Shown piece after piece: positions 1 through 64,000 of a stretch of 64,000 nucleotides of DNA. Source of the stretch: Pleomorphomonas sp. PLEO (GTDB lineage: Bacteria; Pseudomonadota; Alphaproteobacteria; Rhizobiales; Pleomorphomonadaceae). The notes beneath the pieces are model-generated. The model was not told the DNA's origin. It saw only the letters and a list, made by a program, of their open reading frames with translations, and made no database searches. The translations under genes were made by a program, and so were the position numbers. Each line of letters opens with the position of its first letter. Position 1 is the stretch's first letter. The stretch lies in NCBI RefSeq assembly GCF_041320595.1, contig NZ_CP166625.1:5020001-5084000 (forward strand), read 5' to 3'.

Positions 1-1
1 C

Positions 2-331
2 CCGGGCCGCGATGCCGATAAGTGGGCGTCCTATCTGGCCGACTATCCCGACCAGTTGGAAGCTTGGCTTCAACGGGCCGGTCCCGAACTTGCCCGACTG
101 GCGTTTACCGTCGCCGCCGTACTCGCGCCATCGGCTATCTATGTCGGAGGGACGTTACCTCAGATCGTGCGAGCGCGATTGGCGGACTGGCTCGACTTCG
201 CGCGGTCGAATCCGTTCGACAACGCGCGCGTCGTGCAACCGGCGATCCTGCTGCCCGAGGTCGTGGCAACCGATGCCGTCGCTTGTGGCGCTGCCGCCAT
301 GATCCTGGATCGCGCCGGCAGCCTGGGTTGA
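2..331 (+). CDS. ROK-family protein, C-terminal fragment
   Basis: This is the last 109 or so codons of a gene that begins before the window; frame 2 is open from the first base. The visible part contains a glycine-rich IYVGGTLP segment followed by helices and an acidic/alanine C-terminus, which resembles the end of ROK-family sugar kinases or NagC/XylR-like repressors. The N-terminal half that would separate kinase from repressor (a winged helix) is not in the window. It converges on the D-aminopeptidase gene with only about 10 bases between the two stops. The family call rests on a short segment, so it is tentative. Confidence 0.5.
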   Translation, partial: PGRDADKWASYLADYPDQLEAWLQRAGPELARLAFTVAAVLAPSAIYVGGTLPQIVRARLADWLDFARSNPFDNARVVQPAILLPEVVATDAVACGAAAMILDRAGSLG

Positions 332-341
332 GCGTAAGCGG

Positions 342-1904
342 TCAGGCAATCCGCGAAAACGGCACGTTTCGGGCAAGCCAACAGCCGATGGCAAGCCCCT
401 CGACGGTGCCACCGGCGGCGCGGTGAACGCGGACGGTCCAATCACCGGGAGCGGGCGCATCCATGCCGCGCGGGGTCGAAAGCTTCCAGACGTCGGCGGC
501 GACGTGGCTCATGGCGTGCATCGGACCGCGACCAAGGAAGCCGTCAAAGCGAGCAGCGAAGGTGGAACCAATCGCCTCGATTTCCAGCGCGGACTCGGTT
601 TCCGGCGACCAGTAGCGGCCGGCGATATCCGGTGCCGCTTCTCCGACAAGACGCACCGCGACACCGCGGAGGTTGTCGCCGGGGCGATCGAGCCCAAGTC
701 CCTCATTCTCCCTGGATAGCGTCATGCCATTGGACCGAGCGATGCCGTCCGGACCATAGGACAGCACCTCGGCGCCACCGGCGAAGCGGGCGAGGATGGC
801 ATTGCCGTGGGCGGTAATGTCGAGCAAAAGGCCGGACGACGGCTCGACATATGCTCCGGCCCACGCCCGGTCGGCGGGCGTATCGCCTGCCTGAGGCACC
901 GAGGGGCGGCCGAGAGCGGCGCGCATCAGGAAAAGGGCCGCGGCATGCGCATCGGCCTCGTGGTTGAACATCACCACCACCGAAAGCCGCTCGGATGCCG
1001 TGTGCAATCGACGGATGCGGAAACCACGCAACGCGCCACCGTGGCCGGTGATCGCAACATCGTCGATTCGATCGTGTGCAAGGCCCATACCGTAGCGCGC
1101 CAAACGACCATCGGAGAAGGTGGGCTGGGTTGACAACCGCGTATACAGCCCATCCGCATCGTCGCGGGCGCGATCGATAAAGCCTTCCCAGGCAAGCATG
1201 TCGTCGAGGGTCGCGGCGACGCCGGCGTCGCCCGTCCAGAGAATGCGATTCGTCGCCGGGAACCAGCCAACAGCGGAATTGCCCTCATGACCGACAACGC
1301 CATTGAGAGGAGCTGCCGTGTCAGCCGCGAGGCGAGCGTCCCGCATGCCGGCCGGACCAAAGATATGGTGGGCGTAGAGTTCGGCCAGCGAACGACCGGA
1401 CCGCTCTTCGAGAAGATCGGACAGGATGCGGAAATTGCCGTTGGAATAGGAGTACTGGCTGCCCGGCTCGAAATGCGTGGTCTTCATGCGGGCAAACAGC
1501 GGCCGCGCGTCCTCCCGGCGGAAGACGCCTTCATGATGAGCGCCGTGCAACGCGGTGAGGGCCCAATAATCGCGCAGACCCGAGCGATTGTCGCAAAGTT
1601 CACGGACCGTCGGCCGCCGCCCCTCAAGATTCGGCAGGAAATCGGCCAGCCTGTCGTCAAGCGCCGATGGGGCGCCGACGAGGTCAAGCAGCACGCCGCA
1701 GGTCATCTGCTTGGTGATCGAACAGATCGGCATCAGACGGGACGCAGTCATCGGCAAGCCGGCATCGGGATCGGCATAGCCCCAAGCCTCGCGGAGGACC
1801 ACTTCGCCGTCCTTCATCACGCCAACCACGCCACCCGGTCCCTTGAAACGCTCCGGCAACGAGGCCACGGCAGCGGCGAGGGCGGCTCGATCGATCGATG
1901 ACAT
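342..1904 (-). CDS. dap: D-aminopeptidase (serine, beta-lactamase fold)
   Basis: Predicted to release N-terminal D-amino acids from D-peptides and D-amino-acid amides. The 520 residues match the length of the Ochrobactrum anthropi D-aminopeptidase. The penicillin-binding-protein fold motifs are all present: S-x-x-K as SITK (Ser62, Lys65), Y-x-N as YSN (Tyr153) and an HGG triad near residue 288. The residues after about 330 form the two C-terminal beta-barrel domains of this enzyme group. An AAGGAAG ribosome site precedes the ATG. It lies downstream of, and on the same strand as, an ABC importer with an 80-base gap, so the importer may supply a peptide- or amide-like substrate; this is inference. 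Serine beta-lactamase-related esterase is the alternative. Confidence 0.85.
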   Translation of the reverse strand: MSSIDRAALAAAVASLPERFKGPGGVVGVMKDGEVVLREAWGYADPDAGLPMTASRLMPICSITKQMTCGVLLDLVGAPSALDDRLADFLPNLEGRRPTVRELCDNRSGLRDYWALTALHGAHHEGVFRREDARPLFARMKTTHFEPGSQYSYSNGNFRILSDLLEERSGRSLAELYAHHIFGPAGMRDARLAADTAAPLNGVVGHEGNSAVGWFPATNRILWTGDAGVAATLDDMLAWEGFIDRARDDADGLYTRLSTQPTFSDGRLARYGMGLAHDRIDDVAITGHGGALRGFRIRRLHTASERLSVVVMFNHEADAHAAALFLMRAALGRPSVPQAGDTPADRAWAGAYVEPSSGLLLDITAHGNAILARFAGGAEVLSYGPDGIARSNGMTLSRENEGLGLDRPGDNLRGVAVRLVGEAAPDIAGRYWSPETESALEIEAIGSTFAARFDGFLGRGPMHAMSHVAADVWKLSTPRGMDAPAPGDWTVRVHRAAGGTVEGLAIGCWLARNVPFSRIA

Positions 1905-1990
1905 GTTTCACTCTTCCTTCGGATAAACCCTGCGCAGCTAAAGCTGTGACCTCCGGTCGCGCAAGGCTTATCCTACCGAGAAGCGTTCCC

Positions 1991-2809
1991 TCAATGAGAC
2001 ATGGTGGACCGATGCGCCCAACCGGTCATGCGCTTCTCCACCCAGGCCATGATCGAGTACATGACGATGCCCTCGACGGCGAGCGCCAACAGGCCGGCAA
2101 ACACCAAGGGCACGTTGAACTGGCTCTGGGCCGAACTCATCAGGTTGCCGAGGCCGTAGTTGGAGGCGACGGTCTCCGATACCACAGAACCGACGAAGGC
2201 GAGCGTAATCGCCACTTTCAATGAGCCGAAGAAATAGGGCATCGAGCGGGGAATGCCGACCTTCAGCATGATGTCGAGCTTCTTGGCCCCAAGCGCCCGG
2301 AGCACATCCTCGGTTTCCGGCTCGATTGTGGCAAGGCCAGTGGCGACATTGACGACGATCGGAAAGAAGGAAATCAGGAAGGCCGTCAGCATGGCCGGCA
2401 CCGCGCCGATGCCAAACCAGATGACCAAGATAGGGACGACCGCCACCTTGGGCACGGCATTGAAACCGATCATCAGCGGATAGAGGCCGGCATAGATCAT
2501 CTTCGACCAGCCGATGAACAGCCCCAGGGCAAGACCGCCGACCACCGCCATCAGGAAGCCGAGCGTCGTCGTGTAAAGTGTCTGAAGCGAGTTCTTCCAG
2601 ATCGGCGACCAGTACTGATAGAGGGCCGCGAAAATGCGCGAGGGCGCTGGAAGGACGGTATAGGGCAGGTCGAACACACGTACCGCCGCTTCCCAGATCG
2701 CGAACAGTGCAATGGTGTAAAGCCAGGGAGAGGCCTTAACCCAATCGATGCGGGCGATCAGAGGCTTTGCCGGCTCGGGCTTCTGGATGTCCTCGACGAT
2801 CGCGCTCAT
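1991..2809 (-). CDS. ABC transporter permease, SsuC/TauC type
   Basis: Inner-membrane permease of 272 residues with about six hydrophobic segments. The cytoplasmic coupling loop typical of BPD_transp_1 permeases is visible around ALGAKKLDIMLKVGIPRS. The group includes nitrate, taurine, sulfonate and hydroxymethylpyrimidine importers. It overlaps the upstream ATPase gene by four bases (ATGA), and a GAGGAGAA ribosome site lies inside the end of that gene, so the two are translationally coupled. The substrate cannot be read from the sequence. Confidence 0.85.
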   Translation of the reverse strand: MSAIVEDIQKPEPAKPLIARIDWVKASPWLYTIALFAIWEAAVRVFDLPYTVLPAPSRIFAALYQYWSPIWKNSLQTLYTTTLGFLMAVVGGLALGLFIGWSKMIYAGLYPLMIGFNAVPKVAVVPILVIWFGIGAVPAMLTAFLISFFPIVVNVATGLATIEPETEDVLRALGAKKLDIMLKVGIPRSMPYFFGSLKVAITLAFVGSVVSETVASNYGLGNLMSSAQSQFNVPLVFAGLLALAVEGIVMYSIMAWVEKRMTGWAHRSTMSH

Positions 2810-3594
2810 GCCGTTCTCCTCGCGCTGGCGATCTCGCCGTGCAGTTCATGGACCACGTCGTTGAAGGCCTTGTCGTAGGTAATCTCGAGATCGCGCGGCC
2901 GAGCGAAGGGCACATGGTGCTCGCGCAGCACGCGGCCAGGCCGCGCGGTCATCACCAGGATCTTGTCGGCCAGGAACACCGCCTCGCGCAGATCGTGGGT
3001 GACCAGAACAATGGTGACATCCTGCGCGGCGTGCAGGTCGCGGATGACGCACCACAGTTCCTCGCGCGTGAAAGCGTCGAGGGCACCGAAGGGCTCGTCC
3101 AGCATCAGAAGCTGCGGCTCGTGGATCAGCGCCCGGCAAAGGTTGGCGCGCTGCTGCATGCCGCCGGAGAGCTGCCAGGGATATTTCGACCCGAATCCCT
3201 TGAGGCCGACCACCTCGAGCAGATGCTCGGCCTTCTCGACGTATTCCGCCTTGTGGGCACGCAGGCGCTTGCGATGCTTTTCGACGATTTCGAGCGGCAG
3301 CAGAATGTTTTCGAGCGTTGTACGCCAAGGCAACATGCTGGGATTCTGGAACGCCATGCCGACGATGCTGACCGGCTCGGTGACGTGCTGACCGGCGACG
3401 ATAACGTTGCCAGCTTGCGGAATATGCAGCCCGGTGACCAGACGCATCAGGGTCGATTTGCCGCAACCGGACGGACCGACCACGGCGGCAAACTCGCCCT
3501 TATCGACTTTGAAGGTAAGATCGGCGACTGCCAGCGTGCCGCTCGCCCCGCCATAGCGCATGTCGACGTTTTCGATGGAGACGAGGTGGGTCAT
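2806..3594 (-). CDS. ABC transporter ATP-binding protein, SsuB/TauB type
   Basis: Cytoplasmic ATPase (262 residues) for the importer. Walker A GPSGCGKST is at about residue 40, the Q-loop at FQNPSMLPWRT, the signature motif at LSGGMQQR, Walker B at LLMLDEPFGALD and the switch histidine in VTHDLREA. The HPW-type LPWRT segment after the Q-loop is typical of nitrate/sulfonate/taurine importers. It lies between the solute-binding protein gene and the permease gene in one minus-strand operon. Confidence 0.9.
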   Translation of the reverse strand: MTHLVSIENVDMRYGGASGTLAVADLTFKVDKGEFAAVVGPSGCGKSTLMRLVTGLHIPQAGNVIVAGQHVTEPVSIVGMAFQNPSMLPWRTTLENILLPLEIVEKHRKRLRAHKAEYVEKAEHLLEVVGLKGFGSKYPWQLSGGMQQRANLCRALIHEPQLLMLDEPFGALDAFTREELWCVIRDLHAAQDVTIVLVTHDLREAVFLADKILVMTARPGRVLREHHVPFARPRDLEITYDKAFNDVVHELHGEIASARRTA

Positions 3595-3655
3595 GTGTCT
3601 CGCGTTTCCAAGAAGATAGGACCGGCCGAGAGAGTCGACCGGTCCAAAATTTGGG

Positions 3656-4699
3656 TCAGGGCAGCTTGCGCTCGGCCTCCGGTGGCAAGAAGCTTGCGTC
3701 GAACACCTTATCGGCGGTCACCGTGCCCTTGAGGCCGATCGAGGTTTTCAGCGTCTCAATGGAAGCGGCGAGCCGCGCCGGATCGATGCCGCCCATGCCG
3801 TGCTCGGCGACATAGGGCGTCTTGATGTTCTGGCTGTTGGCCATGGTGAGGCGTTCGAGTTCAATATCCGGGTTCAGTGTCTCGTTGCGCTTCAGCACAG
3901 CGTCGACACCCTCCTGCGGATGGGCGACGGCGTCGGCAAACCCCTTGGCGAGCGCCTTCAGCACCCCCTTCACCGCATCGGGGTTCTTCGCGGCAAAGTC
4001 GGTGTTGACGGTGACGGTGTTGCCATAAAGGTTGAGGCCGTGTTCGGCCATCAGGATAGGAACGATGTCGTCGGCCGGTACGCCCTGCGCCTTGAGGTTC
4101 AGGATCACAGAGAACGAGAAACCAAACACCGCGTCGACGTCGCCCTTGGCCAACATCGGCTCACGGACCGGGAAGCCAACCGACTCGAGCGTGATCTTGC
4201 TATCGTCGATCCCGGCGACGGCCTTGAAAGCCTTCCACTGGGCAAAGGCGCCATCCGGCGGCGGCGCGCCGAGCTTCTTGCCTTCAAGCGACTTGGGATC
4301 GCTGGTAATGCCAAGCGACTTGCGCCCAACCACGGCAAACGTCGGGCGGTCGTAGACCATGTAGACGCCCTTAATCTTCTGCGAGGGGTCCTCGTCAAGC
4401 AACTTGATCAGCGAGTTGATGTCGCCGAAGCCCATGTCGTAGGTGCCGTTGGCGACGCGGGAAATAGCTTCAACCGAACCGTTGCCGCTATCGATGGTGA
4501 CATCCAGCCCCTCGGCCTTGAAGTACCCCTTGTCGAGCGCCAGCAGGAAGCCGGCGGCCGGCCCCTCGAACTTCCAGTCAAGCGTGAACTTGACGGGCGT
4601 ATCGGCCGATGCGGCCGCTACGCCGGCAGTAAGCGAGGCGATCCCCGCAAGACCGACGAAAGCGGCCCTCGCGGCAAGGCGGCGGGCGGATTTCAGCAT
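3656..4699 (-). CDS. ABC transporter substrate-binding protein (NMT1/THI5-like, SsuA family)
   Basis: Periplasmic binding protein of 347 residues. I start it at the ATG at 4699, not at the upstream in-frame ATG at 4774, because AAGGGGAA lies just before it and the protein then begins with a clear signal peptide (basic LKSARR, hydrophobic core, ASA cleavage site). The mature part opens with KFTLDWKFEGPAAGF followed by ALDKGYFKAEGLDV, the hallmark of the NMT1/THI5-like family. Ligands in this family include pyrimidine precursors of thiamine, sulfonates and nitrate. I saw no thiamine-pyrophosphate riboswitch core upstream, so a thiamine role is not supported. Confidence 0.85.
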   Translation of the reverse strand: MLKSARRLAARAAFVGLAGIASLTAGVAAASADTPVKFTLDWKFEGPAAGFLLALDKGYFKAEGLDVTIDSGNGSVEAISRVANGTYDMGFGDINSLIKLLDEDPSQKIKGVYMVYDRPTFAVVGRKSLGITSDPKSLEGKKLGAPPPDGAFAQWKAFKAVAGIDDSKITLESVGFPVREPMLAKGDVDAVFGFSFSVILNLKAQGVPADDIVPILMAEHGLNLYGNTVTVNTDFAAKNPDAVKGVLKALAKGFADAVAHPQEGVDAVLKRNETLNPDIELERLTMANSQNIKTPYVAEHGMGGIDPARLAASIETLKTSIGLKGTVTADKVFDASFLPPEAERKLP

Positions 4700-4794
4700 G
4701 ACGTTCCCCTTGTTGGCTTGGAATAAGGCCATTTTGCCGGGGAAGTCGCTGGAATTGCAAGTCAAATTGCCCAATGTCTAAGCAATATGCATCA

Positions 4795-4811
4795 TGTTCA
4801 TTTTTTGAACA
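4795..4811. promoter_or_regulatory. candidate operator TGTTCA-N5-TGAACA
   Basis: Two perfect 6-base arms flank a run of five T. The element lies about 95 bases upstream of the binding-protein start in an A+T-rich patch, where a promoter for the importer operon would be expected. No regulator gene is adjacent, so its binding partner is unknown. Confidence 0.35.
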
Positions 4812-5064
4812 TTTATTCGCACATATCTGCCAACAAGGTGGGCAGGTGGCTGTGGATAGCCGCAAAGGCTTGGTTTTGGTTTTCGGCTGACCCAATGGAT
4901 AGCGCGACCAACCGGCGACGCCGAAGCACGCGATTGCCGTCCCGGTAGGGGAAAAACCTCGAAATTGGGGACGAAGGCGCTCGGGATGGAGCCCTACACC
5001 GCCAACACGGGGGAGCTCCTCAAAACAGGGCGTTTGATCGTCAGCATCGGCGAAAAGCAAGAGT

Positions 5065-5118
5065 GGTCGATCGATGCCGGGTCAACGAGGAGGCCACTCT
5101 CGCCGGCATCGATCGACC
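5065..5118. repeat. 16-bp perfect inverted repeat
   Basis: GGTCGATCGATGCCGG at 5065-5080 is repeated in reverse complement at 5103-5118 with a 22-base loop. An overlapping alternative pairing exists between AGAGTGG (5060-5066) and CCACTCT (5094-5100). There is no T-run on either side, so it is not a typical rho-independent terminator. It lies between the end of pleD and the importer operon. Confidence 0.6.
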
Positions 5119-5480
5119 GACCCGACAAGACCAGGAGATGCGGCGGACCTGGCTTCACCGGGTTGTAGTTTGGAAAGCAACTGTATCTCTTTCCAAAATC
5201 TCATATAGTATCAACATTGTTGTTTTAGCTTTTTAACGAGTTGTTTACAACAACATCCTTACTCACCCCATGATTTCGGTGAGTTAATCATAAACAAGTA
5301 ACCTTAATTTCCGCGTTTGATGGATGACCGCATCTGGCAGACAAAGGGCCACATTGGGGATCCAGCACCGCTGCATCCTTTTGTTTTCTCGCACTCAACA
5401 GCCCAGAGGATCGTCGGATTCCCGGGCAGGCGCGGCGGTGTGTGGATCTCTTCAAGGTCCGCGACGGACTTGTCGTCTCG

Positions 5481-6851
5481 TCAGGCGGCGGCGAGAACGA
5501 CGCGGTTGCGACCTTCCGCCTTGGCACGATAGAGGGCGTTATCGGCACGCTTCAGGAGCGTCTCCGGCGTATCGCCATCGTGCAGGATATAAGCGGCTCC
5601 GACGGAAATCGTCACATCGACGAACTCCGCCCCCCCATGAATGGCGAAGGGATCGCGCGCGATCTTGGTGCGCAACCGTTCGGCGACGATGGAGGCAATC
5701 CCGTAATCCGTTTCCGGCATCACGATCACGAACTCCTCGCCGCCGAAGCGGCAGGGCAGATCGAGAGCACGCAGATTGCGTCGGATACGGGTCGAGAACT
5801 CGCGAAGGATCTCGTCGCCGGCATCATGGCCGTGCGTGTCATTGACCCGCTTGAAATAGTCGATATCGACGATCAGCAGCGACAAGTCGCCCTTTTTCTC
5901 ATTTGCCCGCTCAACGAGCGCGGCGAGATGCGAATCGAGGTACCGGCGATTGTAGAGGCCGGTCAGCGCATCGGTGATGGCAAGCTCCATCGTCTGCAGC
6001 ACACTGGCCCGCAGCCGGTCGGTATAGCGCTTGCGCCGGATCTGGGTTCGACAGCGAGCGATGAGCTCATGCGTATCGACAGGACGGATAAGGTAGTCGT
6101 TGATGCCGAGCTCCAGACCGCGCGCCAAACGGCCGCCCTCCTCTGGATCGGCAATCAGCAGAATGGGCAACAGGCGAGTCCGATCGAGCGATCGCAGCTG
6201 TGAGCAAAGGCGCAACGCATCATAATCATCGAGACTCATTGAGATCAGCGCCAAATCGTAATCGCCCTCGGCGGCGCGGAACAAGGCCTCCTGGGGATTG
6301 GTCTCGATCTCCACTGTCATTTCGCCGGCAAGTGCTTGGGCGACGCGCACATAGGCCGAACGGCGATCCTCGACCAGCAACACGCGCCCAGGAGCACGGG
6401 CTGTGAGATCGGCGTAGGTCATCGCCCGATCGAAGGCAACCGAGCCCTGGTTGGCGCGGAGGTCGAGTTCGTCGGTGAGCTGCTTCAGGCGAACGAGGCT
6501 TTTAACTCGGGTGATCAGCTGGGTATCGGACACCGGCTTGGTCAGGAAGTCATCGGCTCCTGCTTCCAGCCCGTGGACACGGTCGGCAGGCTGGTCAAGG
6601 GCCGTGACCATGATCACCGGCAGCTGTATGGTTTTTGGATTGGCTCGAATACGGCGACAGACCTCAAAACCGTCCATGCCTGGCATCATGACATCCAGGA
6701 GAACGATGTCGTAGGTGGCGTTGTCGAGCATAGCCAGCGCCTCGGCGCCGGAGGTGGCGGTGTGGACATCGAAGTATTCGGCGGTGAGGCGAGCCTCCAT
6801 GAGGCGCACGTTGACCAGGATGTCGTCGACAACAAGAATACGCGCTGTCAT
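5481..6851 (-). CDS. pleD: response regulator PleD, diguanylate cyclase
   Basis: Makes cyclic di-GMP when phosphorylated and drives the motile-to-sessile transition in alphaproteobacteria. The protein has 456 residues in the standard order: receiver domain 1 with Asp9, Asp10 and the phospho-acceptor Asp53 in LLDVMMPGMDG, a receiver-like adaptor domain at about 155-275, and a GGDEF domain whose signature reads GGEEF in RFGGEEFVIVMPE. I start it at the ATG at 6851 (MTARILVVDD) because the upstream extension does not resemble any PleD. It follows divK on the same strand with a 25-base gap, which is the conserved rhizobial order. Confidence 0.95.
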   Translation of the reverse strand: MTARILVVDDILVNVRLMEARLTAEYFDVHTATSGAEALAMLDNATYDIVLLDVMMPGMDGFEVCRRIRANPKTIQLPVIMVTALDQPADRVHGLEAGADDFLTKPVSDTQLITRVKSLVRLKQLTDELDLRANQGSVAFDRAMTYADLTARAPGRVLLVEDRRSAYVRVAQALAGEMTVEIETNPQEALFRAAEGDYDLALISMSLDDYDALRLCSQLRSLDRTRLLPILLIADPEEGGRLARGLELGINDYLIRPVDTHELIARCRTQIRRKRYTDRLRASVLQTMELAITDALTGLYNRRYLDSHLAALVERANEKKGDLSLLIVDIDYFKRVNDTHGHDAGDEILREFSTRIRRNLRALDLPCRFGGEEFVIVMPETDYGIASIVAERLRTKIARDPFAIHGGAEFVDVTISVGAAYILHDGDTPETLLKRADNALYRAKAEGRNRVVLAAA

Positions 6852-6876
6852 CACACTCTTCCGTTCCGGACGACTC

Positions 6877-7248
6877 TTACTGGTCGCCGATATAAGTCCG
6901 CACCGTCTCGATGAATTTGGAAACTGAAATCGGCTTGGAAATGTAGGCCTCGCAGCCGCCCTGACGGATACGCTCCTCATCACCCTTCATGGCAAATGCG
7001 GTGACCGCGACCACTGGGATGGAACGCAGCTCGTCATCTTCCTTGAGCCATTTGGTGACCTCGAGCCCAGACACTTCCGGCAACTGGATATCCATCAAAA
7101 TGAGATCCGGCCGGTGGGTACGCACCAAGTCCAAGGCTTCAATGCCATTACGTGTTTGAATCGTGCGATAACCATGCGCTTCCAGGAGATCATGGAAGAG
7201 CTTCATGTTGAGCTCATTGTCCTCGACGATGAGAACTGTCTTGGCCAT
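6877..7248 (-). CDS. divK: single-domain response regulator DivK
   Basis: Essential cell-cycle and polarity regulator acting in the CtrA phosphorelay with DivJ and PleC. The 123 residues form only a receiver domain with acidic Asp10, the phospho-acceptor Asp53 in [11 protein letters not shown], a conserved Thr/Ala in [10 protein letters not shown], and the Lys in ISKPI. The start at [10 protein letters not shown] (7248) matches the family length. It precedes pleD and is divergent from the DUF3572 gene. I looked for a TTAA-N7-TTAA CtrA box in the upstream 170 bases and did not see one. Confidence 0.95.
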
Positions 7249-7421
7249 TCGACTCTCTTTCCGCCTCGCGCGCTGGTAGTGCAGGTGCTCGGCGGGTTTC
7301 CATTCCAGCGCACACGGCTCGTACGTAGGAACGCCTTCCGGTAGGGATAGGTTGCCGCACTGATTCCAGTATAACAAATATAGTACGGATTCCTTTAGCA
7401 ATCCCAAACGATGGTCCGAAC

Positions 7422-7709
7422 ATGCCAATTGGTAAAAGGCTTAGCGTCGAAGCGGCGGAGGAGCTGGCCATATCCGCCCTCGCCTATCTCGCTGGAAACC
7501 CGGATGCGCTTGGACGCTTCCTGTCACTTTCCGGTATCGGACCGGCCGATCTTAGGGCGGCGGCCCGCGAGTCCGGCTTTCTCGCCGGCGTGCTGGAATT
7601 TTTTCTTGCCGACGAATCGCTGCTTCTGTCCTTCGTTGAAGACGCGCGGGTGAGGCCGACCATGATAGCCGCGGCGCATCATGCTTTGGCCGGTGAAAGT
7701 GAGCTATAG
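7422..7709 (+). CDS. DUF3572 family protein
   Basis: Small cytoplasmic protein of 95 residues with the DUF3572 pattern: [14 protein letters not shown], then [16 protein letters not shown], then [20 protein letters not shown]. The family is common beside divK or dinB in Hyphomicrobiales; its function is unknown. The gene is divergent from divK and is followed by dinB on the same strand 45 bases later. Confidence 0.85.
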
Positions 7710-7754
7710 TCGTCTGGCGGCGAGGGTTTTCTAGGTGGCCGGCGGGAGGCGGGG

Positions 7755-9041
7755 ATGCCCGAAGCGGCATGTGGTTTCTGCAGGGATTGCCTTTCGCCGG
7801 TTCCGGCAGAGGGGCGCCGTTGCCCGGCCTGTGGTGGACCGCGCCTTCTCCGCCATCCCGATCTTGAACGTCTTGTCATCGCTCACGTCGACTGCGATGC
7901 CTTCTATGCTTCGGTGGAAAAGCGCGACGATCCTTCGCTCGCCACCAAGCCGGTGATCATCGGCGGCGGCAAGCGCGGCGTCGTATCGACGGCGTGCTAC
8001 ATCGCCAGAATCAGCGGCGTGCGCTCGGCCATGCCGATGTTCAAGGCGCTGCAACTCTGCCCCGACGCGGTGGTGATCCGGCCCAACATGGAAAAGTATG
8101 CGCGCGTCGGCCGGGAGATCCGGCGGCGGATGCTGGAGTTGACGCCGCTCGTCGAGCCGCTCTCCATCGACGAGGCCTTCCTCGACCTGTCCGGCACCGA
8201 AAAGCTGCACCGTGCCAGCCCGGCGCGGGTGCTCGCCCGCTTCGCAAAAGAGGTGGAACGCGATGTCGGCATCACCGTCTCGGTGGGGCTGGCCGCCAAC
8301 AAGTTTCTCGCCAAGATCGCTTCCGACCTCGACAAGCCCAAAGGCTTTTCGGTAATCGGACAGTCGGAAGCCGCCGCCTTCCTGGCTCCGCGGCCGGTCA
8401 CAACGATCTGGGGGGTCGGTCGTGCCTTCTCCGAGCGCCTCGCCGCCGATGGCTACCGGACGGTGGGCGACCTGCAGGCAGCCGATCCGGCCCAGCTCGC
8501 TGCTCGCTATGGAGCGCTCGGCCTCAGGATTACCAAGCTCTCGCACGGCGAGGACAGCCGGCAGGTCGTCCCCAACTCCAAGCGCAAGAGCGTTGGCTCG
8601 GAGGTAACCTTCTTCGAGGATATTGCCGATCTCGGCGATCTCAGGCCGATCCTGCGCGAACAGGCGGAACGCGTCTCCTTCGGACTCAAACACGAGGATA
8701 TCGCCGGCTCGACAGTGACCTTGAAGCTGAAGACCGCCGACTTCAAGCTGAGAACACGGGCGCGGCGCCTCAATGACCCGACCCAACTCGCCGACCGCAT
8801 CTTCGCCACCGCCGACGCGCTGCTTGCCGAGGAGGCACACGGCCAGAAATATCGCCTGCTCGGCGTCTCGGTTGCCGATCTCTGCGAAAGTCGCTTCGCC
8901 GACCCAGTCGACCTCGTCGACCAGCAGGCGACACGCAAGGCAGCCGCCGAGCGAGCGATGGATGAGGTACGACAGAAGTTCGGCAAACAGGCGCTCGAAA
9001 CCGGCCTCGTTTTCGGCAAACACCACCGTCGTAAGGAGTGA
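7755..9041 (+). CDS. dinB: DNA polymerase IV (Y family) with N-terminal zinc-finger-like extension
   Basis: Error-prone translesion polymerase of 428 residues. The palm carries [12 protein letters not shown] (metal-binding Asp46) and SIDEAFLD (Asp139, Glu140). The thumb helix-hairpin-helix is at TIWGVG and the little-finger domain runs from about 265. Ahead of the polymerase core is an extension of about 40 residues with five cysteines (C6, C9, C12, C23, C26) in CxxC pairs, suggesting a zinc-binding site absent from E. coli DinB. A GGGAGGCGGGG stretch precedes the ATG. I saw no LexA-type box by eye. Confidence 0.93.
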
Positions 9042-9093
9042 CGACGGTGACCGCCTGGCTTGATGCCAACCGCCCACCTTCGCAGCCGTAGCG

Positions 9094-9540
9094 TCAGCCC
9101 CGGCTCAGGCGGGCGCGCGTTGTGCGCGGCGTCGTCAGGAGCAAACTGGTGTCGGACCCGGTGATGCCCGGCAGCAGGCGGATTCGGCGCAGCACGGTGT
9201 CAAAATCGGTGAGGGTGGCAGCTCCCAGCTCGACAACGAGATCCCAGCGGCCATTGGTGGTGTGGATCGCCGCCACTTCCGGAAACCCCTCGAGTTGGCG
9301 GATCACCTTGTCGAGGACGTGTCCCTCGATTTCGATCATCATCACCGCCCGGACTGGAATCTCGATGGCGTCGTTGCGCAGGATCACCGTGAAACCGAGG
9401 ATGTCGCCGTTGCGCTCGAGCCGCTCCATGCGGGCACGGACCGTGGCGCGAGAGACGCCAAGTTCAAGGGCGAGATCGGACACCGACCGGCGGCCGTCGT
9501 GACGCAGGAGCGTCACCAATTGCTGATCGAGCTGATCCAT
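9094..9540 (-). CDS. Lrp/AsnC-family transcriptional regulator
   Basis: The protein has 148 residues with an N-terminal helix-turn-helix (LDQQLVTLLRHDGRRSVSDLALELGVSRATV) and a C-terminal RAM ligand-binding domain (from about residue 65, with a GRWDLVVE core). It is divergent from the arginase/ornithine cyclodeaminase operon with a 131-base gap carrying direct repeats, so it most likely senses an amino acid such as arginine or ornithine and controls that operon and itself. The ligand is inferred from context only. Confidence 0.9.
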   Translation of the reverse strand: MDQLDQQLVTLLRHDGRRSVSDLALELGVSRATVRARMERLERNGDILGFTVILRNDAIEIPVRAVMMIEIEGHVLDKVIRQLEGFPEVAAIHTTNGRWDLVVELGAATLTDFDTVLRRIRLLPGITGSDTSLLLTTPRTTRARLSRG

Positions 9541-9546
9541 GAAATC

Positions 9547-9576
9547 GCCGTTTTGGACAATGGAACTGCCATTTTG
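9547..9576. promoter_or_regulatory. direct repeat GCCRTTTTG, candidate Lrp operator
   Basis: GCCGTTTTG (9547-9555) and GCCATTTTG (9568-9576) are 21 bases apart, two helical turns, directly at the start of the Lrp-type gene and upstream of arginase. This phasing suits a dimeric or octameric Lrp protein binding one DNA face. A possible promoter for arginase, TTGGAC-N17-GATAAG, overlaps the repeats. Confidence 0.45.
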
Positions 9577-9671
9577 ATAAGCTAATCCTTATAAATTGCC
9601 AATCCCCCCTGTTCACTTTGCCGGTCGATAATGGCCTGATGCCAGCGAACGAACAGCGAGGGAAAACGTGC

Positions 9672-10598
9672 ATGAAGGTGCGGCTTCTGGGTATTCCGAT
9701 CGAGGACGGTGCGGGCCGCATGGGCTGCGAGATGGGGCCGAGCGCCTATCGCACCGCCGGCATCGTCGAAGCGATCACCGAACTCGGCCACGAGGTCGAG
9801 GATCTCGGTAACGTCAAGCGTGGCCCGCTGCCCACCGTCACGCCTCCCTTTCCGCATCTTCGACGCCTGCCCGAGATCGCCGCCTGGATCGATACGGTGA
9901 CTGAAGCCGCCCACCATGCCGCTGACGGTGCCTTCCCGGTATTCCTCGGCGGCGACCACGCGCTCGCGGCCGGCACGGTGCCCGGCATCGCCCGACGCGC
10001 GGCTGAGGAGGGGCGCCCCCTGTTTGTGCTATGGCTCGACGCGCACACCGATTTCCATACGCTCGAGACCACGCAGAGCGGCAATCTTCATGGCACGCCG
10101 GTCGCTTATTTCACGGGAATGAACGGCTTTCACGGCTGCTACCCATCTCTTTCCCACGTGGTGCCGCCCGGCAACGTCACCATGGTCGGCATCCGTTCGG
10201 TCGACCCCGCCGAACGCCGGGCAATCGCCGGTTCCGGGGTTACCGTCCACGATATGCGCGCCCTTGACGAACACGGCGTCGGCGCCTTGGTCTGGCGTTT
10301 CCTTGAGCGCGTCGCGGCGGCGAATGGCCGCCTGCACGTCAGCCTCGACGTCGACTTCCTGGACCCATCGATTGCCCCAGGTGTCGGCACCACCGCGCCG
10401 GGCGGGGCCACCTTCCGTGAAGCGCATCTCATCATGGAGATGCTGCACGACAGTGGTCTCGTCTCCTCGATCGACCTCGTCGAACTCAATCCGTTCCTCG
10501 ATGAACGAGGCCGCACCGCCACTCTGATGGTCGACCTTCTCGCCAGCCTGATGGGCCGCACTGTCATGGACCGCCCGACCCGGAGCTTTGCAGCATGA
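9672..10598 (+). CDS. rocF: arginase
   Basis: Hydrolyses L-arginine to L-ornithine and urea; Mn2+-dependent ureohydrolase of 308 residues. Metal-ligand motifs are present in order: GGDHALAAGT, DAHTDFHT and SLDVDFLDP, followed by the conserved SIDLVELNP near the C-terminus. I use the ATG at 9672 (MKVRLLGIP) because GAGGGAAAA precedes it and it gives the usual family length. It overlaps the ornithine cyclodeaminase gene by four bases, so ornithine is passed straight to the next enzyme. Confidence 0.93.
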   Translation: MKVRLLGIPIEDGAGRMGCEMGPSAYRTAGIVEAITELGHEVEDLGNVKRGPLPTVTPPFPHLRRLPEIAAWIDTVTEAAHHAADGAFPVFLGGDHALAAGTVPGIARRAAEEGRPLFVLWLDAHTDFHTLETTQSGNLHGTPVAYFTGMNGFHGCYPSLSHVVPPGNVTMVGIRSVDPAERRAIAGSGVTVHDMRALDEHGVGALVWRFLERVAAANGRLHVSLDVDFLDPSIAPGVGTTAPGGATFREAHLIMEMLHDSGLVSSIDLVELNPFLDERGRTATLMVDLLASLMGRTVMDRPTRSFAA

Positions 10599-11650
10599 AC
10601 GCCATTTCCCCGCTCGCCATCGTACCGTTCGTCTCGGTCGACAACATGATGCGGTTGGTGCTCAGCATCGGCGTCGAGCGCTTCCTCGTCGAGCTCGCGA
10701 ACTACATCGAGGAAGATTTCTGCCGCTGGCCGACCTTCGACAAAACGCCGCGCGTTGCTTCCCATTCGGCCGATGGTGTCATCGAACTGATGCCGACCTC
10801 CGATGGAGCGCTCTACGGCTTCAAGTATGTCAATGGTCACCCCAAGAACATGCGCGAAGGCAAGCAGACGGTGACCGCCTTCGGCGTCCTGGCCGATGTC
10901 GGTTCGGGCTATCCCATGCTTCTCACCGAGATGACGCTGCTGACGGCGCTGAGGACTGGAGCCACCTCGGCGATGGCAGCCAGACGCCTTGCGCCGAAAG
11001 GCGCGGCAACCATGGCGATCATCGGCAATGGCGCCCAATCGGAGTTCCAGGCGTTGGCCTTCCGGGCCATCCTGGGCATCGCAAACCTGCGTCTTTACGA
11101 CATAGACCCCACCGCGACGGAAAAGTGCCGACGCAACCTTACTTCTCTCGGCTTCTCGATTGCCGTCTGCCGCTCCGGCCAGGAAGCCGTCGAGGGCGCC
11201 GACATCATCACCACCGTCACTGCCGACAAGCAGTATGCCACCATCCTCACCGACAACATGGTCGGCGCCGGTGTGCACATCAACGCGGTTGGCGGCGATT
11301 GCCCGGGCAAGACAGAGCTTCACCGCGCCATCCTGGAGCGCTCATCGATCTTCGTGGAATATGCACCGCAGACACGCATCGAAGGCGAGATCCAGCAGAT
11401 GCCGGCCGATCATCCCGTCACCGAGTTTTGGGAAGTTCTCAACGGCGTCGTGCCGGGACGCACATCCGCCAGTGAGGTGACACTGTTCGATTCCGTCGGT
11501 TTCGCCATCGAAGACTTCTCGGCACTGCGCTACGTGCGCGACAAGCTCGCCGGCACATCCTTCTACCAAGAACTCGATCTGCTCGCCGATCCGGACGAGC
11601 CGCGTGATCTCTACGGAATGCTGCGGCGCGCAGGAACGGTCGCTATTTGA
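10595..11650 (+). CDS. ocd: ornithine cyclodeaminase
   Basis: Converts L-ornithine to L-proline and ammonia with bound NAD+. The 351 residues contain the Rossmann motif IIGNGAQSEFQA (about residue 140), the substrate-side GFKYVNGHPKN segment and the VGGDCPGKTEL segment with the catalytic Asp region of the OCD/mu-crystallin family. The length and motifs match bacterial OCDs of the arginase type. Start ATG overlaps the arginase stop (ATGA), a two-gene arginine-to-proline operon. Confidence 0.92.
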   Translation: MNAISPLAIVPFVSVDNMMRLVLSIGVERFLVELANYIEEDFCRWPTFDKTPRVASHSADGVIELMPTSDGALYGFKYVNGHPKNMREGKQTVTAFGVLADVGSGYPMLLTEMTLLTALRTGATSAMAARRLAPKGAATMAIIGNGAQSEFQALAFRAILGIANLRLYDIDPTATEKCRRNLTSLGFSIAVCRSGQEAVEGADIITTVTADKQYATILTDNMVGAGVHINAVGGDCPGKTELHRAILERSSIFVEYAPQTRIEGEIQQMPADHPVTEFWEVLNGVVPGRTSASEVTLFDSVGFAIEDFSALRYVRDKLAGTSFYQELDLLADPDEPRDLYGMLRRAGTVAI

Positions 11651-12131
11651 GGTGATCCTGAATCGCCTGGAAGCGAATGGCCAATTCATCGGTGTTGCTC
11701 GAAGCGCCACCGGCCTTGTTCGGCAGTGAATAGCCAGGCACCTCAATGCCCTGTTCGAGCATCTCCTTAACTGTCACGGTGCCGGCGTCGACGATCTCGC
11801 CAGTACCCGTGTCGGTAATGTAGTGTCGATAGGTGCTGTTGCCGACTTTCCAGTAGGAATGGGTCTTCTTGGCCTCGAGGTCGGCGACGCTCGGCGGCGG
11901 ACGGGGCACGGACTCGGAAGAAGCAGCCGGAAACGGCTTCACGTTGAACCAGATGGCGGCGACGATCGATGCGAGCACCAGCGCAACGAAGCCGGCGATG
12001 ACGATGGAGCGTACATCTTGATGACCGCTGCCTTTACGGCGCCGGGCGGACGCGACAGGGGGCTTCCCGCCCTTTTTCTTGGTGGGAGTGCCGATCGAAG
12101 TGTGTTGCGAGGCGACTACTCGTGACTGCAT
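11643..12131 (-). CDS. hypothetical single-pass membrane protein
   Basis: I do not recognise this 162-residue protein. The first 40 residues are very basic (KKKGGK, ARRRKG), one membrane segment follows at about 43-62, and the remaining 100 residues would be periplasmic with a Pro-rich linker (PRPPPS) and a segment around YWKVGNSTYRHYITDTGTG that has the look of a small beta domain. Its end overlaps the end of ornithine cyclodeaminase by eight bases on the opposite strand. The coding bias looks normal for the region. Confidence 0.65.
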   Translation of the reverse strand: MQSRVVASQHTSIGTPTKKKGGKPPVASARRRKGSGHQDVRSIVIAGFVALVLASIVAAIWFNVKPFPAASSESVPRPPPSVADLEAKKTHSYWKVGNSTYRHYITDTGTGEIVDAGTVTVKEMLEQGIEVPGYSLPNKAGGASSNTDELAIRFQAIQDHLK

Positions 12132-12534
12132 GACCCACTCCCTCGACGCGCTCTTCCTCCAAATGTCAAACCACCCCTGCCGTCAGAACACAGGGCATTC
12201 AGAGCCGGTCCAACCAGCCGCTCTCCGTGGCTTTCCATTAAATATGCGCAGAAAGCTTTTCTTTCCCTTGCGGGGCAAATTTTCGGACAAGAAAAAGGGG
12301 GGATACTGAATGAATGCTTAACGGGGCCCTAGGCACTTTCTGAATCCGCTGGCTGTTTCCGACGGCACGCCCCGTGGCCCTAGAAAAAATGGCCTTAATG
12401 TCTTGACGGCCAGGCCTGATAATTGCGTGGCATTTATACGGAGTATCGCGGAAGGCCATGGCCTTAAGTCTTGGTTCACTATTCTCGGCGCTATTCTGGG
12501 AATAGGCAGTTTTAACTACAAGAAAAAGCAGAAA
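12132..12534. other. intergenic region between divergent genes
   Basis: About 400 bases between the small membrane protein gene and the chemoreceptor gene. It is partly A-rich near 12240-12310. I see no gene, hairpin terminator or recognisable operator in it; it presumably holds both promoters. Confidence 0.4.
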
Positions 12535-14241
12535 ATGGTACTCAATAGATTCAAGTTGTGGAAGGTCATCGGCGCAGCCGTGGCGATATTTATCGCACTG
12601 ACCGTGTGTCTGTTGTTGTCCATTGTCTACACCACGCTATCGGCGGACGCCGCGCGTCAGTCGCTGGAAAGGCAGATGATCGCAATTCGGACAGGCGCCC
12701 TTTTGATGACGAAGGATATCGCCGGTGCGACGGTCGCATGGTCTGGGGATGCTGTCGACCACATCGAAGTACCGATCCTTCCGCCCTTTCCAACCCATGA
12801 ACTTATCGACAACCTTACCCGCACGGCGGGCGCCGCCGCGACGATCTTTGCCTATGATGCCACGAAGGACGACTTCACGCGCGTGACGACATCGATCAAG
12901 AAGGCGGATGGCAGCCGCGCCGTTGGGACCGACCTTGGCAAGTCATCGCCCGCCTACGCGGCGATCAAGGAGGGGCATAGTTTCACCGGCAAGGCCGCTA
13001 TCCTCGGCGCGCCGTATCTCACCGTCTATACGCCAATCAAAAATTCCGCCGGTCAGGTCATCGGCATTCTGTTCGCTGGTATTCCCGAGGCTACCGTCGC
13101 GACCACCAAGAACGGCCTGGTCCTGAAGATCTCACTGCTCGGTCTATTGTTGGCCGCCGGCATATGCGCCGGTGCATCTTGGCTGGTGGCACGCCTCATC
13201 CGGCCCGTGACGCAACTCTCGGCGCTGATGGAACGCATCTCGCGTGACGATCTTGCCCAGGATGTTCCCTACGCCACCTATGGCAACGAGGTTGGCAGCA
13301 TTGCTCGCGCCGTCGTCATTCTCAAGGACAGCGCCGTAACCCGCATTGTGCTCGAGCGAGACAAGGGCGTCGAAACCGCCGAACGCGCGTCGCGGCAAAA
13401 GCGCGTCGAAGTGCTGATCGACAATTTCAGGACGACCACTCGTACCGCGCTCGGAGCGGTGAACAAGACGGTCGAGGACCTGCTGACCACCGCCGACACT
13501 CTGGGGGCCGGCGCCTTGCGCACGGTTCAAGACGCGGGAGCCGCCTCGAGCGCTTCGCATGACGCGACCGGCAACGTGCAGACCGTCGCTTCGGCGACCG
13601 AAGAACTCGCCACGTCGATCGGCGAGATATCGGCCCAAATACAGCGAACCGGCACCGTCGTGGCCGACGCGGCGCGCGGCACGCGCGATGCCGATACCAA
13701 GATCAACCGCCTCGCCACCGGCGCGACCAAGATCGGCGAGGTCGTCACCTTGATCCGTGCGATAGCCGAGCAAACCAACCTCTTGGCGCTCAATGCGACC
13801 ATCGAAGCGGCACGGGCCGGCGAAGCGGGCAAGGGATTTGCCGTCGTCGCCGCCGAGGTGAAGAATCTAGCCGGCCAGACCGCCAAGGCAACCGAAGAAA
13901 TCGCTGCCCAGGTCGATAACATTCAGAATGCGACGGCCGACGCCGTGGAGGCGATCCAAACCATCAGCACCACCATGCAGGAGGTCGATCGCTATACCGG
14001 GGCCATATCCATAGCCGTCGAGGAGCAAGGCACGGCCACAGGCAACATCAGCCGTTCTATCAACGCGGCCGCGACCGGCTCGCAGCAGGTGGCAACCAAT
14101 GTCAACGCCGTGCTTGAGACGGCTCGCGAAACCGAGACGGCGGCCCAAAGGCTTGATCAGGATTCACGCGACGTCGCCGAAGAGGCAAGGCAGCTTCGCT
14201 CGACCATCGACGCCTTCCTCGGCGCGGTGATCGCCGCCTAA
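12535..14241 (+). CDS. methyl-accepting chemotaxis protein with Cache sensor
   Basis: Transmembrane chemoreceptor of 568 residues. One membrane helix at about 9-30, a periplasmic Cache-type sensor (about 35-195, ending in [21 protein letters not shown], typical of Cache_3/Cache_2 double domains), a second helix at about 198-221, HAMP at about 222-275, and a methyl-accepting domain with the invariant hairpin tip [20 protein letters not shown] start at the ATG at 12535; an upstream in-frame ATG at 12403 would add a tail that does not look like protein. No other chemotaxis gene is adjacent. Confidence 0.88.
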
Positions 14242-14348
14242 AAGCCAGGCAGCAGGACTTCCCCACTTGGCGGCGATCAACCGCAAAAAAGTGGCTGGTG
14301 GGGGCTTGCATTGGCGGGGCGATCCAACTAGGTTCCGCGCCGTCATGT

Positions 14349-14425
14349 GCAGCTGTAGCTCAGTTGGCTAGAGCGTCGGATTGTGGCTCCGAAGGTCGCT
14401 GGTTCAAGCCCAGCCAGCTGTACCA
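14349..14425 (+). tRNA. tRNA-His (anticodon GTG), CCA encoded
   Basis: 77-base cloverleaf. Acceptor GCAGCTG pairs with CAGCTGT (one G-T pair at 1-72), D arm GCTCAGTTGGCTAGAGC, anticodon stem TCGGA/TCCGA around TTGTGGC, T arm GCTGG-TTCAAGC-CCAGC, discriminator A, then CCA. The base before G1 is T and the discriminator is A73, so the G-1:C73 pair used as histidine identity in most bacteria is absent, as known for a group of alphaproteobacteria. Confidence 0.95.
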
Positions 14426-14439
14426 TTCTCTACCAAATT

Positions 14440-14852
14440 TCAGTTGTTCATGCCGGCTCGGCGAGCCTGTTTTATGACCGCCGAGAACGCGTCAGCCAAC
14501 ACAGCAGCGCGCAGCCGCTCAAGCCTCCTTGATCGACCGGTGGCCTTAACGAAGTGCCTCCTGTCGAAAAGGTCGGCCACAGGGCAACCGTGGTTCTGAA
14601 TAACGTGGATATGCTCGCCTATGTCCGGGCGGCGGGATAGGCGGATAGATCACCATAAACGTCGAGGCCGAGCTTCAGGCCATGCCGATCGGAGTAGGCT
14701 GGCGCTGGCCGCATATTGGCCTCGACCTTGCGGACATCGGCCACTACCGCCGGCATATCCAAGATATCGAGAGCGTTGCGCAGGCCGTCACCCAGCGACG
14801 GCGCTGGAATGGCTGCCCTCCACCAGCCAATTTGCCGGAAAAGTGTATCAAA
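14440..14852 (-). pseudogene. remnant of an unrecognised gene, frame broken
   Basis: The minus strand shows two protein-like stretches in different frames. The first (14852 down to a TAG at 14619) reads well for about 77 residues, including GDGLRNALDILDMPAVVADV and LKLGLDVYGDLSAYPAAR. The second (from about 14634 down to a TGA at 14440) continues in another frame with HIHVIQNHGCPVADLFDRRH and a basic Arg/Lys-rich helix. There is no start codon with a ribosome site, and an in-frame TAG sits just upstream. The two pieces are best explained as one gene with a frameshift. I cannot name the family. Confidence 0.4.
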
Positions 14853-15173
14853 CTATGGCAGAGGCAAGAATCTGGGATTGGAGGCGGAGCCAACGAACAC
14901 CCTGATCGGACCTATAGGGGAGCAGAATCGCTTTCGTTCAGCGCCCTTATCACGAGGTTGTGTGGAACCGATCGCGAGAATTTGTTCCAATCATCGCGAA
15001 ATTCACACGGCTTTGTGAAAACACTTCACGAAATCCGTCCTGTCATATTGACCCGGAGCCCCCTTTTTTCGTGAATAACTTCGGTCTACATCGTACCCAT
15101 CGAAGCGAGACGAATGTCCGGGGCTGGATATGAACTTCCAACGGCCTGACGACGCTATCGAACTACGTGGAGT

Positions 15174-15506
15174 ATGAAAATGAAGACCTTCGCTCTTGCC
15201 GTCGTTGCTGTAACTGCCATTGCCATCCCGAGCCTGGCTTCCGCCGCCGAGCAGACCTATTGGGATCCGGCCGACAGCGCCTTTGCCGTCGGTTCGATGA
15301 AGGCTCCGGCGACCGCCAATAATGATACGGCGCGCTACACCGAGACCGTCACCTCCTGGGATCCGGCCGACAGCGCCTTCGTGACGACCAAGGTCGGCGC
15401 TACGCCGGTCGTTGGTACCCATGACGCGGTGAAGACCAGCCGCACGACCGTGCGCATGTGGGAGCCGGCCGACAGCGCCTTTGTGGAAGTGCCCGTCGGC
15501 AACTGA
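15174..15506 (+). CDS. small exported protein with three WDPADSAF-type repeats
   Basis: 110 residues. A signal peptide of about 24 residues (MKMKTFALAVVAVTAIAIPS, then LASAA) is followed by three copies of the octapeptide W-[DE]-P-A-D-S-A-F at residues 30, 62 and 96, spaced 32-34 residues apart with variable Thr/Val-rich linkers. The DNA of the three copies is nearly identical over 23 bases (15261, 15357, 15459). It is a single-gene unit ending in a strong terminator. No function is known to me; a periplasmic or surface role with a repeated binding motif is possible. Confidence 0.75.
   Translation: MKMKTFALAVVAVTAIAIPSLASAAEQTYWDPADSAFAVGSMKAPATANNDTARYTETVTSWDPADSAFVTTKVGATPVVGTHDAVKTSRTTVRMWEPADSAFVEVPVGN
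15261..15481 (+). repeat. three near-identical 23-base repeats inside the exported-protein gene
   Basis: The copies at 15261-15283 and 15357-15379 are identical over 23 bases and the third at 15459-15481 differs at one base (T to G, giving Glu for Asp). The sequence between them is unrelated, so either the motif is under strong selection or the copies are homogenised by gene conversion. Confidence 0.8.
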
Positions 15507-15531
15507 TATCGCCGCGCACGAACTGATTTAG

Positions 15532-15563
15532 AAAACGGCGTCGATTCTTTCGGCGCCGTTTTT
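15532..15563 (+). terminator. rho-independent terminator after the repeat protein gene
   Basis: AAAACGGCG and CGCCGTTTT form a 9-bp stem with a 13-base loop, followed by T. It starts 26 bases after the stop codon and is one of the clearest terminators in the window. Confidence 0.8.
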
Positions 15564-15777
15564 GCGTGAGTGGCCGACAACTCTCTGGCCAAAGCGCAGA
15601 GCGTGGATAAAGCAACGGTGCGACGGGAAAGAACCGCGGTCCGTCGTCCAAGCAAGTTGCACTCGATCGCGTTTTTCACACACCCCCACTCTCTATGCGG
15701 CAGGCACTGTTTTTTGCTTTGCCTTGCTTGCGAAGTCGGTTATACGAACCGTGCTTCGCGTGTCTGCGAACGGCTAC

Positions 15778-15854
15778 GCACCCGTAGCTCAGCTGGATAG
15801 AGTGCTGCCCTCCGAAGGCAGAGGTCACGCGTTCGAATCGCGTCGGGTGCGCCA
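15778..15854 (+). tRNA. tRNA-Arg (anticodon CCG), CCA encoded
   Basis: 77-base cloverleaf with acceptor GCACCCG/CGGGTGC, D arm GCTCAGCTGGATAGAGT, anticodon stem CTGCC/GGCAG around CTCCGAA (anticodon CCG, reads CGG), T arm CGCG-TTCGAAT-CGCG, discriminator G and CCA. The siderophore-uptake genes begin 300 bases downstream. Confidence 0.95.
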
Positions 15855-16156
15855 ATCTTTTCAATACCTTATTACGCGAATTGATTTCTGTAGAATCTTC
15901 GTATCAAGCATATGGGAAGCGCTTGAAGCGACCAATGCGGCGCGCGTGACCACAGAAACAGAAACGGGGCAATGTGGCGCTGATCCGCTCCGGCCAGCTT
16001 GATCTTCAGAGCGGCTGATAATCTCACCGTAGGGGCGAAAGACTAGCGGAACGCCGTCTCCCGCCGGCAATCTAACAGTGTGGTCCCCGAGCTCCACGCC
16101 TGCCCGAATCTCCGTTTCCAAGCCCTTACATGCATCCTATCCATCGATCTCTGGTA
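15855..16156. other. intergenic region between tRNA-Arg and siderophore genes
   Basis: About 300 bases without a gene I can support. I looked for a repeat of the tRNA 3' end that would mark an integrated island and saw none here or near 22.5 kb. Confidence 0.4.
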
Positions 16157-17182
16157 TCACGCCTTCCAATAGCCAGCGATCAGGTGATCGAGGTTGTTGC
16201 GCGACGCAGCCGCCCTGACATATTTTCTGATGCGCGAAGCGACGCTCGCCTCGCAGGCTACCCAAACGAATGTCTTTTCCGACGGCTTGCCGGCAATAGC
16301 GCTCATGACAGCACCTTCCAGTACCGAGGCAGCGTGTCCGCGTCGAGCCAGCCATATCAGGCGGAACCCGCCGGGCATCTCGAGCGGAATCCTCTCTGCA
16401 CCGTCCTCAATTTCGATCAATACGTCGCCACGGCAATGTCGCGGCAGCATGCCCATGATCCGGGCGATCGCAGGAAGCGCAGTCTCGTCGCCGGCAATCA
16501 GGAAGTGGTCGGCCGAGCCGATACTTCCGCCGCTGGGCCCAGCGACACCCACGAGGTCGCCGACACGAAGATGGCGAATCCATCTTGCGCCCGGCCCGCG
16601 TTCGCCATGCAGGAAGACGTCGATATCGATCGTATGTCTGGTGAGATTTACTGCGCGAACAGTATAACGACGCCATATTGGCGATGGCCGCTCTTCGCCC
16701 GTTGCGGCTGCCACATCTGTGAAGTTGACAAGGACCTGAACGTGCAAGGCGTCTACGCGATCAAAGCGCGCGGCGTCGGGACACTTCAGCGTGATGCGCA
16801 TCATCTGCGGTGTCAGCATATTCAGCGCCTCGGCCTTCAGGATCGAGAAGCTTGGAGGCAGCCGGCCGGCGCTCCAGTTTTCCTCCCAGTCAATCTCGAC
16901 CGATCGAGTGCCTGCCAGATGCCGAAAGACGCCATCGAGCCAGCTCCTGACAAAATACGCCGTCTCCGCGTCGGCGGAATCGGCATCCACATGAAGCAGA
17001 CCATCCTCGCACCACATCCGCCCACGAACATCCGGGAACGACACAAGAAAGGCAGTGGCCTGCTCCTGAAGCTCGCCGTCATGCTCTCTCAGATGTTCCG
17101 CGAGATGGAACAGACACTGTTCGGGCCCAGGCAGTTTCGCTCGAGCCTTGAGACGGAAGGCAACGGGAAAGTCCGATGTCAT
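16157..17182 (-). CDS. siderophore-interacting protein, FAD-dependent ferric-siderophore reductase
   Basis: Cytoplasmic flavoprotein of 341 residues predicted to reduce ferric siderophore with NAD(P)H and release iron. The N-terminal 95 or so residues form a DUF2218 domain, a known fusion partner. The SIP core follows: MRITLKCPD, the flavin-binding RRYTVRAVN segment, then the SIP nucleotide-binding domain with LIAGDETALPAIARI, the FVWVACEASVASRIRKY block and a terminal GYWKA. The start is taken at the ATG at 17182, which shares one base with the upstream stop (TGATG). A GTG one codon earlier is possible. Confidence 0.88.
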   Translation of the reverse strand: MTSDFPVAFRLKARAKLPGPEQCLFHLAEHLREHDGELQEQATAFLVSFPDVRGRMWCEDGLLHVDADSADAETAYFVRSWLDGVFRHLAGTRSVEIDWEENWSAGRLPPSFSILKAEALNMLTPQMMRITLKCPDAARFDRVDALHVQVLVNFTDVAAATGEERPSPIWRRYTVRAVNLTRHTIDIDVFLHGERGPGARWIRHLRVGDLVGVAGPSGGSIGSADHFLIAGDETALPAIARIMGMLPRHCRGDVLIEIEDGAERIPLEMPGGFRLIWLARRGHAASVLEGAVMSAIAGKPSEKTFVWVACEASVASRIRKYVRAAASRNNLDHLIAGYWKA

Positions 17183-17565
17183 CACAATGCTTTCAGATCA
17201 TCGCCCAAAGGATGCCGGCGGCGGTCGCTGAAGAACTTGCAACATGAGTTCTCGACGATGGCGGCCGGCTGCCAGCCATTGCAGGCAGGATCAAGCCTCT
17301 CGGTCTGCACGCCCGCCGAAAAGACAAAACCAGTCAGAGCCGAGAGGAAACGCCAGTACCCGCAAGCCGCAAATCCGTCATTGGTAACCAGCCCGGGTAG
17401 CTTTCGGCTCTCCGGGATGGCTTCGAGCCGATTGCCCCTGGAATCGCACTCCGTCAGGACCGCGCCGTTCGGGCTCAGGCTGGGTCCTTCCGCCTGATCG
17501 GCGGTGAAGCAGCGATGCGTGACAGACCCGTCGTGAACGGCGTGCTTGATGGGCGCGACGTGCAA
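17182..17565 (-). CDS. hypothetical Cys-rich protein in the siderophore operon
   Basis: 127 residues starting at a TTG with GGAGA about 11 bases upstream, 17 bases after the TonB receptor stop and overlapping the reductase start by one base. This tight packing supports a real gene. It has six cysteines, including a CC pair in NSCCKFF near the C-terminus, which faintly recalls the CC motif of FhuF-type reductases, but the later CxxC is missing. No signal peptide or membrane segment is clear. I do not recognise the family, and an overpredicted frame cannot be excluded. Confidence 0.5.
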   Translation of the reverse strand: MHVAPIKHAVHDGSVTHRCFTADQAEGPSLSPNGAVLTECDSRGNRLEAIPESRKLPGLVTNDGFAACGYWRFLSALTGFVFSAGVQTERLDPACNGWQPAAIVENSCCKFFSDRRRHPLGDDLKAL

Positions 17566-17582
17566 GGCCGTTTCGTCTCCGA

Positions 17583-19829
17583 TCAGAAGGTCTTGGTCAA
17601 CGAAATGGCGAAGGTGCGGCCGCGGCCCTTGTAATCGAAGACCGACTCGTCGGCGAGCGCCCCATAAAGCGCCTTCGCGCGAGACCCCCAGACCGTCGTA
17701 TATTGGGTATCAAATACGTTCTGAACGCCGAAATTGAGCGTCGTCTTGGTGTTTTCGAACGTATAGCTCCCCAGAAGGTCGAACAGCGTGTAACCGTCGA
17801 TATTGAAATTGTCGGCGTCGGTCAGGCTGAAGACATGCTGCCCCGAAAAGCGCAAGGTCAGCGCGTCATTGCTCCAGCCGACATAACCGCCGAGCTTCGA
17901 AACGCTAGCCGTTCCGATCGTATCGTTCTCCCAGCCGTTGATGCCCTCGACCTCGGTCTGAACCCACTGGCCCAAAACCCCGGCGTTGAAGCCGTTGTCG
18001 AACTTCCTCCCGGCACTGCCCTCAATCCCGTAGACCCGCCTCTCGCGGTTGACGACATCGACGGCCAGCGTCGACCTGTCCAGCTGGATCGACTTGTCGG
18101 AGAAGGAATAGAAGGCTGCCGCTTGGAGGTTGTACTTGCTGTCATCGAAACGATAGCCAACCTCCATGGAATTGGTCTTGATCGCCTGTAGAGCAGACGA
18201 GCCGACATTCACGCTGTCGACGAGGTTGAAACCGCCGCCGGAAAGCACATAGGAACCGACGCCGTAATATTTCGCAGGATCGGGCAGCTCGAAGCCCTGG
18301 CTGAAATTGCCGTAGACTTGCTGATCGGGTCCGAGTTCATATGTCGCACCGGCATTGACCAGCATTGCGTCGTAATTCACCTCACCGCCGGGAATCGCTG
18401 CCGCGCTGCTCGCGCGGCCCTGCAGGATTGCCACCTGCTGCGCTGCGCCGACGAAATCAGAAACCTCGGTGTTGACAAACTGATAACGCAGGCCCCCGCT
18501 GAGCGTCAGCCGGTCCGTTGCCTCGTAGGAGGCTTCCGCGAAGCCTGCGACCGTGGATACGTCGATCGCCGGGTAAAGCCCCGTCACACCGATCGTGCGG
18601 AAATCCATGCCGCCGGTCTGCGCCGCCGTCAGCAGGTCGAAGACGTTCTGGCGCGATGTGAAGGAATCCCGGTCCGCATCGATGCCATAGGTGATCTTCA
18701 GGCTGTCCATGGGCTCGGCGACCAGTGCCGCCTTGACGCTATAATAATCAGTATCCTGCGAACTGCCGGCGAAATAAGATCCCGTGAAGGAACTGGAAGA
18801 GGGGAACGGGTTGAATTTCAGCCGTTCATTGCGAAAAGCGCCCTGCAAAAGAAGCTGCTGCCCCAGAAAGTCGTCATCCGTGTAGGTGCCGTTGAACATC
18901 GAACGTTTCGTCTCGGGGTTGAAGTCAGACTTGTAGCCCGACCGCGTCTCGAAAAGAGATGGGTTCGCGAGCGCGGCGAAGAACTGACCGTAATAGAGGC
19001 CGTATTCAGACTCCTGCTTACTGTCGAAATACTGGCCCGAAAGCTCCAGGCGTCTGTTGTCGTCAATCTGGAAGCCCAGCGACCCCATCAGGTCCAGGCT
19101 CTGATTGAAGGCGGTCGATGTCTGCGTGATGTCCGGAATCAGAAGCGTTCCGCCGCCGCCGTAGAAAGCGCCGGTCTTGTTGCCTGAGACCGAGAAACGG
19201 GCGTCCCATGCTTCTCCGTTGTAGGTGACGGCCGCTCCGACATTTCGATCGAGGTCTTTGCCGCCGCCAAAGCCGGAGCCCATGCCGCCCGTCGCCACGA
19301 CATGGAAACCCGGTTCGGCATCCTTGCCCTTCTTGGTGATGACGTTGATGATGCCGCCCGTGGCGTTGCCGCCATAGATCGAAGTCGCCCCGGACAGGAC
19401 CTCGACGCGTTCGATGTTGAACGGATCGATCGAATCGAATTGACGGCTGAGCGAACGGGCGGAATTCATCGAAACGCCGTCGATCAGGATCAGCGCGGTG
19501 CGGCCGCGCAGGTTTTGACCGTAGGACGTTCTCGCTCCCGCGCTGGCCGGGTCGAAGCTTGGGACCGTGTCGGCAAGGATCTGCTGCAGGCTCTTGCCGG
19601 ATCTGGCTTCGAACTCGATCTTCTTGGAATCAACAACATAGATTGTCTTGGCCGTATCCGAGATCTGCTGCGGCGCGCGTGAACCGGTCACAACGATGGC
19701 CTCAAGGTTCGTGGCGGAAGATTGCGCCCCTTGCTCCGTCTGATTGTCCTGTGCACCGGCCCCCGATGACAACGCGGCCAACCCGACCGACGTCCAAAGC
19801 AACACGCGAACCCCACGCCCCTCGATCAT
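17583..19829 (-). CDS. TonB-dependent siderophore receptor
   Basis: Outer-membrane receptor of 748 residues. A signal peptide (cleavage near GAGAQDN) is followed by the TonB box region EAIVVTGSRAP, the plug domain (about 55-170, with LRGRTALILIDGV and IERVEVLSGATSIYGGNATGGIINVITKKG) and a 22-strand barrel ending in GRGRTFAISLTKTF with the terminal Phe required for assembly. It is first in a three-gene minus-strand operon and divergent from an AraC-type activator, the usual layout for ferric-siderophore uptake. The siderophore is unknown. Confidence 0.93.
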   Translation of the reverse strand: MIEGRGVRVLLWTSVGLAALSSGAGAQDNQTEQGAQSSATNLEAIVVTGSRAPQQISDTAKTIYVVDSKKIEFEARSGKSLQQILADTVPSFDPASAGARTSYGQNLRGRTALILIDGVSMNSARSLSRQFDSIDPFNIERVEVLSGATSIYGGNATGGIINVITKKGKDAEPGFHVVATGGMGSGFGGGKDLDRNVGAAVTYNGEAWDARFSVSGNKTGAFYGGGGTLLIPDITQTSTAFNQSLDLMGSLGFQIDDNRRLELSGQYFDSKQESEYGLYYGQFFAALANPSLFETRSGYKSDFNPETKRSMFNGTYTDDDFLGQQLLLQGAFRNERLKFNPFPSSSSFTGSYFAGSSQDTDYYSVKAALVAEPMDSLKITYGIDADRDSFTSRQNVFDLLTAAQTGGMDFRTIGVTGLYPAIDVSTVAGFAEASYEATDRLTLSGGLRYQFVNTEVSDFVGAAQQVAILQGRASSAAAIPGGEVNYDAMLVNAGATYELGPDQQVYGNFSQGFELPDPAKYYGVGSYVLSGGGFNLVDSVNVGSSALQAIKTNSMEVGYRFDDSKYNLQAAAFYSFSDKSIQLDRSTLAVDVVNRERRVYGIEGSAGRKFDNGFNAGVLGQWVQTEVEGINGWENDTIGTASVSKLGGYVGWSNDALTLRFSGQHVFSLTDADNFNIDGYTLFDLLGSYTFENTKTTLNFGVQNVFDTQYTTVWGSRAKALYGALADESVFDYKGRGRTFAISLTKTF

Positions 19830-19995
19830 TTACGCCTCCAAATGCGGAAAAGAACCTGGAGGCGGATCAAGCCTCCAGAATTTCAAATACAAGAATATTT
19901 AACTCATGTTTTATGAGGTAAAGGATCGGCCTGCTTGGATCACGACGAACCTCATTTGGACTGACGCGAACTTTGAAGGGAAAGCCTGAGCCTTG

Positions 19996-20970
19996 ATGGA
20001 AACAATCCGCCCCCTGAAACTGGGCGCTCAATCGCTGCCGGACAGCGACAGCCGGATCATGTGTCGCAACATTCTGCTCGACATGCTGGGAGAGGCGACA
20101 ATCTGTGTGGAAGGCGGCGACCTTTCGGGTCTCACCGGCCTCTACTGGCGCTATGTTTCGCTCTCTCTGGCGACGATCTTTTTGCCAAAGGCGCAGTTGA
20201 CCGTCCAGGCTAGGGGCGCAATGGATCAGAGCGTCGTCATCCTGCGCGCCATGGGGGGACCGCTGGAAATCAAGTACCGGAAACGCAAGATATGCGTCAG
20301 GCAAAATGACGTCATCTTCACGCCGGCTGACGACGCGATGGATCTTGAACTTCCCGAGGGCGGACGGCTGGACCTTGCGCATCTGCCCGCCTATTCGGTG
20401 GCATCCAAGGGCCATATCCTGCAGGCTCTGATGCTGAAACCCATCAAGGCTGATTGCCTGCCCTTGCAGCTCCTGACCAATTATGCCGGCTATATGCTGC
20501 GCCAGACCGCTCAGAGCCGAGAGGATGCTGACATGATGGTCCAGCATTTCCACGATCTCCTGCCAGTTCTGGCCCAGCATCTCGGCGACGCGCCGCGGCC
20601 GATAGCCCGCCAGACACGCCTGGACTCCATCAAGGCAAGGATCGAGGAAAGCATGGCCAACGGCAGCTATTCAGTCAGCGATGTCGCCGAGGCCGAAGGC
20701 ATCACGCCGCGCGCCGTACAGAAATTCTTCAGCCGCGAAGCAACGACGTTCTCGCGTTACGTTCTCGAACGACGCCTTGCAATCGCCAAGGCGATGATGA
20801 TTGCGGACGGTGCGGCCCGACCGATCAGCCAGGTCGCCTATCTCGTCGGCTTCAACGACCTGTCCTACTTCAATCGAACCTTCCGCAGCCGGTATGGTCT
20901 AAAGCCATCCGAATGGCGCAAGCTTGCGGCAGGACGAGATGACGAGGCCGGCGGCGGTCAGTATGGCTGA
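19996..20970 (+). CDS. AraC-family regulator of siderophore uptake
   Basis: 324 residues with a C-terminal AraC/XylS DNA-binding domain (about 215-310: SVSDVAEAEGITPRAVQKFF, then QVAYLVGFNDLSYFNRTFRSRYGLKPSEWR). The N-terminal 200 residues resemble the ligand-binding part of regulators such as PchR that sense internalised siderophore. I start at the ATG at 19996; a TTG one codon earlier is in frame. It is divergent from the TonB receptor with 166 bases between, so it likely activates that operon. Confidence 0.88.
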   Translation: METIRPLKLGAQSLPDSDSRIMCRNILLDMLGEATICVEGGDLSGLTGLYWRYVSLSLATIFLPKAQLTVQARGAMDQSVVILRAMGGPLEIKYRKRKICVRQNDVIFTPADDAMDLELPEGGRLDLAHLPAYSVASKGHILQALMLKPIKADCLPLQLLTNYAGYMLRQTAQSREDADMMVQHFHDLLPVLAQHLGDAPRPIARQTRLDSIKARIEESMANGSYSVSDVAEAEGITPRAVQKFFSREATTFSRYVLERRLAIAKAMMIADGAARPISQVAYLVGFNDLSYFNRTFRSRYGLKPSEWRKLAAGRDDEAGGGQYG

Positions 20971-20990
20971 GTATTTCCACGCCCCTTGCG

Positions 20991-21015
20991 GCGAACGGAT
21001 ACGCAATCCGTTCGC
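20991..21015 (+). terminator. hairpin after the AraC-type gene
   Basis: GCGAACGGAT and ATCCGTTCGC form a 10-bp stem with a 5-base loop, followed by CTTTG. The T-run is weak, so it may be an imperfect terminator. Confidence 0.5.
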
Positions 21016-21117
21016 CTTTGCTCTGCAAGCCGAGCGAGTAGCCTTGCTCTGCCGCCAGAGGGCGACAAGAAGAATGTCGACCCTGCCCTGATAATTGGGA
21101 GCCAGACGCTCATCGTC

Positions 21118-21137
21118 ACCGGCATGGCCATGCCGGT
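21118..21137. terminator. 20-bp perfect palindrome between convergent genes, followed by TTTT on the + strand
   Basis: ACCGGCATGGCCATGCCGGT is a perfect palindrome directly followed by TTTT on the plus strand and located between the AraC-type gene and the end of the MFS gene. It could terminate plus-strand transcription or bind a dimeric protein. Confidence 0.45.
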
Positions 21138-21168
21138 TTTGTCGGGGAGAATGATTTCGTCCCTTACT

Positions 21169-22473
21169 TCAACGCCGCACAGGGGCACATGGCACAGCTG
21201 GCGCCACGCCTGTTGCAGTCGCCGTGTCGGATTTTATCTTCCCGAGAATCCAGACCGAGATCCCGATGCCGAGGATTGAGATGAACGTGGAGATCGTGAA
21301 CAGGGCTTCGAAGCCCAGTCTGTCGGCCACGAAGCCGGCGGCCGACGCACCGATGAGGTAGATGACCAGTTCAGCGCAACTGAGCAGCGTAAAGTCCGTG
21401 CCTGGCTGGCTGTCGGAGGACGACGCCATGAAGAAGGAGTAGATCGCGACAAGCTCCATGTAGCGGATGAAAGTCTGGAAAGCCGACGCCGAAAGCGCCA
21501 CGGCAATCCCCGGCCAGACGCCGAAGGCGTTGAGCGCAAATGCCAGAAAGCACAGGCTGCGCAGGCCGCCGAGCAGAATAAGCGTCGCCGAAAGCCCCGC
21601 CTTGCGGATGATCAGGGCGGCGATGGCAGCCCCCAGCAAGCCCGCCGTGGCCGCCGCCGCGCCCGTCATGTAGCCGATCCACTCGGTCGGCACCTTGATG
21701 TCGACAAGATACGTGCCTTCCATGCCGCGCACCAGACCTTCGCTCGCGCGATAGCTCAAGGCAAAGGCAAGGATCATCCAGGCGTTCGGCCGACGAAAGA
21801 ATTCCAGCAGTCCGATTCGTTGCTTTGACTGGCCTGCCTGCCGCATGGCCGGCGGCGCATCTTCCATCCAGAAGGCTGCAACAAGGGGGAGCAGCGACAG
21901 GGTGGCGATCACAAGGATGGTCGAAGTCCAACCGATCTTGCCATAGAGCACGAGTGCGGAGGTTCCCCCGATAATCACACCGAGCGCGACCGCGCCAGCC
22001 TGAACCGCGTTTCCCAATGGCCGCGTCTCCACCGTCAGGCGACGCACTGCATATCCATCGGTCGCGATGTCCTGAACTGACGAGAGGAGCGTAATAAAGA
22101 ATGCGACCGCGAAAAGCGTCCCGGTCTGATGCGGCTCGACGAAAGCCATGGCCGCGATCCCGGCACTGACCATCAACTGCGTAGGAATGATCCAGCCCCG
22201 CCGATGACCAAGAAACGGCACAAGCGCAAAGCGATCAACGAATGGCGCGACCGCAAACTTCAAGACCAGCGGCAGCATCAGAAGCGAAAACAGGCCGATC
22301 GAGGTTCGCGACGCGCCGCCTTCGCGCATCATGGGTGGCAGGGCGACCAAGAGCAGATAGGTCGGGATGCCCTGCGCCAGATAAAGGCCCGCCAGAACGG
22401 CATAAATCCTGTTTCTCAGCGACGCTGTACCGGCTCCGGGTATCTCATGCGTCGTCACTTTCGATGAACCCAT
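21169..22473 (-). CDS. MFS siderophore permease, RhtX/FptX-like
   Basis: Inner-membrane transporter of 434 residues with about twelve hydrophobic segments. The N-terminus reads LYLAQGIPTYLLLVALPPMM and then RTSIGLFSLLMLPLVLKFAVAPFVDR, the pattern of the RhtX/FptX and AmpG-related branch of the MFS. The start is taken at the ATG at 22473 after AGGAAATA. Beside a TonB receptor, an AraC regulator and a SIP reductase, it most likely carries intact ferric siderophore across the inner membrane in place of an ABC importer, which is absent here. AmpG-type muropeptide permease is the alternative but does not fit the neighbours. Confidence 0.8.
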   Translation of the reverse strand: MGSSKVTTHEIPGAGTASLRNRIYAVLAGLYLAQGIPTYLLLVALPPMMREGGASRTSIGLFSLLMLPLVLKFAVAPFVDRFALVPFLGHRRGWIIPTQLMVSAGIAAMAFVEPHQTGTLFAVAFFITLLSSVQDIATDGYAVRRLTVETRPLGNAVQAGAVALGVIIGGTSALVLYGKIGWTSTILVIATLSLLPLVAAFWMEDAPPAMRQAGQSKQRIGLLEFFRRPNAWMILAFALSYRASEGLVRGMEGTYLVDIKVPTEWIGYMTGAAAATAGLLGAAIAALIIRKAGLSATLILLGGLRSLCFLAFALNAFGVWPGIAVALSASAFQTFIRYMELVAIYSFFMASSSDSQPGTDFTLLSCAELVIYLIGASAAGFVADRLGFEALFTISTFISILGIGISVWILGKIKSDTATATGVAPAVPCAPVRR

Positions 22474-22910
22474 TATTTCCTGAACCTCTCTATGCCGCGC
22501 CACCCGGCAAAAAGACGGGATTAAAATTGAGTATTTTCCTCATATTATTTTGGCCAAACCCTATTGGCTTGGAGCTAAGCGAACCAGAATTGGATTCAGG
22601 CGAACCGAGCGCAGTTAAGCGCTTCGCCTCGATGTGTGGTGGCTTCTCCGCCGAGGCCTGTGGGGGGGCGCAGCGGCGCCCAATTCGCCTTCAGCCTTGC
22701 CATCACTAAAGCTACTGGCTGCAGTGGTATCTCAGGACACCATAAGGCGTCGGGGCAATAGCTTGCGGCAAAACCGCCTTATCGCGGCATATCGTTCCGG
22801 CATCCACCAGCAAAAGGAAAACGCAGCCCTGATGGTTCAGCGGAATATTGGCTAGCCTTTTGAGGAACTCCATCGAAGGCCGGCGCGAACATCCATCCGG
22901 AGCGAGGAAA
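22474..22910. other. intergenic leader region upstream of the aldo/keto reductase gene
   Basis: About 435 bases. ATAAGGCG (22742-22749) and CGCCTTAT (22775-22782) form an 8-bp stem around a 25-base loop about 130 bases upstream of the operon start. I saw no match to SAM-II or another S-adenosyl-methionine riboswitch core, which would have fitted the transsulfuration genes. Confidence 0.35.
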
Positions 22911-23873
22911 ATGCCAGAGGGCCGAATGCCGAGTACTTCTCTTACCACCGCCAGCGGCACACCGCTGACGCGGATTGGGCTCGGTACGGCGGCTTTCGGG
23001 ACAGACAGCAGCGCCGATGTCGTGGACGCCACGCTTCGGCGCGCCATCGACCTCGGCATCAACTGGATCGACACTGACGCCATATTCGGTTTTGGCACCG
23101 CGGAACGGCTTGTTGGTCGCGCCATGGCAGACGTGCCGGTCGGCGATCGCCCGTTCATTGCCACAGCGGTCGGTTTCGATTGGGACGGTCGCTCTCGCCG
23201 AGCGACGCCACAACCGGCGATGGAGCCGCGCCGCCTCCGCCAGCAGCTCGAACGGTCACTCGCCCGTCTCGGCATCGAGACGGTGGATCTCGTCAAGCTC
23301 AACCTTTCCGCTGGCTCCGACGCCCTGTTCGAGGATGCTTGGTCAGCCATGCTCGACCTCAAGCAGAGCGGCCTTGTCCGGGCAGTCGGCCTGATCGCTC
23401 CCGATAGCGCCCGCCTCGAGCGCGCCGAACGCATCGGAACCTGTGACGCAGTCTATGTTGAACTGTCGTTGATCGATCGCCGTATCGGCGAAAGCGAGCT
23501 TTTATGGCGGCGAACACCAACACCGACCGTCATCGCCTATCGGGCACTCGGCGGCGGCGAGCTGGTGTCACCGGACAATCTAGGAAGCGCGTCAAACGAA
23601 TTGCCTCTCGAACCGCTCCGGCAGCTCCTCCGAACGATAGCAAGCCGTCGGCACGCGGCACCGTCGGCGGTTGCCGCCGCCTGGAGTCTCACCTGGCCGG
23701 GGGTGGCCGGCGTCGCCATCGGCGCTCGATGTCCCGAACAGCTCACCGCCATCGCTCGCGCGGCGGAGATCGACCTTTCCGTGCGTGACCTCTCCGACAT
23801 AGCCAACCTCCTGCCGACTCTCGGCAGCGAGCGCGGCCCCCTCCATCCACGCCGGTTCGCCAAGGCGGCTTGA
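22911..23873 (+). CDS. aldo/keto reductase-fold protein lacking the catalytic tetrad
   Basis: 320 residues with the AKR barrel pattern: TRIGLGTAAFG, then RRAIDLGINWIDTDAIFGFG, then LERSLARLGIETVDLVKL. Active AKRs use Asp, Tyr, Lys and His. Here the Asp is kept (Asp54), but the Tyr position is Phe59 (IFG for xYG), the Lys position is Ala86 (TAVG for TKVG) and the His position is Asn131 (KLN for xxH). The start at 22911 has GAGCGAGGAAA before it. It is 30 bases upstream of the cystathionine beta-synthase gene and probably co-transcribed. It may be a non-catalytic binding or regulatory protein. Confidence 0.8.
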   Translation: MPEGRMPSTSLTTASGTPLTRIGLGTAAFGTDSSADVVDATLRRAIDLGINWIDTDAIFGFGTAERLVGRAMADVPVGDRPFIATAVGFDWDGRSRRATPQPAMEPRRLRQQLERSLARLGIETVDLVKLNLSAGSDALFEDAWSAMLDLKQSGLVRAVGLIAPDSARLERAERIGTCDAVYVELSLIDRRIGESELLWRRTPTPTVIAYRALGGGELVSPDNLGSASNELPLEPLRQLLRTIASRRHAAPSAVAAAWSLTWPGVAGVAIGARCPEQLTAIARAAEIDLSVRDLSDIANLLPTLGSERGPLHPRRFAKAA

Positions 23874-23903
23874 ACCGGCGGCCACTCTCCCAGGAGAAAA
23901 ACC

Positions 23904-25289
23904 ATGCCCGTTCTCAGGAAACCCGCCCGCTCGGCGCTCGACCTGATTGGCGCTACGCCGGTTGTCGAACTCACGCGCTTCGACACCGGCCTTTGCCGCC
24001 TGTTCGTGAAGCTCGAAAGCGCCAACCCCGGCGGTTCCATCAAGGACCGCGTCGCCCTTTCGATGATTTCGGCCGCCGAGGCCGACGGCCGGTTAAAGCC
24101 CGGTGGCACGATCATCGAAGCGACCGCCGGCAACACCGGCCTCGGCCTCGCCCAGGTGGGCCTGCCCAAGGGCTACAAGGTTATTCTCGTTGTGCCCGAC
24201 AAGATGTCACGCGAGAAGATTGCCCACTTGCGCGCGCTCGGCACCGATGTCCGGATCACCCGCTCGGATGTCGGTAAAGGGCATCCCGCCTACTATCAAG
24301 ACATGGCCGAACGGCTCGCGAGCGAGCTCGGCGCTTTTTACGTCAACCAGTTCGCCAACCCGGCCAATCCCGCCGCCCACGAGACGACCACGGCGCCGGA
24401 GATCTTCGAGCAACTCGACGGCGATGTCGATGCCATCGTGGTCGGGGTCGGTTCGGGCGGCACGCTCTCCGGCATTGGCCGCTACTTCAAGCGGGTATCG
24501 CCAAAGACCGAGATGGTGCTGGCCGATCCCACCGGCTCGGTACTGGCACCACTCGTCAATACCGGCGAGCTGATCGAGGCAGGCTCCTGGGCCGTCGAGG
24601 GTATCGGCGAAGATTTCGTGCCGCCCAATTGCGACTTGTCTCTGGTGTCGGCCGCCTACACCGTTACCGACGCCGAGAGCTTCGCCGCCGCGCGCGAACT
24701 GTTGTCCAAGGAAGGCATTCTCGCCGGCTCGTCGTCAGGCACCCTGCTCGCCGCCGCGCTCAAATACTGCCGCGCGCAGACGGTACCCAAGCGCGTGGTG
24801 ACCCTCGTCTGCGACACCGGCGCCAAATACCTGTCCAAGGTTTACGATGATGGCTGGCTGGCCGAACAAGGCCTTGCCGATCGCCCGGTCCATGGCAACC
24901 TGTCCGATCTTGTCATCCGCCGCCAGCAGGATGGCTCAACGGTCACCGTCGCTCCCGACGATACGCTCGCCACCGCCTACAAGCGGATGCGGCAGGCCGA
25001 CGTTTCGCAGCTTCCCGTCGTCGCTGGCGGCCGCCTCGTCGGCATCCTTGATGAAGGCGATCTCTACGTGGCACTGGGGCGAGGGGCCGCTGCCGGCCAC
25101 GCCCGCTTCGGCGAGGCAGTGGGCGACCACATGATCACCGACTTGCACACGCTGCAGTCCGTCGACCCCGTCAGCGCCGCCCTCCCCCTGTTCGAGCGCG
25201 GCGAAGTCGCACTGGTGCTCGACGGCAGCGACTTCCTCGGCGTGGTCACACGCGTCGATCTCATCAATCACCTGAGGCTTCATTCGTGA
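23904..25289 (+). CDS. cbs: cystathionine beta-synthase with C-terminal CBS domains
   Basis: PLP enzyme of 461 residues that condenses homocysteine and serine to cystathionine. The catalytic part (1-330) carries the PLP lysine Lys47 in GGSIKDRVA, the substrate loop EATAGNTGLGLA and the phosphate-binding GVGSGGTLSG. Two CBS motifs follow (about 345-400 and 405-458). Unlike the human enzyme there is no N-terminal haem segment. Its stop overlaps the gamma-lyase start by four bases, giving the reverse transsulfuration pair. Cysteine synthase is less likely because of the CBS domains and the partner gene. Confidence 0.88.
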   Translation: MPVLRKPARSALDLIGATPVVELTRFDTGLCRLFVKLESANPGGSIKDRVALSMISAAEADGRLKPGGTIIEATAGNTGLGLAQVGLPKGYKVILVVPDKMSREKIAHLRALGTDVRITRSDVGKGHPAYYQDMAERLASELGAFYVNQFANPANPAAHETTTAPEIFEQLDGDVDAIVVGVGSGGTLSGIGRYFKRVSPKTEMVLADPTGSVLAPLVNTGELIEAGSWAVEGIGEDFVPPNCDLSLVSAAYTVTDAESFAAARELLSKEGILAGSSSGTLLAAALKYCRAQTVPKRVVTLVCDTGAKYLSKVYDDGWLAEQGLADRPVHGNLSDLVIRRQQDGSTVTVAPDDTLATAYKRMRQADVSQLPVVAGGRLVGILDEGDLYVALGRGAAAGHARFGEAVGDHMITDLHTLQSVDPVSAALPLFERGEVALVLDGSDFLGVVTRVDLINHLRLHS

Positions 25290-26464
25290 CCTACCAGCCC
25301 CCGCGCATCAATCACCGGCTCGCCTTCTCGACCCGCACCATCCACGGCGGCCAGAGCCACGACCCCACCACTGGCGCGGTCATGGTACCGATCTACGCCA
25401 CGTCCACCTTCGCCCAGACGAGCCCCGGCGTGCACAAGGGCTGGGAATACGGCCGCACCCACAACCCGACCCGGCAGGCCTTCGAGCGGGCCATAGCCGA
25501 TCTCGAGAGCGGCACCGCCGGCTTCGCCTTTGCCTCGGGCCTTGCCGCCATCGCCAATATCCTGGAAACGCTGGACCACGGCGCCCACATCGTCGCCTCT
25601 GACGACCTTTACGGCGGCACTTTCCGCCTGATCGACAAGGTGCGGCGGCGCTCGGCCGGCCTCGATGTCTCGTTCGCCGACTTCCGCGATCCCCAGGCCA
25701 TCGAGGCGGCGATCCGGCCAGAGACGAAGCTGATCTGGGTGGAAACGCCCACCAACCCGATGCTGAAGATCGTCGATCTGCAGACGATAGCTGCCATCGG
25801 CCGCAAGCACGGCATCGTCACCGTCGCCGACAACACCTTCGCCAGCCCCGCCATCCAGCGGCCGCTCGAACATGGCATTGACCTCGTCGTCCATTCGACG
25901 ACCAAATATCTCAATGGCCATTCCGACATGATCGGCGGCGCCGTGGTGGTCGGCGACAATGCCGAACTGAGGGAGCGCCTGACCTTTCTGCAGAACGCCG
26001 TCGGCGCGGTGTCCGGCCCGTTCGACAGCTTCCTGGCCCTACGCGGCCTCAAGACGCTTGCGCTGCGCATCGAGCGGCATTCGTCCAACGGACTGGCAAT
26101 CGCCCGCTTTCTCGAAGGCCGCAAGGACATCCGGCGGGTGATCTATCCCGGCCTCGAGAGCCACCCGCAGCATGCTCTGGCGAAAACGCAGATGTCAGCC
26201 TTTGGTGGCATCATCAGTGTCGAACTCGACCGCGACCTTCAGGGCACCAAGCGTTTCCTTGAAAACACCAAGCTGTTCACGCTGGCCGAAAGCCTCGGCG
26301 GTGTGGAGAGCCTGATCGAGCATCCGGCCATCATGACGCACGCTTCCATCCCGGCCGAGCAGCGGGCCGCGCTCGGCATTTCCGACGGTCTCGTCCGTCT
26401 GTCAGCCGGCATCGAGGATGGTAACGACCTGATCGACGATCTCAGGGCCGCTCTCGACGCCTGA
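25286..26464 (+). CDS. cystathionine gamma-lyase (or beta-lyase)
   Basis: PLP enzyme of the Cys/Met metabolism family, 392 residues. Visible are YGRTHNPTR (phosphate contact), the SGLAAI segment, the cofactor Asp in TVADNTFASP and the PLP lysine Lys207 in STTKYLNGHSD. The GTG start overlaps the cystathionine beta-synthase stop (GTGA), implying co-translation. Next to that enzyme, gamma-cleavage of cystathionine to cysteine is the natural reading. A conserved SLGGVESLIEHPA block agrees with gamma-lyase/gamma-synthase members. Confidence 0.88.
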   Translation: MTYQPPRINHRLAFSTRTIHGGQSHDPTTGAVMVPIYATSTFAQTSPGVHKGWEYGRTHNPTRQAFERAIADLESGTAGFAFASGLAAIANILETLDHGAHIVASDDLYGGTFRLIDKVRRRSAGLDVSFADFRDPQAIEAAIRPETKLIWVETPTNPMLKIVDLQTIAAIGRKHGIVTVADNTFASPAIQRPLEHGIDLVVHSTTKYLNGHSDMIGGAVVVGDNAELRERLTFLQNAVGAVSGPFDSFLALRGLKTLALRIERHSSNGLAIARFLEGRKDIRRVIYPGLESHPQHALAKTQMSAFGGIISVELDRDLQGTKRFLENTKLFTLAESLGGVESLIEHPAIMTHASIPAEQRAALGISDGLVRLSAGIEDGNDLIDDLRAALDA

Positions 26465-26516
26465 GACGGTGAAAAATCGAAAGGCCGGAGGGACAACCGA
26501 GCGGCTGAGCAGACTC

Positions 26517-27620
26517 TCAGAGCGCCTCGGTACCCTCCGCCAGCTCGAGCCGCGGGGCTTGCTCGGCTCGGTCTTCCTTGCGCCTTGATACCGCCGCCGA
26601 TCGAATGTCAGCTGCGAGCTCGTCGACGCGCGCCGGATCGGCGTCCCAGGCGAACATGAACCGGGCGCCGCCACCGATGAAGGTATAGAAGCGCCAGCCT
26701 CGACGGCGCAGTTCGTCCAGCACCGGCTCCGGAGCGCTCAGAAACACTGAGTTCGCCTCTACCGGGAAGAGGAATTCGATGCCGGCCTCACCGGCAATCG
26801 CCGCCGCCAATCGCGCCGCGCAGGCATTGCCGTGACGAGCATTGCGGAGCCAGGCGCCACTTTCCAGCATGCCGATCCATGGCGCCGACAGGAACCGCAT
26901 TTTCGAGGCAAGCTGCCCGGCCTGCTTGCACCGATAGTCGAAATCCTCAGCCAAAGCCTTGTCGAAGAAGATGACGGCCTCACCAACGGCCATGCCGTTC
27001 TTGGTCCCGCCGAAACAAAGCACGTCGACTCCGGCCTGCCAGGACAACTCGGCGGGCGAACAGCCAAGCGCCGCGCAGGCATGGGCGAAGCGGGCACCGT
27101 CCATGTGCAACTTGAGCCCCAACTCCCGACAGACCGCAGCGATGGCTCGCACCTCATCAAGGCTATAGACGAGGCCGGTTTCGGTCGGCTGGGTGATGGT
27201 TACCACCCGGGGCTTGGGGAAGTGGATGTCGGATCGGCTGGTGGCCAATTCCCTGATAATCGCCGGCGTCAGCTTGAGCGATGTCTGGGGAGCAACGAGC
27301 AGCTTCGATCCGTTGGAAAAGAACTCAGGCGCGCCACACTCGTCAGTCTCCACATGCGCCGACGAGGCGCAGATGACGCTATGGAACGACTGGCAAAGAG
27401 ACGCCAAGGCCAGCGAATTGGCAGCGGTGCCGTTGAACACGAAAAAGACCTCGCAGTCCTTTTCAAAAAGATGTCGAAAAGCGTCGGCTGCGCGCTGGGT
27501 CCAGTGATCTTCGCCGTAGGCTATAGCCGATCCGCCGTTGGCCCGTTCCATCTCGGCCCAAGCCTCTGGACATATGCCGGCGTAATTGTCGCTTGCGAAC
27601 TGCTGGGCGGAATTGGCCAC
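26517..27620 (-). CDS. ltaE: low-specificity L-threonine aldolase (beta-eliminating lyase family)
   Basis: PLP fold-type-I enzyme of 367 residues, predicted to cleave L-threonine and L-allo-threonine to glycine and acetaldehyde. Motifs: FASDNYAGICPEAW at the N-terminus, SSAHVETDECGAPE, the cofactor Asp174 in HMDGARFAHA, and the PLP lysine Lys207 in CFGGTKNGMA. The start is GTG at 27620, preceded by AGAGGAAG. The start codon lies inside an 8-bp stem that can form with the leader (see the leader entry), so translation is probably regulated. It converges on the cystathionine gamma-lyase gene. Confidence 0.88.
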   Translation of the reverse strand: MANSAQQFASDNYAGICPEAWAEMERANGGSAIAYGEDHWTQRAADAFRHLFEKDCEVFFVFNGTAANSLALASLCQSFHSVICASSAHVETDECGAPEFFSNGSKLLVAPQTSLKLTPAIIRELATSRSDIHFPKPRVVTITQPTETGLVYSLDEVRAIAAVCRELGLKLHMDGARFAHACAALGCSPAELSWQAGVDVLCFGGTKNGMAVGEAVIFFDKALAEDFDYRCKQAGQLASKMRFLSAPWIGMLESGAWLRNARHGNACAARLAAAIAGEAGIEFLFPVEANSVFLSAPEPVLDELRRRGWRFYTFIGGGARFMFAWDADPARVDELAADIRSAAVSRRKEDRAEQAPRLELAEGTEAL

Positions 27621-27756
27621 GTGAACTTCCTCTCTTTCTCAGAAAGCGGAGCGACGCACGTGGCTGTAATCCCGTTGGTTGCCGGTCGGCCACATCCCCC
27701 TCTCGCGAAGGGCACCACCTTGCTCGGGAGCAGGTTGGTGTCGGGCGTCTCCCGAC
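27616..27756 (-). promoter_or_regulatory. structured 5' leader of ltaE with alternative start-codon hairpin
   Basis: On the minus strand five helices can be drawn. H1 is GTCGGG/CCCGAC (27756-27740). H2 is an 11-bp stem with TGCT-CCCG-AGCA tip (27740-27713). H3 is CCCT/AGGG (27712-27698). H4 is ATGTGGC (27695-27689) with GCCACGT (27664-27658), 7 pairs. H5 is GCCACGTG (27664-27657) with CACGTGGC (27623-27616), 8 perfect pairs that enclose the GTG start and put the ribosome site in its loop. H4 and H5 share one strand and exclude each other, the usual layout of a translational riboswitch. I match it to no class I know. Confidence 0.5.
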
Positions 27757-28245
27757 TCTTGATGCTTTACTGGCAATTACCACTAAGACAGGAAGCCGGC
27801 AACTGCTTGTCCCGGCCGAAACGAGCAATAGCGGCTCGGTCGCCGCGACGCGCATCACTGATCGAGCCCATACGGAACACATCGTATTCCGTTGCCTGAG
27901 CAATGGCTCCATCCTGTTCCACGCAGGTGCCATGCCGGTCTGCGTTACGAGCTCCCGCAGCTTGGCAGTTGCTCTCGCCCCAAAGCACGGCACAGCGGCG
28001 GCTTGCGGCATATCAAGTCGCAACGCTCAAAACTGGATATTCTTCGACCTTGAAGGGCGTAACTTGTCCCGATCATGGTCGCTCGACCGCACTATCGTCC
28101 GTGTTGACGTCGGTCGACGCAGATGGTCTTGAGCGACAAACGCGTTGCCTGTGATCGATCATCACACAGGCGGAACAATAAATCGCGCAGACGCGAAAGC
28201 AGGTCGGCGCGTATCAGAGAATTGGCTAGCAAGGGGATACGGAAT
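27757..28245. other. remaining intergenic region between ltaE leader and the next PLP gene
   Basis: About 490 bases. TTGCCG-N17-TAATTG (27802 to 27774 on the minus strand) is a weak promoter candidate placed just before the ltaE leader. No gene is supported; long open frames on the plus strand read through the structured leader and look artefactual. Confidence 0.35.
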
Positions 28246-29751
28246 ATGGCGCGGCTCGGTTTGGAACGTAACGTCGTCGACACACAGGTGCTAGACCGAA
28301 CCGTCGCTCGCCTAGGACAAGAGGGCGTGCTGCTGCCCACTCTCGGGCAGCTGGCGAACCCGACGACCATTCCCGACGGCGTGCGCCAGCGCCTCGCCAA
28401 CGTCGATCCCGACGTCGCAAACCCGCTCAACCTGTTTCGCGTGCATTGGTTCAACGACACGGCCCGCAGCGGTCTGACCGACACGCCTGTCTACGTCGAG
28501 GTTCCAAGCGAACTCACCGGCGTCAAGGCCCGCATCGTTCTCGCGCTCGGCAACCGCTTCCCGATGATCCGCGCCCACAAGGTGCTGGCGGCCTACGGCT
28601 GCCTCGTGCCGCGCCTCGTCACCGGCCAGTTCGATCCCAGCCATCACAAGGCGATTTGGCCGTCCACCGGCAACTACTGCCGCGGCGGCGTCGCCATCTC
28701 GCGCATTCTCGGCTGCCATGGCGTCGCCGTGCTGCCGGAGAACATGAGCCGCGAGCGCTTCGACTGGCTCGACAAGTGGGTGGTGGATAGCTCCGACGTC
28801 ATCAAGACGCCGGGCTCAGAAAGCAACGTCAAGGAAATCTATGACGAATGCGCCCGGCTCGACAGCGATGCCGACAACATTATCTTCAACCAGTTCTGCG
28901 AGTTCGGAAACTATCTCGTCCACCGCACCTGCACCGGCGCGGCGCTGGAGACGCTGTTCAAGGCGATCACCAAGGACCGTCCGGGCTCGAAACTTGCTGC
29001 CTTCGTTTCGGCCTCCGGATCGAGCGGCACGCTGGCGGCCGGCGACCACCTCAAGGAACGCCATGGCACGAAGATCGTCGTCGTCGAGGCGACCGAGTGC
29101 CCGACGCTGTTGGAAAACGGCTTCGGCGAGCACAACATTCAGGGCATCGGCGACAAGCACGTGCCCTACATCCACAACGTCATGAACACCGACATGGTGG
29201 CCGGCGTCAGCGACACCGACACCGATCGCTTGATCGTTCTGTTCAACACCGAAGTTGGCCGCAACTACCTCGTGGAGCGGCGTGGCATCGATCCGAAGCT
29301 GGTGGCGGAGCTCTCCAATCTCGGCTTGTCGTCGATCTGCAACATGCTGGCGGCTATCAAGACGGCCAAATACTACGACATGGGCCCGGATGACGTCATC
29401 GTCTCGCTGGCAACCGATGGCGCCGCCATGTACGGCAGCGAGATCGACAAGGTGATCAAGCGCGATTTCGGCAATAGGTTCGACACGGTGGCAGCGGGCG
29501 AGACCTGGGGCCGCTCGCTGGCAGCGGCATCGACCAGCGACCTGCTCGAAATGACCCATATCGACCGCAAGCGCGTGTTCAACCTCGGCTACTTCACCTG
29601 GGTGGAGCAGCAGGGCGTCGACATCGACGACTTCAAGGCCCGCGCCAAGCAATCCTACTGGGATGGTCTGCTCGATCTCGTGCCCGCCTGGGACGAAATG
29701 ATTGCCGACGTCAACGCCAAGAGCGGCGCCGCCAAGAAGCTGGGTCTCTAG
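28246..29751 (+). CDS. fold-type-II PLP-dependent enzyme of unknown reaction
   Basis: 501 residues, related to the tryptophan-synthase-beta/cysteine-synthase superfamily but larger. The PLP lysine is probably Lys112 in FPMIRAHKVLAAYG, the substrate loop WPSTGNYCRGG corresponds to the STGN-type loop, and SASGSSGTLAAG is the phosphate-binding glycine loop. A domain after about residue 390 (DMGPDDVIVSLATDGAAMYG) completes it. The start at 28246 has AAGGGG upstream; the frame is open earlier but reads as non-protein. Four bases separate it from the next PLP gene, so they form a pair. The substrate is unknown; a lyase or synthase on an amino acid is likely. Confidence 0.75.
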   Translation: MARLGLERNVVDTQVLDRTVARLGQEGVLLPTLGQLANPTTIPDGVRQRLANVDPDVANPLNLFRVHWFNDTARSGLTDTPVYVEVPSELTGVKARIVLALGNRFPMIRAHKVLAAYGCLVPRLVTGQFDPSHHKAIWPSTGNYCRGGVAISRILGCHGVAVLPENMSRERFDWLDKWVVDSSDVIKTPGSESNVKEIYDECARLDSDADNIIFNQFCEFGNYLVHRTCTGAALETLFKAITKDRPGSKLAAFVSASGSSGTLAAGDHLKERHGTKIVVVEATECPTLLENGFGEHNIQGIGDKHVPYIHNVMNTDMVAGVSDTDTDRLIVLFNTEVGRNYLVERRGIDPKLVAELSNLGLSSICNMLAAIKTAKYYDMGPDDVIVSLATDGAAMYGSEIDKVIKRDFGNRFDTVAAGETWGRSLAAASTSDLLEMTHIDRKRVFNLGYFTWVEQQGVDIDDFKARAKQSYWDGLLDLVPAWDEMIADVNAKSGAAKKLGL

Positions 29752-29755
29752 GGCC

Positions 29756-31039
29756 ATGGTGATGTTTCGTTGCCACGGCTGCGGTGCCGAGGTCGATGCC
29801 GGCGTTCGGTTGGCGTTCCGCTGTCCGAATTCCAGCTTGGGCGGCGATGACGTCGACCATGTGCTCGCGGTCAAGAGCGAAGCGCCGTCGCCGTCAATCG
29901 GCAACGAAACCGACCCTTTCCTGCGCTACCGAGCCTGGCTTTCTCCCTACCGGTTGGCGCGGTCATCAGGGCTTGCCGACTCCGCCTGGGGAGATCTTGT
30001 CGGCCAGCTCGACCAGGCCCTGACGGCCATTGACGGGCGCGGCTTCCGGGTTACGCCGATGGCTGACCAGCGTCCGCTCGCAGAAGCTATTGGTCTGCCA
30101 GGAGCGCTGTGGGTCAAGGACGAAACCCACAACGTGTCGGGCTCCCACAAGGCGCGTCATCTGATGGGTGTGATGCTCTACCTGCGCATCCTGGAGGCAG
30201 CCCGATTGCCGGCCGGCGAAAACCTTCGGGCGCGGCGGCTGGCAATCGCGTCTTGTGGCAACGCGGCCCTTGCCGCCGCTGTCGTGGCGCGGGCAGCGGA
30301 GTGGCCGCTGGATGTGTTCATCCCGCCCGACGCCGACATGTCGGTAAAGGCACGGCTGAAGGAGCTCGGTGCCCAGATCACCATCTGCGATCGACGCTCA
30401 GGTGAGGCTGGCGATCCCTGCTACCTGCGCTTCCGCGAGGCCGTCGCCTCCGGCGCCATTCCCTTTGGTGTACAAGGCACCGACAACGGGTTGGCGATCG
30501 AGGGCGGTCGCACGCTTGCCTTCGAGATGGCGGAAGAGTTCAGCCGGGTCGGCACGGTGCCTGATGCGCTATTCGTTCAAGTCGGCGGCGGAGCGTTGGC
30601 TAGCGCACTGGCGCAGGGTCTGGCACTGGCGCACGCGAACGGGCTGCTATCGTCGCTTCCCAAGCTGTTCGCCGTCCAGACGGCCGGCTGCGCGCCGTTG
30701 GCCCGCGCCTGGGAGCGCCTCAGCGGGGTAGACCTCCCAACAGCGGTGAGAACGCGATCACAGTTCATGTGGCCCTGGGAAACGACGCCGGTCAGCCTCG
30801 CGCATGGCATTCTCGACGACGAAACCTATGACTGGTGGTCCATTGCCGAGGGTATGCGCGCAAGCGGGGGCTCGACCGTCGTCGTCGACGAGACCCAAGT
30901 CTCGGCGGCCCATAAGGCCGGGCGCCTGCATACCGATATCGTCGCGTCGGCGACCGGAACCGCGGGCCTTGCCGGCGTGATCGCCAAGCCCGAGGCTGGC
31001 AAGCAGATCGCAGTGATTTTTTCCGGCATCGAGAGATAG
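29756..31039 (+). CDS. threonine synthase-like PLP enzyme with Cys-containing N-terminus
   Basis: 427 residues. A short zinc-ribbon-like start (FRCHGCGAEV, then FRCPNS; Cys6, Cys9, Cys23, but the fourth Cys is Ser or absent) precedes a fold-type-II PLP domain with Lys132 in NVSGSHKARHLMG, IASCGNAALAAA as substrate loop and VQVGGGALASAL as phosphate loop. The SHKAR in place of SFKxR and the incomplete ribbon separate it from ordinary threonine synthase. It is translated just after the 501-residue PLP enzyme and ends before a strong shared terminator. Threonine synthase, diaminopropionate lyase or a related lyase are options. Confidence 0.75.
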   Translation: MVMFRCHGCGAEVDAGVRLAFRCPNSSLGGDDVDHVLAVKSEAPSPSIGNETDPFLRYRAWLSPYRLARSSGLADSAWGDLVGQLDQALTAIDGRGFRVTPMADQRPLAEAIGLPGALWVKDETHNVSGSHKARHLMGVMLYLRILEAARLPAGENLRARRLAIASCGNAALAAAVVARAAEWPLDVFIPPDADMSVKARLKELGAQITICDRRSGEAGDPCYLRFREAVASGAIPFGVQGTDNGLAIEGGRTLAFEMAEEFSRVGTVPDALFVQVGGGALASALAQGLALAHANGLLSSLPKLFAVQTAGCAPLARAWERLSGVDLPTAVRTRSQFMWPWETTPVSLAHGILDDETYDWWSIAEGMRASGGSTVVVDETQVSAAHKAGRLHTDIVASATGTAGLAGVIAKPEAGKQIAVIFSGIER

Positions 31040-31071
31040 GCGCACCTTCGCGGCCTTGGCAGCAATAACAA

Positions 31072-31108
31072 GGGCCGCCGCGTCAGGCATCGTCTGACGC
31101 GGCGGCCC
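31072..31108. terminator. 15-bp stem terminator between convergent genes
   Basis: GGGCCGCCGCGTCAG pairs perfectly with CTGACGCGGCGGCCC around a 7-base loop, between the ends of the threonine synthase-like gene (+) and the hydrogenase gene (-). It lacks a clear T-run but its strength and position suggest a bidirectional terminator. Confidence 0.65.
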
Positions 31109-31127
31109 ACTGCGAAGCGCGATATTT

Positions 31128-32882
31128 TCAGCGCTTGTACTCCGGCAGCACCTGATAACTGGTGTGCAGGAGTTCGTGCGCCTCGTGGCCACCGATCTCA
31201 CCGAGGAAGTTGGCGTAGAGTTCCTTGATGTGGGGATTGTGGTGCGAACAGCGCCAGAGACCGGCTTGGTCTTCCTGGTAAAGCCCGGCGGCCCGCTTGC
31301 TTCGGAGTTCGTTGGTGGCGCCATAAGGCTGCCCGCCACCGCCGACACAACCACCGGCGCAAGCCATCACCTCTATGAAGTGATAGGGCGGCTCTTCGCC
31401 CGCCTCACGGGCGGCCCTCACCTTTTCGATCACCTGTTCGACATTGGCGAGGCCGTGAGCGACAGCGACACGGATCTCCTTGCCGGCGACGTTGATCTTG
31501 CCTTCCTTGACGCCCTTGAGGCCACGGGTCATCTCGAAGTCGACGCGCGGTGCATCATGGCCAGTGACATAGTAATGCGCCGTGCGAAGGGCGGCCTCCA
31601 TGACACCGCCAGTGGCGCCGAAGATGGTGCCGGCGCCGGTATAGGCGCCGAGCATATGGTCCGGCTGCTCTTCGGGGATGGCGACGAAATCAATGCCCGA
31701 CTGCTTGATCATGCGCGCGAACTCACGCGTGGTCAGCGATATGTCCACGTCCTGATAGCCCGATGAGCTCATCTCCTTGGAGCGGATGATCTCGGACTTC
31801 TTGGCCGTGCAGGGCATGACCGACACGACGAAGACCTTGGCGGGGTCGATCCCCATTTTGTGCGCGTAATAGGTCTTGGACAGAGCTCCGACCATCTCAT
31901 GCGGCGACTTGCAGCTTGAGAAATGATCGATCATGTCGCCATGGAACTTCTCCATGAAGTCGACCCAGCCCGGACAGCAGCTGGTGATCAAAGGCAGCGC
32001 GCCCGTTCCTTCGAGCAGCCGGCTCTTGAACTCGGAGGCCTCCTCGATAATCGTCAGGTCGGCACCGAAGTTGGTGTCGAACACCGCCTTGAAGCCCATC
32101 CGGCGCAGCGAGGCGTAGATCTTGCCGGTCAGGTTGGCGCCGATTGGGAAGCCAAAAGCCTCGCCAACCGCGACGCGAACGGCGGGCGCGATCTGCACGA
32201 CACAATAGACATCCGGATCCTGCAGCTTGTCCCAGACGGCAACCGTCTCATCATATTCGACGATGGCGCCGGTCGGACAATGGGCCGAGCACTGGCCGCA
32301 CCGCACGCAGGGCGAGTCGGCCAATGGAATGTCGCCAGCCGCCGCGATGCGCGTCTTGAACCCGCGATTGAGGAAGCTCAACGCCCAGACGTTCTGGTGC
32401 TGCTGGCAGACCGTGATGCAGCGACCGCACAACACGCATTTGCGTGGATCCAGCACGATGCTCTTGGTGGAGGTGTCCAGCGGCAGGTCGGGCACTATGT
32501 TCGGCAGATCGGAGGCGTTCATGCCGAAGTCGGCAGCCAGCGCTTGCAACTCGCAGTTCTGATTACGGAGGCAGGTCAGGCACTCGTTCGGGTGACGTGA
32601 CAGCGTCAGTTCCAGGATACCGCGTCGGACCTGGACGATCTCCGGCGTCTCCGTCAGGATATCCATTCCCTCGTCGAGGGGCGTGCAGCACGAGCGCAGC
32701 ATCCTGCCGGTGTTCTTCACCTTGACGATGCAGATGCCGCAGGCCCCGGTCGCCTCGAGATCCGGATGCTTGCAAAGCGTCGGAATCTTCACGTGAACCT
32801 GGCGTGCCGCATCCAGGATGGTGGTTCCCGGGGCAACCTCCACAGGCACGCCGTTAATCGTTGCGTTGATCATGTTTGTCAT
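31128..32882 (-). CDS. hydA: [FeFe]-hydrogenase catalytic subunit
   Basis: 584 residues with every cofactor motif of an M3-type enzyme: N-terminal [2Fe-2S] (C37, C48, C51, C65), a His-ligated [4Fe-4S] (H97, C101, C104, C110), two [4Fe-4S] (C149-C159 and C192-C202), and the H-cluster motifs TSCCPGW (C302 proton relay, C303 ligand), MPCTAKK (C358) and EVMACAGGCVGGGGQP (C508, C512). It should evolve or oxidise H2 with the NADH module encoded upstream. The start is set at the ATG at 32882; the upstream extension overlaps the previous gene. The maturases HydE, HydF and HydG are not in this window. Confidence 0.95.
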   Translation of the reverse strand: MTNMINATINGVPVEVAPGTTILDAARQVHVKIPTLCKHPDLEATGACGICIVKVKNTGRMLRSCCTPLDEGMDILTETPEIVQVRRGILELTLSRHPNECLTCLRNQNCELQALAADFGMNASDLPNIVPDLPLDTSTKSIVLDPRKCVLCGRCITVCQQHQNVWALSFLNRGFKTRIAAAGDIPLADSPCVRCGQCSAHCPTGAIVEYDETVAVWDKLQDPDVYCVVQIAPAVRVAVGEAFGFPIGANLTGKIYASLRRMGFKAVFDTNFGADLTIIEEASEFKSRLLEGTGALPLITSCCPGWVDFMEKFHGDMIDHFSSCKSPHEMVGALSKTYYAHKMGIDPAKVFVVSVMPCTAKKSEIIRSKEMSSSGYQDVDISLTTREFARMIKQSGIDFVAIPEEQPDHMLGAYTGAGTIFGATGGVMEAALRTAHYYVTGHDAPRVDFEMTRGLKGVKEGKINVAGKEIRVAVAHGLANVEQVIEKVRAAREAGEEPPYHFIEVMACAGGCVGGGGQPYGATNELRSKRAAGLYQEDQAGLWRCSHHNPHIKELYANFLGEIGGHEAHELLHTSYQVLPEYKR

Positions 32883-32908
32883 TTCGACCACTTCTCGATC
32901 TCGGAAAA

Positions 32909-34564
32909 TCAGGCTTCGGCAGCCACGGGCTTCTTGAGGCGTTCGGTGAACTCCGATGTGAAGTGCTTGAGCGCCGACAGCACCGGATTGGGCGCTGTCT
33001 GTCCGAGCGCGCAAAGCGAGCCCCTCTGCATGGCTTGAGCGATCATCCTGATGTTTACGATGTCCTCCTCAGTGCCGTCTCCGGCAACGATCTTGTCGAG
33101 AAGATGCAGCATCTGCGTTCCGCCGATACGGCAGGGCGCGCACTTGCCGCAGGACTCATCGACGCAGAAGTCGAGATAAAAGCGAGCGAGTTCGACAACG
33201 CTGTCCTGGTCGTCGATAACGATGAGACCGCCAGACCCCATCATCGAGCCGAGCTGCTGGAGATGCTCATAGGAAATCGGCGTGTCGAATTGGCTTTCCG
33301 GGATCATGCCGCCCGACGGGCCGCCGGTCTGCACGCCCTTCACCTTGCGATCGGTACCTGTGCCGCCGCCGATCGTTTCGACGATCTCGCGGATGGTGAT
33401 GCCCATGGGAACCTCGACGAGGCCGTTGTGAGCGATCTTGCCGGTCAGTGCGAACACCTTGGTGCCCTTCGACTTTTCCGTCCCCTTGGCAGCGAACCAA
33501 TCGGCGCCCTTGAGCAGGATGCGCGGCACGTTGGCAAGCGTTTCGACGTTGTTGACGCAGCTCGGCTTGTCCCAGAGCCCCTTGACCGAGGGGAACGGCG
33601 GGCGCGGGCGCGGCGTGCCGCGCTTTCCCTCGACCGAGGCGATCAGGGCGGTCTCCTCGCCGCAGACGAAGGCGCCGGCGCCCAGGCGGACGTCGAAATC
33701 GAAGCTCCAGCCGGAATTCAGGATGTTGCGGCCAACGAGGCCAGCCTGACGGGCCTGGCGAATGGCCTTCTCGATACGGTCGACGGCCAGTGGATATTCG
33801 GCGCGAATGTAGAACACGCCGTTGGTGGCGTTCATGGCGCGCGCGGCGATCATCATGCCCTCGATCACCGCGTGCGGGTCGCCCTCAAGCACCGAGCGAT
33901 CCATGAAGGCGCCTGGGTCGCCCTCGTCACCGTTGCAGATGACGTATTTGACGTCGGATTCCACACGGCGCGCGAAATCCCATTTTAGACCAGTCGGATA
34001 ACCGGCACCGCCACGACCGCGCAGGCCAGAGGCCAGCATTTCCTTGCAGATTTCCTCGGCCGACATGGTCAAGGCTTTCCTGAGGCCCTGATAGCCACCG
34101 TGGACGAGATAGTCGGCGAGTTTTTCGGGATCGGCATGGCCATTGTTGGAGAGCACGACGCGCTCCTGCATGGCGAAGAAGGCGGCGTGCAGATCGACGA
34201 CGTGGGCGCTAAGCGGCCCGACCGGATTATCGACCGTTTCGCCACTGGCGATCGGAGCGACCACTTCCTCGACGAGGCGTGTCGCCAGATCAGGTGTCAT
34301 TTCACTGAACAGGACATCCTCATGCGCGTTACAGGTCATGCGCACCAAGGGCCCTTTGCTGCACAGGCCCATACAGCCCGTACCGCCAACCTGAACCTTG
34401 CCGTCCAGTCCTCTCGCTGCAATATCGGCCTTGATACGCGCGACGATATCCGCCGCGCCGGATGACTGACAGCCCGTACTCGAGCAGCAGACCAGGCGCA
34501 CTTCCATCGCTTGCTGTTTGGCAAGCTCGGCGGCAGCTTTCACTTCAAGCTCTTCCGGCTTCAT
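32909..34564 (-). CDS. hydB: NADH-linked hydrogenase flavoprotein subunit, NuoF-like
   Basis: 551 residues. An N-terminal thioredoxin-like [2Fe-2S] domain (C26/C27, C32, C64, C68) precedes a NuoF core with GLRGRGGAGYPTGLKW (FMN), NGDEGDPGAFMDR (NADH), CGEETALIASVEG and the [4Fe-4S] motif ESCGKCAPCR with a later Cys in GSLCALGQ. The protein ends about 40 residues after that Cys, so the C-terminal two-[4Fe-4S] ferredoxin domain of HndC and Thermotoga HydB is missing. That domain contributes to electron bifurcation in characterised enzymes, so this complex may be a plain NADH-dependent hydrogenase; this is inference. Confidence 0.93.
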   Translation of the reverse strand: MKPEELEVKAAAELAKQQAMEVRLVCCSSTGCQSSGAADIVARIKADIAARGLDGKVQVGGTGCMGLCSKGPLVRMTCNAHEDVLFSEMTPDLATRLVEEVVAPIASGETVDNPVGPLSAHVVDLHAAFFAMQERVVLSNNGHADPEKLADYLVHGGYQGLRKALTMSAEEICKEMLASGLRGRGGAGYPTGLKWDFARRVESDVKYVICNGDEGDPGAFMDRSVLEGDPHAVIEGMMIAARAMNATNGVFYIRAEYPLAVDRIEKAIRQARQAGLVGRNILNSGWSFDFDVRLGAGAFVCGEETALIASVEGKRGTPRPRPPFPSVKGLWDKPSCVNNVETLANVPRILLKGADWFAAKGTEKSKGTKVFALTGKIAHNGLVEVPMGITIREIVETIGGGTGTDRKVKGVQTGGPSGGMIPESQFDTPISYEHLQQLGSMMGSGGLIVIDDQDSVVELARFYLDFCVDESCGKCAPCRIGGTQMLHLLDKIVAGDGTEEDIVNIRMIAQAMQRGSLCALGQTAPNPVLSALKHFTSEFTERLKKPVAAEA

Positions 34565-34606
34565 AACGGTCCTACTTCATGTCTGGATTGGTTCGATTTC
34601 GGCGGC

Positions 34607-35152
34607 CTATTCGGCGTCGGCGGACTCGGCGGCAACATGCATCGGCTGGTCGTGCTTGACGTGCTCGAGCAGCCCATGGGCGTTGGTGACATCTTGTTTG
34701 CCGTAGACCTTGCCGTTGACCGAAGCGAGCGGCGCAAGGCCGCAACAGCCGAGGCAGCGTACCCCTTGAAGGTGGTATTCGCCGTCAGGCGTGCTTTGGC
34801 CTTCCTTGATCCCGAGCTCATCCTCAACGCCATGCAACAGCTTCGGCGAGCCCTTGATGTGGCAGGCCGTGCCGGTGCACACCGAAATGATGTATTTCCC
34901 CGGACTTTCGAGCTTGAAGTAGTTATAGAAGGTCAGTACCTCATAGATGTTGGCAAGCGGCACGCCCATCTCGCGACCGAGCTTCATGGCAGATTCTCGT
35001 GGCACATAGCCAAGTCGCCCCTGAAGTTCATGCAACGCCATGATCAGGCTGCCTTTTTTCTTCTTCCATTTCTGAGCTAGGACGATGATTTCATCCTCCG
35101 GAGCCTCTTCGGCCTCGGATTCAACGTCATCCACCGCGGTATCTTCACTCAT
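34607..35152 (-). CDS. hydC: NADH-linked hydrogenase [2Fe-2S] subunit, NuoE-like
   Basis: 181 residues of the 24-kDa (NuoE/HndA) family with four [2Fe-2S] cysteines: C92 and C97 in VCTGTACHIKG and C133 and C137 in VRCLGCCGLAP. The N-terminus is unusually acidic (EDTAVDDVESEAEEAPEDE). It is the first gene of the three-gene operon; the next gene starts 42 bases after its stop. It is expected to sit between the flavin subunit and the hydrogenase in electron transfer. Confidence 0.93.
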   Translation of the reverse strand: MSEDTAVDDVESEAEEAPEDEIIVLAQKWKKKKGSLIMALHELQGRLGYVPRESAMKLGREMGVPLANIYEVLTFYNYFKLESPGKYIISVCTGTACHIKGSPKLLHGVEDELGIKEGQSTPDGEYHLQGVRCLGCCGLAPLASVNGKVYGKQDVTNAHGLLEHVKHDQPMHVAAESADAE

Positions 35153-35181
35153 CTTCTTTTGTCCGTGCAGTTTTTGTCGTC

Positions 35182-35199
35182 ATTTCAATCGATTTAAAT
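35182..35199. promoter_or_regulatory. 18-base near-palindrome upstream of the hydrogenase operon
   Basis: ATTTCAATCGATTTAAAT is symmetric at 16 of 18 positions and lies 30 bases upstream of the first hydrogenase gene. It does not fit the FNR consensus TTGAT-N4-ATCAA. It is a candidate operator for an unknown anaerobic or redox regulator. Confidence 0.35.
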
Positions 35200-35703
35200 G
35201 CAAGGCGTACAACAAAGCGTCAGTTTTGTTCCGCCAATTAACGAGAAGTCATTCCAAACAGTCCACCCTCTGGTTGCTCCCGAATATTAGGATTTTTATT
35301 GTCATGTTTTCGGGACCCACCAGACATTACGACCAATGCCGTTCGCCTTACTTCGCAAGGCTTTCACATCGCCGCTCGCTCATCAAGAAGTATAGTCCCC
35401 TATACGGAAGCGTCGGTATCCGAATCGAAACGTTACTATAATCCAGGCATCTCATTTCTTTTCTGGATGCACAGATGCTGGAATGGCCTTGTCGTCAGCT
35501 CCAAACGCTCACGTAATGGAATGCGTCGGGACAACAGGCGCAGCAAAGCCATATCAGGCCCGTCGTGCCGCCCCCCCGCCTCGCCAAGCGTAGGAACAAG
35601 CCAAGGCGCCACTTGGGCAAGCACGCTGGGGAAGTGCCGCGTAGCCCGCAGAAATGCCGCAAACACCTCGTATCGACCCTACCAACGATACAAGGGCCAC
35701 ACG
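35200..35703. other. intergenic region upstream of the hydrogenase operon
   Basis: About 500 bases between divergent genes, moderately A+T-rich near 35200-35460. I found no supported gene and no -24/-12 sigma-54 promoter with the GG-N10-GC spacing. Confidence 0.35.
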
Positions 35704-36102
35704 ATGAACCTGCATGCACGCGACATCGAGCCGGACCTCGGCCCGCTCCTCGATATGACCGACGACCTGTCTGCTCAAGACGCTTCGGGATATCGCAAGA
35801 CCGAACCCAGTCTTGAAACCGACAGCCGAAAAACAACCGGCCTGGCCTTCGGGCCTATGGATCGGATCGGCCAGGAAAAAACCTTGCCGGCCAAACGACC
35901 TTCGCGGCGCAACGACACCGCGGCGGCACCATCCACGTCGGCCGTACTCGCTGCGTGGGGAGGCTTCTGGCGCGCCGTCGTGATCGGGATTGTCTCCGGA
36001 ACCGTCGGAGGCGTAGTCGGCGCTTTCACCCTAATCTGGCTCACGGGCGCAGGATGGAGCGTTTTTGCCAAGCTGCTCGTCGACGCGATCGGCCATCTCT
36101 GA
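35704..36102 (+). CDS. hypothetical membrane-anchored protein
   Basis: 132 residues that I do not recognise. The first 85 are polar and likely disordered; one glycine-rich membrane segment follows at about 90-114 (VVIGIVSGTVGGVVGAFTLIW) with a short tail. I start at the ATG at 35704, which has AAGGG upstream; the longer open frame before it is not protein-like. The gene converges on the PilZ chemoreceptor gene. Confidence 0.6.
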   Translation: MNLHARDIEPDLGPLLDMTDDLSAQDASGYRKTEPSLETDSRKTTGLAFGPMDRIGQEKTLPAKRPSRRNDTAAAPSTSAVLAAWGGFWRAVVIGIVSGTVGGVVGAFTLIWLTGAGWSVFAKLLVDAIGHL

Positions 36103-36159
36103 AGCCCTGCGCGCCCACTCCTGCCGGGGGAACTTGCGCTGCCCGCGTGACTGCAACGA

Positions 36160-38391
36160 TCAGGCGGCGAGCCGCCCGGCAACCAACTGATCCACCTCTT
36201 GGTCCGACAGCACACGATCAATGAACTGAACGCCCATAGCCTGATCGTTTCGCCAGACCACCTTGACGTCCAGAGCGCCCAGCGTCGGGTGGTTTATGCG
36301 GCATTTCACGCCCGGTTCCAATCCCTCGATCTGTGCCATGCGCATGCCGGACCGCGAAACGTCATGCAGTCGGATGGCACGTTTGGCACCGTTTGCGGCA
36401 TCGACATTCAACAGGACGTTGGTCTCCTTGCGAACATGCCGACGCTGATCCATCAGGTCGTGGACGAGAGCATCCACCTCATGCTCGAGACTTTGAACCT
36501 GGCTGACCAGCGTGGCGCTCATATCAGCCAGCTTTCCGGCCGCTTCTTCTGTATGAGAAGCGAGAGGCGGCAAGCAGTTGAGGCTGACGACAACATCATG
36601 ATTGGCCGCCGTTGATCTATCCAGGCTTTCGTTGATTTCCGACGTCGCCGTGCTCTGCTTTTCCATCGCGCCGGCGATCTTTGCACTGAGAGAAGACATA
36701 TCCTCGATCGAGCCAGTAATTTCGTCCAGCGACGATGCAACCTCCTGCGCGGCGGAGCGAATATCTTCGACCTGACGGGTTATTTCCTCGGTCGCACCAG
36801 CCGTCTGATTGGCCAATTGCTTGACCTCGGCGGCGACCACGGCAAAGCCCTTGCCGGCATCGCCCGCCCTTGCCGCCTCGATGGTCGCATTGAGAGCAAG
36901 GAGGTTGGTCTGCTGGGCGATGGCCGAAATCAAGGTCGTCACCTGACCAATTCGCTCTGACGCTTCGGAAAGCTTGGTTCCCAAAGCTTTGGCCGCCTCC
37001 GAGCGGGTGCGAGCCGTCGTCGCGCCTTTGGCCGAAAGCGTCGTCTGTTGCGCTATCTCGGAAATAGATGTGGCGAGCTGGGTGACCGACGACACAACAA
37101 CGTTCATGTCTTTGTTGGTGAGGTCAAGCTGGCTCAGCGAACGGTCGAGTTCGGTGCGCGTCGTCGAAGCATTGGTGGCGACGGCCTCAATGACGACTCT
37201 GACATTTTTCACCACAGCGTTGATCGCCGACACAACGGAGTTGACCGAGAGGCGAAGACGATCCGCCACCTCCGCCAAAGCGTTGCGCTTGTTCTGGATA
37301 ATCTCGCGCTGTCGCTCCTCGGAATTGGCCTCGTTGAGTTTTTCAATCGTCCGGTCTCGGAAATAAGCGACGGCGCGGGCCAACTGGCCGACCTCGTCGG
37401 TACGGCTAGCCTCCACAAGTTCCGTGGAAATATCGGCGTCACCGAGCTCTCGGATATGCCCATCAAGGCTGCTGATGCTGCGCACGATCGAACGCGACAA
37501 GAGAACGGCTGCAACAATGGCGAGAACGGCAATCCCAAGCGCGAGACCGAGCATGGAAAGCATGCGGGTCCAAAAGCCGGCAACGCGCACATCGAGCAAC
37601 TGGTCAAGCTGGTCGGCCGATTGCCGCCAATAACGGTCGGCCGCCGCGACCAGTGCCTTGTTCGCAGTCGCAAGCCCAGCAACGTCGGCGGAAGCGCGCA
37701 TTGCGTCATTGCGCAGATCGGCGGCGACTTTGTCGGCGGTTCCCGCGAATGTTCCAACGCTGTCGGCAAACGACTTGGTCGGACCGTCAAGTGCGGCGGC
37801 GACGGTGCCGGAAGCATTATTTGCCATGGCGACATCAACCGACGCCTTGATCGTGCTCATGTCGGTTTCGATCTGCCCCAAAAGCACGATGAAGGCGGCA
37901 CGAGCAGCATCATCGAGAGTATCAAGCTTCGATTGACTGCGCGCCAGCATATCCAGTTCGGCAGCGCGGGTGATCAGGTCGGGCAGACGAACGACCACCG
38001 TGTCCATGACATAGAAGCTGTCGAGATCCGGATCGAGGATCAGATTGCTGTCGTTACCCGCCGCGGTCGCCAGATCACGGAAGGAAGATCCGATCTCGGG
38101 TGGCTTTTTGTCGGACAGCGAAAGGCGGCTGGCCGCGTCGCGCACAGATGACGAATAGTCGGGCGACGCGAGAGACTTAGCAGCCTCCAGAACTTTTGCA
38201 TCGCTGCTATCGGGTTCAGATGCCCAGGAGATCAACGACGGCCACATTTGGCGAAGCCAGCCGGTTCCGGCGAGCTCAGCGTCGGCGAATGCGATGTCCT
38301 TCTTGCTCTGCGATACAAACAAGCCGGACATCAATCCAAGCGGTAAAAGAAGCATGACAACAACGATAGCCAATTTTCCGCGAATGGACAT
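36160..38391 (-). CDS. methyl-accepting chemotaxis protein with C-terminal PilZ domain
   Basis: 743 residues. One helix at about 8-27, a large helical periplasmic domain (about 30-270), a second helix after [13 protein letters not shown], and a methyl-accepting domain with the tip [19 protein letters not shown]. The last 95 residues form a PilZ domain with the c-di-GMP motifs RRHVR and DVSRSG, so the receptor may be tuned by c-di-GMP, possibly that made by PleD; this link is inference. The start at MSIRGKLA (38391) is chosen because the signal helix follows at once. Confidence 0.88.
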
Positions 38392-38719
38392 TCGTCTGCT
38401 CCGTCCCGCCCATATGCCCCTCGTGTAATCTCGGTAGCCCGGGCACAATATTTAGGCATATGCGACAAAATTGGGCCACCGATGCCCGAGACCCACGAAT
38501 GCGTGGCATATTTATTCGGTTATATTTTCAAGTAGATTTATTAACGGCGTATTTATTTTTCACTCATCAATAAGCCGATTGATATAGTCATTATAGCATA
38601 TTTGAAAACTCATGAATTCTTGAGAAAGCTTGAGGAAAAGAATCGTCATTTCCAGATTTACGCATTCCTGGATTGTATCTCAGTCATCTTGCACGATTTG
38701 CGATTCTCAATAGCCTTAC
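38392..38719. other. A+T-rich intergenic region
   Basis: About 330 bases, visibly richer in A and T than the flanks (for example around 38500-38620). It lies upstream of the chemoreceptor and downstream of the chromate-type transporter gene. I see no gene; the composition suggests promoter DNA or an old insertion. Confidence 0.4.
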
Positions 38720-39937
38720 TCAGCCAAGCAGCATCATCCCTGCTCCTGCCACCGCTGACAGCCCAACGACGAGCCACGGCGGAGCCTTCCAGACCATAAG
38801 CGCCACGAAGCCGATGAGCGCCAAGGTGAAGTCGCGCGTGTCAGCTATCGCGCTGGCAAAGACCGGAGAGTAGAGGGCGGCGCCCAAGATACCGACGACA
38901 GCCGCATTTGCCCCGCGCATCAGGGATTGCGCGGAGGATTTGGTGCGAAATTGATCCCAGAAGGGCAGAACACCGATGAGCACCAAGAACCCAGGAAGAA
39001 AGATGGCCGCCAAGGCAAGTCCAGCACCAGTGAGACCGTTCGGCCCTGGCGCCAAAACTGCCCCGAGATAGGCTGCGAAGGTAAAAAGCGGTCCGGGCAT
39101 GGCCTGCGCTGCGCCGTAACCGGCAAGAAAGGCATCACGCGTTACCCAACCGCTTTGCACCACTTCGGCGTCGAGAAGCGGCAGCACGACATGACCACCG
39201 CCGAAGACGAGCGCTCCTGCCCGATAAAAGCGATCGACGACGGCAAGCATGTGCGATTGCTCGGCCAGCAGTGGCAACAAGACCAGCAGGGCGATAAAAA
39301 CCAGGATGGCTCCACCAGCCAGCCATCGAGACACCGGCACCGCGACGTGACCGCTAGTAGGCTTGGCCTCCCCTAGCCCAAGAGCAAGTCCGGCCGCCGC
39401 GCCGAGTGCAATCGCCGCCAACATGCCGGTGCCACCGGGCGCAAAGGCCAACAAGGCAACGGCGGCAACGGCGATTGCCGATCGTTGTCGATCAGGACAC
39501 AGGTTTCTGGCCATGCCCCAAACTGCCTGCGCCACGATGGCAACGGCGACGACCTTCAAGCCATGAAGGGCGCCCTGTCCCACAGGCCCGCCAATTGTTG
39601 GCGCAGCCAGCGCGAAAGCCACGAGAATCAGCGCCGACGGCAAGGTGAAAGCCAAGAAGGCGGAGAAGGCGCCCAGCCAACCGGCTCGCATCAAGCCCAG
39701 GGCGAATCCGACCTGGCTGGAGGTTGGGCCCGGCAGGAACTGGCAAAGAGCGACAAGGTCGGCATAGGCATGGTCGCCCAGCCAGCGTCGGCGAACGACC
39801 AGTTCCTCTCGGAAATATCCCAGATGGGCAATGGGGCCACCGAAGGACGTCAGGCCCAGTTTGAGAAAGGCGGAGAAGACCTCCACGGCGCTTCCGCGCG
39901 CACCTTCCTCGCCTGAGCCAACACCTTGGGTTGCCAT
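38720..39937 (-). CDS. chrA: chromate-type ion transporter with two CHR domains
   Basis: Inner-membrane protein of 405 residues with the ChrA double-domain layout: the first half has LKLGLTSFGGPIAHLGYFREELV and LCQFLPGPTSSQVGFALGL, the second half the matching GALVFGGGHVVLPLL and GYGAAQAMPGPLFTFAAYLG. Chromate export is known for some members, but many are uncharacterised. The start is the ATG at 39937; the longer frame adds a non-hydrophobic tail. It is a single gene with no chrB regulator next to it. Confidence 0.88.
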   Translation of the reverse strand: MATQGVGSGEEGARGSAVEVFSAFLKLGLTSFGGPIAHLGYFREELVVRRRWLGDHAYADLVALCQFLPGPTSSQVGFALGLMRAGWLGAFSAFLAFTLPSALILVAFALAAPTIGGPVGQGALHGLKVVAVAIVAQAVWGMARNLCPDRQRSAIAVAAVALLAFAPGGTGMLAAIALGAAAGLALGLGEAKPTSGHVAVPVSRWLAGGAILVFIALLVLLPLLAEQSHMLAVVDRFYRAGALVFGGGHVVLPLLDAEVVQSGWVTRDAFLAGYGAAQAMPGPLFTFAAYLGAVLAPGPNGLTGAGLALAAIFLPGFLVLIGVLPFWDQFRTKSSAQSLMRGANAAVVGILGAALYSPVFASAIADTRDFTLALIGFVALMVWKAPPWLVVGLSAVAGAGMMLLG

Positions 39938-40318
39938 CGGTATCTCACCATTCCCATTTGCCACACCGTCATGATGGCGGTCAGTGACAAGCCGGTGACA
40001 GCACCTTCCGAAGGCCGACGGCAAGTGGCCCGGCCTGCGCGGTATCGACGCCGGTGCTCAGCGATATGCGACGCACCGCAAGTATTCGCTTATTTCAGAC
40101 AACAAACGAACAAAAAGTTCTTCCAAGATTCGGACAATCGCGCCGGTCATCGAAACTTGCGCTCCAAAGCCGGCTGCTGTTGGCGGAATAACGATAAGCG
40201 TCCGCATGTTTTTCGCAGTGGGACGACGGATCGGTAAGTTACGACCGTTCAACCGGGAAGCTGGTCTGTCCCAAGCCCCCCCGAGCGACAACCAATTACC
40301 TAGCGAGAAGCGGGAGCA
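39938..40318. other. intergenic region upstream of the ECF sigma operon
   Basis: About 380 bases between divergent genes. It should hold the ECF operon promoter; I could not pick a confident -35/-10 pair. No gene is supported. Confidence 0.35.
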
Positions 40319-40864
40319 TTGACGAACAATGATCCAGACGAGGCGCTGCTTGAGCGCGTGGCCAGCGGCGACAAGGGCGCCGTCCGGGAGATGGTCGCGC
40401 GCAAGCTTCCACGCCTGCTTGGCCTTGCCAGCCGAGTGCTCGGCGATCGGGCGGAGGCCGAGGATGTGGCGCAGGACGTCTTCCTGCGGATCTGGCGCCA
40501 AGCCGGCAAATGGCGCAGCGGCGAGGCGCTGTTCGATACCTGGATACACCGGGTGGCGCTCAACCTGTGTATGGACCGCCTGCGCAAGCGGCGCGAGATC
40601 TATGTTGCCCAACCGCCGGAACGCGCCGACCCCGGCGCCCGACCGGACAGCGGCATCGCCATGAGGGAAGAGCGCGACGCGATCAAGGCGGCGATCGACG
40701 CGTTGCCGGATCGGCAGAAGGAAGCGATTGTGCTGCAATATTACCAAGACCTCGGCAACATCGAAGCTGCCACACTCATGGGGATCAGTGTCGAGGCGCT
40801 CGAGAGTCTACTGGCACGTGCTCGCCGCAACCTACGAGCCAGCCTCGCCGGAGATCGGCCATGA
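40319..40864 (+). CDS. ECF-family RNA polymerase sigma factor
   Basis: 181 residues. Region 2 contains RAEAEDVAQDVFLRIWRQ (core binding and -10 recognition) and region 4 contains LPDRQKEAIVLQYYQDLGNIEAATLMGISVEALESLLARARRNL (helix-turn-helix). The start is a TTG with CGGGAG just upstream. The stop overlaps the next gene (ATGA), which encodes a membrane protein likely to be its anti-sigma factor. Confidence 0.9.
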   Translation: MTNNDPDEALLERVASGDKGAVREMVARKLPRLLGLASRVLGDRAEAEDVAQDVFLRIWRQAGKWRSGEALFDTWIHRVALNLCMDRLRKRREIYVAQPPERADPGARPDSGIAMREERDAIKAAIDALPDRQKEAIVLQYYQDLGNIEAATLMGISVEALESLLARARRNLRASLAGDRP

Positions 40865-41280
40865 CCCCTGAGAGATTCCGCCAGATCGTCGAGGCCTACG
40901 GCGCCGCACCACAGCGCTGGCCCGAGAAAGAGCGCGCGGCGGCTGAGATTTTTGCGCGCGAGAACATCGAAACGCGGGAACTGCTGGCTCGCGAGGCCGG
41001 CCTTGACCATCTTTTGGGCACTTATCATGTCGCCCTTCCGGACAGCGCGTTGATGGGCGCTGTCATCGCCTCTCGCCCGCAGTTCCATCGGCTGCCATGG
41101 ATTTGGCTCCTTCAAGGTCTCGGTATCGTTGGCGCGGGCCTCGCGGGAGCAATCGCAGGTGCGTTCCTGATGACAGTCTATGCTCCCTCGGCACAGCCTC
41201 TCATTGATGAAGACGAACAACCGATTCTCACCAGCTTCGACGTCGGTGTCGGTTATTTCGACCTGGGTGAAACCCAATGA
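40861..41280 (+). CDS. putative membrane-anchored anti-sigma factor
   Basis: 139 residues with a cytoplasmic N-terminal 80 residues, one membrane helix at about 81-105 and a short acidic periplasmic tail. There is no HxxxCxxC zinc motif, so it is not a ZAS-type anti-sigma factor. The role is inferred from its position, overlapping both the sigma gene before it and the CpxP-like gene after it by four bases. Confidence 0.65.
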   Translation: MTPERFRQIVEAYGAAPQRWPEKERAAAEIFARENIETRELLAREAGLDHLLGTYHVALPDSALMGAVIASRPQFHRLPWIWLLQGLGIVGAGLAGAIAGAFLMTVYAPSAQPLIDEDEQPILTSFDVGVGYFDLGETQ

Positions 41281-41735
41281 ACGACGGCACCCTTAAAACC
41301 GCGCTTGCCACATCGCTTGCGCTCAATATCTTCATCCTTGGCGCGGCGGCGGGCGGGTGGTTCTGGCAGCCGGCGCCCACCCCACCCCAACAGGCGGGGC
41401 AAGGGCTCGCGGCGGCGGCCCAAGCGCTGGACCCAGACCAACGCCAAACGTTCCGCCAAGTGGTGGCAACGGCCAGGCGCGACGCACAGCCAGACTCGCA
41501 AATAGCGCGCGAAGAGCGTGACAAACTCGCCAACTTGCTGAAGGCGCCCAATCTCGACCGTGGCACCATTGACTCGACGCTTGAAATGACCCGTGCCGCC
41601 GATACGAGGGCTCGCGCCCGCCTTGAAGCAGCCGTGGTGGATTTTGCGGAAAGTCTGGATCCCCAAAGCCGTGCCATCCTCATCGAGGGGCTTTCTTCGC
41701 GCGGACAGATGCTGCCGCGTGACACAAAAAAATAG
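41277..41735 (+). CDS. periplasmic CpxP/Spy-like (heavy-metal resistance) protein
   Basis: 152 residues with an N-terminal signal anchor (about 8-30) followed by a helical domain: LDPDQRQTFRQVVATARRD, EERDKLANLL and a final FAESLDPQSRAILIEGLSSRG. This repeated helix pattern matches the periplasmic heavy-metal sensor/resistance family related to Spy, CpxP and CnrX. In an ECF operon it may sense envelope stress or metal and act on the anti-sigma factor, as CnrX does; this is inference. Confidence 0.75.
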   Translation: MNDGTLKTALATSLALNIFILGAAAGGWFWQPAPTPPQQAGQGLAAAAQALDPDQRQTFRQVVATARRDAQPDSQIAREERDKLANLLKAPNLDRGTIDSTLEMTRAADTRARARLEAAVVDFAESLDPQSRAILIEGLSSRGQMLPRDTKK

Positions 41736-41800
41736 GGTCGTTCGACGGAACGGGGACTTCTTCCCGTTCAAGGATCATCTTCAACTGGAAGGAGGCTTGC

Positions 41801-43189
41801 GTGAGCATTCCCTCTGACGGCGAGCACGCCTTTATTGCGCTGAACCGCTTCGGCCTCGGCGCTCGTCCAGGCGACAAAAGCCCAGACGATCCAAAAGGCT
41901 GGTTGCTCGGGCAATTCGAAACCTTCGAGGCCAAGCCAGCCGCGATGGCGGAGCTTCCGTCATCGGACAAGATATTTACGACCTATCGCGAGGACAGCGC
42001 CGAAATACGCAGCCTATCGGAGGCAAAACGCGCGGAGGCGCGGCAGGAGCTGCGAAAGCGCGGCCAGAAACTGTACGATTCCGAGATCGGCGCCCGAGGG
42101 CTGTCGGCGCTGACCACCCAAGCGCCGTTCGTCGAGCGCCTCGTACACTTCTGGGCCAACCATTTCGCCCTCTCCGCCGACGAGCCACTGATGGTAGCTC
42201 TCGCCGGCTCGTTCGAGCGCGAGGCGATCCGGCCGCATGTGCTTGGCCCGTTCGAGGACATGCTCTTGGCTGTTGAGAAGCATCCGGCCATGCTGCTCTA
42301 TCTCAACCAGAACCGCTCCATCGGGCCCAACAGTATCCGCGCCAAACGCGCTGCCGAAAAAGACCCGTCACGCAAGCCCGGCATCAATGAAAATCTGGCC
42401 CGCGAAATCTTGGAGCTGCATACGCTGGGTGTCCGTACCGGGTATAGCCAGAAGGACGTCACCCAGTTCGCATTCGCAATGACCGGGTGGACGGTCGCCG
42501 GACAAGACGGAGGCGATGAAGCCCAGGCTGGCGCGTTCGAGTTCAGGCCGCAGTTTCACGAACCCGGCCCGCGCACAATCCTCGGCAGGACATACAGTCA
42601 GCAGGGGATGGACCAAGCGGAGGCCGTGTTGGGCGACGCCGCGCACAGCAAGGCGACGGCGACCCATGTCGCTACAAAACTCGCCCGGCACTTTGTCGCC
42701 GACGAGCCACCGCTCGCCCTGGTCAAGCGGCTGCAATCGGCCTTTCTTCAGTCACAAGGTGACCTGCCGACCGTCTATCGGGCGCTGATAAGTGCGCCCG
42801 AAGCCTGGACGTCGAAAGCCAGCAAATTCAAGACACCTTGGGAATGGAGCGTTTCGGCCCTCCGGGCGCTGGGATCGCCCCCGGACGTCACAACGACGAT
42901 GGCGCAGACGGAAAAGCAGCTTGGCCAACCGGTTTGGCGGCCACAGTCGCCGGCCGGTTACGACGACATCGCCGCCAGCTGGGTGGCGCCCGACGTGCTG
43001 GTCCGCCGTGTCGAGGTTGCGCAGCGGCTCGCCCGCAAAGCCGACCCGACACTAGATGCGCGCGCGGCAGCCAGCGCACTTCTCGGCCCGTCGCTGTCAA
43101 AGACGACAGCGACCGAAATCGCCCGGGCAGAATCCCCCGCCACAGCGCTTGCGCTTTTGCTTGTTTCGCCGGAATTCCAGAGGAGATAG
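41801..43189 (+). CDS. DUF1800 family protein
   Basis: 462 residues beginning at a GTG with GGAAGGAGG upstream. It opens with AFIALNRFGLGARPGD and contains VERLVHFWANHFALS, NENLAREILELHTLG and LARHFVADEPP, all typical of DUF1800. These proteins are nearly always encoded with a DUF1501 protein, as here; their function is unknown though envelope localisation is assumed. It follows the sigma/anti-sigma/CpxP-like genes on the same strand with a 65-base gap. No signal peptide is visible. Confidence 0.85.
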   Translation: MSIPSDGEHAFIALNRFGLGARPGDKSPDDPKGWLLGQFETFEAKPAAMAELPSSDKIFTTYREDSAEIRSLSEAKRAEARQELRKRGQKLYDSEIGARGLSALTTQAPFVERLVHFWANHFALSADEPLMVALAGSFEREAIRPHVLGPFEDMLLAVEKHPAMLLYLNQNRSIGPNSIRAKRAAEKDPSRKPGINENLAREILELHTLGVRTGYSQKDVTQFAFAMTGWTVAGQDGGDEAQAGAFEFRPQFHEPGPRTILGRTYSQQGMDQAEAVLGDAAHSKATATHVATKLARHFVADEPPLALVKRLQSAFLQSQGDLPTVYRALISAPEAWTSKASKFKTPWEWSVSALRALGSPPDVTTTMAQTEKQLGQPVWRPQSPAGYDDIAASWVAPDVLVRRVEVAQRLARKADPTLDARAAASALLGPSLSKTTATEIARAESPATALALLLVSPEFQRR

Positions 43190-43193
43190 CCCC

Positions 43194-44342
43194 ATGATGG
43201 ACCGCCGAAATTTCCTGCGAGGGGCGGCGCTCGGCGCCAGTACGCTCGTTTTCGCTCCGAGCATGGTTTTCGCCAACGTCGAGACGGATCGCCGCTTCGT
43301 TTTCATCATCCAACGCGGTGCCGCCGACGGGCTCGATACGGTTATCCCGCATGGAGATCCGGCCCTGGCCGGCTTGCGTGGCTCGCTGGCGATCGATCCG
43401 AAGGACATGCACAAGCTCGACGGTATGTTTGCCCTGCACCCGTCATTGGAACGGCTCGCCGGTTTCTATCAGGAGAAACAGTCGCTGTTCGTCCAGGCAG
43501 TCGCGTCTCCCTATCGCGAGCGTTCGCATTTCGATGGGCAGAACGTGCTGGAAAGCGGCGGATCAAACCCCTACCAATTGCGCGACGGCTGGCTGAACAG
43601 GTTATCCTCTCTCATGCCGAAGAGCCGGGAAGAGGCGATTGCCTTTGCTCCGACCATTCCGCTCGCCTTGCGCGGGGCGGCTCCGGTTAATTCCTATGCG
43701 CCATCAAGTTTGCCGGAAGCGCCAGACGACCTTCTGAAGCGGGTCGGTGCACTTTATGATGCCGACCCCGAACTCCACGCACTCTGGAACAGAGCCATGG
43801 AAAACCGAGGGCTGGCCAAGGCGGTGAGTGCGCGACAGGACCCCGCTACCGTTGGCAAAACGGCGGCGGTCTTTCTCGGCAGCCCAAATGGGCCACGCAT
43901 TGCCATGATAGAGACCTCTGGCTGGGACACGCATGACGCTCAGAAGCAGCGTCTCAGCAGCCAATTGCATGGACTCGACCAGATGATCGGCGCGTTGCGT
44001 GATGGCCTGGGTGATGTCTGGAAGAAGACCACCGTGCTGGTGGCGACGGAATTCGGTCGTACCGCCGCGGCCAATGGGACCGATGGAACCGACCACGGCA
44101 CCGCCTCTGCCGCCATGTTGGCTGGCGGTTCGGTTCAGGGCGGGCGGGTGCTTTCAGACTGGCCTGGCCTTGCGACAGGGCACCTTTATGAGGGACGAGA
44201 CCTCACACCGACGCTCGACCTCGACGCGCTCATCGCCGTAGTCGCGGCGGAAAGCCTCGGACTGGATCCGGAAAAAACAATGCGGACGCTGTTTCCAGGG
44301 CGTCCCTTCAACCACAAGCTGGCCGGCCTGGTGACTGCCTGA
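43194..44342 (+). CDS. DUF1501 family protein, Tat-exported
   Basis: 382 residues. The N-terminus MMDRRNFLRGAALGASTLVF is a twin-arginine signal with cleavage near VFANVE. The domain shows RRFVFIIQRGAADGLDTVIPHGD, SHFDGQNVLESGG, METSGWDTHDAQ-like IETSGWDTHDAQ and TEFGRTAAANGTDGTDHG, a pattern of the alkaline-phosphatase/sulfatase-like DUF1501 family. It starts four bases after the DUF1800 stop, so the two are probably partners. Confidence 0.87.
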   Translation: MMDRRNFLRGAALGASTLVFAPSMVFANVETDRRFVFIIQRGAADGLDTVIPHGDPALAGLRGSLAIDPKDMHKLDGMFALHPSLERLAGFYQEKQSLFVQAVASPYRERSHFDGQNVLESGGSNPYQLRDGWLNRLSSLMPKSREEAIAFAPTIPLALRGAAPVNSYAPSSLPEAPDDLLKRVGALYDADPELHALWNRAMENRGLAKAVSARQDPATVGKTAAVFLGSPNGPRIAMIETSGWDTHDAQKQRLSSQLHGLDQMIGALRDGLGDVWKKTTVLVATEFGRTAAANGTDGTDHGTASAAMLAGGSVQGGRVLSDWPGLATGHLYEGRDLTPTLDLDALIAVVAAESLGLDPEKTMRTLFPGRPFNHKLAGLVTA

Positions 44343-44389
44343 AAGCTTTCACACCAAGCGGTATCACACACAGCGATCGGCCTGATAAG

Positions 44390-45646
44390 TCATGCCGTCG
44401 CTAACGCAGCCACCGCCTCCAGCGTGGCGTCACACAGCACCTGCGCGCCGGCGATCACCTGATGCGGCTCGACATATTCCGCCTCGTTGTGGCTGAGACC
44501 GCCACGGCAGGGCACGAAGATCATCGCCGCCGGCCCGAGGCGAGCCATGAACAACGCATCATGGAAGGCACCGGAGAACATTCGCCGGCAGGGAAAGGCG
44601 CGCTGTTTTGCGCTATCTTCGACAATGCCGATCAACCGCCGGTCAAAGCGCGCCGGCGCCACATCCATGCTTGTTCTCACCGAGGCATGGCAACCGCCGC
44701 TGGCCGCGGTCTCGGCCGTCAATCCAATGATCTCGGCCTCAAGCCGTTCGATTTCAGGACCATTCGGATGGCGTAGATCGATGGAGAAGGTGACCTCGCC
44801 CGGGATGACGTTGACAGCGCCCGGCGTGAGCGAGAGGCGGCCGACGGTGAGGCGCGCATCGGCATCGGCCGGCATCACCGTTTCCTGCAGACGGGCAATG
44901 ATGGTCGCGGCCACCGCCATGGCGTCATGGCGATCTGCAAGTGGCGTCGTGCCGGCATGCGCCACCTGCCCCTCAATGGAAACCTCAAGCCAGCGAGTGC
45001 CCTGGATCCCTTCTACAACGCCGATCAGCGCGCCATCGCGTTCGAGCAGCGGCCCCTGTTCGATGTGCAATTCGAGATAACCTGTAAACCGACCGCCGAA
45101 TGGCCTTTCGGCGGCCGCGGGCAAGGCCGTTAGCGTCGCCGCCAACTCGTCGGTGAGGCGGGCGCCGTTGCTATCCACCGCGTCCTGCCACCCTGCGGGG
45201 AAAGCACCGTGGGCATAGACCTGCGAACCAAATGCGCCGGGCGAAAAGCGGCTGCCCTCCTCGTTGGTCCAGGCCACCAGCTCGACCGGACCGGCCGTGA
45301 CGATCTTCTGGTCTTCCAACGTTTCCAGCACCTCGAGCGCGGCGAGCGTGCCGAGTGCACCATCGAAGCGTCCACCGGTTGGCTGGCTGTCGAGATGACT
45401 GCCGATCAGCATGGGAGGGCGGTCGTTATCGGCACCGGCTCGCCGCAGGAATAGATTGGCGGCTGCGTCTTGGAAGACCGAAAAGCCGCGCGCCGCGCCG
45501 AGTTCGGCCAGCAGCGCTCGCGCCGCCCTGTCGTGGGGACCGAGCGCCGGCCTGTTGACGCCTCCAGCCGGCGTGGCACCGATCGCCGCGAAAGCATCGA
45601 GGTGAGCGAGCAAACGGCGGCCATCGATCACAGGACCACGGGTCAT
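44390..45646 (-). CDS. M20-family amidohydrolase (N-carbamoyl-amino-acid hydrolase / allantoate amidohydrolase type)
   Basis: 418 residues with the metal ligands of the hydantoinase/carbamoylase branch of M20: GSHLDSQPTGGRFDGALG, TNEEGSRFSP, ELHIEQGP and a C-terminal GLSHNEAEYV. The dimerisation lid begins at VAHAGTTPLADRHDA. It should hydrolyse an N-carbamoyl or related amide bond. It is the last gene of the minus-strand sugar operon, overlapping the BtpA-family gene by four bases, which ties an amide/ureido hydrolysis step to sugar uptake. Confidence 0.87.
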   Translation of the reverse strand: MTRGPVIDGRRLLAHLDAFAAIGATPAGGVNRPALGPHDRAARALLAELGAARGFSVFQDAAANLFLRRAGADNDRPPMLIGSHLDSQPTGGRFDGALGTLAALEVLETLEDQKIVTAGPVELVAWTNEEGSRFSPGAFGSQVYAHGAFPAGWQDAVDSNGARLTDELAATLTALPAAAERPFGGRFTGYLELHIEQGPLLERDGALIGVVEGIQGTRWLEVSIEGQVAHAGTTPLADRHDAMAVAATIIARLQETVMPADADARLTVGRLSLTPGAVNVIPGEVTFSIDLRHPNGPEIERLEAEIIGLTAETAASGGCHASVRTSMDVAPARFDRRLIGIVEDSAKQRAFPCRRMFSGAFHDALFMARLGPAAMIFVPCRGGLSHNEAEYVEPHQVIAGAQVLCDATLEAVAALATA

Positions 45647-46485
45647 GGTCGGAGCCCGGCCATGAAGGTCTTGACGCGATCGGGATCGACAGTGTTCCAC
45701 CAGACGCCGTCATATTTCAGGGCGCTGGCAATGATGACGCCGTCGACAATACCCAGGATGTCACGGGCGTTGTCTGGCGTGACGCCGCTGCCGACCAGCG
45801 TCGGCAAATGCGAGGCGTCCTTGATCAGCCTGATGTAGCCGAGGTCGGCGGCGTGTCCGGTACGCTGACCGGTGGCGATCACCGCGTCGGCGTCGAAGAA
45901 GGCGAGATCGCGCACCAGTTCCTCGACCGGCCGGTCAGCGACGATGGCGTGTGCGCCGTGTTTGACATGCGCATCGGCGAATATCAGCACGCCGTTCGCC
46001 CTGAGGCGGGCGCGATAGCGCATGGCACGCGCCGCTTCGCCCTCGATGAAGCCCTCGTTGGCGACGTAGGCATTGGCCCACTGATTGACGCGGATGAAAC
46101 CGGCACCGGAGGCACTTGCAACCGCTAGCGCGGGCAGAGCCGCGTTGGCCAGCACGTTGATGCCAATCGGTCGGCCGAGTTCGCGACGGATACGATCAGC
46201 GATGACCGCCATGTGGGCGGCTGTCTCGGGGCCGATATCGTCAGGCTTCGAGAAGGGCACATCACCATGGTTCTCGACGATGACGCCATCGCAACCACCA
46301 GTGAGATAGGCGCGCGCGTCGGCGAGACCGCGTTGGTAAATCTCCTCGACTGGGCCGCCATCATGGCGTGGCGAGCCGGGCAGCGGCGCCAAGTGGACGA
46401 CGCCGATCACCACCTTGGTCCGTCCGAACAGTTGCTGGAGAGCGTCGCCGGCTGTCTGGCCGACCGGTGTTGCGGCTTCGGTCAT
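45643..46485 (-). CDS. BtpA/SgcQ family protein (TIM barrel)
   Basis: 280 residues with the family hallmarks VIGVVHLAPLPGSPRH, DGVIVENHGDVPF, GINVLANAALPALAVA and FIRVNQWANAYVANEGFIEG. BtpA was first linked to photosystem I stability in cyanobacteria, but the bacterial SgcQ-like members sit in sugar operons and their reaction is not established as far as I know. Here it lies between a PfkB kinase and an M20 hydrolase, with four-base overlaps on both sides, so a role in cleaving or rearranging a phosphorylated sugar compound is plausible. Confidence 0.87.
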   Translation of the reverse strand: MTEAATPVGQTAGDALQQLFGRTKVVIGVVHLAPLPGSPRHDGGPVEEIYQRGLADARAYLTGGCDGVIVENHGDVPFSKPDDIGPETAAHMAVIADRIRRELGRPIGINVLANAALPALAVASASGAGFIRVNQWANAYVANEGFIEGEAARAMRYRARLRANGVLIFADAHVKHGAHAIVADRPVEELVRDLAFFDADAVIATGQRTGHAADLGYIRLIKDASHLPTLVGSGVTPDNARDILGIVDGVIIASALKYDGVWWNTVDPDRVKTFMAGLRP

Positions 46486-47378
46486 GAGAACTTCCTCGAA
46501 GGTCCGCCGATCAGGGCGGCAATTTCTGAACGGCTCGGACAGGCGGCAAGCGTCCCGCGTCGGGTGACGGCAATAGCCGCCGCGCGGACACCAACGGCTA
46601 CGGCGTCAGAGAGCGGCAGGCCATGGGCGAGACATCCAGACATCACACCGGCGAAGACGTCGCCGGCTCCGCTCGTGTCGATCGCCGTCACCACGGGAGC
46701 GGCGACGCGTTCTACCTGCTTGGTTTGCCAGGCAATAAACATGGCGCCACCGGCACCGAGCGTGACGACCGCGCTCGCAGCGCCATCCCGCGACAGACGA
46801 CGAGCCGCCTCAGCCGGATCGGTGCAACCGGCCAGCGCCTCAGCCTCGATAGTGTTGACGATGATGACATCGACCTCCGGTACGGGAGCGGACCCAAGCG
46901 GACTGGGATTGAAAACGGTAGTGGCGCCCCGGTCGCGGGCCGCGTCCAGGCAGGCTTTGGTGATGTCCGGGGCGAGATTACCTTGCATCAGCAGGTGGTC
47001 CCCCCTCCCCGGCCATGAGGAAAGCTCCATGGGATCAAAAGCCCTGGCAGAGGCGGCGGCGGTCACGACGACGTTCTCGCCTGCCCGGTCGACAAGGATC
47101 GTCGACCGATCAGTCGGCGTGTCGAGCACGACGAGCCCGTTGAGCGATAGCTCGGCGGTGAGCGCCGCCCGCACGAAGACCGCATCGGGATCGGCGCCCA
47201 GCGCGGCGCGAAAAACAACGTCGGCGCCGGTACGCGCAGCCGCCACCGCCTGGTTGGCGCCCTTGCCGCCAACCCCGCGCGCCGTCGCGACGGTGTTCAC
47301 CGTCTCGCCGGGCCGCGGCAGCCGATCGACATAGAAGGTGTCGTCGACGCAGACGTTGCCGACCACGTAGAGCGCCAT
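46482..47378 (-). CDS. PfkB/ribokinase-family carbohydrate kinase
   Basis: 298 residues. The N-terminal PfkB signature is RGVGGKGANQAVAAARTG and the C-terminal one, with the catalytic Asp, is AIDTSGAGDVFAG. It should phosphorylate the sugar or nucleoside moiety brought in by the adjacent ribose-type importer. Three bases separate it from the amidotransferase-like gene upstream and four bases overlap the BtpA gene downstream. Confidence 0.9.
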   Translation of the reverse strand: MALYVVGNVCVDDTFYVDRLPRPGETVNTVATARGVGGKGANQAVAAARTGADVVFRAALGADPDAVFVRAALTAELSLNGLVVLDTPTDRSTILVDRAGENVVVTAAASARAFDPMELSSWPGRGDHLLMQGNLAPDITKACLDAARDRGATTVFNPSPLGSAPVPEVDVIIVNTIEAEALAGCTDPAEAARRLSRDGAASAVVTLGAGGAMFIAWQTKQVERVAAPVVTAIDTSGAGDVFAGVMSGCLAHGLPLSDAVAVGVRAAAIAVTRRGTLAACPSRSEIAALIGGPSRKFS

Positions 47379-47381
47379 GGA

Positions 47382-48149
47382 TCAGTCCCGTCCGGTCGCC
47401 CAGGCCAGCATCTGCTCGAACAGCGTCTTGTAGCCCTTCCAAGCGACGAAATCTGGCGACAGCCAATGTGGGCCAACGTCCGAGGTCCAGGCAACCGACC
47501 GCCCCTTGCCGTAAGTTCCGGTGACGAGCAGCGGCAGCGCACCATATTCGGATGACACCGTAGCCAGTACCTCGGCACCCGGCTTGACCTCGACTTCGTT
47601 GAAGCCGAGTAGCACCGGCCAATCGCCGCCGAGACCCTTCAGGATCGGATGGCTGGCCTTGCCGCTGACCACTGCCGAAAAACCTTCCGGCACCTCGACG
47701 CGGTCGTCGTAGGGAAGGCAGGTAACCGGCAGCACTTCCTCGACAGCCGTCTTGCGATAGCGGGCGCCGCCATTGATGCCCTGGAAGGAATAGTAACCGC
47801 CGAACATCAGAAGGCCGCCGCCATTGCGGACATAGTCGCGGATCAGCTTCAACCGGTTGGGCGTCGTCTGCGACTTGATCCAGGTGTCCGGGTGGAGCAG
47901 CAGCGTATTGGCGCCGATGTCGGACAGCACCACCGCGTCATAGGCCGACAGCGCTTCCATGGTCTGCGGAAAATCACGCTGCGCCTCGTGCGAGGGCATG
48001 AAGGTAACGTCGAACGGTCCACCTTTCAGTGCCCTCAACAGTTCATCGGCGCCGGTATGGTAGGTGACGGTTGCGAACTGGTCGAAGCCCTTGATGTGGG
48101 TGGCGGTCGAAACCCAGGATTCGCCGGCCAGCAGGATCTTCTTGGTCAT
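47382..48149 (-). CDS. glutamine-amidotransferase-like protein (ThuA-related fold)
   Basis: 255 residues. Opening MTKKILLAGESWVSTATHIKGFDQF, then YDAVVLSDIGANTLLLHPDTW, LIRDYVRNGGGLLMFGGYYSFQG and GKGRSVAWTSDVGPHW match the putative cytoplasmic class-I-amidotransferase-like family found in sugar operons. A nucleophile Cys at the usual elbow position (GGxCxG) is not seen: the segment reads FGGYYSF. So a true amidotransferase reaction is doubtful and a sugar-binding or isomerase-like role is possible. Confidence 0.75.
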   Translation of the reverse strand: MTKKILLAGESWVSTATHIKGFDQFATVTYHTGADELLRALKGGPFDVTFMPSHEAQRDFPQTMEALSAYDAVVLSDIGANTLLLHPDTWIKSQTTPNRLKLIRDYVRNGGGLLMFGGYYSFQGINGGARYRKTAVEEVLPVTCLPYDDRVEVPEGFSAVVSGKASHPILKGLGGDWPVLLGFNEVEVKPGAEVLATVSSEYGALPLLVTGTYGKGRSVAWTSDVGPHWLSPDFVAWKGYKTLFEQMLAWATGRD

Positions 48150-48185
48150 TTTGCTTTCCTCGGCAGTAGGTGGAAAAGGCGTCCG

Positions 48186-49274
48186 TCAGGCGGAGAACAC
48201 CGATTTTGGATTGTCTTTGAGCATGCGGTCGATCACCGCCTCGTCGAGACCATGGCGCCTCAAGCGCGGTACGAAGTGGCGCAGTACGTGGGCATAGCCG
48301 AAGCCGCCATAGCGGGTCAGCATCATCTTGAGAAACACGTCCTGCGACATCAGCACCCGATCGGCGTAGCCCTTGTCGACCAGGTTGAGGATGCCACGGG
48401 CGTTATCCTCGTCGGATGGCGACTGGGCGTCCTGGTCGGCGTAATAGTAATCCATACCGATCATATCGTATTCGATGAAGGCGCCGCGCGCGGCGAGCGA
48501 TGTCTGATAGGTCGTGTCGTCCCAGCTCGGATTCATGTGACAGAGCACGGTGTGGCGGAGGTCGGCGCCTTCCGATTCCACCACATCGAGAACCTCGTGA
48601 GCGAGCCGTTCCCAGCCCGGCAGGTGGATGGTCAGCGGCACGCCGGTGCGCGCCGAAGCACGCGCCGCGCCACGTAGCGATCGGCGCTCAGCTTCGGTGA
48701 AATCCTTGGAGACGCCGATCTCGCCGATGATGCCGGCCATCACCGGCGGTTGCGTGTCGCCGCCACCAACATCGTCGACAATGAATTGGGCGATAGCTTC
48801 GACATCCATCGCCCGCATCCAGTCGGGGTGGCTGAATTCGAGATAGAAGCCGGTCCCCATGACGATCTTGAGGCCCGACAGGCGAGCGATGCGGGCGAGC
48901 GCTTCCGGGTCGCGACCGATGCCGATGGTGGTGGCGTCGACCACCGTGTTGCCACCGAAGTGGCGGTAGCGCTCAAGCTCGCGCAGGGCGAGATCGGCAT
49001 CGTCGAGCGATACGTTGTCACGGTTGAGGTAGGGGTTCATTCTGAGTTCGCCGATGATCTCGATATTCACCGGCTGCTCGGAAACGCGACGTCCCTCGTC
49101 GTCGATATCGCAAGGACAACGCCACGCCTTGGCACCATCGAGCAGGATATGCTCGTGCATCAGCGTGACGCCCATCTCCTCGACCGGCATCGGCCCGGTG
49201 ACCGTCATCACCATGCCCGACCGGATACCAATCGGCGACCGGTCGGCCGGCTTGCCTGCGAACAGATGATCCAT
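48186..49274 (-). CDS. phosphotriesterase-homology (PHP-type) metallohydrolase
   Basis: 362-residue amidohydrolase-superfamily protein. The HxH metal pair is in TLMHEHILLDG (His40, His42). The bridging ligand position reads GEIGVSKDF with Glu, as in E. coli PHP, in place of the carbamoylated Lys of phosphotriesterase. Further ligands are in LTIHLPGW, VLCHMNPSW and MSQDVFLK. The natural substrate is probably an ester, lactone or cyclic amide and not an organophosphate. The ATG at 49274 follows AGGAG; a TTG at 49280 would overlap the permease stop. Confidence 0.85.
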   Translation of the reverse strand: MDHLFAGKPADRSPIGIRSGMVMTVTGPMPVEEMGVTLMHEHILLDGAKAWRCPCDIDDEGRRVSEQPVNIEIIGELRMNPYLNRDNVSLDDADLALRELERYRHFGGNTVVDATTIGIGRDPEALARIARLSGLKIVMGTGFYLEFSHPDWMRAMDVEAIAQFIVDDVGGGDTQPPVMAGIIGEIGVSKDFTEAERRSLRGAARASARTGVPLTIHLPGWERLAHEVLDVVESEGADLRHTVLCHMNPSWDDTTYQTSLAARGAFIEYDMIGMDYYYADQDAQSPSDEDNARGILNLVDKGYADRVLMSQDVFLKMMLTRYGGFGYAHVLRHFVPRLRRHGLDEAVIDRMLKDNPKSVFSA

Positions 49275-49276
49275 GA

Positions 49277-50284
49277 TCAACGGCTCCTGGATCCGCCCTT
49301 GAACAGGCGGAAATTCAGCCAGATGGCGACAAGGATGATCAGGCCGGTCACGATCGGCGTCAGGAAGGGCGACAGATGGGCGAGGATCAGGCCATTGGCA
49401 ATCACCGCCACGGTCAGCGCACCCAGCACGGTGCCAACCACCGAGCCACGCCCCCCGAAAAGTGACGTGCCGCCTAGCACCACGGCGGCGATGACGTCGA
49501 GTTCGAAACCCTGGCCGGAGTTGGACGAGCCGGAGCCGAGCCGCGAGGCAAGGATGATACCGGCGAGCGCCGCCGCCGCGCTGGTCAGCACGTAGACCAT
49601 CAGCGTGACGAGGCGAGTATTGACGCCGGCCCGCCGCACCGCTTCGGCATTGGCGCCGACGCCGGTGACGTAGCGGCCGAAGGCCGTCTCGTTGAAGACG
49701 AGATAGGCGATGACCAACACGACGACCGCGATCAGCGCCGGCACCGGCACGCCGATGAACCAGGCGCGGCCGATGACATTGAAGCCGCTGGCCGGATCGA
49801 CGGGAATGGAATAGCCGCCGGTGATCAGAAGCGCGATGCCACGGATGACCGACAAGCCGGCCAGTGTGACAATGAAAGCGGGGATGCCTTCAAAGGCGAT
49901 GAAAAAGCCCTGCAAAGCGCCGACGGCGGCGCCAAGGCAGAGGAGAGCGAACACGACCACCGGCCAAGGCACTCCCCATTGCAGCAGCACCGCCGACAGC
50001 GTGGCCGTCAACGCCAGCACCGAACCGACGGAGAGGTCGATGCCGCCGGTGGTGATGACGAAGGTCATGGCCGAGGCGACGATCAATAGCGGTGCCGACT
50101 GACGGACGATGTTGAGGAGGTTGGGGGTGGTCAGGAAAGCGTCGGTCGACAGCGAAAAGACGATGCAGACCACGGCGAAGAACAAGGCAATGGAGACGAC
50201 GCCGCCCCGGGCGACCGCCTTTTCATGCCAGCTTGCCTTGACGAGGCGCGAAGGCACTTGCTGTTTGATGGCACTGTCGCTCAT
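49277..50284 (-). CDS. ribose-type ABC transporter permease
   Basis: 335 residues with eight to ten hydrophobic segments of the RbsC/BPD_transp_2 type: FVITTGGIDLSVGSVLALT, GFFIAFEGIPAFIVTLAGLSVIRG, GANAEAVRRAGVNTR and the C-terminal VIAAVVLGGTSLFGGRGSVVGTVLGAL. Start overlaps the ATPase stop by four bases. Confidence 0.92.
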   Translation of the reverse strand: MSDSAIKQQVPSRLVKASWHEKAVARGGVVSIALFFAVVCIVFSLSTDAFLTTPNLLNIVRQSAPLLIVASAMTFVITTGGIDLSVGSVLALTATLSAVLLQWGVPWPVVVFALLCLGAAVGALQGFFIAFEGIPAFIVTLAGLSVIRGIALLITGGYSIPVDPASGFNVIGRAWFIGVPVPALIAVVVLVIAYLVFNETAFGRYVTGVGANAEAVRRAGVNTRLVTLMVYVLTSAAAALAGIILASRLGSGSSNSGQGFELDVIAAVVLGGTSLFGGRGSVVGTVLGALTVAVIANGLILAHLSPFLTPIVTGLIILVAIWLNFRLFKGGSRSR

Positions 50285-51078
50285 GCCGTAACTCCCGCGC
50301 TGTCGGTCGCCCCGGCCGATCGGGCTGTGAACTTGCGCCCGACGATCAGGTTCACCACCTCCTCGATGCTGGTTTCCGAAACGTGCCGTTCAGCGACGTT
50401 GCGTCCCTCGTACATCACCTGGATGCGATCACAGACCAGGAACAGATCCTGCAGGCGGTGGGTGATCAGGATTACCGAAACACCACGCGCGCTGACGGCG
50501 CGGATCAGGTCGAGCACGGCTTCCACTTCGGCGACGGCCAGTGCCGCCGTCGGCTCGTCCATGATCAGCACGCGCGGATCGAAAGACGCGGCGCGACCGA
50601 TGGCGATCGATTGCCGCTGACCGCCGGAGAGGTTCTCGACCTTGAGGCGGGTGTCGGCGATGACGATGCCGAGGCGGTCGAGCATGGCGCGCGCCTCGGC
50701 ATGCATGCGCGTCTTGTCGAGAAACGACAGGCCAGCGACGCGGCGACGCGGTTCGCGGCCGAGGAACAGATTGCCGGCGACGTCCACCGTGTCGCAGAGC
50801 GACAGGTCCTGATAGACCATCTCAACACGGGCGGCGCGGGCGTCGGCGGGCGAAGCGAAGCTGACGACCTCGCCATCAATTTCGATGCTGCCGGCATCTG
50901 GAATGATGGCACCGGAAAGAACCTTGCTGAGCGTCGATTTTCCGGCGCCGTTGTCTCCGACGAGGCCGAGCACTTCGCCGGGCTTGAGCGTCAGCGATAC
51001 GTCGTCGAGGACTTGAATGGGATGATAGCGTTTGGAGATGCCGGTCATCCGAACGCGATAGGGCGAGGTTTCCGTCAT
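50281..51078 (-). CDS. ribose-type ABC transporter ATP-binding protein, single domain
   Basis: 265 residues, one nucleotide-binding domain of the FrcA type and not the double RbsA type. Walker A GDNGAGKST, Q-loop MVYQDLSLCDTVDV, signature LSGGQRQSIAIGRA, Walker B LIMDEPTAAL and the switch His in LITHRL are present. I start at the ATG at 51078 (MTETSPYRVRM); the frame upstream of it reads as intergenic and contains the hairpin at 51133-51166. Confidence 0.9.
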   Translation of the reverse strand: MTETSPYRVRMTGISKRYHPIQVLDDVSLTLKPGEVLGLVGDNGAGKSTLSKVLSGAIIPDAGSIEIDGEVVSFASPADARAARVEMVYQDLSLCDTVDVAGNLFLGREPRRRVAGLSFLDKTRMHAEARAMLDRLGIVIADTRLKVENLSGGQRQSIAIGRAASFDPRVLIMDEPTAALAVAEVEAVLDLIRAVSARGVSVILITHRLQDLFLVCDRIQVMYEGRNVAERHVSETSIEEVVNLIVGRKFTARSAGATDSAGVTA

Positions 51079-51132
51079 GCTGAAATCCGCTCGGGAATGG
51101 CCTTGGGGTAGCGCATTCCATGGGGAACGGCA

Positions 51133-51166
51133 TCCCGTCGGTCGGCCTGGACGGCAACCGACGGGA
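51133..51166 (-). terminator. intra-operon hairpin between binding-protein and ATPase genes
   Basis: TCCCGTCGGT and ACCGACGGGA form a 10-bp stem with a 14-base loop in the 148-base gap. Hairpins here commonly stabilise the upstream mRNA or attenuate read-through so that more binding protein than ATPase is made. There is no T-run. Confidence 0.5.
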
Positions 51167-51226
51167 AGCAACGATGAGCAGGACGCCGTGGATGACCCCG
51201 GCGATCCGACCATTCACCAGCTCAGA

Positions 51227-52162
51227 TCACTGGAACATCGACTTGAAGCCGGCCACGTTGTCCTTGGTGACGATGGTCACCGGGACATTGATGATCGGCT
51301 CGACTTTACCACCCGCCTTGAGCGTCTTCAGCGCTTCGACGGCCGCCTTGCCCTCGCCGGCCGGGTCCTGCTGGACGACGGCGACGACCCAGCCTTCCTC
51401 GATGCCCTGGGCGGCTTGCTTGGTGAGGTCCCAGCCGAACACCTTGACGCTGTCGGTATGGCTCTGGGCGGTGACGGCGGAGACCGCGCCGACCAGCGCC
51501 GGCTCGCCGGTGGCGTAGAGCGTGCTCATGGTCGGGTTGGCAGTCATCAGATTTTCCGAAGCCGACAGCGCCACATCCTGAACGTTCTGACCGTCGACCG
51601 TATCGAGGAATTTGACGTCGACGCCGCTGGCCGTCACTGCCTTCTTGAAACCGTCGAGACGCTGATTCTGGATGAACGAGTTGAGGGCGCCAACGACACC
51701 CACCGTCGCCTTGCCGCCCATGCTGGCCTTGACGTAATCGGCGTAGAACTTGCCGATGTCCTCGCCGGCCTTGGTATTGTCGACACCCACGAAGGCGACA
51801 TTATCGCCACCCGGAATCTGGGCATCGATGGCGATCACCGGAATGCCGGCGGCCTTGGCGGCGGTAATCGCCGGCTTGACGCCGTTGACGTCGATGGCCA
51901 CCAGAATGATGCCATCGACCTTCTGGGTGATATAGTTCTCGATGGCGTCGTTCTGAGCCGAGGGAACATTGTTGGCGTTATAGATGACGAGATCGACACC
52001 CGCCGCCTTGGCGGCGGCCGTGGCGCCATCGTTGATCTGGTTGAAGAACAGCGCTTGCTGGTTGATATTGACGAGCGCAAAAGTTTCGGCGGAGGCCGGC
52101 GACAGGCTAGCGGCGAAAATGGTCGCGAGGGCGCTGCCCGCGAGAATCCTGGAAAGACGCAT
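51227..52162 (-). CDS. ribose-type periplasmic sugar-binding protein
   Basis: 311 residues. A signal peptide ending at SPASAETF precedes an RbsB-family (Peripla_BP_4) domain with FFNQINDGATAAAKAAGVDL, DGIILVAIDVNGVKPAI and IPVIAIDAQIPGGDNVAFVGVDN. First gene of the operon, transcribed from the promoter at 52226-52254. Ligand unknown; the later genes suggest a sugar-containing compound with an amide group. Confidence 0.92.
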   Translation of the reverse strand: MRLSRILAGSALATIFAASLSPASAETFALVNINQQALFFNQINDGATAAAKAAGVDLVIYNANNVPSAQNDAIENYITQKVDGIILVAIDVNGVKPAITAAKAAGIPVIAIDAQIPGGDNVAFVGVDNTKAGEDIGKFYADYVKASMGGKATVGVVGALNSFIQNQRLDGFKKAVTASGVDVKFLDTVDGQNVQDVALSASENLMTANPTMSTLYATGEPALVGAVSAVTAQSHTDSVKVFGWDLTKQAAQGIEEGWVVAVVQQDPAGEGKAAVEALKTLKAGGKVEPIINVPVTIVTKDNVAGFKSMFQ

Positions 52163-52225
52163 TTCGGAATCCCCTTTGGTTTATTTGCCCCTTTGGGGCT
52201 TGTTGGTGTCGGATGACACAGCGCG

Positions 52226-52254
52226 ATAATTCAAGATCATTGATTTTCTGTCAA
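52226..52254 (-). promoter_or_regulatory. sigma-70 promoter of the ribose-type operon
   Basis: On the minus strand TTGACA (52254-52249) and AATTAT (52231-52226) are separated by 17 bases, with the start of transcription expected about 55 bases upstream of the binding-protein ATG. This is the best sigma-70-like promoter I see in the window. Confidence 0.6.
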
Positions 52255-52263
52255 GTAACTTGA
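52251..52263. promoter_or_regulatory. operator TCAAGT-A-ACTTGA overlapping the -35 box
   Basis: TCAAGTAACTTGA is a perfect odd palindrome that shares four bases with the -35 element. A repressor bound here would block the polymerase. The XRE-cupin regulator encoded 290 bases further upstream is the nearest candidate. A half site, ACTTGA, also occurs at 53431-53436 in the GntR-gene promoter. Confidence 0.55.
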
Positions 52264-52550
52264 ATGACGTTTTGGGCAGCAATCCGGCCAATTTTCAGGC
52301 GCCCAACGCGACGCCTTCAAGACGCTTCAGGGAACAAAAACGATGCGCCCCTGATCCAAATCGAACTTGCCCGCTTTCCTGCCTGAAAGGCCCGTACCGC
52401 TGTCGACCGACATGCGACAGCGGGCAACGAAGCAAGCCCAGCAAAACGGCACTTTCGTTTCGCACAGGAGCTATGTGTAAGGCAGACTGTATTTTGCCGG
52501 CTTATAAACTCACCGGGCAAACCAAGAAATCCGCGTAAATCCGGCTGGTC
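52264..52550. other. gap between the XRE-cupin gene end and the ribose-type operon promoter
   Basis: About 290 bases. CCGCTGTCG (52397-52405) and CGACAGCGG (52415-52423) form a 9-bp hairpin with a 9-base loop downstream of the XRE-cupin gene, without a T-run. No gene is supported. Confidence 0.4.
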
Positions 52551-53177
52551 CTAGAAGGTTGCCGGCGTGTTGACCCAGAAAATGCTGGCCCGACGATCGC
52601 CGGCATTGCGATAATGATGCGGCAGATCGGAATTGAAGGCGAAGGCATCGCCTTCCATCAAATGAAATTTGCGCTCACCGACGATCAACTCGACCTCGCC
52701 GGCTATGACGTAGCCGACTTCCTCACCAACGTGTTGGATGGGACCGGCGCTCTCGCCCCCCACCTCGACGTGGTGGATGTTGCACTGCAGGAGATGGCCG
52801 GGCGAATAGGGAATAATCCGCTCAAGAGCGATGCCTCGGCCGCGACGGAGCGGATCGAGCGTCAGCACCGGCCGTGTGCCGGCCCGGAAGATCATCCCCT
52901 CCTCGCCGTGCGATTCCTCGAAGAACCAGCCGATATTCTTGTCGAGCACCTTAATGATCCGGTGCAGCATGGGCAGCGATGGCGACGCCTTACCGTTCTC
53001 GATCTTCGATAGCAGGCTTTCCGAGCAGTTGGCGGCCTGCGCCAGCGCCTTCAGCGTCATGCCGCGCGTCTGGCGCGCCAGCTTGAGGCGCGTACCGAGG
53101 CCGATCGGCATGCCGTGCCGGACGTCGTCGGACAGAGCGCTGGGGGTATCAACGAGGACCGTATCGTCCGTCTTCAT
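52551..53177 (-). CDS. XRE-family regulator with C-terminal cupin domain
   Basis: 208 residues. Helix-turn-helix at about 25-80 (GTRLKLARQTRGMTLKALAQ, then CSESLLSKIENGKASPSLPMLHRI), then a cupin sensor domain (IHHVEVGGESAGPIQHVGEEVGYVIAGEVEL and DAFAFNSDLPHHYRN). The start at 53177 is chosen because AGGAAAG precedes it. This type often represses an adjacent catabolic operon and is released by a small ligand bound in the cupin; the ribose-type operon and the GntR operon are the two candidates. Confidence 0.88.
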   Translation of the reverse strand: MKTDDTVLVDTPSALSDDVRHGMPIGLGTRLKLARQTRGMTLKALAQAANCSESLLSKIENGKASPSLPMLHRIIKVLDKNIGWFFEESHGEEGMIFRAGTRPVLTLDPLRRGRGIALERIIPYSPGHLLQCNIHHVEVGGESAGPIQHVGEEVGYVIAGEVELIVGERKFHLMEGDAFAFNSDLPHHYRNAGDRRASIFWVNTPATF

Positions 53178-53517
53178 CAAAGCACTTTCCTGGCCGACCA
53201 TCATTGCCCCACGGACGTCCGCTTGGGGCGAACTCAAGCGCGCCGAACCGGCCCGCGCCCTCCGACCCACTCGCGACTCGCAACCGGCAACCAGCCGAAC
53301 CGCGACCCACAGGCCAAGCCGTTCGGATTGAGACTCAACTCGCGGCATTCGTCAATGTGGCGCCCCACCACCGCAGAGAGAAGCACGATCTCGCACAATT
53401 TCGAGTCATGCCCATCCTGCATCCGGGGCTACTTGACAGGTTCCAGGATCGCCCCCCTAATGTCAGATATCAGACCAATTTTCTGGGCCTTGGCCCGATC
53501 GAGCGAATGGCGGACGG
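53178..53517. other. divergent promoter region between XRE-cupin and GntR genes
   Basis: 340 bases. It contains the plus-strand promoter and operator listed next. The rest holds no gene or hairpin I can support. Confidence 0.4.
53433..53475 (+). promoter_or_regulatory. promoter and operator of the GntR/PLP-lyase operon
   Basis: TTGACA (53433-53438), a 17-base spacer, and CCTAAT (53456-53461) form a good promoter. Immediately after it, GTCAGATATCAGAC (53462-53475) is a near-palindrome symmetric at 12 of 14 positions. A GntR dimer bound there would cover the transcription start, so autoregulation is likely. Confidence 0.5.
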
Positions 53518-54231
53518 ATGGCCGGCGACATCTCTTCCCTGGAGCGAATTCCGCGTGTCGACCGGGTCCGCAGCGTCATGAACGCGCTCGCCGATCACAT
53601 CGAACGCGCCGGTATGAAGCCGGGCGACAAACTGCCGACCGAACGCGAACTATCCGTGGCGCTCGGTGTCGGGCGATCGACCGTACGAGAAGTGATCCGG
53701 CAGTTGCAGGCGCTCGGCGTGGCCGAGCCGCGCGTTGGTTCCGGCACCTTCCTCATGCGAACGATCACGCCCGGCACGGTCCACATGCCGCTATCGCTGG
53801 ACATGTCACACCTGAGGGACGCGCTGCTACAAACGCTGGAGGTGCGACGCGGCATCGAAGTGGAAGCATCGGCGGTGGCTGCCCTCAAGCATACGCGTGA
53901 GGACGTCCCGCTGATGGACGCAACGCTGGCCGAGATGGAGCGTGTCCATCTCGATAAAGGCACTGCCGGCCGGGAAGATCTCGCCTTTCACCTGTCGATC
54001 TACGACGCCACTCACAACCCGCTTTTCCCCCGCCTGCTCGAGCAGATGCGGGAGACGTTCGAAAGTTTCTTCGATCAACCATTCGACCGGCCGGACTTCG
54101 CCCGGCGGTCCTTCCCGTTCCACCGCGAACTATTCGAGGCGATCGTCGCCCGCAACGTCGCTCTGGCGCGCGAGAAGACTTACGCGATCCTCGAAATTGT
54201 CGAGGAAGACATCAAGGACATGTCCAGATGA
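53518..54231 (+). CDS. GntR-family regulator, FadR/FCD type
   Basis: 237 residues with an N-terminal winged helix (DKLPTERELSVALGVGRSTVREVIRQLQALGVAEPRVGSG region) and a helical FCD ligand-binding domain (about 85-230) with the metal-site residues in DLAFHLSIYDATHNP and SFPFHRELFEAI. It overlaps the downstream PLP lyase gene by four bases, so it probably responds to the substrate of that enzyme. Confidence 0.9.
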   Translation: MAGDISSLERIPRVDRVRSVMNALADHIERAGMKPGDKLPTERELSVALGVGRSTVREVIRQLQALGVAEPRVGSGTFLMRTITPGTVHMPLSLDMSHLRDALLQTLEVRRGIEVEASAVAALKHTREDVPLMDATLAEMERVHLDKGTAGREDLAFHLSIYDATHNPLFPRLLEQMRETFESFFDQPFDRPDFARRSFPFHRELFEAIVARNVALAREKTYAILEIVEEDIKDMSR

Positions 54232-55397
54232 ATGAGGAAGCCGACCCGATCAAGCGCGCCAGCTTGATCGTCGCCCATGATGAAGTGAACGCCTACGACG
54301 CCGTCGTGCCGCCGATCGTCCAGACGTCGCTGTTCACCTTCTCGTCCTATGACGAGATGAACCAGACCTACATGGGCAAGATAACGCGGCCAACTTACAG
54401 CCGCGGACTCAACCCGACCGTTCGCCATTTCGAGGACATGATCGCGCGGCTGGAAGGCGGCGAGGATGCCATCGGCTTTGCGTCCGGCATGGCGGCGATT
54501 TCCTCGACGGTGATGACGTTCGTCCGGCCCGGCGACAAGCTGCTCTGCGTCCGCCACGTTTACCCGGACGCTTATCGCCTGTTTGAAATTCTGCTGAAGC
54601 AGTACGGCGTTCACACTGTCTATGTCGACGGTCGTGATGAAGCCGCTGTGGCCCGCGAGCTGCCCGGCGCCGCCCTGTTTTATCTCGAAAGCCCGACGAG
54701 CTGGTCGATGGATGCGCTCGACGTCGCCTCCCTCGCGGTGCTGGCCCGCAAGCACGGCGTCGTCACGGCGATCGACAACAGTTGGGCGTCCCCAGTTTTC
54801 CAGCAGCCGCTGTCACTCGGCGTCGACCTGGTTCTGCATTCCGCCTCCAAATATATCGGCGGCCACTCGGACGTGGTTGCCGGCGTGGTGACCGGCTCGA
54901 AGGCGCTACTCGGCAGGATCCGCTCAACGACCTATCCCTATCTCGGCGGCAAATTATCGCCGTTCGACGCTTGGCTGTTGATCCGCGGCCTCAGGACGCT
55001 GCCGGCCCGCATGAAGGCGCATGAAGCGGCAGCGCTCCATGTCGCCCGCAAGCTGGCCGCCCATCCGCTCATCGAGAATGTCCTGCACCCTGGCCTCGGA
55101 AACACTCTCCCACCCGGCCTTTTCGGCACGTCGGGCCTGTTCTCGTTCACCTTCACCGAGGGCGTCGACATTCCGAAGTTTGCCGACCAGCTGAAGCTGT
55201 TCAAGCTCGGCGTCAGTTGGGGCGGGCACGAGAGCCTCGTCGTTCCGGCGACCGTCGTTCACAACCAGGCCGCCGGACCTAACTCGGCGGTGGACTTCGG
55301 CATCAGCCCGCGCGTGGTTCGCCTGCATGTCGGCCTCGAAGGCGCCGAAGCGCTATGGGCCGACCTCGGCGGCGCCATCGACGCGGCACGTATCTAG
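54228..55397 (+). CDS. PLP-dependent Cys/Met metabolism lyase (cystathionine beta-lyase-like)
   Basis: 389 residues. Cofactor contacts: YSRGLNPT, ASGMAAISS, the Asp in AIDNSWASPV and the PLP lysine Lys208 in SASKYIGGHSDVVAG. The block KLFKLGVSWGGHESLVVPA near the C-terminus is typical of cystathionine beta-lyases and related C-S lyases. It sits between its own GntR regulator and a sugar-type ABC importer, so its substrate may be a thio-conjugate imported from outside; this is inference. It is a second family member in the window, distinct from the one at 25286. Confidence 0.85.
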   Translation: MNEEADPIKRASLIVAHDEVNAYDAVVPPIVQTSLFTFSSYDEMNQTYMGKITRPTYSRGLNPTVRHFEDMIARLEGGEDAIGFASGMAAISSTVMTFVRPGDKLLCVRHVYPDAYRLFEILLKQYGVHTVYVDGRDEAAVARELPGAALFYLESPTSWSMDALDVASLAVLARKHGVVTAIDNSWASPVFQQPLSLGVDLVLHSASKYIGGHSDVVAGVVTGSKALLGRIRSTTYPYLGGKLSPFDAWLLIRGLRTLPARMKAHEAAALHVARKLAAHPLIENVLHPGLGNTLPPGLFGTSGLFSFTFTEGVDIPKFADQLKLFKLGVSWGGHESLVVPATVVHNQAAGPNSAVDFGISPRVVRLHVGLEGAEALWADLGGAIDAARI

Positions 55398-55520
55398 GAG
55401 AGTTACCTCAACGATTCACCGGCTTGGAGGGGCCGGCAAAGGGCATCGGTGCATATAAAAATCAGGGGCGCCGATGCCTGATCGGCCGGGAGAGCCGGCC
55501 GGACAACAGAAAGACCGCAC

Positions 55521-55543
55521 GGCGGGGCCTCCAACACCCCGCC
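55521..55543 (+). terminator. G+C-rich hairpin before the binding-protein gene
   Basis: GGCGGGG and CCCCGCC form a 7-bp stem with a 9-base loop in the 177-base gap between the PLP lyase gene and the next binding-protein gene. No T-run; it may attenuate read-through or protect mRNA. Confidence 0.35.
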
Positions 55544-55574
55544 CTTATGTGGCAACCAAGGAAAGGGGAACTTC

Positions 55575-56837
55575 ATGAACAGGATTTTGGCTATCGCGTC
55601 GCTGTCGACGCTGCTTATGGCGGGCACGGCCCTTGCCGATACGACGTTGAAACTCGTCGAGGTGATCACCAGCCCCGAGCGGACCGAAACGCTCAAGGGC
55701 ATCGTCAAGACGTTCGAGGATGCCAACCCCGGCACCAAGGTGGAGATCATCTCCCTGCCTTGGGGGCAAGCCTTCGAGAAATTCGCCACGATGGTTTCGG
55801 CCGGCGAGACGCCCGACGTCGTGGAGATGCCGGACAACTGGGTGGCGCTCTACTCAAATAACGGCGCCCTCGAGAGCCTCGAGCCATATCTGGCCAAATG
55901 GGAATACACCGCCGGCCTGACCCCGCGCACGCTTGAGATGGGGCGACTGACCAAGAACACCGTCTATCAGCTGCCCTACGGCTTCTATCTTCGGGCGATG
56001 TTCTACAACAAGAAGCTGCTCGCCGAGGCCGGCGTTACCGAGCCGCCGAAGACGCTCGACGAGTTCCGCGCCGCTTCCGAGAAGGTGTCGAAGCTGCCGG
56101 GCAAGTATGGGTACTGTCTGCGTGGTGGCCCGGGCGGCCTCAATGGTTGGGTCATGTTCGGCGCCTCGATGGCCGGCAACAACACCTTCTTCAAGCCGGA
56201 CGGCACCTCGACCTTCGCCGACCCAGGCTGGGCCAAGGGCATCAAGTACGTCGTCGACCTCTACAAGGACGGCCTCGCCCCCAAGGACAGCATCAACTGG
56301 GGCTTCAACGAAGTCGTCGGCGGGTTCTATTCGGGCACCTGCGCCTTCCTCGACCAGGATCCGGACGCCTTGATTTCGATCGCCGAGCGCATGAAGCCTG
56401 AGGACTATGGTGTGATGCCGTTCCCGAAGGGCCCGGACGGCAAGGCGTTCCCAACCATTGGCTACGGCGGCTGGTCGATGTTCGCCAACTCCGAGCACAA
56501 GGATCTCTCCTGGAAGCTGATCGCTACGCTCGACAGCCCGGAAGGCAATATCGCCTGGAACAAGCGCATTGGCGCCCTGCCGATCCACAAGGCGGCCGAG
56601 AGCGATCCGTTCTACGCCGGAGACCAGTTCAAGGGCTGGTTCGCGGAACTCGCCGACCCCAACGTCACCCCGACGGTGATGCCGACGTATCTTGAGGAGT
56701 TTGCCTTCTTCAAGGACTCGCTGGTGATCAAGACCAGCCAGCAAGCCCTTCTCGGCGAGATCTCCCCGGACGAGCTCGCCAAGCAGTGGGCCGACTACAT
56801 GACGGCGGCGCAGCAGAAGTTCCTCGCCAGCAAGTAA
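55575..56837 (+). CDS. ABC sugar-binding protein, extracellular solute-binding family 1
   Basis: 420 residues. The signal peptide ends at GTALADTTLK; the mature protein shows the family-1 pattern LKGIVKTFEDANPGTKVEII and SAGETPDVVEMPDNW, with aromatic sugar-site residues in NGWVMFG and GYGGWSMFANSEH. It is the first gene of a MalEFGK/UgpBAEC-type importer. The ligand is probably a sugar or a sugar-like polyol derivative. Confidence 0.9.
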   Translation: MNRILAIASLSTLLMAGTALADTTLKLVEVITSPERTETLKGIVKTFEDANPGTKVEIISLPWGQAFEKFATMVSAGETPDVVEMPDNWVALYSNNGALESLEPYLAKWEYTAGLTPRTLEMGRLTKNTVYQLPYGFYLRAMFYNKKLLAEAGVTEPPKTLDEFRAASEKVSKLPGKYGYCLRGGPGGLNGWVMFGASMAGNNTFFKPDGTSTFADPGWAKGIKYVVDLYKDGLAPKDSINWGFNEVVGGFYSGTCAFLDQDPDALISIAERMKPEDYGVMPFPKGPDGKAFPTIGYGGWSMFANSEHKDLSWKLIATLDSPEGNIAWNKRIGALPIHKAAESDPFYAGDQFKGWFAELADPNVTPTVMPTYLEEFAFFKDSLVIKTSQQALLGEISPDELAKQWADYMTAAQQKFLASK

Positions 56838-57033
56838 CGACGCGTCAAAACACCTTTCGATCGGGCTTACTGGCCTGATCGGAAGGCGAACGCGCCAAGC
56901 TTGGACCTCCGGTGGCGCGCGCGTCGCCGGAGTTCGATGCGATCTGCCAGCCACTTGTCGCGGCGGCGATCGAGCCCTCGTGCCTCGGCTCATGCCAAGC
57001 GTCCGTCTGCGAACCTATGCGAGTTTCTGTCCG

Positions 57034-57969
57034 ATGACCTCCACTTACGCGGCCGCGCCGCCCAATGGCGACCGCCGAACGGCGAAGCAAAAGATCGCCG
57101 CATATCTAGAGCCATGGCTCTATTCAGCACCTGTGCTGATCTTGATCGTCGCCATCATGCTGGTGCCGCTGGCGCTCGGCGTTTCCTACGCCTTCCGCGA
57201 CATCCGGTTGCTCAACCCGTTCAGCGGCGCCTTCGTCGGCCTCAAGCATTTTCGCGAGCTCGCCAGTGACAGCGCCTTTCGCGGTGCGCTGGTCAATACG
57301 CTGTGGTGGACATTCAGCTCGGTCATCCTGCAATTCCTGTTCGGTTTGATCCTGGCCTTGCTGCTCAACCAACCGTTCAAGGGGCGAGCGCTGGCGCAGG
57401 CACTTTGCTTCCTTCCCTGGGCGGTGCCGAGCTTCCTGTCGGGCCTCGACTGGGCCTGGATGTTCAACCCGGTCGTCGGGCCGATCCCCCACTGGCTCTA
57501 CGCGCTGGGCATAATGTCGGAGCCCAGCAACATTCTTTCCGATCCGAAAACGGCCATGTGGGGGCCAATCATCGCCAACGTCTGGTGGGGAATCCCCTTC
57601 TTCGCCATCACCATGCTGGCGGCGTTGCAGGCGATCCCCAAGGATCTCTATGAGGCGGCGGAGATCGATGGCGCCGGTCCGATCGAACGCTTCCGGTCGA
57701 TCACCGTGCCCTTCCTGGCGCCGACCATGGCCATCTCCATCCTGCTGCGGACGGTGTGGATCGCCAATTTCGCCGACCTGATCATCGTCATGACCAACGG
57801 CGGTCCGGCCGACCGGACCCAGATCGTGGCGAGCTACATATTCACCCAGGCCTTTCGCCGGCTCGACTTCGGCTACGCCTCGGCGATCGCGCTGGTGCTC
57901 CTGGTGCTGCTGCTCGCCTATTCGATGCTGATCGTCATCCTGCGCCAAACCATGCTGTCGAGGCACTGA
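57034..57969 (+). CDS. sugar ABC transporter permease (MalF/UgpA type)
   Basis: About 311 residues with six membrane segments. The coupling helix motif is EAAEIDGAGPIERFRSITVPFLAP. Start uncertain: I choose the ATG at 57034 since the first membrane segment follows 32 residues later; a GTG at 56980 and an ATG at 56992 are also in frame. No strong ribosome site precedes any of them. Confidence 0.87.
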   Translation: MTSTYAAAPPNGDRRTAKQKIAAYLEPWLYSAPVLILIVAIMLVPLALGVSYAFRDIRLLNPFSGAFVGLKHFRELASDSAFRGALVNTLWWTFSSVILQFLFGLILALLLNQPFKGRALAQALCFLPWAVPSFLSGLDWAWMFNPVVGPIPHWLYALGIMSEPSNILSDPKTAMWGPIIANVWWGIPFFAITMLAALQAIPKDLYEAAEIDGAGPIERFRSITVPFLAPTMAISILLRTVWIANFADLIIVMTNGGPADRTQIVASYIFTQAFRRLDFGYASAIALVLLVLLLAYSMLIVILRQTMLSRH

Positions 57970-57972
57970 CCG

Positions 57973-58806
57973 ATGACCAGAAAGCGCATTGTCCTGACCG
58001 TGTTGCACAGGCTGGCCGTCCTTGCCTATGTGGCCTTCGCCCTGTTTCCGCTGTTCTGGCTGCTCAAGGTGTCGGTGACGCCCACCAGCCTGCTCTACAC
58101 CGAGGGTATCCGGATGTGGCCGTCGCAGGCGAGCCTTGAACACTACAAGTTCGTCCTGACCCACTCGAGCTTCCCGACCTTCTTCCTCAACTCGACGATC
58201 GTCTCGGCGTCGACGGCAATCATCGTCACCATCGTCTCATCGCTCGCCGGCTACGCCATGTCGCGCTTCGTCTTCCGCGGCAAATACTGGATCGTCGGTC
58301 TGCTGCTTCTGACGCAGATGTTCCCGCTGGTCATGCTGATCGCGCCGATGTTCAAGATGCTATCGCCGCTCGGACTCACCAACAGCCTCACCGGCCTCGT
58401 CATCGTCTATGTCGCCTTCAACGTGCCGTTTGCCACCTTCCTGATGCAGTCTTTCTTCGACGGTATTCCGAAGGATCTCGAGGACGCGGCGATGATCGAC
58501 GGCGCCACGCGGTTCACCGCGTTTCGGCAGATTATCCTGCCGCTGACGCTGCCCGGCATCGCCGCGACACTCGGGTTCGTCTTCACGGCGGCATGGAGCG
58601 AACTGCTGTTCGCGCTGATGCTGATCTCAGGCGAAAAGGCGACCACCTTCCCGGTTGGGCTCCTGTCCTTCGTCTCCAAGTTCTCCGTCGACTTCGGGCA
58701 GATGATGGCCGCCGGCGTGCTGGCACTGATCCCGGCCTGCCTGTTCTTCCTTCTGATCCAGCGCTATCTCGTGCAGGGCCTGACGGCCGGCGCGGTGAAA
58801 GGCTGA
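57973..58806 (+). CDS. sugar ABC transporter permease (MalG/UgpE type)
   Basis: 277 residues with six membrane segments and the EAA motif EDAAMIDGATRFTAFRQIILPLTLPG. The start is three bases after the preceding permease stop, so the two permeases are co-translated and form the membrane channel as a heterodimer. Confidence 0.92.
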   Translation: MTRKRIVLTVLHRLAVLAYVAFALFPLFWLLKVSVTPTSLLYTEGIRMWPSQASLEHYKFVLTHSSFPTFFLNSTIVSASTAIIVTIVSSLAGYAMSRFVFRGKYWIVGLLLLTQMFPLVMLIAPMFKMLSPLGLTNSLTGLVIVYVAFNVPFATFLMQSFFDGIPKDLEDAAMIDGATRFTAFRQIILPLTLPGIAATLGFVFTAAWSELLFALMLISGEKATTFPVGLLSFVSKFSVDFGQMMAAGVLALIPACLFFLLIQRYLVQGLTAGAVKG

Positions 58807-58817
58807 GGAGCATTTTC

Positions 58818-59885
58818 ATGGCTTCCATCACCATAGAGGCAATCACCAAAACCTTCGGCACCGTGCCGGTCCTGCACGACATCGACCTTTCGATCGGCGA
58901 TGGCGAATTCGTCGTGCTGGTTGGTCCGTCAGGTTGCGGCAAATCGACGTTGCTCCGGATGATCGCCGGCCTTGAGGATATTACCGCCGGCGAGATCCGC
59001 ATCGACGGTCGCCGCATCAACGAAGTCGCGCCCAAGGATCGCGACATCGCAATGGTCTTTCAGTCCTATGCGCTTTATCCGCACATGACGGTGGCCGACA
59101 ATATGAGCTACAGCCTGAAGCTCAGGAAGACGACCCGGGAGAGGATCGCCGAGGCGGTGGGGGCGGCGGCCGGCAAGCTGGGGCTCGATCCCCTCTTGGA
59201 GCGTCGCCCCAAGGCATTGTCCGGCGGTCAGCGTCAGCGCGTTGCCATGGGCCGGGCGATCGTGCGCCATCCCAAAGCCTTCCTATTCGACGAACCGCTC
59301 AGCAATCTCGACGCCCGGCTGCGCGAGCAAATGCGAGCGGAAATCAAGCGACTGCACAAGTCGATCGGCGCTACCTCGGTCTACGTCACCCACGACCAGA
59401 TCGAGGCGATGACGCTCGCCGACCGCATCGTCGCCATGCACGGTGGCATCATCCAGCAGGTCGGCAATCCGCTTGATCTCTACGATCGGCCGGCCAACCT
59501 GTTCGTTGCCGGCTTCATTGGTTCACCAGCCATGAATTTCGTCGAGGGACATTGCCGGGCCGGCGTCATCGAGACGGACGACGGCAGCCAGATCGCCATT
59601 CCCGGTGGCCTTCATCTTTCCGAGGGACAGGCGGTGACTGTCGGCGTTCGACCTGAACACGTGCGCATCGTCGCCGGCCCGGAGGCCGGTAGCTACGCGG
59701 CGCGCGTCGATCTGGTGGAGCCGACCGGCTTCGGCACCATCGTGCATGTTCGCCTGCTGGGTCAGGACCTCAAGATCTATACGCTGGAGCGCGGCGTCGC
59801 TGTGGTTGGCCAGCCGCTGCACATCGCCCTCGACGGTGCCCGGCTACACGTTTTCGATCGCGAGACGACAAACCGCCTGGGATGA
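58818..59885 (+). CDS. sugar ABC transporter ATP-binding protein (MalK/UgpC type)
   Basis: 355 residues. Walker A GPSGCGKST, Q-loop MVFQSYALYPHMTV, signature LSGGQRQRVAMGRA, Walker B AFLFDEPLSNLDARLR and the switch His in VTHDQIEAMTLADR, then a C-terminal TOBE regulatory domain (about 240-350, FIGSPAMNFVEG and VGVRPEHVRI). The ATG at 58818 follows TGAGGAG; the longer frame is the tail of the permease gene. It is the last gene before the terminator at 59913-59940. Confidence 0.93.
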   Translation: MASITIEAITKTFGTVPVLHDIDLSIGDGEFVVLVGPSGCGKSTLLRMIAGLEDITAGEIRIDGRRINEVAPKDRDIAMVFQSYALYPHMTVADNMSYSLKLRKTTRERIAEAVGAAAGKLGLDPLLERRPKALSGGQRQRVAMGRAIVRHPKAFLFDEPLSNLDARLREQMRAEIKRLHKSIGATSVYVTHDQIEAMTLADRIVAMHGGIIQQVGNPLDLYDRPANLFVAGFIGSPAMNFVEGHCRAGVIETDDGSQIAIPGGLHLSEGQAVTVGVRPEHVRIVAGPEAGSYAARVDLVEPTGFGTIVHVRLLGQDLKIYTLERGVAVVGQPLHIALDGARLHVFDRETTNRLG

Positions 59886-59912
59886 ATAGATAATCTTTGG
59901 GTAGAGCCATCG

Positions 59913-59940
59913 ACGGCCGGAGTCACGCGACTCCGGCCGT
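59913..59940 (+). terminator. terminator after the MalK-type gene
   Basis: ACGGCCGGAGTC and GACTCCGGCCGT form a perfect 12-bp stem with a 4-base loop, followed by TT. It ends the 53.5-59.9 kb operon. Confidence 0.65.
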
Positions 59941-60294
59941 TTGCACGTTTGCGGTCGACCCGTTCACCATTGATGACGCGGGAAACTTTCGCGCCCCTCA
60001 AAAACGGCGTCAAACCATGCGGCCCTCTCCATTTCAACATTTCGTACAGTGCTCGAAATTATTACGCGCGTAAAATTTCTATGTTGACATGCGGCAACAT
60101 TCCATGATGTGTTGACCTCGCTGAGACGGAGAGAAACCTCTGTCGAAGCGCGTTCGTCGTCAGGCCCGTCTGGGCCCGAACGGGCGAAGTTTCGCTTCGC
60201 GCGAGACTGGTTTTCGCCCGATAGTTCAACAACGGCCGACATGTCTTCCGACCACGAGGATGGATCGGAGCGGCGGCCATGTGGGAGGAACACA
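59941..60294. other. promoter region of the second ribose-type operon
   Basis: About 350 bases, with the palindromic operator at 60057-60078 and a TTGACA at 60084-60089 that may be a -35 box; no -10 at 16-18 bases is convincing. TGTTG-N8-CAACA is a second inverted repeat at 60082-60099. No gene is supported, although a frame is open from 60109 into the next gene. Confidence 0.4.
60057..60078. promoter_or_regulatory. palindromic operator centred on TTACGCGCGTAA
   Basis: A perfect 12-bp core, TTACGCGCGTAA, lies in a 22-base element symmetric at 18 positions with A/T-rich arms. NagC/Mlc-type ROK repressors and LacI-type repressors use such sites. It is about 215 bases upstream of the binding-protein start and just before a TTGACA hexamer. 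Confidence 0.5.
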
Positions 60295-61185
60295 ATGACT
60301 ATTCGTTCGCTCGCTCGCCTGGCTCTCGCCGGCTCCACCTTCGCTTTTCTCGCCACGTCGGCAATGGCCGCCGGTATCGGCGCTTCGCTGCTCACCCAGC
60401 AGCATCCGTTCTACATTGAGCTCGCCGACGCCATGAAGGCCGAGGCCACCGCCAAGAACGTTCCGCTCGAGTTGGCCATCGCCAATCAGGACCTCAACAA
60501 GCAGCTCTCCGACGTCGAGGACTTCATCGTCAAGGGCGTCGACGTCATCGTGCTGTCGCCGGTCGACAGCAAGGGCGTCAAGGCCGTGATCGAGAAGGCC
60601 CAGAAGGCCGGCATCAAGGTCATCACCGTCGACGTGCCCGCAACCGACGTGAAGGTCACGTCCTATATCGGCACCGACAACTATGCTGGCGGCGTCAAGG
60701 CCGGCGAGCTTATGGCCAAGGAGCTCGGTGACAAGGGCAAGGTCGCCATCATCGACTATCCGACCGTACAGTCGGTGGTGAACCGCATCGATGGCTTCAA
60801 GAAGGCCATCGGCGAGCACAAGGACGTCGAGATCGTCGCCCAGCAGACCGGCATCACCCGCGCCGAGGCCCTGGCCGCCGCGCAGAACATGCTGCAGGCC
60901 AATCCCGACATCCAGGGCATCTTCGGCTTCGGCGACGACGCCGCGCTGGCCGCCGCCGTGGCGGTGAAGTCGGCCGGTCTTGAGAACCAGGTCAAGGTGA
61001 TCGGCTTCGACGGCATGGAAGAAGCCCGCAAGGCCGTCGACACCAATCCAGTGATGGTTGGCGTCATCCAGCAGTTCCCCGGTGAGATGGGCAAGCGGGC
61101 CGTCGATACGGCCATCGACGTCATCGCTGGCAAGGACGTGCCGGCCGAGCAGCCGATCGAGCCGGGCGTCTACACTCGCAAGTGA
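60295..61185 (+). CDS. ribose-type periplasmic sugar-binding protein
   Basis: 296 residues. The ATG at 60295 follows GGGAGGAA; the signal peptide ends at SAMAAGIG. RbsB-family features: GASLLTQQHPFYIELADAM, DLNKQLSDVEDFIVKGVDVI, VKVITVDVP-like IKVITVDVPATDV, and GFGDDAALAAAVAV. It starts a BP-ATPase-permease-kinase operon that runs off the window end. Confidence 0.92.
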   Translation: MTIRSLARLALAGSTFAFLATSAMAAGIGASLLTQQHPFYIELADAMKAEATAKNVPLELAIANQDLNKQLSDVEDFIVKGVDVIVLSPVDSKGVKAVIEKAQKAGIKVITVDVPATDVKVTSYIGTDNYAGGVKAGELMAKELGDKGKVAIIDYPTVQSVVNRIDGFKKAIGEHKDVEIVAQQTGITRAEALAAAQNMLQANPDIQGIFGFGDDAALAAAVAVKSAGLENQVKVIGFDGMEEARKAVDTNPVMVGVIQQFPGEMGKRAVDTAIDVIAGKDVPAEQPIEPGVYTRK

Positions 61186-61217
61186 CGTGAACCGCAAGTG
61201 CGCGGGGCCGCATCCGC

Positions 61218-61239
61218 CAAAAGGTCGATAGACTTTTTG
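61218..61239 (+). terminator. attenuator-like hairpin after the binding-protein gene
   Basis: CAAAAGGTC and GACTTTTTG form a 9-bp stem (one G-T pair) around GATA in the 190-base gap. The downstream arm is T-rich, so partial termination that leaves more binding-protein mRNA is plausible. Confidence 0.45.
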
Positions 61240-61376
61240 CACCTAGCGGAAGCATGAGAGCAAGGGTCCGCCCCGTCCGGTCGCCCCTTGATCGACAGCG
61301 GCCCCGCGTCTTCCCTCCCTCGGCCGGTCCGGCGTTCGTCGCGGCCGAGGGTATTCGCGTCGGAAAGGAGGCGGGC

Positions 61377-62887
<1,511 letters not shown>

Positions 62888-62891
<4 letters not shown>

Positions 62892-63856
62892 GCGATGAGA
62901 AACACGCAACCGCCCAGAAGCCTTATGTCAAACTGCTCCGGCAGTATGGCGGCATCCTGGTCTCCCTGATTGTCCTCTGCATCATCTTCTCGGTGATGAA
63001 CCCGCGCTTCATGACGATCGCCAACTTCATGAACGTGCTGCAGCAGATCGCGGTGATCGCCATCGCCGCCTTCGGCATGACCTGGGTGATCCTGCTCGGC
63101 GAGATCGACCTGTCCATCGGTTCGATCATCGCCGTCGCCGGCATGGCCGCGGCTCAGGCCTTCCTTGCCGGGTTCGGCTTCGTGCCGACGCTTGTCCTGA
63201 CACTGCTTGCCGGCGCGGCTATGGGCCTTGCCAACGGCGTGCTTATCGCCAAGCTGGGGCTGCCATCGTTCATCGTGACGGTGGCGACCATGGGCATCTT
63301 CCGAGGCCTCGTCAGCCTGCCGACCAACGGCGCACCGGCGATGATCGAAGACCCCACCTGGATTGCTATCGGCGCCGAGAGTTTCCTCGGTCTGCCGATC
63401 ATCATCTGGATCGTGGTGGTGCTGTTCGCCTTCAATCACGTGCTGCTGTCGAAGACGACCTTTGGTCGCCGCGCCTATCTCACCGGTGGCAATCGTGAAG
63501 CGGCCGTCTACTCGGGCATCAAGGTCGACCGGGTCAAGATCACCATCTTCATGATCTCCGGCATCATGGCGGCGATCTCCGGCATCCTGCTGTCGTCGCG
63601 CCTCTATTCGGCGCAGACCAACGCTGGCACCAGCTATGAACTCGATGCCATCGCGGCGGCGGTGCTCGGTGGCACCAGCCTTGCCGGCGGCGTCGGCACC
63701 ATGATCGGCACCATCATCGGCGCCCTGATCATCGGCATCATGAACAACGGCATGAACATGCTGTCCGTTCCCTACTTCTACCAGTTGATCGTCAAGGGCT
63801 TGGTCATTCTGCTGGCCGTCTGGCTCGACGTTCGCTCCAAGCGGGCCAAGCAATAA
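62888..63856 (+). CDS. ribose-type ABC transporter permease
   Basis: 322 residues of the RbsC type with [60 protein letters not shown] and [27 protein letters not shown]. The start codon overlaps the ATPase stop (ATGA). The long frame before 62888 is a shadow of the ATPase gene. Confidence 0.92.
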
Positions 63857-64000
63857 TGCGTCAAAGCAAGGTTCTCACCATCGGCGAAGTGCTGGTGGAA
63901 ATCGTCGCCACCGAGCGTGGCGATGGCTTTCGCGAGCCGGTCAAGCTGATCGGTCCCTTTCCCTCCGGCGCGCCGGCCATCTTCATCGATCAGGTGGGCA
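63856..64000 (+). CDS. PfkB-family sugar kinase, N-terminal fragment
   Basis: First 48 codons of a gene cut by the window end. The start shares one base with the permease stop (TAATG). It opens with [20 protein letters not shown] and [18 protein letters not shown], which matches the N-terminal substrate-binding strand and GGxP-type motif of fructokinase/ribokinase-like PfkB kinases. With the ABC importer it probably forms an uptake-and-phosphorylation unit, like the rhizobial frcBCAK locus. Confidence 0.75.

Follow-up and report, generated by a model that had tools for sequence, protein, structure and literature searches.

A SAM-I/IV riboswitch in the leader of an alphaproteobacterial threonine aldolase gene, and a proposed strand exchange controlling its translation

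The leader of ltaE, which encodes an L-threonine aldolase in Pleomorphomonas sp. PLEO, is a member of the SAM-I/IV riboswitch class, and we think it probable that this riboswitch controls ltaE translation by strand exchange. When the window, meaning the whole 64,000-nucleotide stretch of DNA that was analysed, was scanned with cmscan, minus-strand positions 27770-27665 matched the SAM-I/IV aptamer RF01725 with 55.9 bits, against a gathering cut-off of 41.1 (E 1.7e-6), and the match covered model positions 1-99 of 99 without truncation. Because a full-length match over the cut-off places the leader in a described class, the expected ligand, by class membership, would be SAM. SAM is predicted to act as the OFF signal. 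In a permissive scan of 27400-27950, no Rfam family besides RF01725 was returned at E up to 10, and a genome-wide scan found no second RF01725 match, leaving the ltaE leader as the sole one in this genome.

The original prediction, of a translational riboswitch-like leader whose alternative pairings over the threonine aldolase start exclude each other, is in our judgement right. It had also placed the leader outside the known classes, with an Rfam hit to a described class named as the result that would overturn this, and RF01725 is such a hit. Its three consecutive stems correspond to P2, P3 and P4 in the Rfam model for SAM-I/IV. The resemblance to SAM-I/IV that it pointed out was real, although it was set aside over the order of the elements. 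The Rfam alignment shows P1-P2-P3-P4-P5 in the order of the model, together with the conserved core segments CATCAAGAG, CAACCTG, AAGGTGG and GATG. A new class sensing threonine, glycine or a one-carbon metabolite, the ligands proposed at that time, would fit the function of the gene, but the leader's class points to SAM instead. The SAM-core segments align, RF01725 is matched at full length over the cut-off and as the only family, and the aptamer is shared with sister leaders of metA-like genes at 17 of 107 loci. We regard a new class as hardly credible, and it was ruled out by the Rfam match.

Following the Rfam structure line, the strands of P1 are GCATC (27765-27761) and GATGT (27696-27692), and P5 is the hairpin GCC-GACC-GGC (27690-27681), all on the minus strand. 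The Rfam alignment gives P2 as the hairpin GTCGGG-AGACG-CCCGAC (27756-27740), with GTCGGG at 27756-27751 and CCCGAC at 27745-27740. The P3 loop TCCCG (27729-27725) is complementary to CGGGA (27674-27670, a position read from the sequence), and the two were assigned as the 5′ and 3′ strands of PK-2 with the support of an own-versus-swapped test described below. From the end of the aptamer to the GTG start of ltaE there is a linker of 44 nt.

The gene itself (26517-27620, minus strand, 367 aa, GTG start) encodes a protein that matches Pfam Beta_elim_lyase with 204.8 bits, over the cut-off, and whose nearest solved structure is the L-threonine aldolase 5vye (E 5.2e-172, residues 1-342), which we take to be the Pseudomonas putida enzyme. 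Its scores lie below the NCBIfam equivalog cut-offs (45.4 versus 312 bits for PRK10534.1 and 64.3 versus 230 for GntG), and, judged by sequence comparison, LtaE groups with 5vye in the other branch of threonine aldolases, outside these two models. The same genome has a second threonine aldolase, 48% identical (G000:C1:1294883-1295818), the RF01725 match being instead at the ltaE of the window; a paralogous aldolase of 42-48% identity occurs in 13 of 14 same-genus genomes. Convergent to ltaE on the plus strand lie a cystathionine beta-synthase-like gene (23904-25289) and a cystathionine gamma-synthase/lyase-like gene (25286-26464), and this cystathionine-type pair (23904-26464) was not found in the stretches examined around other ltaE loci outside the genus. 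Divergent from ltaE are two plus-strand PALP-type genes (28123-29751 and 29702-31039) with weak cysteine-synthase-like and threonine-synthase-like matches; the first, whose true start is probably near 28241, adjoins ltaE in eight same-genus loci (L001-L008). A promoter scan found none, and a small RNA of the Rfam Atu_C6/EcpR1 family (68.7 bits, cut-off 60) lies further off at 5060-5165 on the minus strand.

The segments on which the original prediction was built are all present at the coordinates it gave. ATGTGGC (27695-27689), which spans the P1 3′ strand and the P5 5′ strand, can pair with GCCACGT (27664-27658) at the start of the linker, and the overlapping GCCACGTG (27664-27657) can form an 8-bp hairpin with CACGTGGC (27623-27616), which contains the GTG start codon (27620-27618); GCCACGTG would thereby serve as a strand in either helix. 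A Shine-Dalgarno-like GAGAGGAAG lies at 27634-27626. The ON helix first described is the inner half only, and the outer half had been missed: here GCGTCGCTCCGCTTTC (27657-27642) pairs at 13 of 16 positions with AAGAGTCGGGAGACGC (27760-27745), that is, with J1/2, the P2 5′ arm and the P2 loop, or else, in part, with the ribosome site. On the linker the inner and outer helices are contiguous, 27664-27658 pairing with 27695-27689 and then 27657-27642 with 27760-27745, and AAGAGTCGGGAGACGC, identified by complementarity and by swap tests, is the segment with which we propose the linker pairs when SAM is absent.

In the strand exchange that we propose, binding of SAM would lock P1, P2, P3, P5 and PK-2 and leave the 44-nt linker free to pair with the Shine-Dalgarno and start region, turning translation OFF. 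Without SAM, GCCACGT would pair with ATGTGGC, undoing P1 and P5, and the adjoining GCGTCGCTCCGCTTTC would pair with J1/2, the 5′ arm of P2 and the P2 loop, opening P2; the linker would then be taken up by the aptamer and the ribosome site freed, turning translation ON. The exchange would presumably take place within the time scale of transcription. The metabolic sense may be that when SAM is low more threonine is cleaved, the glycine produced supplying one-carbon units for methionine.

Taken by itself, the sequence of the window is only mildly unusual. When the 157-nt leader was shuffled with its dinucleotides preserved, 13 of 200 shuffles contained a perfect 8-bp helix, as did 7 of 500 for the 71-nt 3′ part alone, and this 3′ part folds with ordinary energy (z -0.93); the weight therefore rests on the Rfam match and on the relatives. 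In the other seven same-genus leaders, GACGTGAC replaces CACGTGGC, and the pairs between linker and start differ when these leaders are folded. The perfect 8-bp OFF hairpin is thus peculiar to this genome within its genus, and what is conserved of the OFF helix as first described is pairing in general between the linker and the ribosome site.

For the study of relatives, 78 of 79 RF01725 places in a draw of genomes from the order were used (G153 was left out), as were 30 of 39 in a draw from the class (nine without a locus were left out). The leaders came to 129 in total, and after removal of four duplicates and of two without the P1 3′ pattern (L127 and L144), 123 were kept; tests that depend on the start codon used 32 of the 36 ltaE leaders and 16 of the 17 metA leaders. 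Each of eight 16-nt aptamer segments was then compared with the linker, duplex energies being set against those of dinucleotide shuffles. The J1/2-P2 5′ arm and loop paired with the whole linker better than expected in ltaE leaders (mean z -1.73, p<=0.05 in 18 of 36), and the corresponding values were -1.10 in metA leaders (5 of 17), -3.03 in leaders of genes for short proteins (23 of 34) and -2.13 in the remaining leaders (19 of 36). The other seven segments gave z near zero against the whole linker. Duplex energy, which allows mismatches, had replaced a longest-unbroken-match statistic after the latter gave a weak first result for ltaE leaders (5 of 36), the short-protein leaders having been strong by that measure (26 of 27).

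In the own-versus-swapped test, linkers were exchanged between leaders with different P2 arms, and the change in duplex energy was scored. The residual was -2.26 kcal/mol in ltaE leaders (22 classes; p about 5e-5, a value which, like the other p values given here, is optimistic because the leaders are related) and -2.94 kcal/mol in all leaders (63 classes), and for metA alone the swap cost 1.08 kcal/mol (p 0.07). The controls were null, with p 0.17 for P1 3′/P5, 0.48 for P3 5′, 0.47 for P3 3′ and 0.61 for P2 3′. Linkers also suited their own ribosome sites better than those of other leaders (p about 0.002 for ltaE and 0.008 for metA), and at least three linker bases were common to both helices in 25 of 32 ltaE and 15 of 16 metA leaders. 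These results show, as far as comparison of sequences goes, co-evolution of the linker both with its ribosome site and with the aptamer segment made up of J1/2, the P2 5′ arm and the loop. Covariation among ltaE leaders, which the original prediction had proposed to look for, is seen in the outer half of the ON helix (J1/2-P2 5′ arm with linker).

Individual leaders follow the same pattern, the altered P2 loops of L049 and L045 being met by correspondingly altered linkers, and the enlarged P2 loop of L197, an ltaE leader from another family, matching its own linker over 11 nt (a match of at least 10 nt arose in 10 of 5000 shuffles). The L197 match consists of the enlarged loop plus one stem base, and for many ltaE leaders the core of the loop, GACGC with GCGTC, gives the best unbroken match, as would be expected if the linker formed a pseudoknot with the P2 loop only, leaving the P2 stem intact, and if this loop contact itself competed with the start-site hairpin. 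In other leaders, however, the match spans the P2 5′ arm (10-13 unbroken pairs in L004, L005 and L045, and 13 of 14 in L049 by eye), which is incompatible with an intact P2 stem, and the neighbouring GUGGC:GCCAC helix undoes P1/P5. We consider this pseudoknot an unlikely, though not negligible, substitute for strand exchange.

The inner ON helix is kept in relatives: when GATGTGGC was compared with the first 18 nt of the linker, a limit picked after the leaders had been inspected, mean z was -2.22 in ltaE leaders, with p<=0.05 in 19 of 32, and p<=0.05 was reached in 7 of 16 metA leaders. Over its whole length the linker yielded no signal with GATGTGGC, which represents P1 3′/P5 (mean z -0.17, 2 of 36 ltaE leaders). 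P1 3′/P5 was accordingly rejected as the sole ON partner, its signal appearing only with the 18-nt limit.

The PK-2 pairing, TCCCG with CGGGA in the window, is itself supported by the own-versus-swapped test (p 0.0002 in 123 leaders and 74 classes; p 0.024 within the 36 ltaE leaders), and the paper on the SAM-I/IV structure reportedly describes PK-2 as part of the regulatory switch. Control might thus act through PK-2/P5 near the start only, with the downstream hairpin incidental or constitutive, and it would agree with this that the genus has not retained the 8-bp hairpin, whose energy is ordinary. PK-2 nevertheless ends 36 nt ahead of the Shine-Dalgarno-like sequence, and the linker shows co-evolution with both ribosome site and P2 arm, so that control through PK-2 and P5 only appears improbable to us.

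Constrained folds were compared with the strand exchange that we favour. With the outer helix imposed, GUGGC:GCCAC formed with at least four pairs in 30 of 32 ltaE and 15 of 16 metA leaders. The ribosome site was then more open than in the bound-like fold, at 0.54 versus 0.32 for ltaE (more open in 30 of 32) and 0.50 versus 0.27 for metA (15 of 16), a difference that is partly built in because the constraint itself occupies the linker. A simple comparison of free and bound folds without the 5′ half of the aptamer gave no difference (0.33 versus 0.32). For the window leader the energies were -67.4 unconstrained, -56.5 for ON and -59.8 for OFF. The free minimum was the ON fold in 6 of 32 ltaE and 2 of 16 metA leaders, and the imposed ON fold equalled or bettered OFF in 22 of 32 and 6 of 16, respectively. 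Since the free minimum is seldom the ON fold, and in the window the predicted minimum is OFF-like, the strand exchange would have to be kinetic. Folding energy was discarded as proof, the 3′ part being not unusually stable (mean z -0.37 in 32 ltaE and -0.74 in 16 metA leaders).

Within the genus, RF01725 was found over the cut-off in 8 of 14 genomes, one copy each, and in none of the six other genomes of the family; Pleomorphomonas sp. JP5 (L039), a strain of this genus, and the same-genus L006 have the same leader. A decayed or non-functional aptamer might be suspected from the six same-genus genomes without RF01725, but these six also lack a gene at least 90% identical to ltaE, and in the window both the score and PK-2 are intact, which makes decay very improbable. 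The eight genomes with the riboswitch are exactly the eight with an ltaE at least 90% identical, and gene and riboswitch seem to have been gained or lost together. One same-genus genome without an RF01725 match has a copy of ltaE that is 77% identical and contains a single in-frame TAG (G011:C26:21678-22718).

Among LtaE relatives, of which the best 80 of 595 were scanned, RF01725 lies just upstream of ltaE in 22, with 15, 6, 1 and 0 in the four sets of 20 that were scanned, the hosts being Sphingomonas and its kin, Asticcacaulis, Methylobacterium, Acetobacter, one member of the Rhodocyclaceae and one of the Granulosicoccaceae. When 82 LtaE rows were arranged in a tree, the 24 with the riboswitch (these 22, the window and L197) fall within one weakly supported group of 27, and the riboswitch label requires 4 changes, against a mean of 21.1 when shuffled (none of 500 shuffles was as low). 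Inside this part of the tree, L051, L057 and L093 have no RF01725 match even at E 10.

More widely, RF01725 was over the cut-off in 76 of 397 genomes drawn from the order, 35 of 385 from the class and 19 of 398 from the phylum, these draws overlapping. The downstream frame at 107 loci was LtaE in 15, metA-like in 17 (with an HTS domain in the example scanned) and a short protein in 30, the rest being mixed or mispicked; the short proteins, from Hyphomicrobiales, had no Pfam match in the two representatives scanned. By eye, the linker GCGCCAGTCCTCCT of the short-protein leaders (L009, L012, L014, L022 and others) pairs at 13 of 14 positions with AGAAGGGCTGGCGC of J1/2-P2 and also holds an anti-Shine-Dalgarno, making these the clearest case of a P2-arm switch.

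We lean, cautiously, towards an undescribed SAM-I/IV platform that would be widespread in Alphaproteobacteria and whose downstream strand would carry a copy-like complement of J1/2-P2 sequence, namely of the 5′ arm and loop of P2. Without SAM this strand would unzip P2 and P1/P5 together; with SAM it would sequester the ribosome site. Such a platform would bring a bacterial threonine aldolase into the SAM regulon. Among phylum-draw leaders beyond the main set, the pairing reached p<0.05 in 2 of 8. Outside Alphaproteobacteria, inspection by eye gave L193 the look of direct occlusion, its Shine-Dalgarno seemingly lying in the aptamer tail, and L189 and L192 appeared terminator-like. This count and these other types indicate that the P2-arm platform is not universal.

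If the strand exchange holds, SAM would govern the cleavage of threonine to glycine in several groups of Alphaproteobacteria and in a few others, which would connect the metabolism of threonine, one-carbon units and methionine. As of 2021, according to passages of one report, riboswitch control had yet to be found for any bacterial threonine aldolase (PMC8216456), and on that statement the target gene appears to be new for riboswitches. Passages of an account of methionine regulation in Proteobacteria mention neither ltaE nor an aldolase (PMC4239095), and a literature search for threonine aldolase with SAM riboswitch, in which the slash in SAM-I/IV limits searching by term, returned no paper on such control. 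A conserved RNA structure does occur on a threonine aldolase gene in yeast, in the GLY1 3′ UTR, as noted in a passage of PMC8216456, but it is eukaryotic, lies in a 3′ UTR and is unrelated in structure.

Other SAM riboswitches share features with the window leader. SAM-II (SAM_alpha) of Alphaproteobacteria likewise sits on methionine genes such as metA (PMC4239095), but it differs in fold, and the Rfam scan gave no SAM-II match in the window leader. Passages of PMC6890682 place SAM-I (S-box) and SAM-IV in one clan with SAM-I/IV by their common SAM-binding core, SAM-I differing by a kink-turn and PK-1 and by the absence of PK-2, and SAM-IV by having no P4. The window leader resembles SAM-I/IV itself (RF01725; crystal structure 4L81) in having P1, a P2 without internal loop, P3, P4, P5 and PK-2, as set out in parts of PMC6890682 and PMC2864571. 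According to one review, the first helix is where a switching sequence is most often located (PMC10907184), so by that account the use of P2 would be less usual. The crystallised SAM-I/IV RNA, in the description excerpted from PMC5393176, carries a P2 loop of GAGA type and extends no further than PK-2; the window leader, in contrast, adds an apparent platform for strand exchange of the linker onto P2/P5, the P2 loop included, and the co-evolution of linker and P2 arm offers a testable switching model for a class whose solved structures stop at PK-2.
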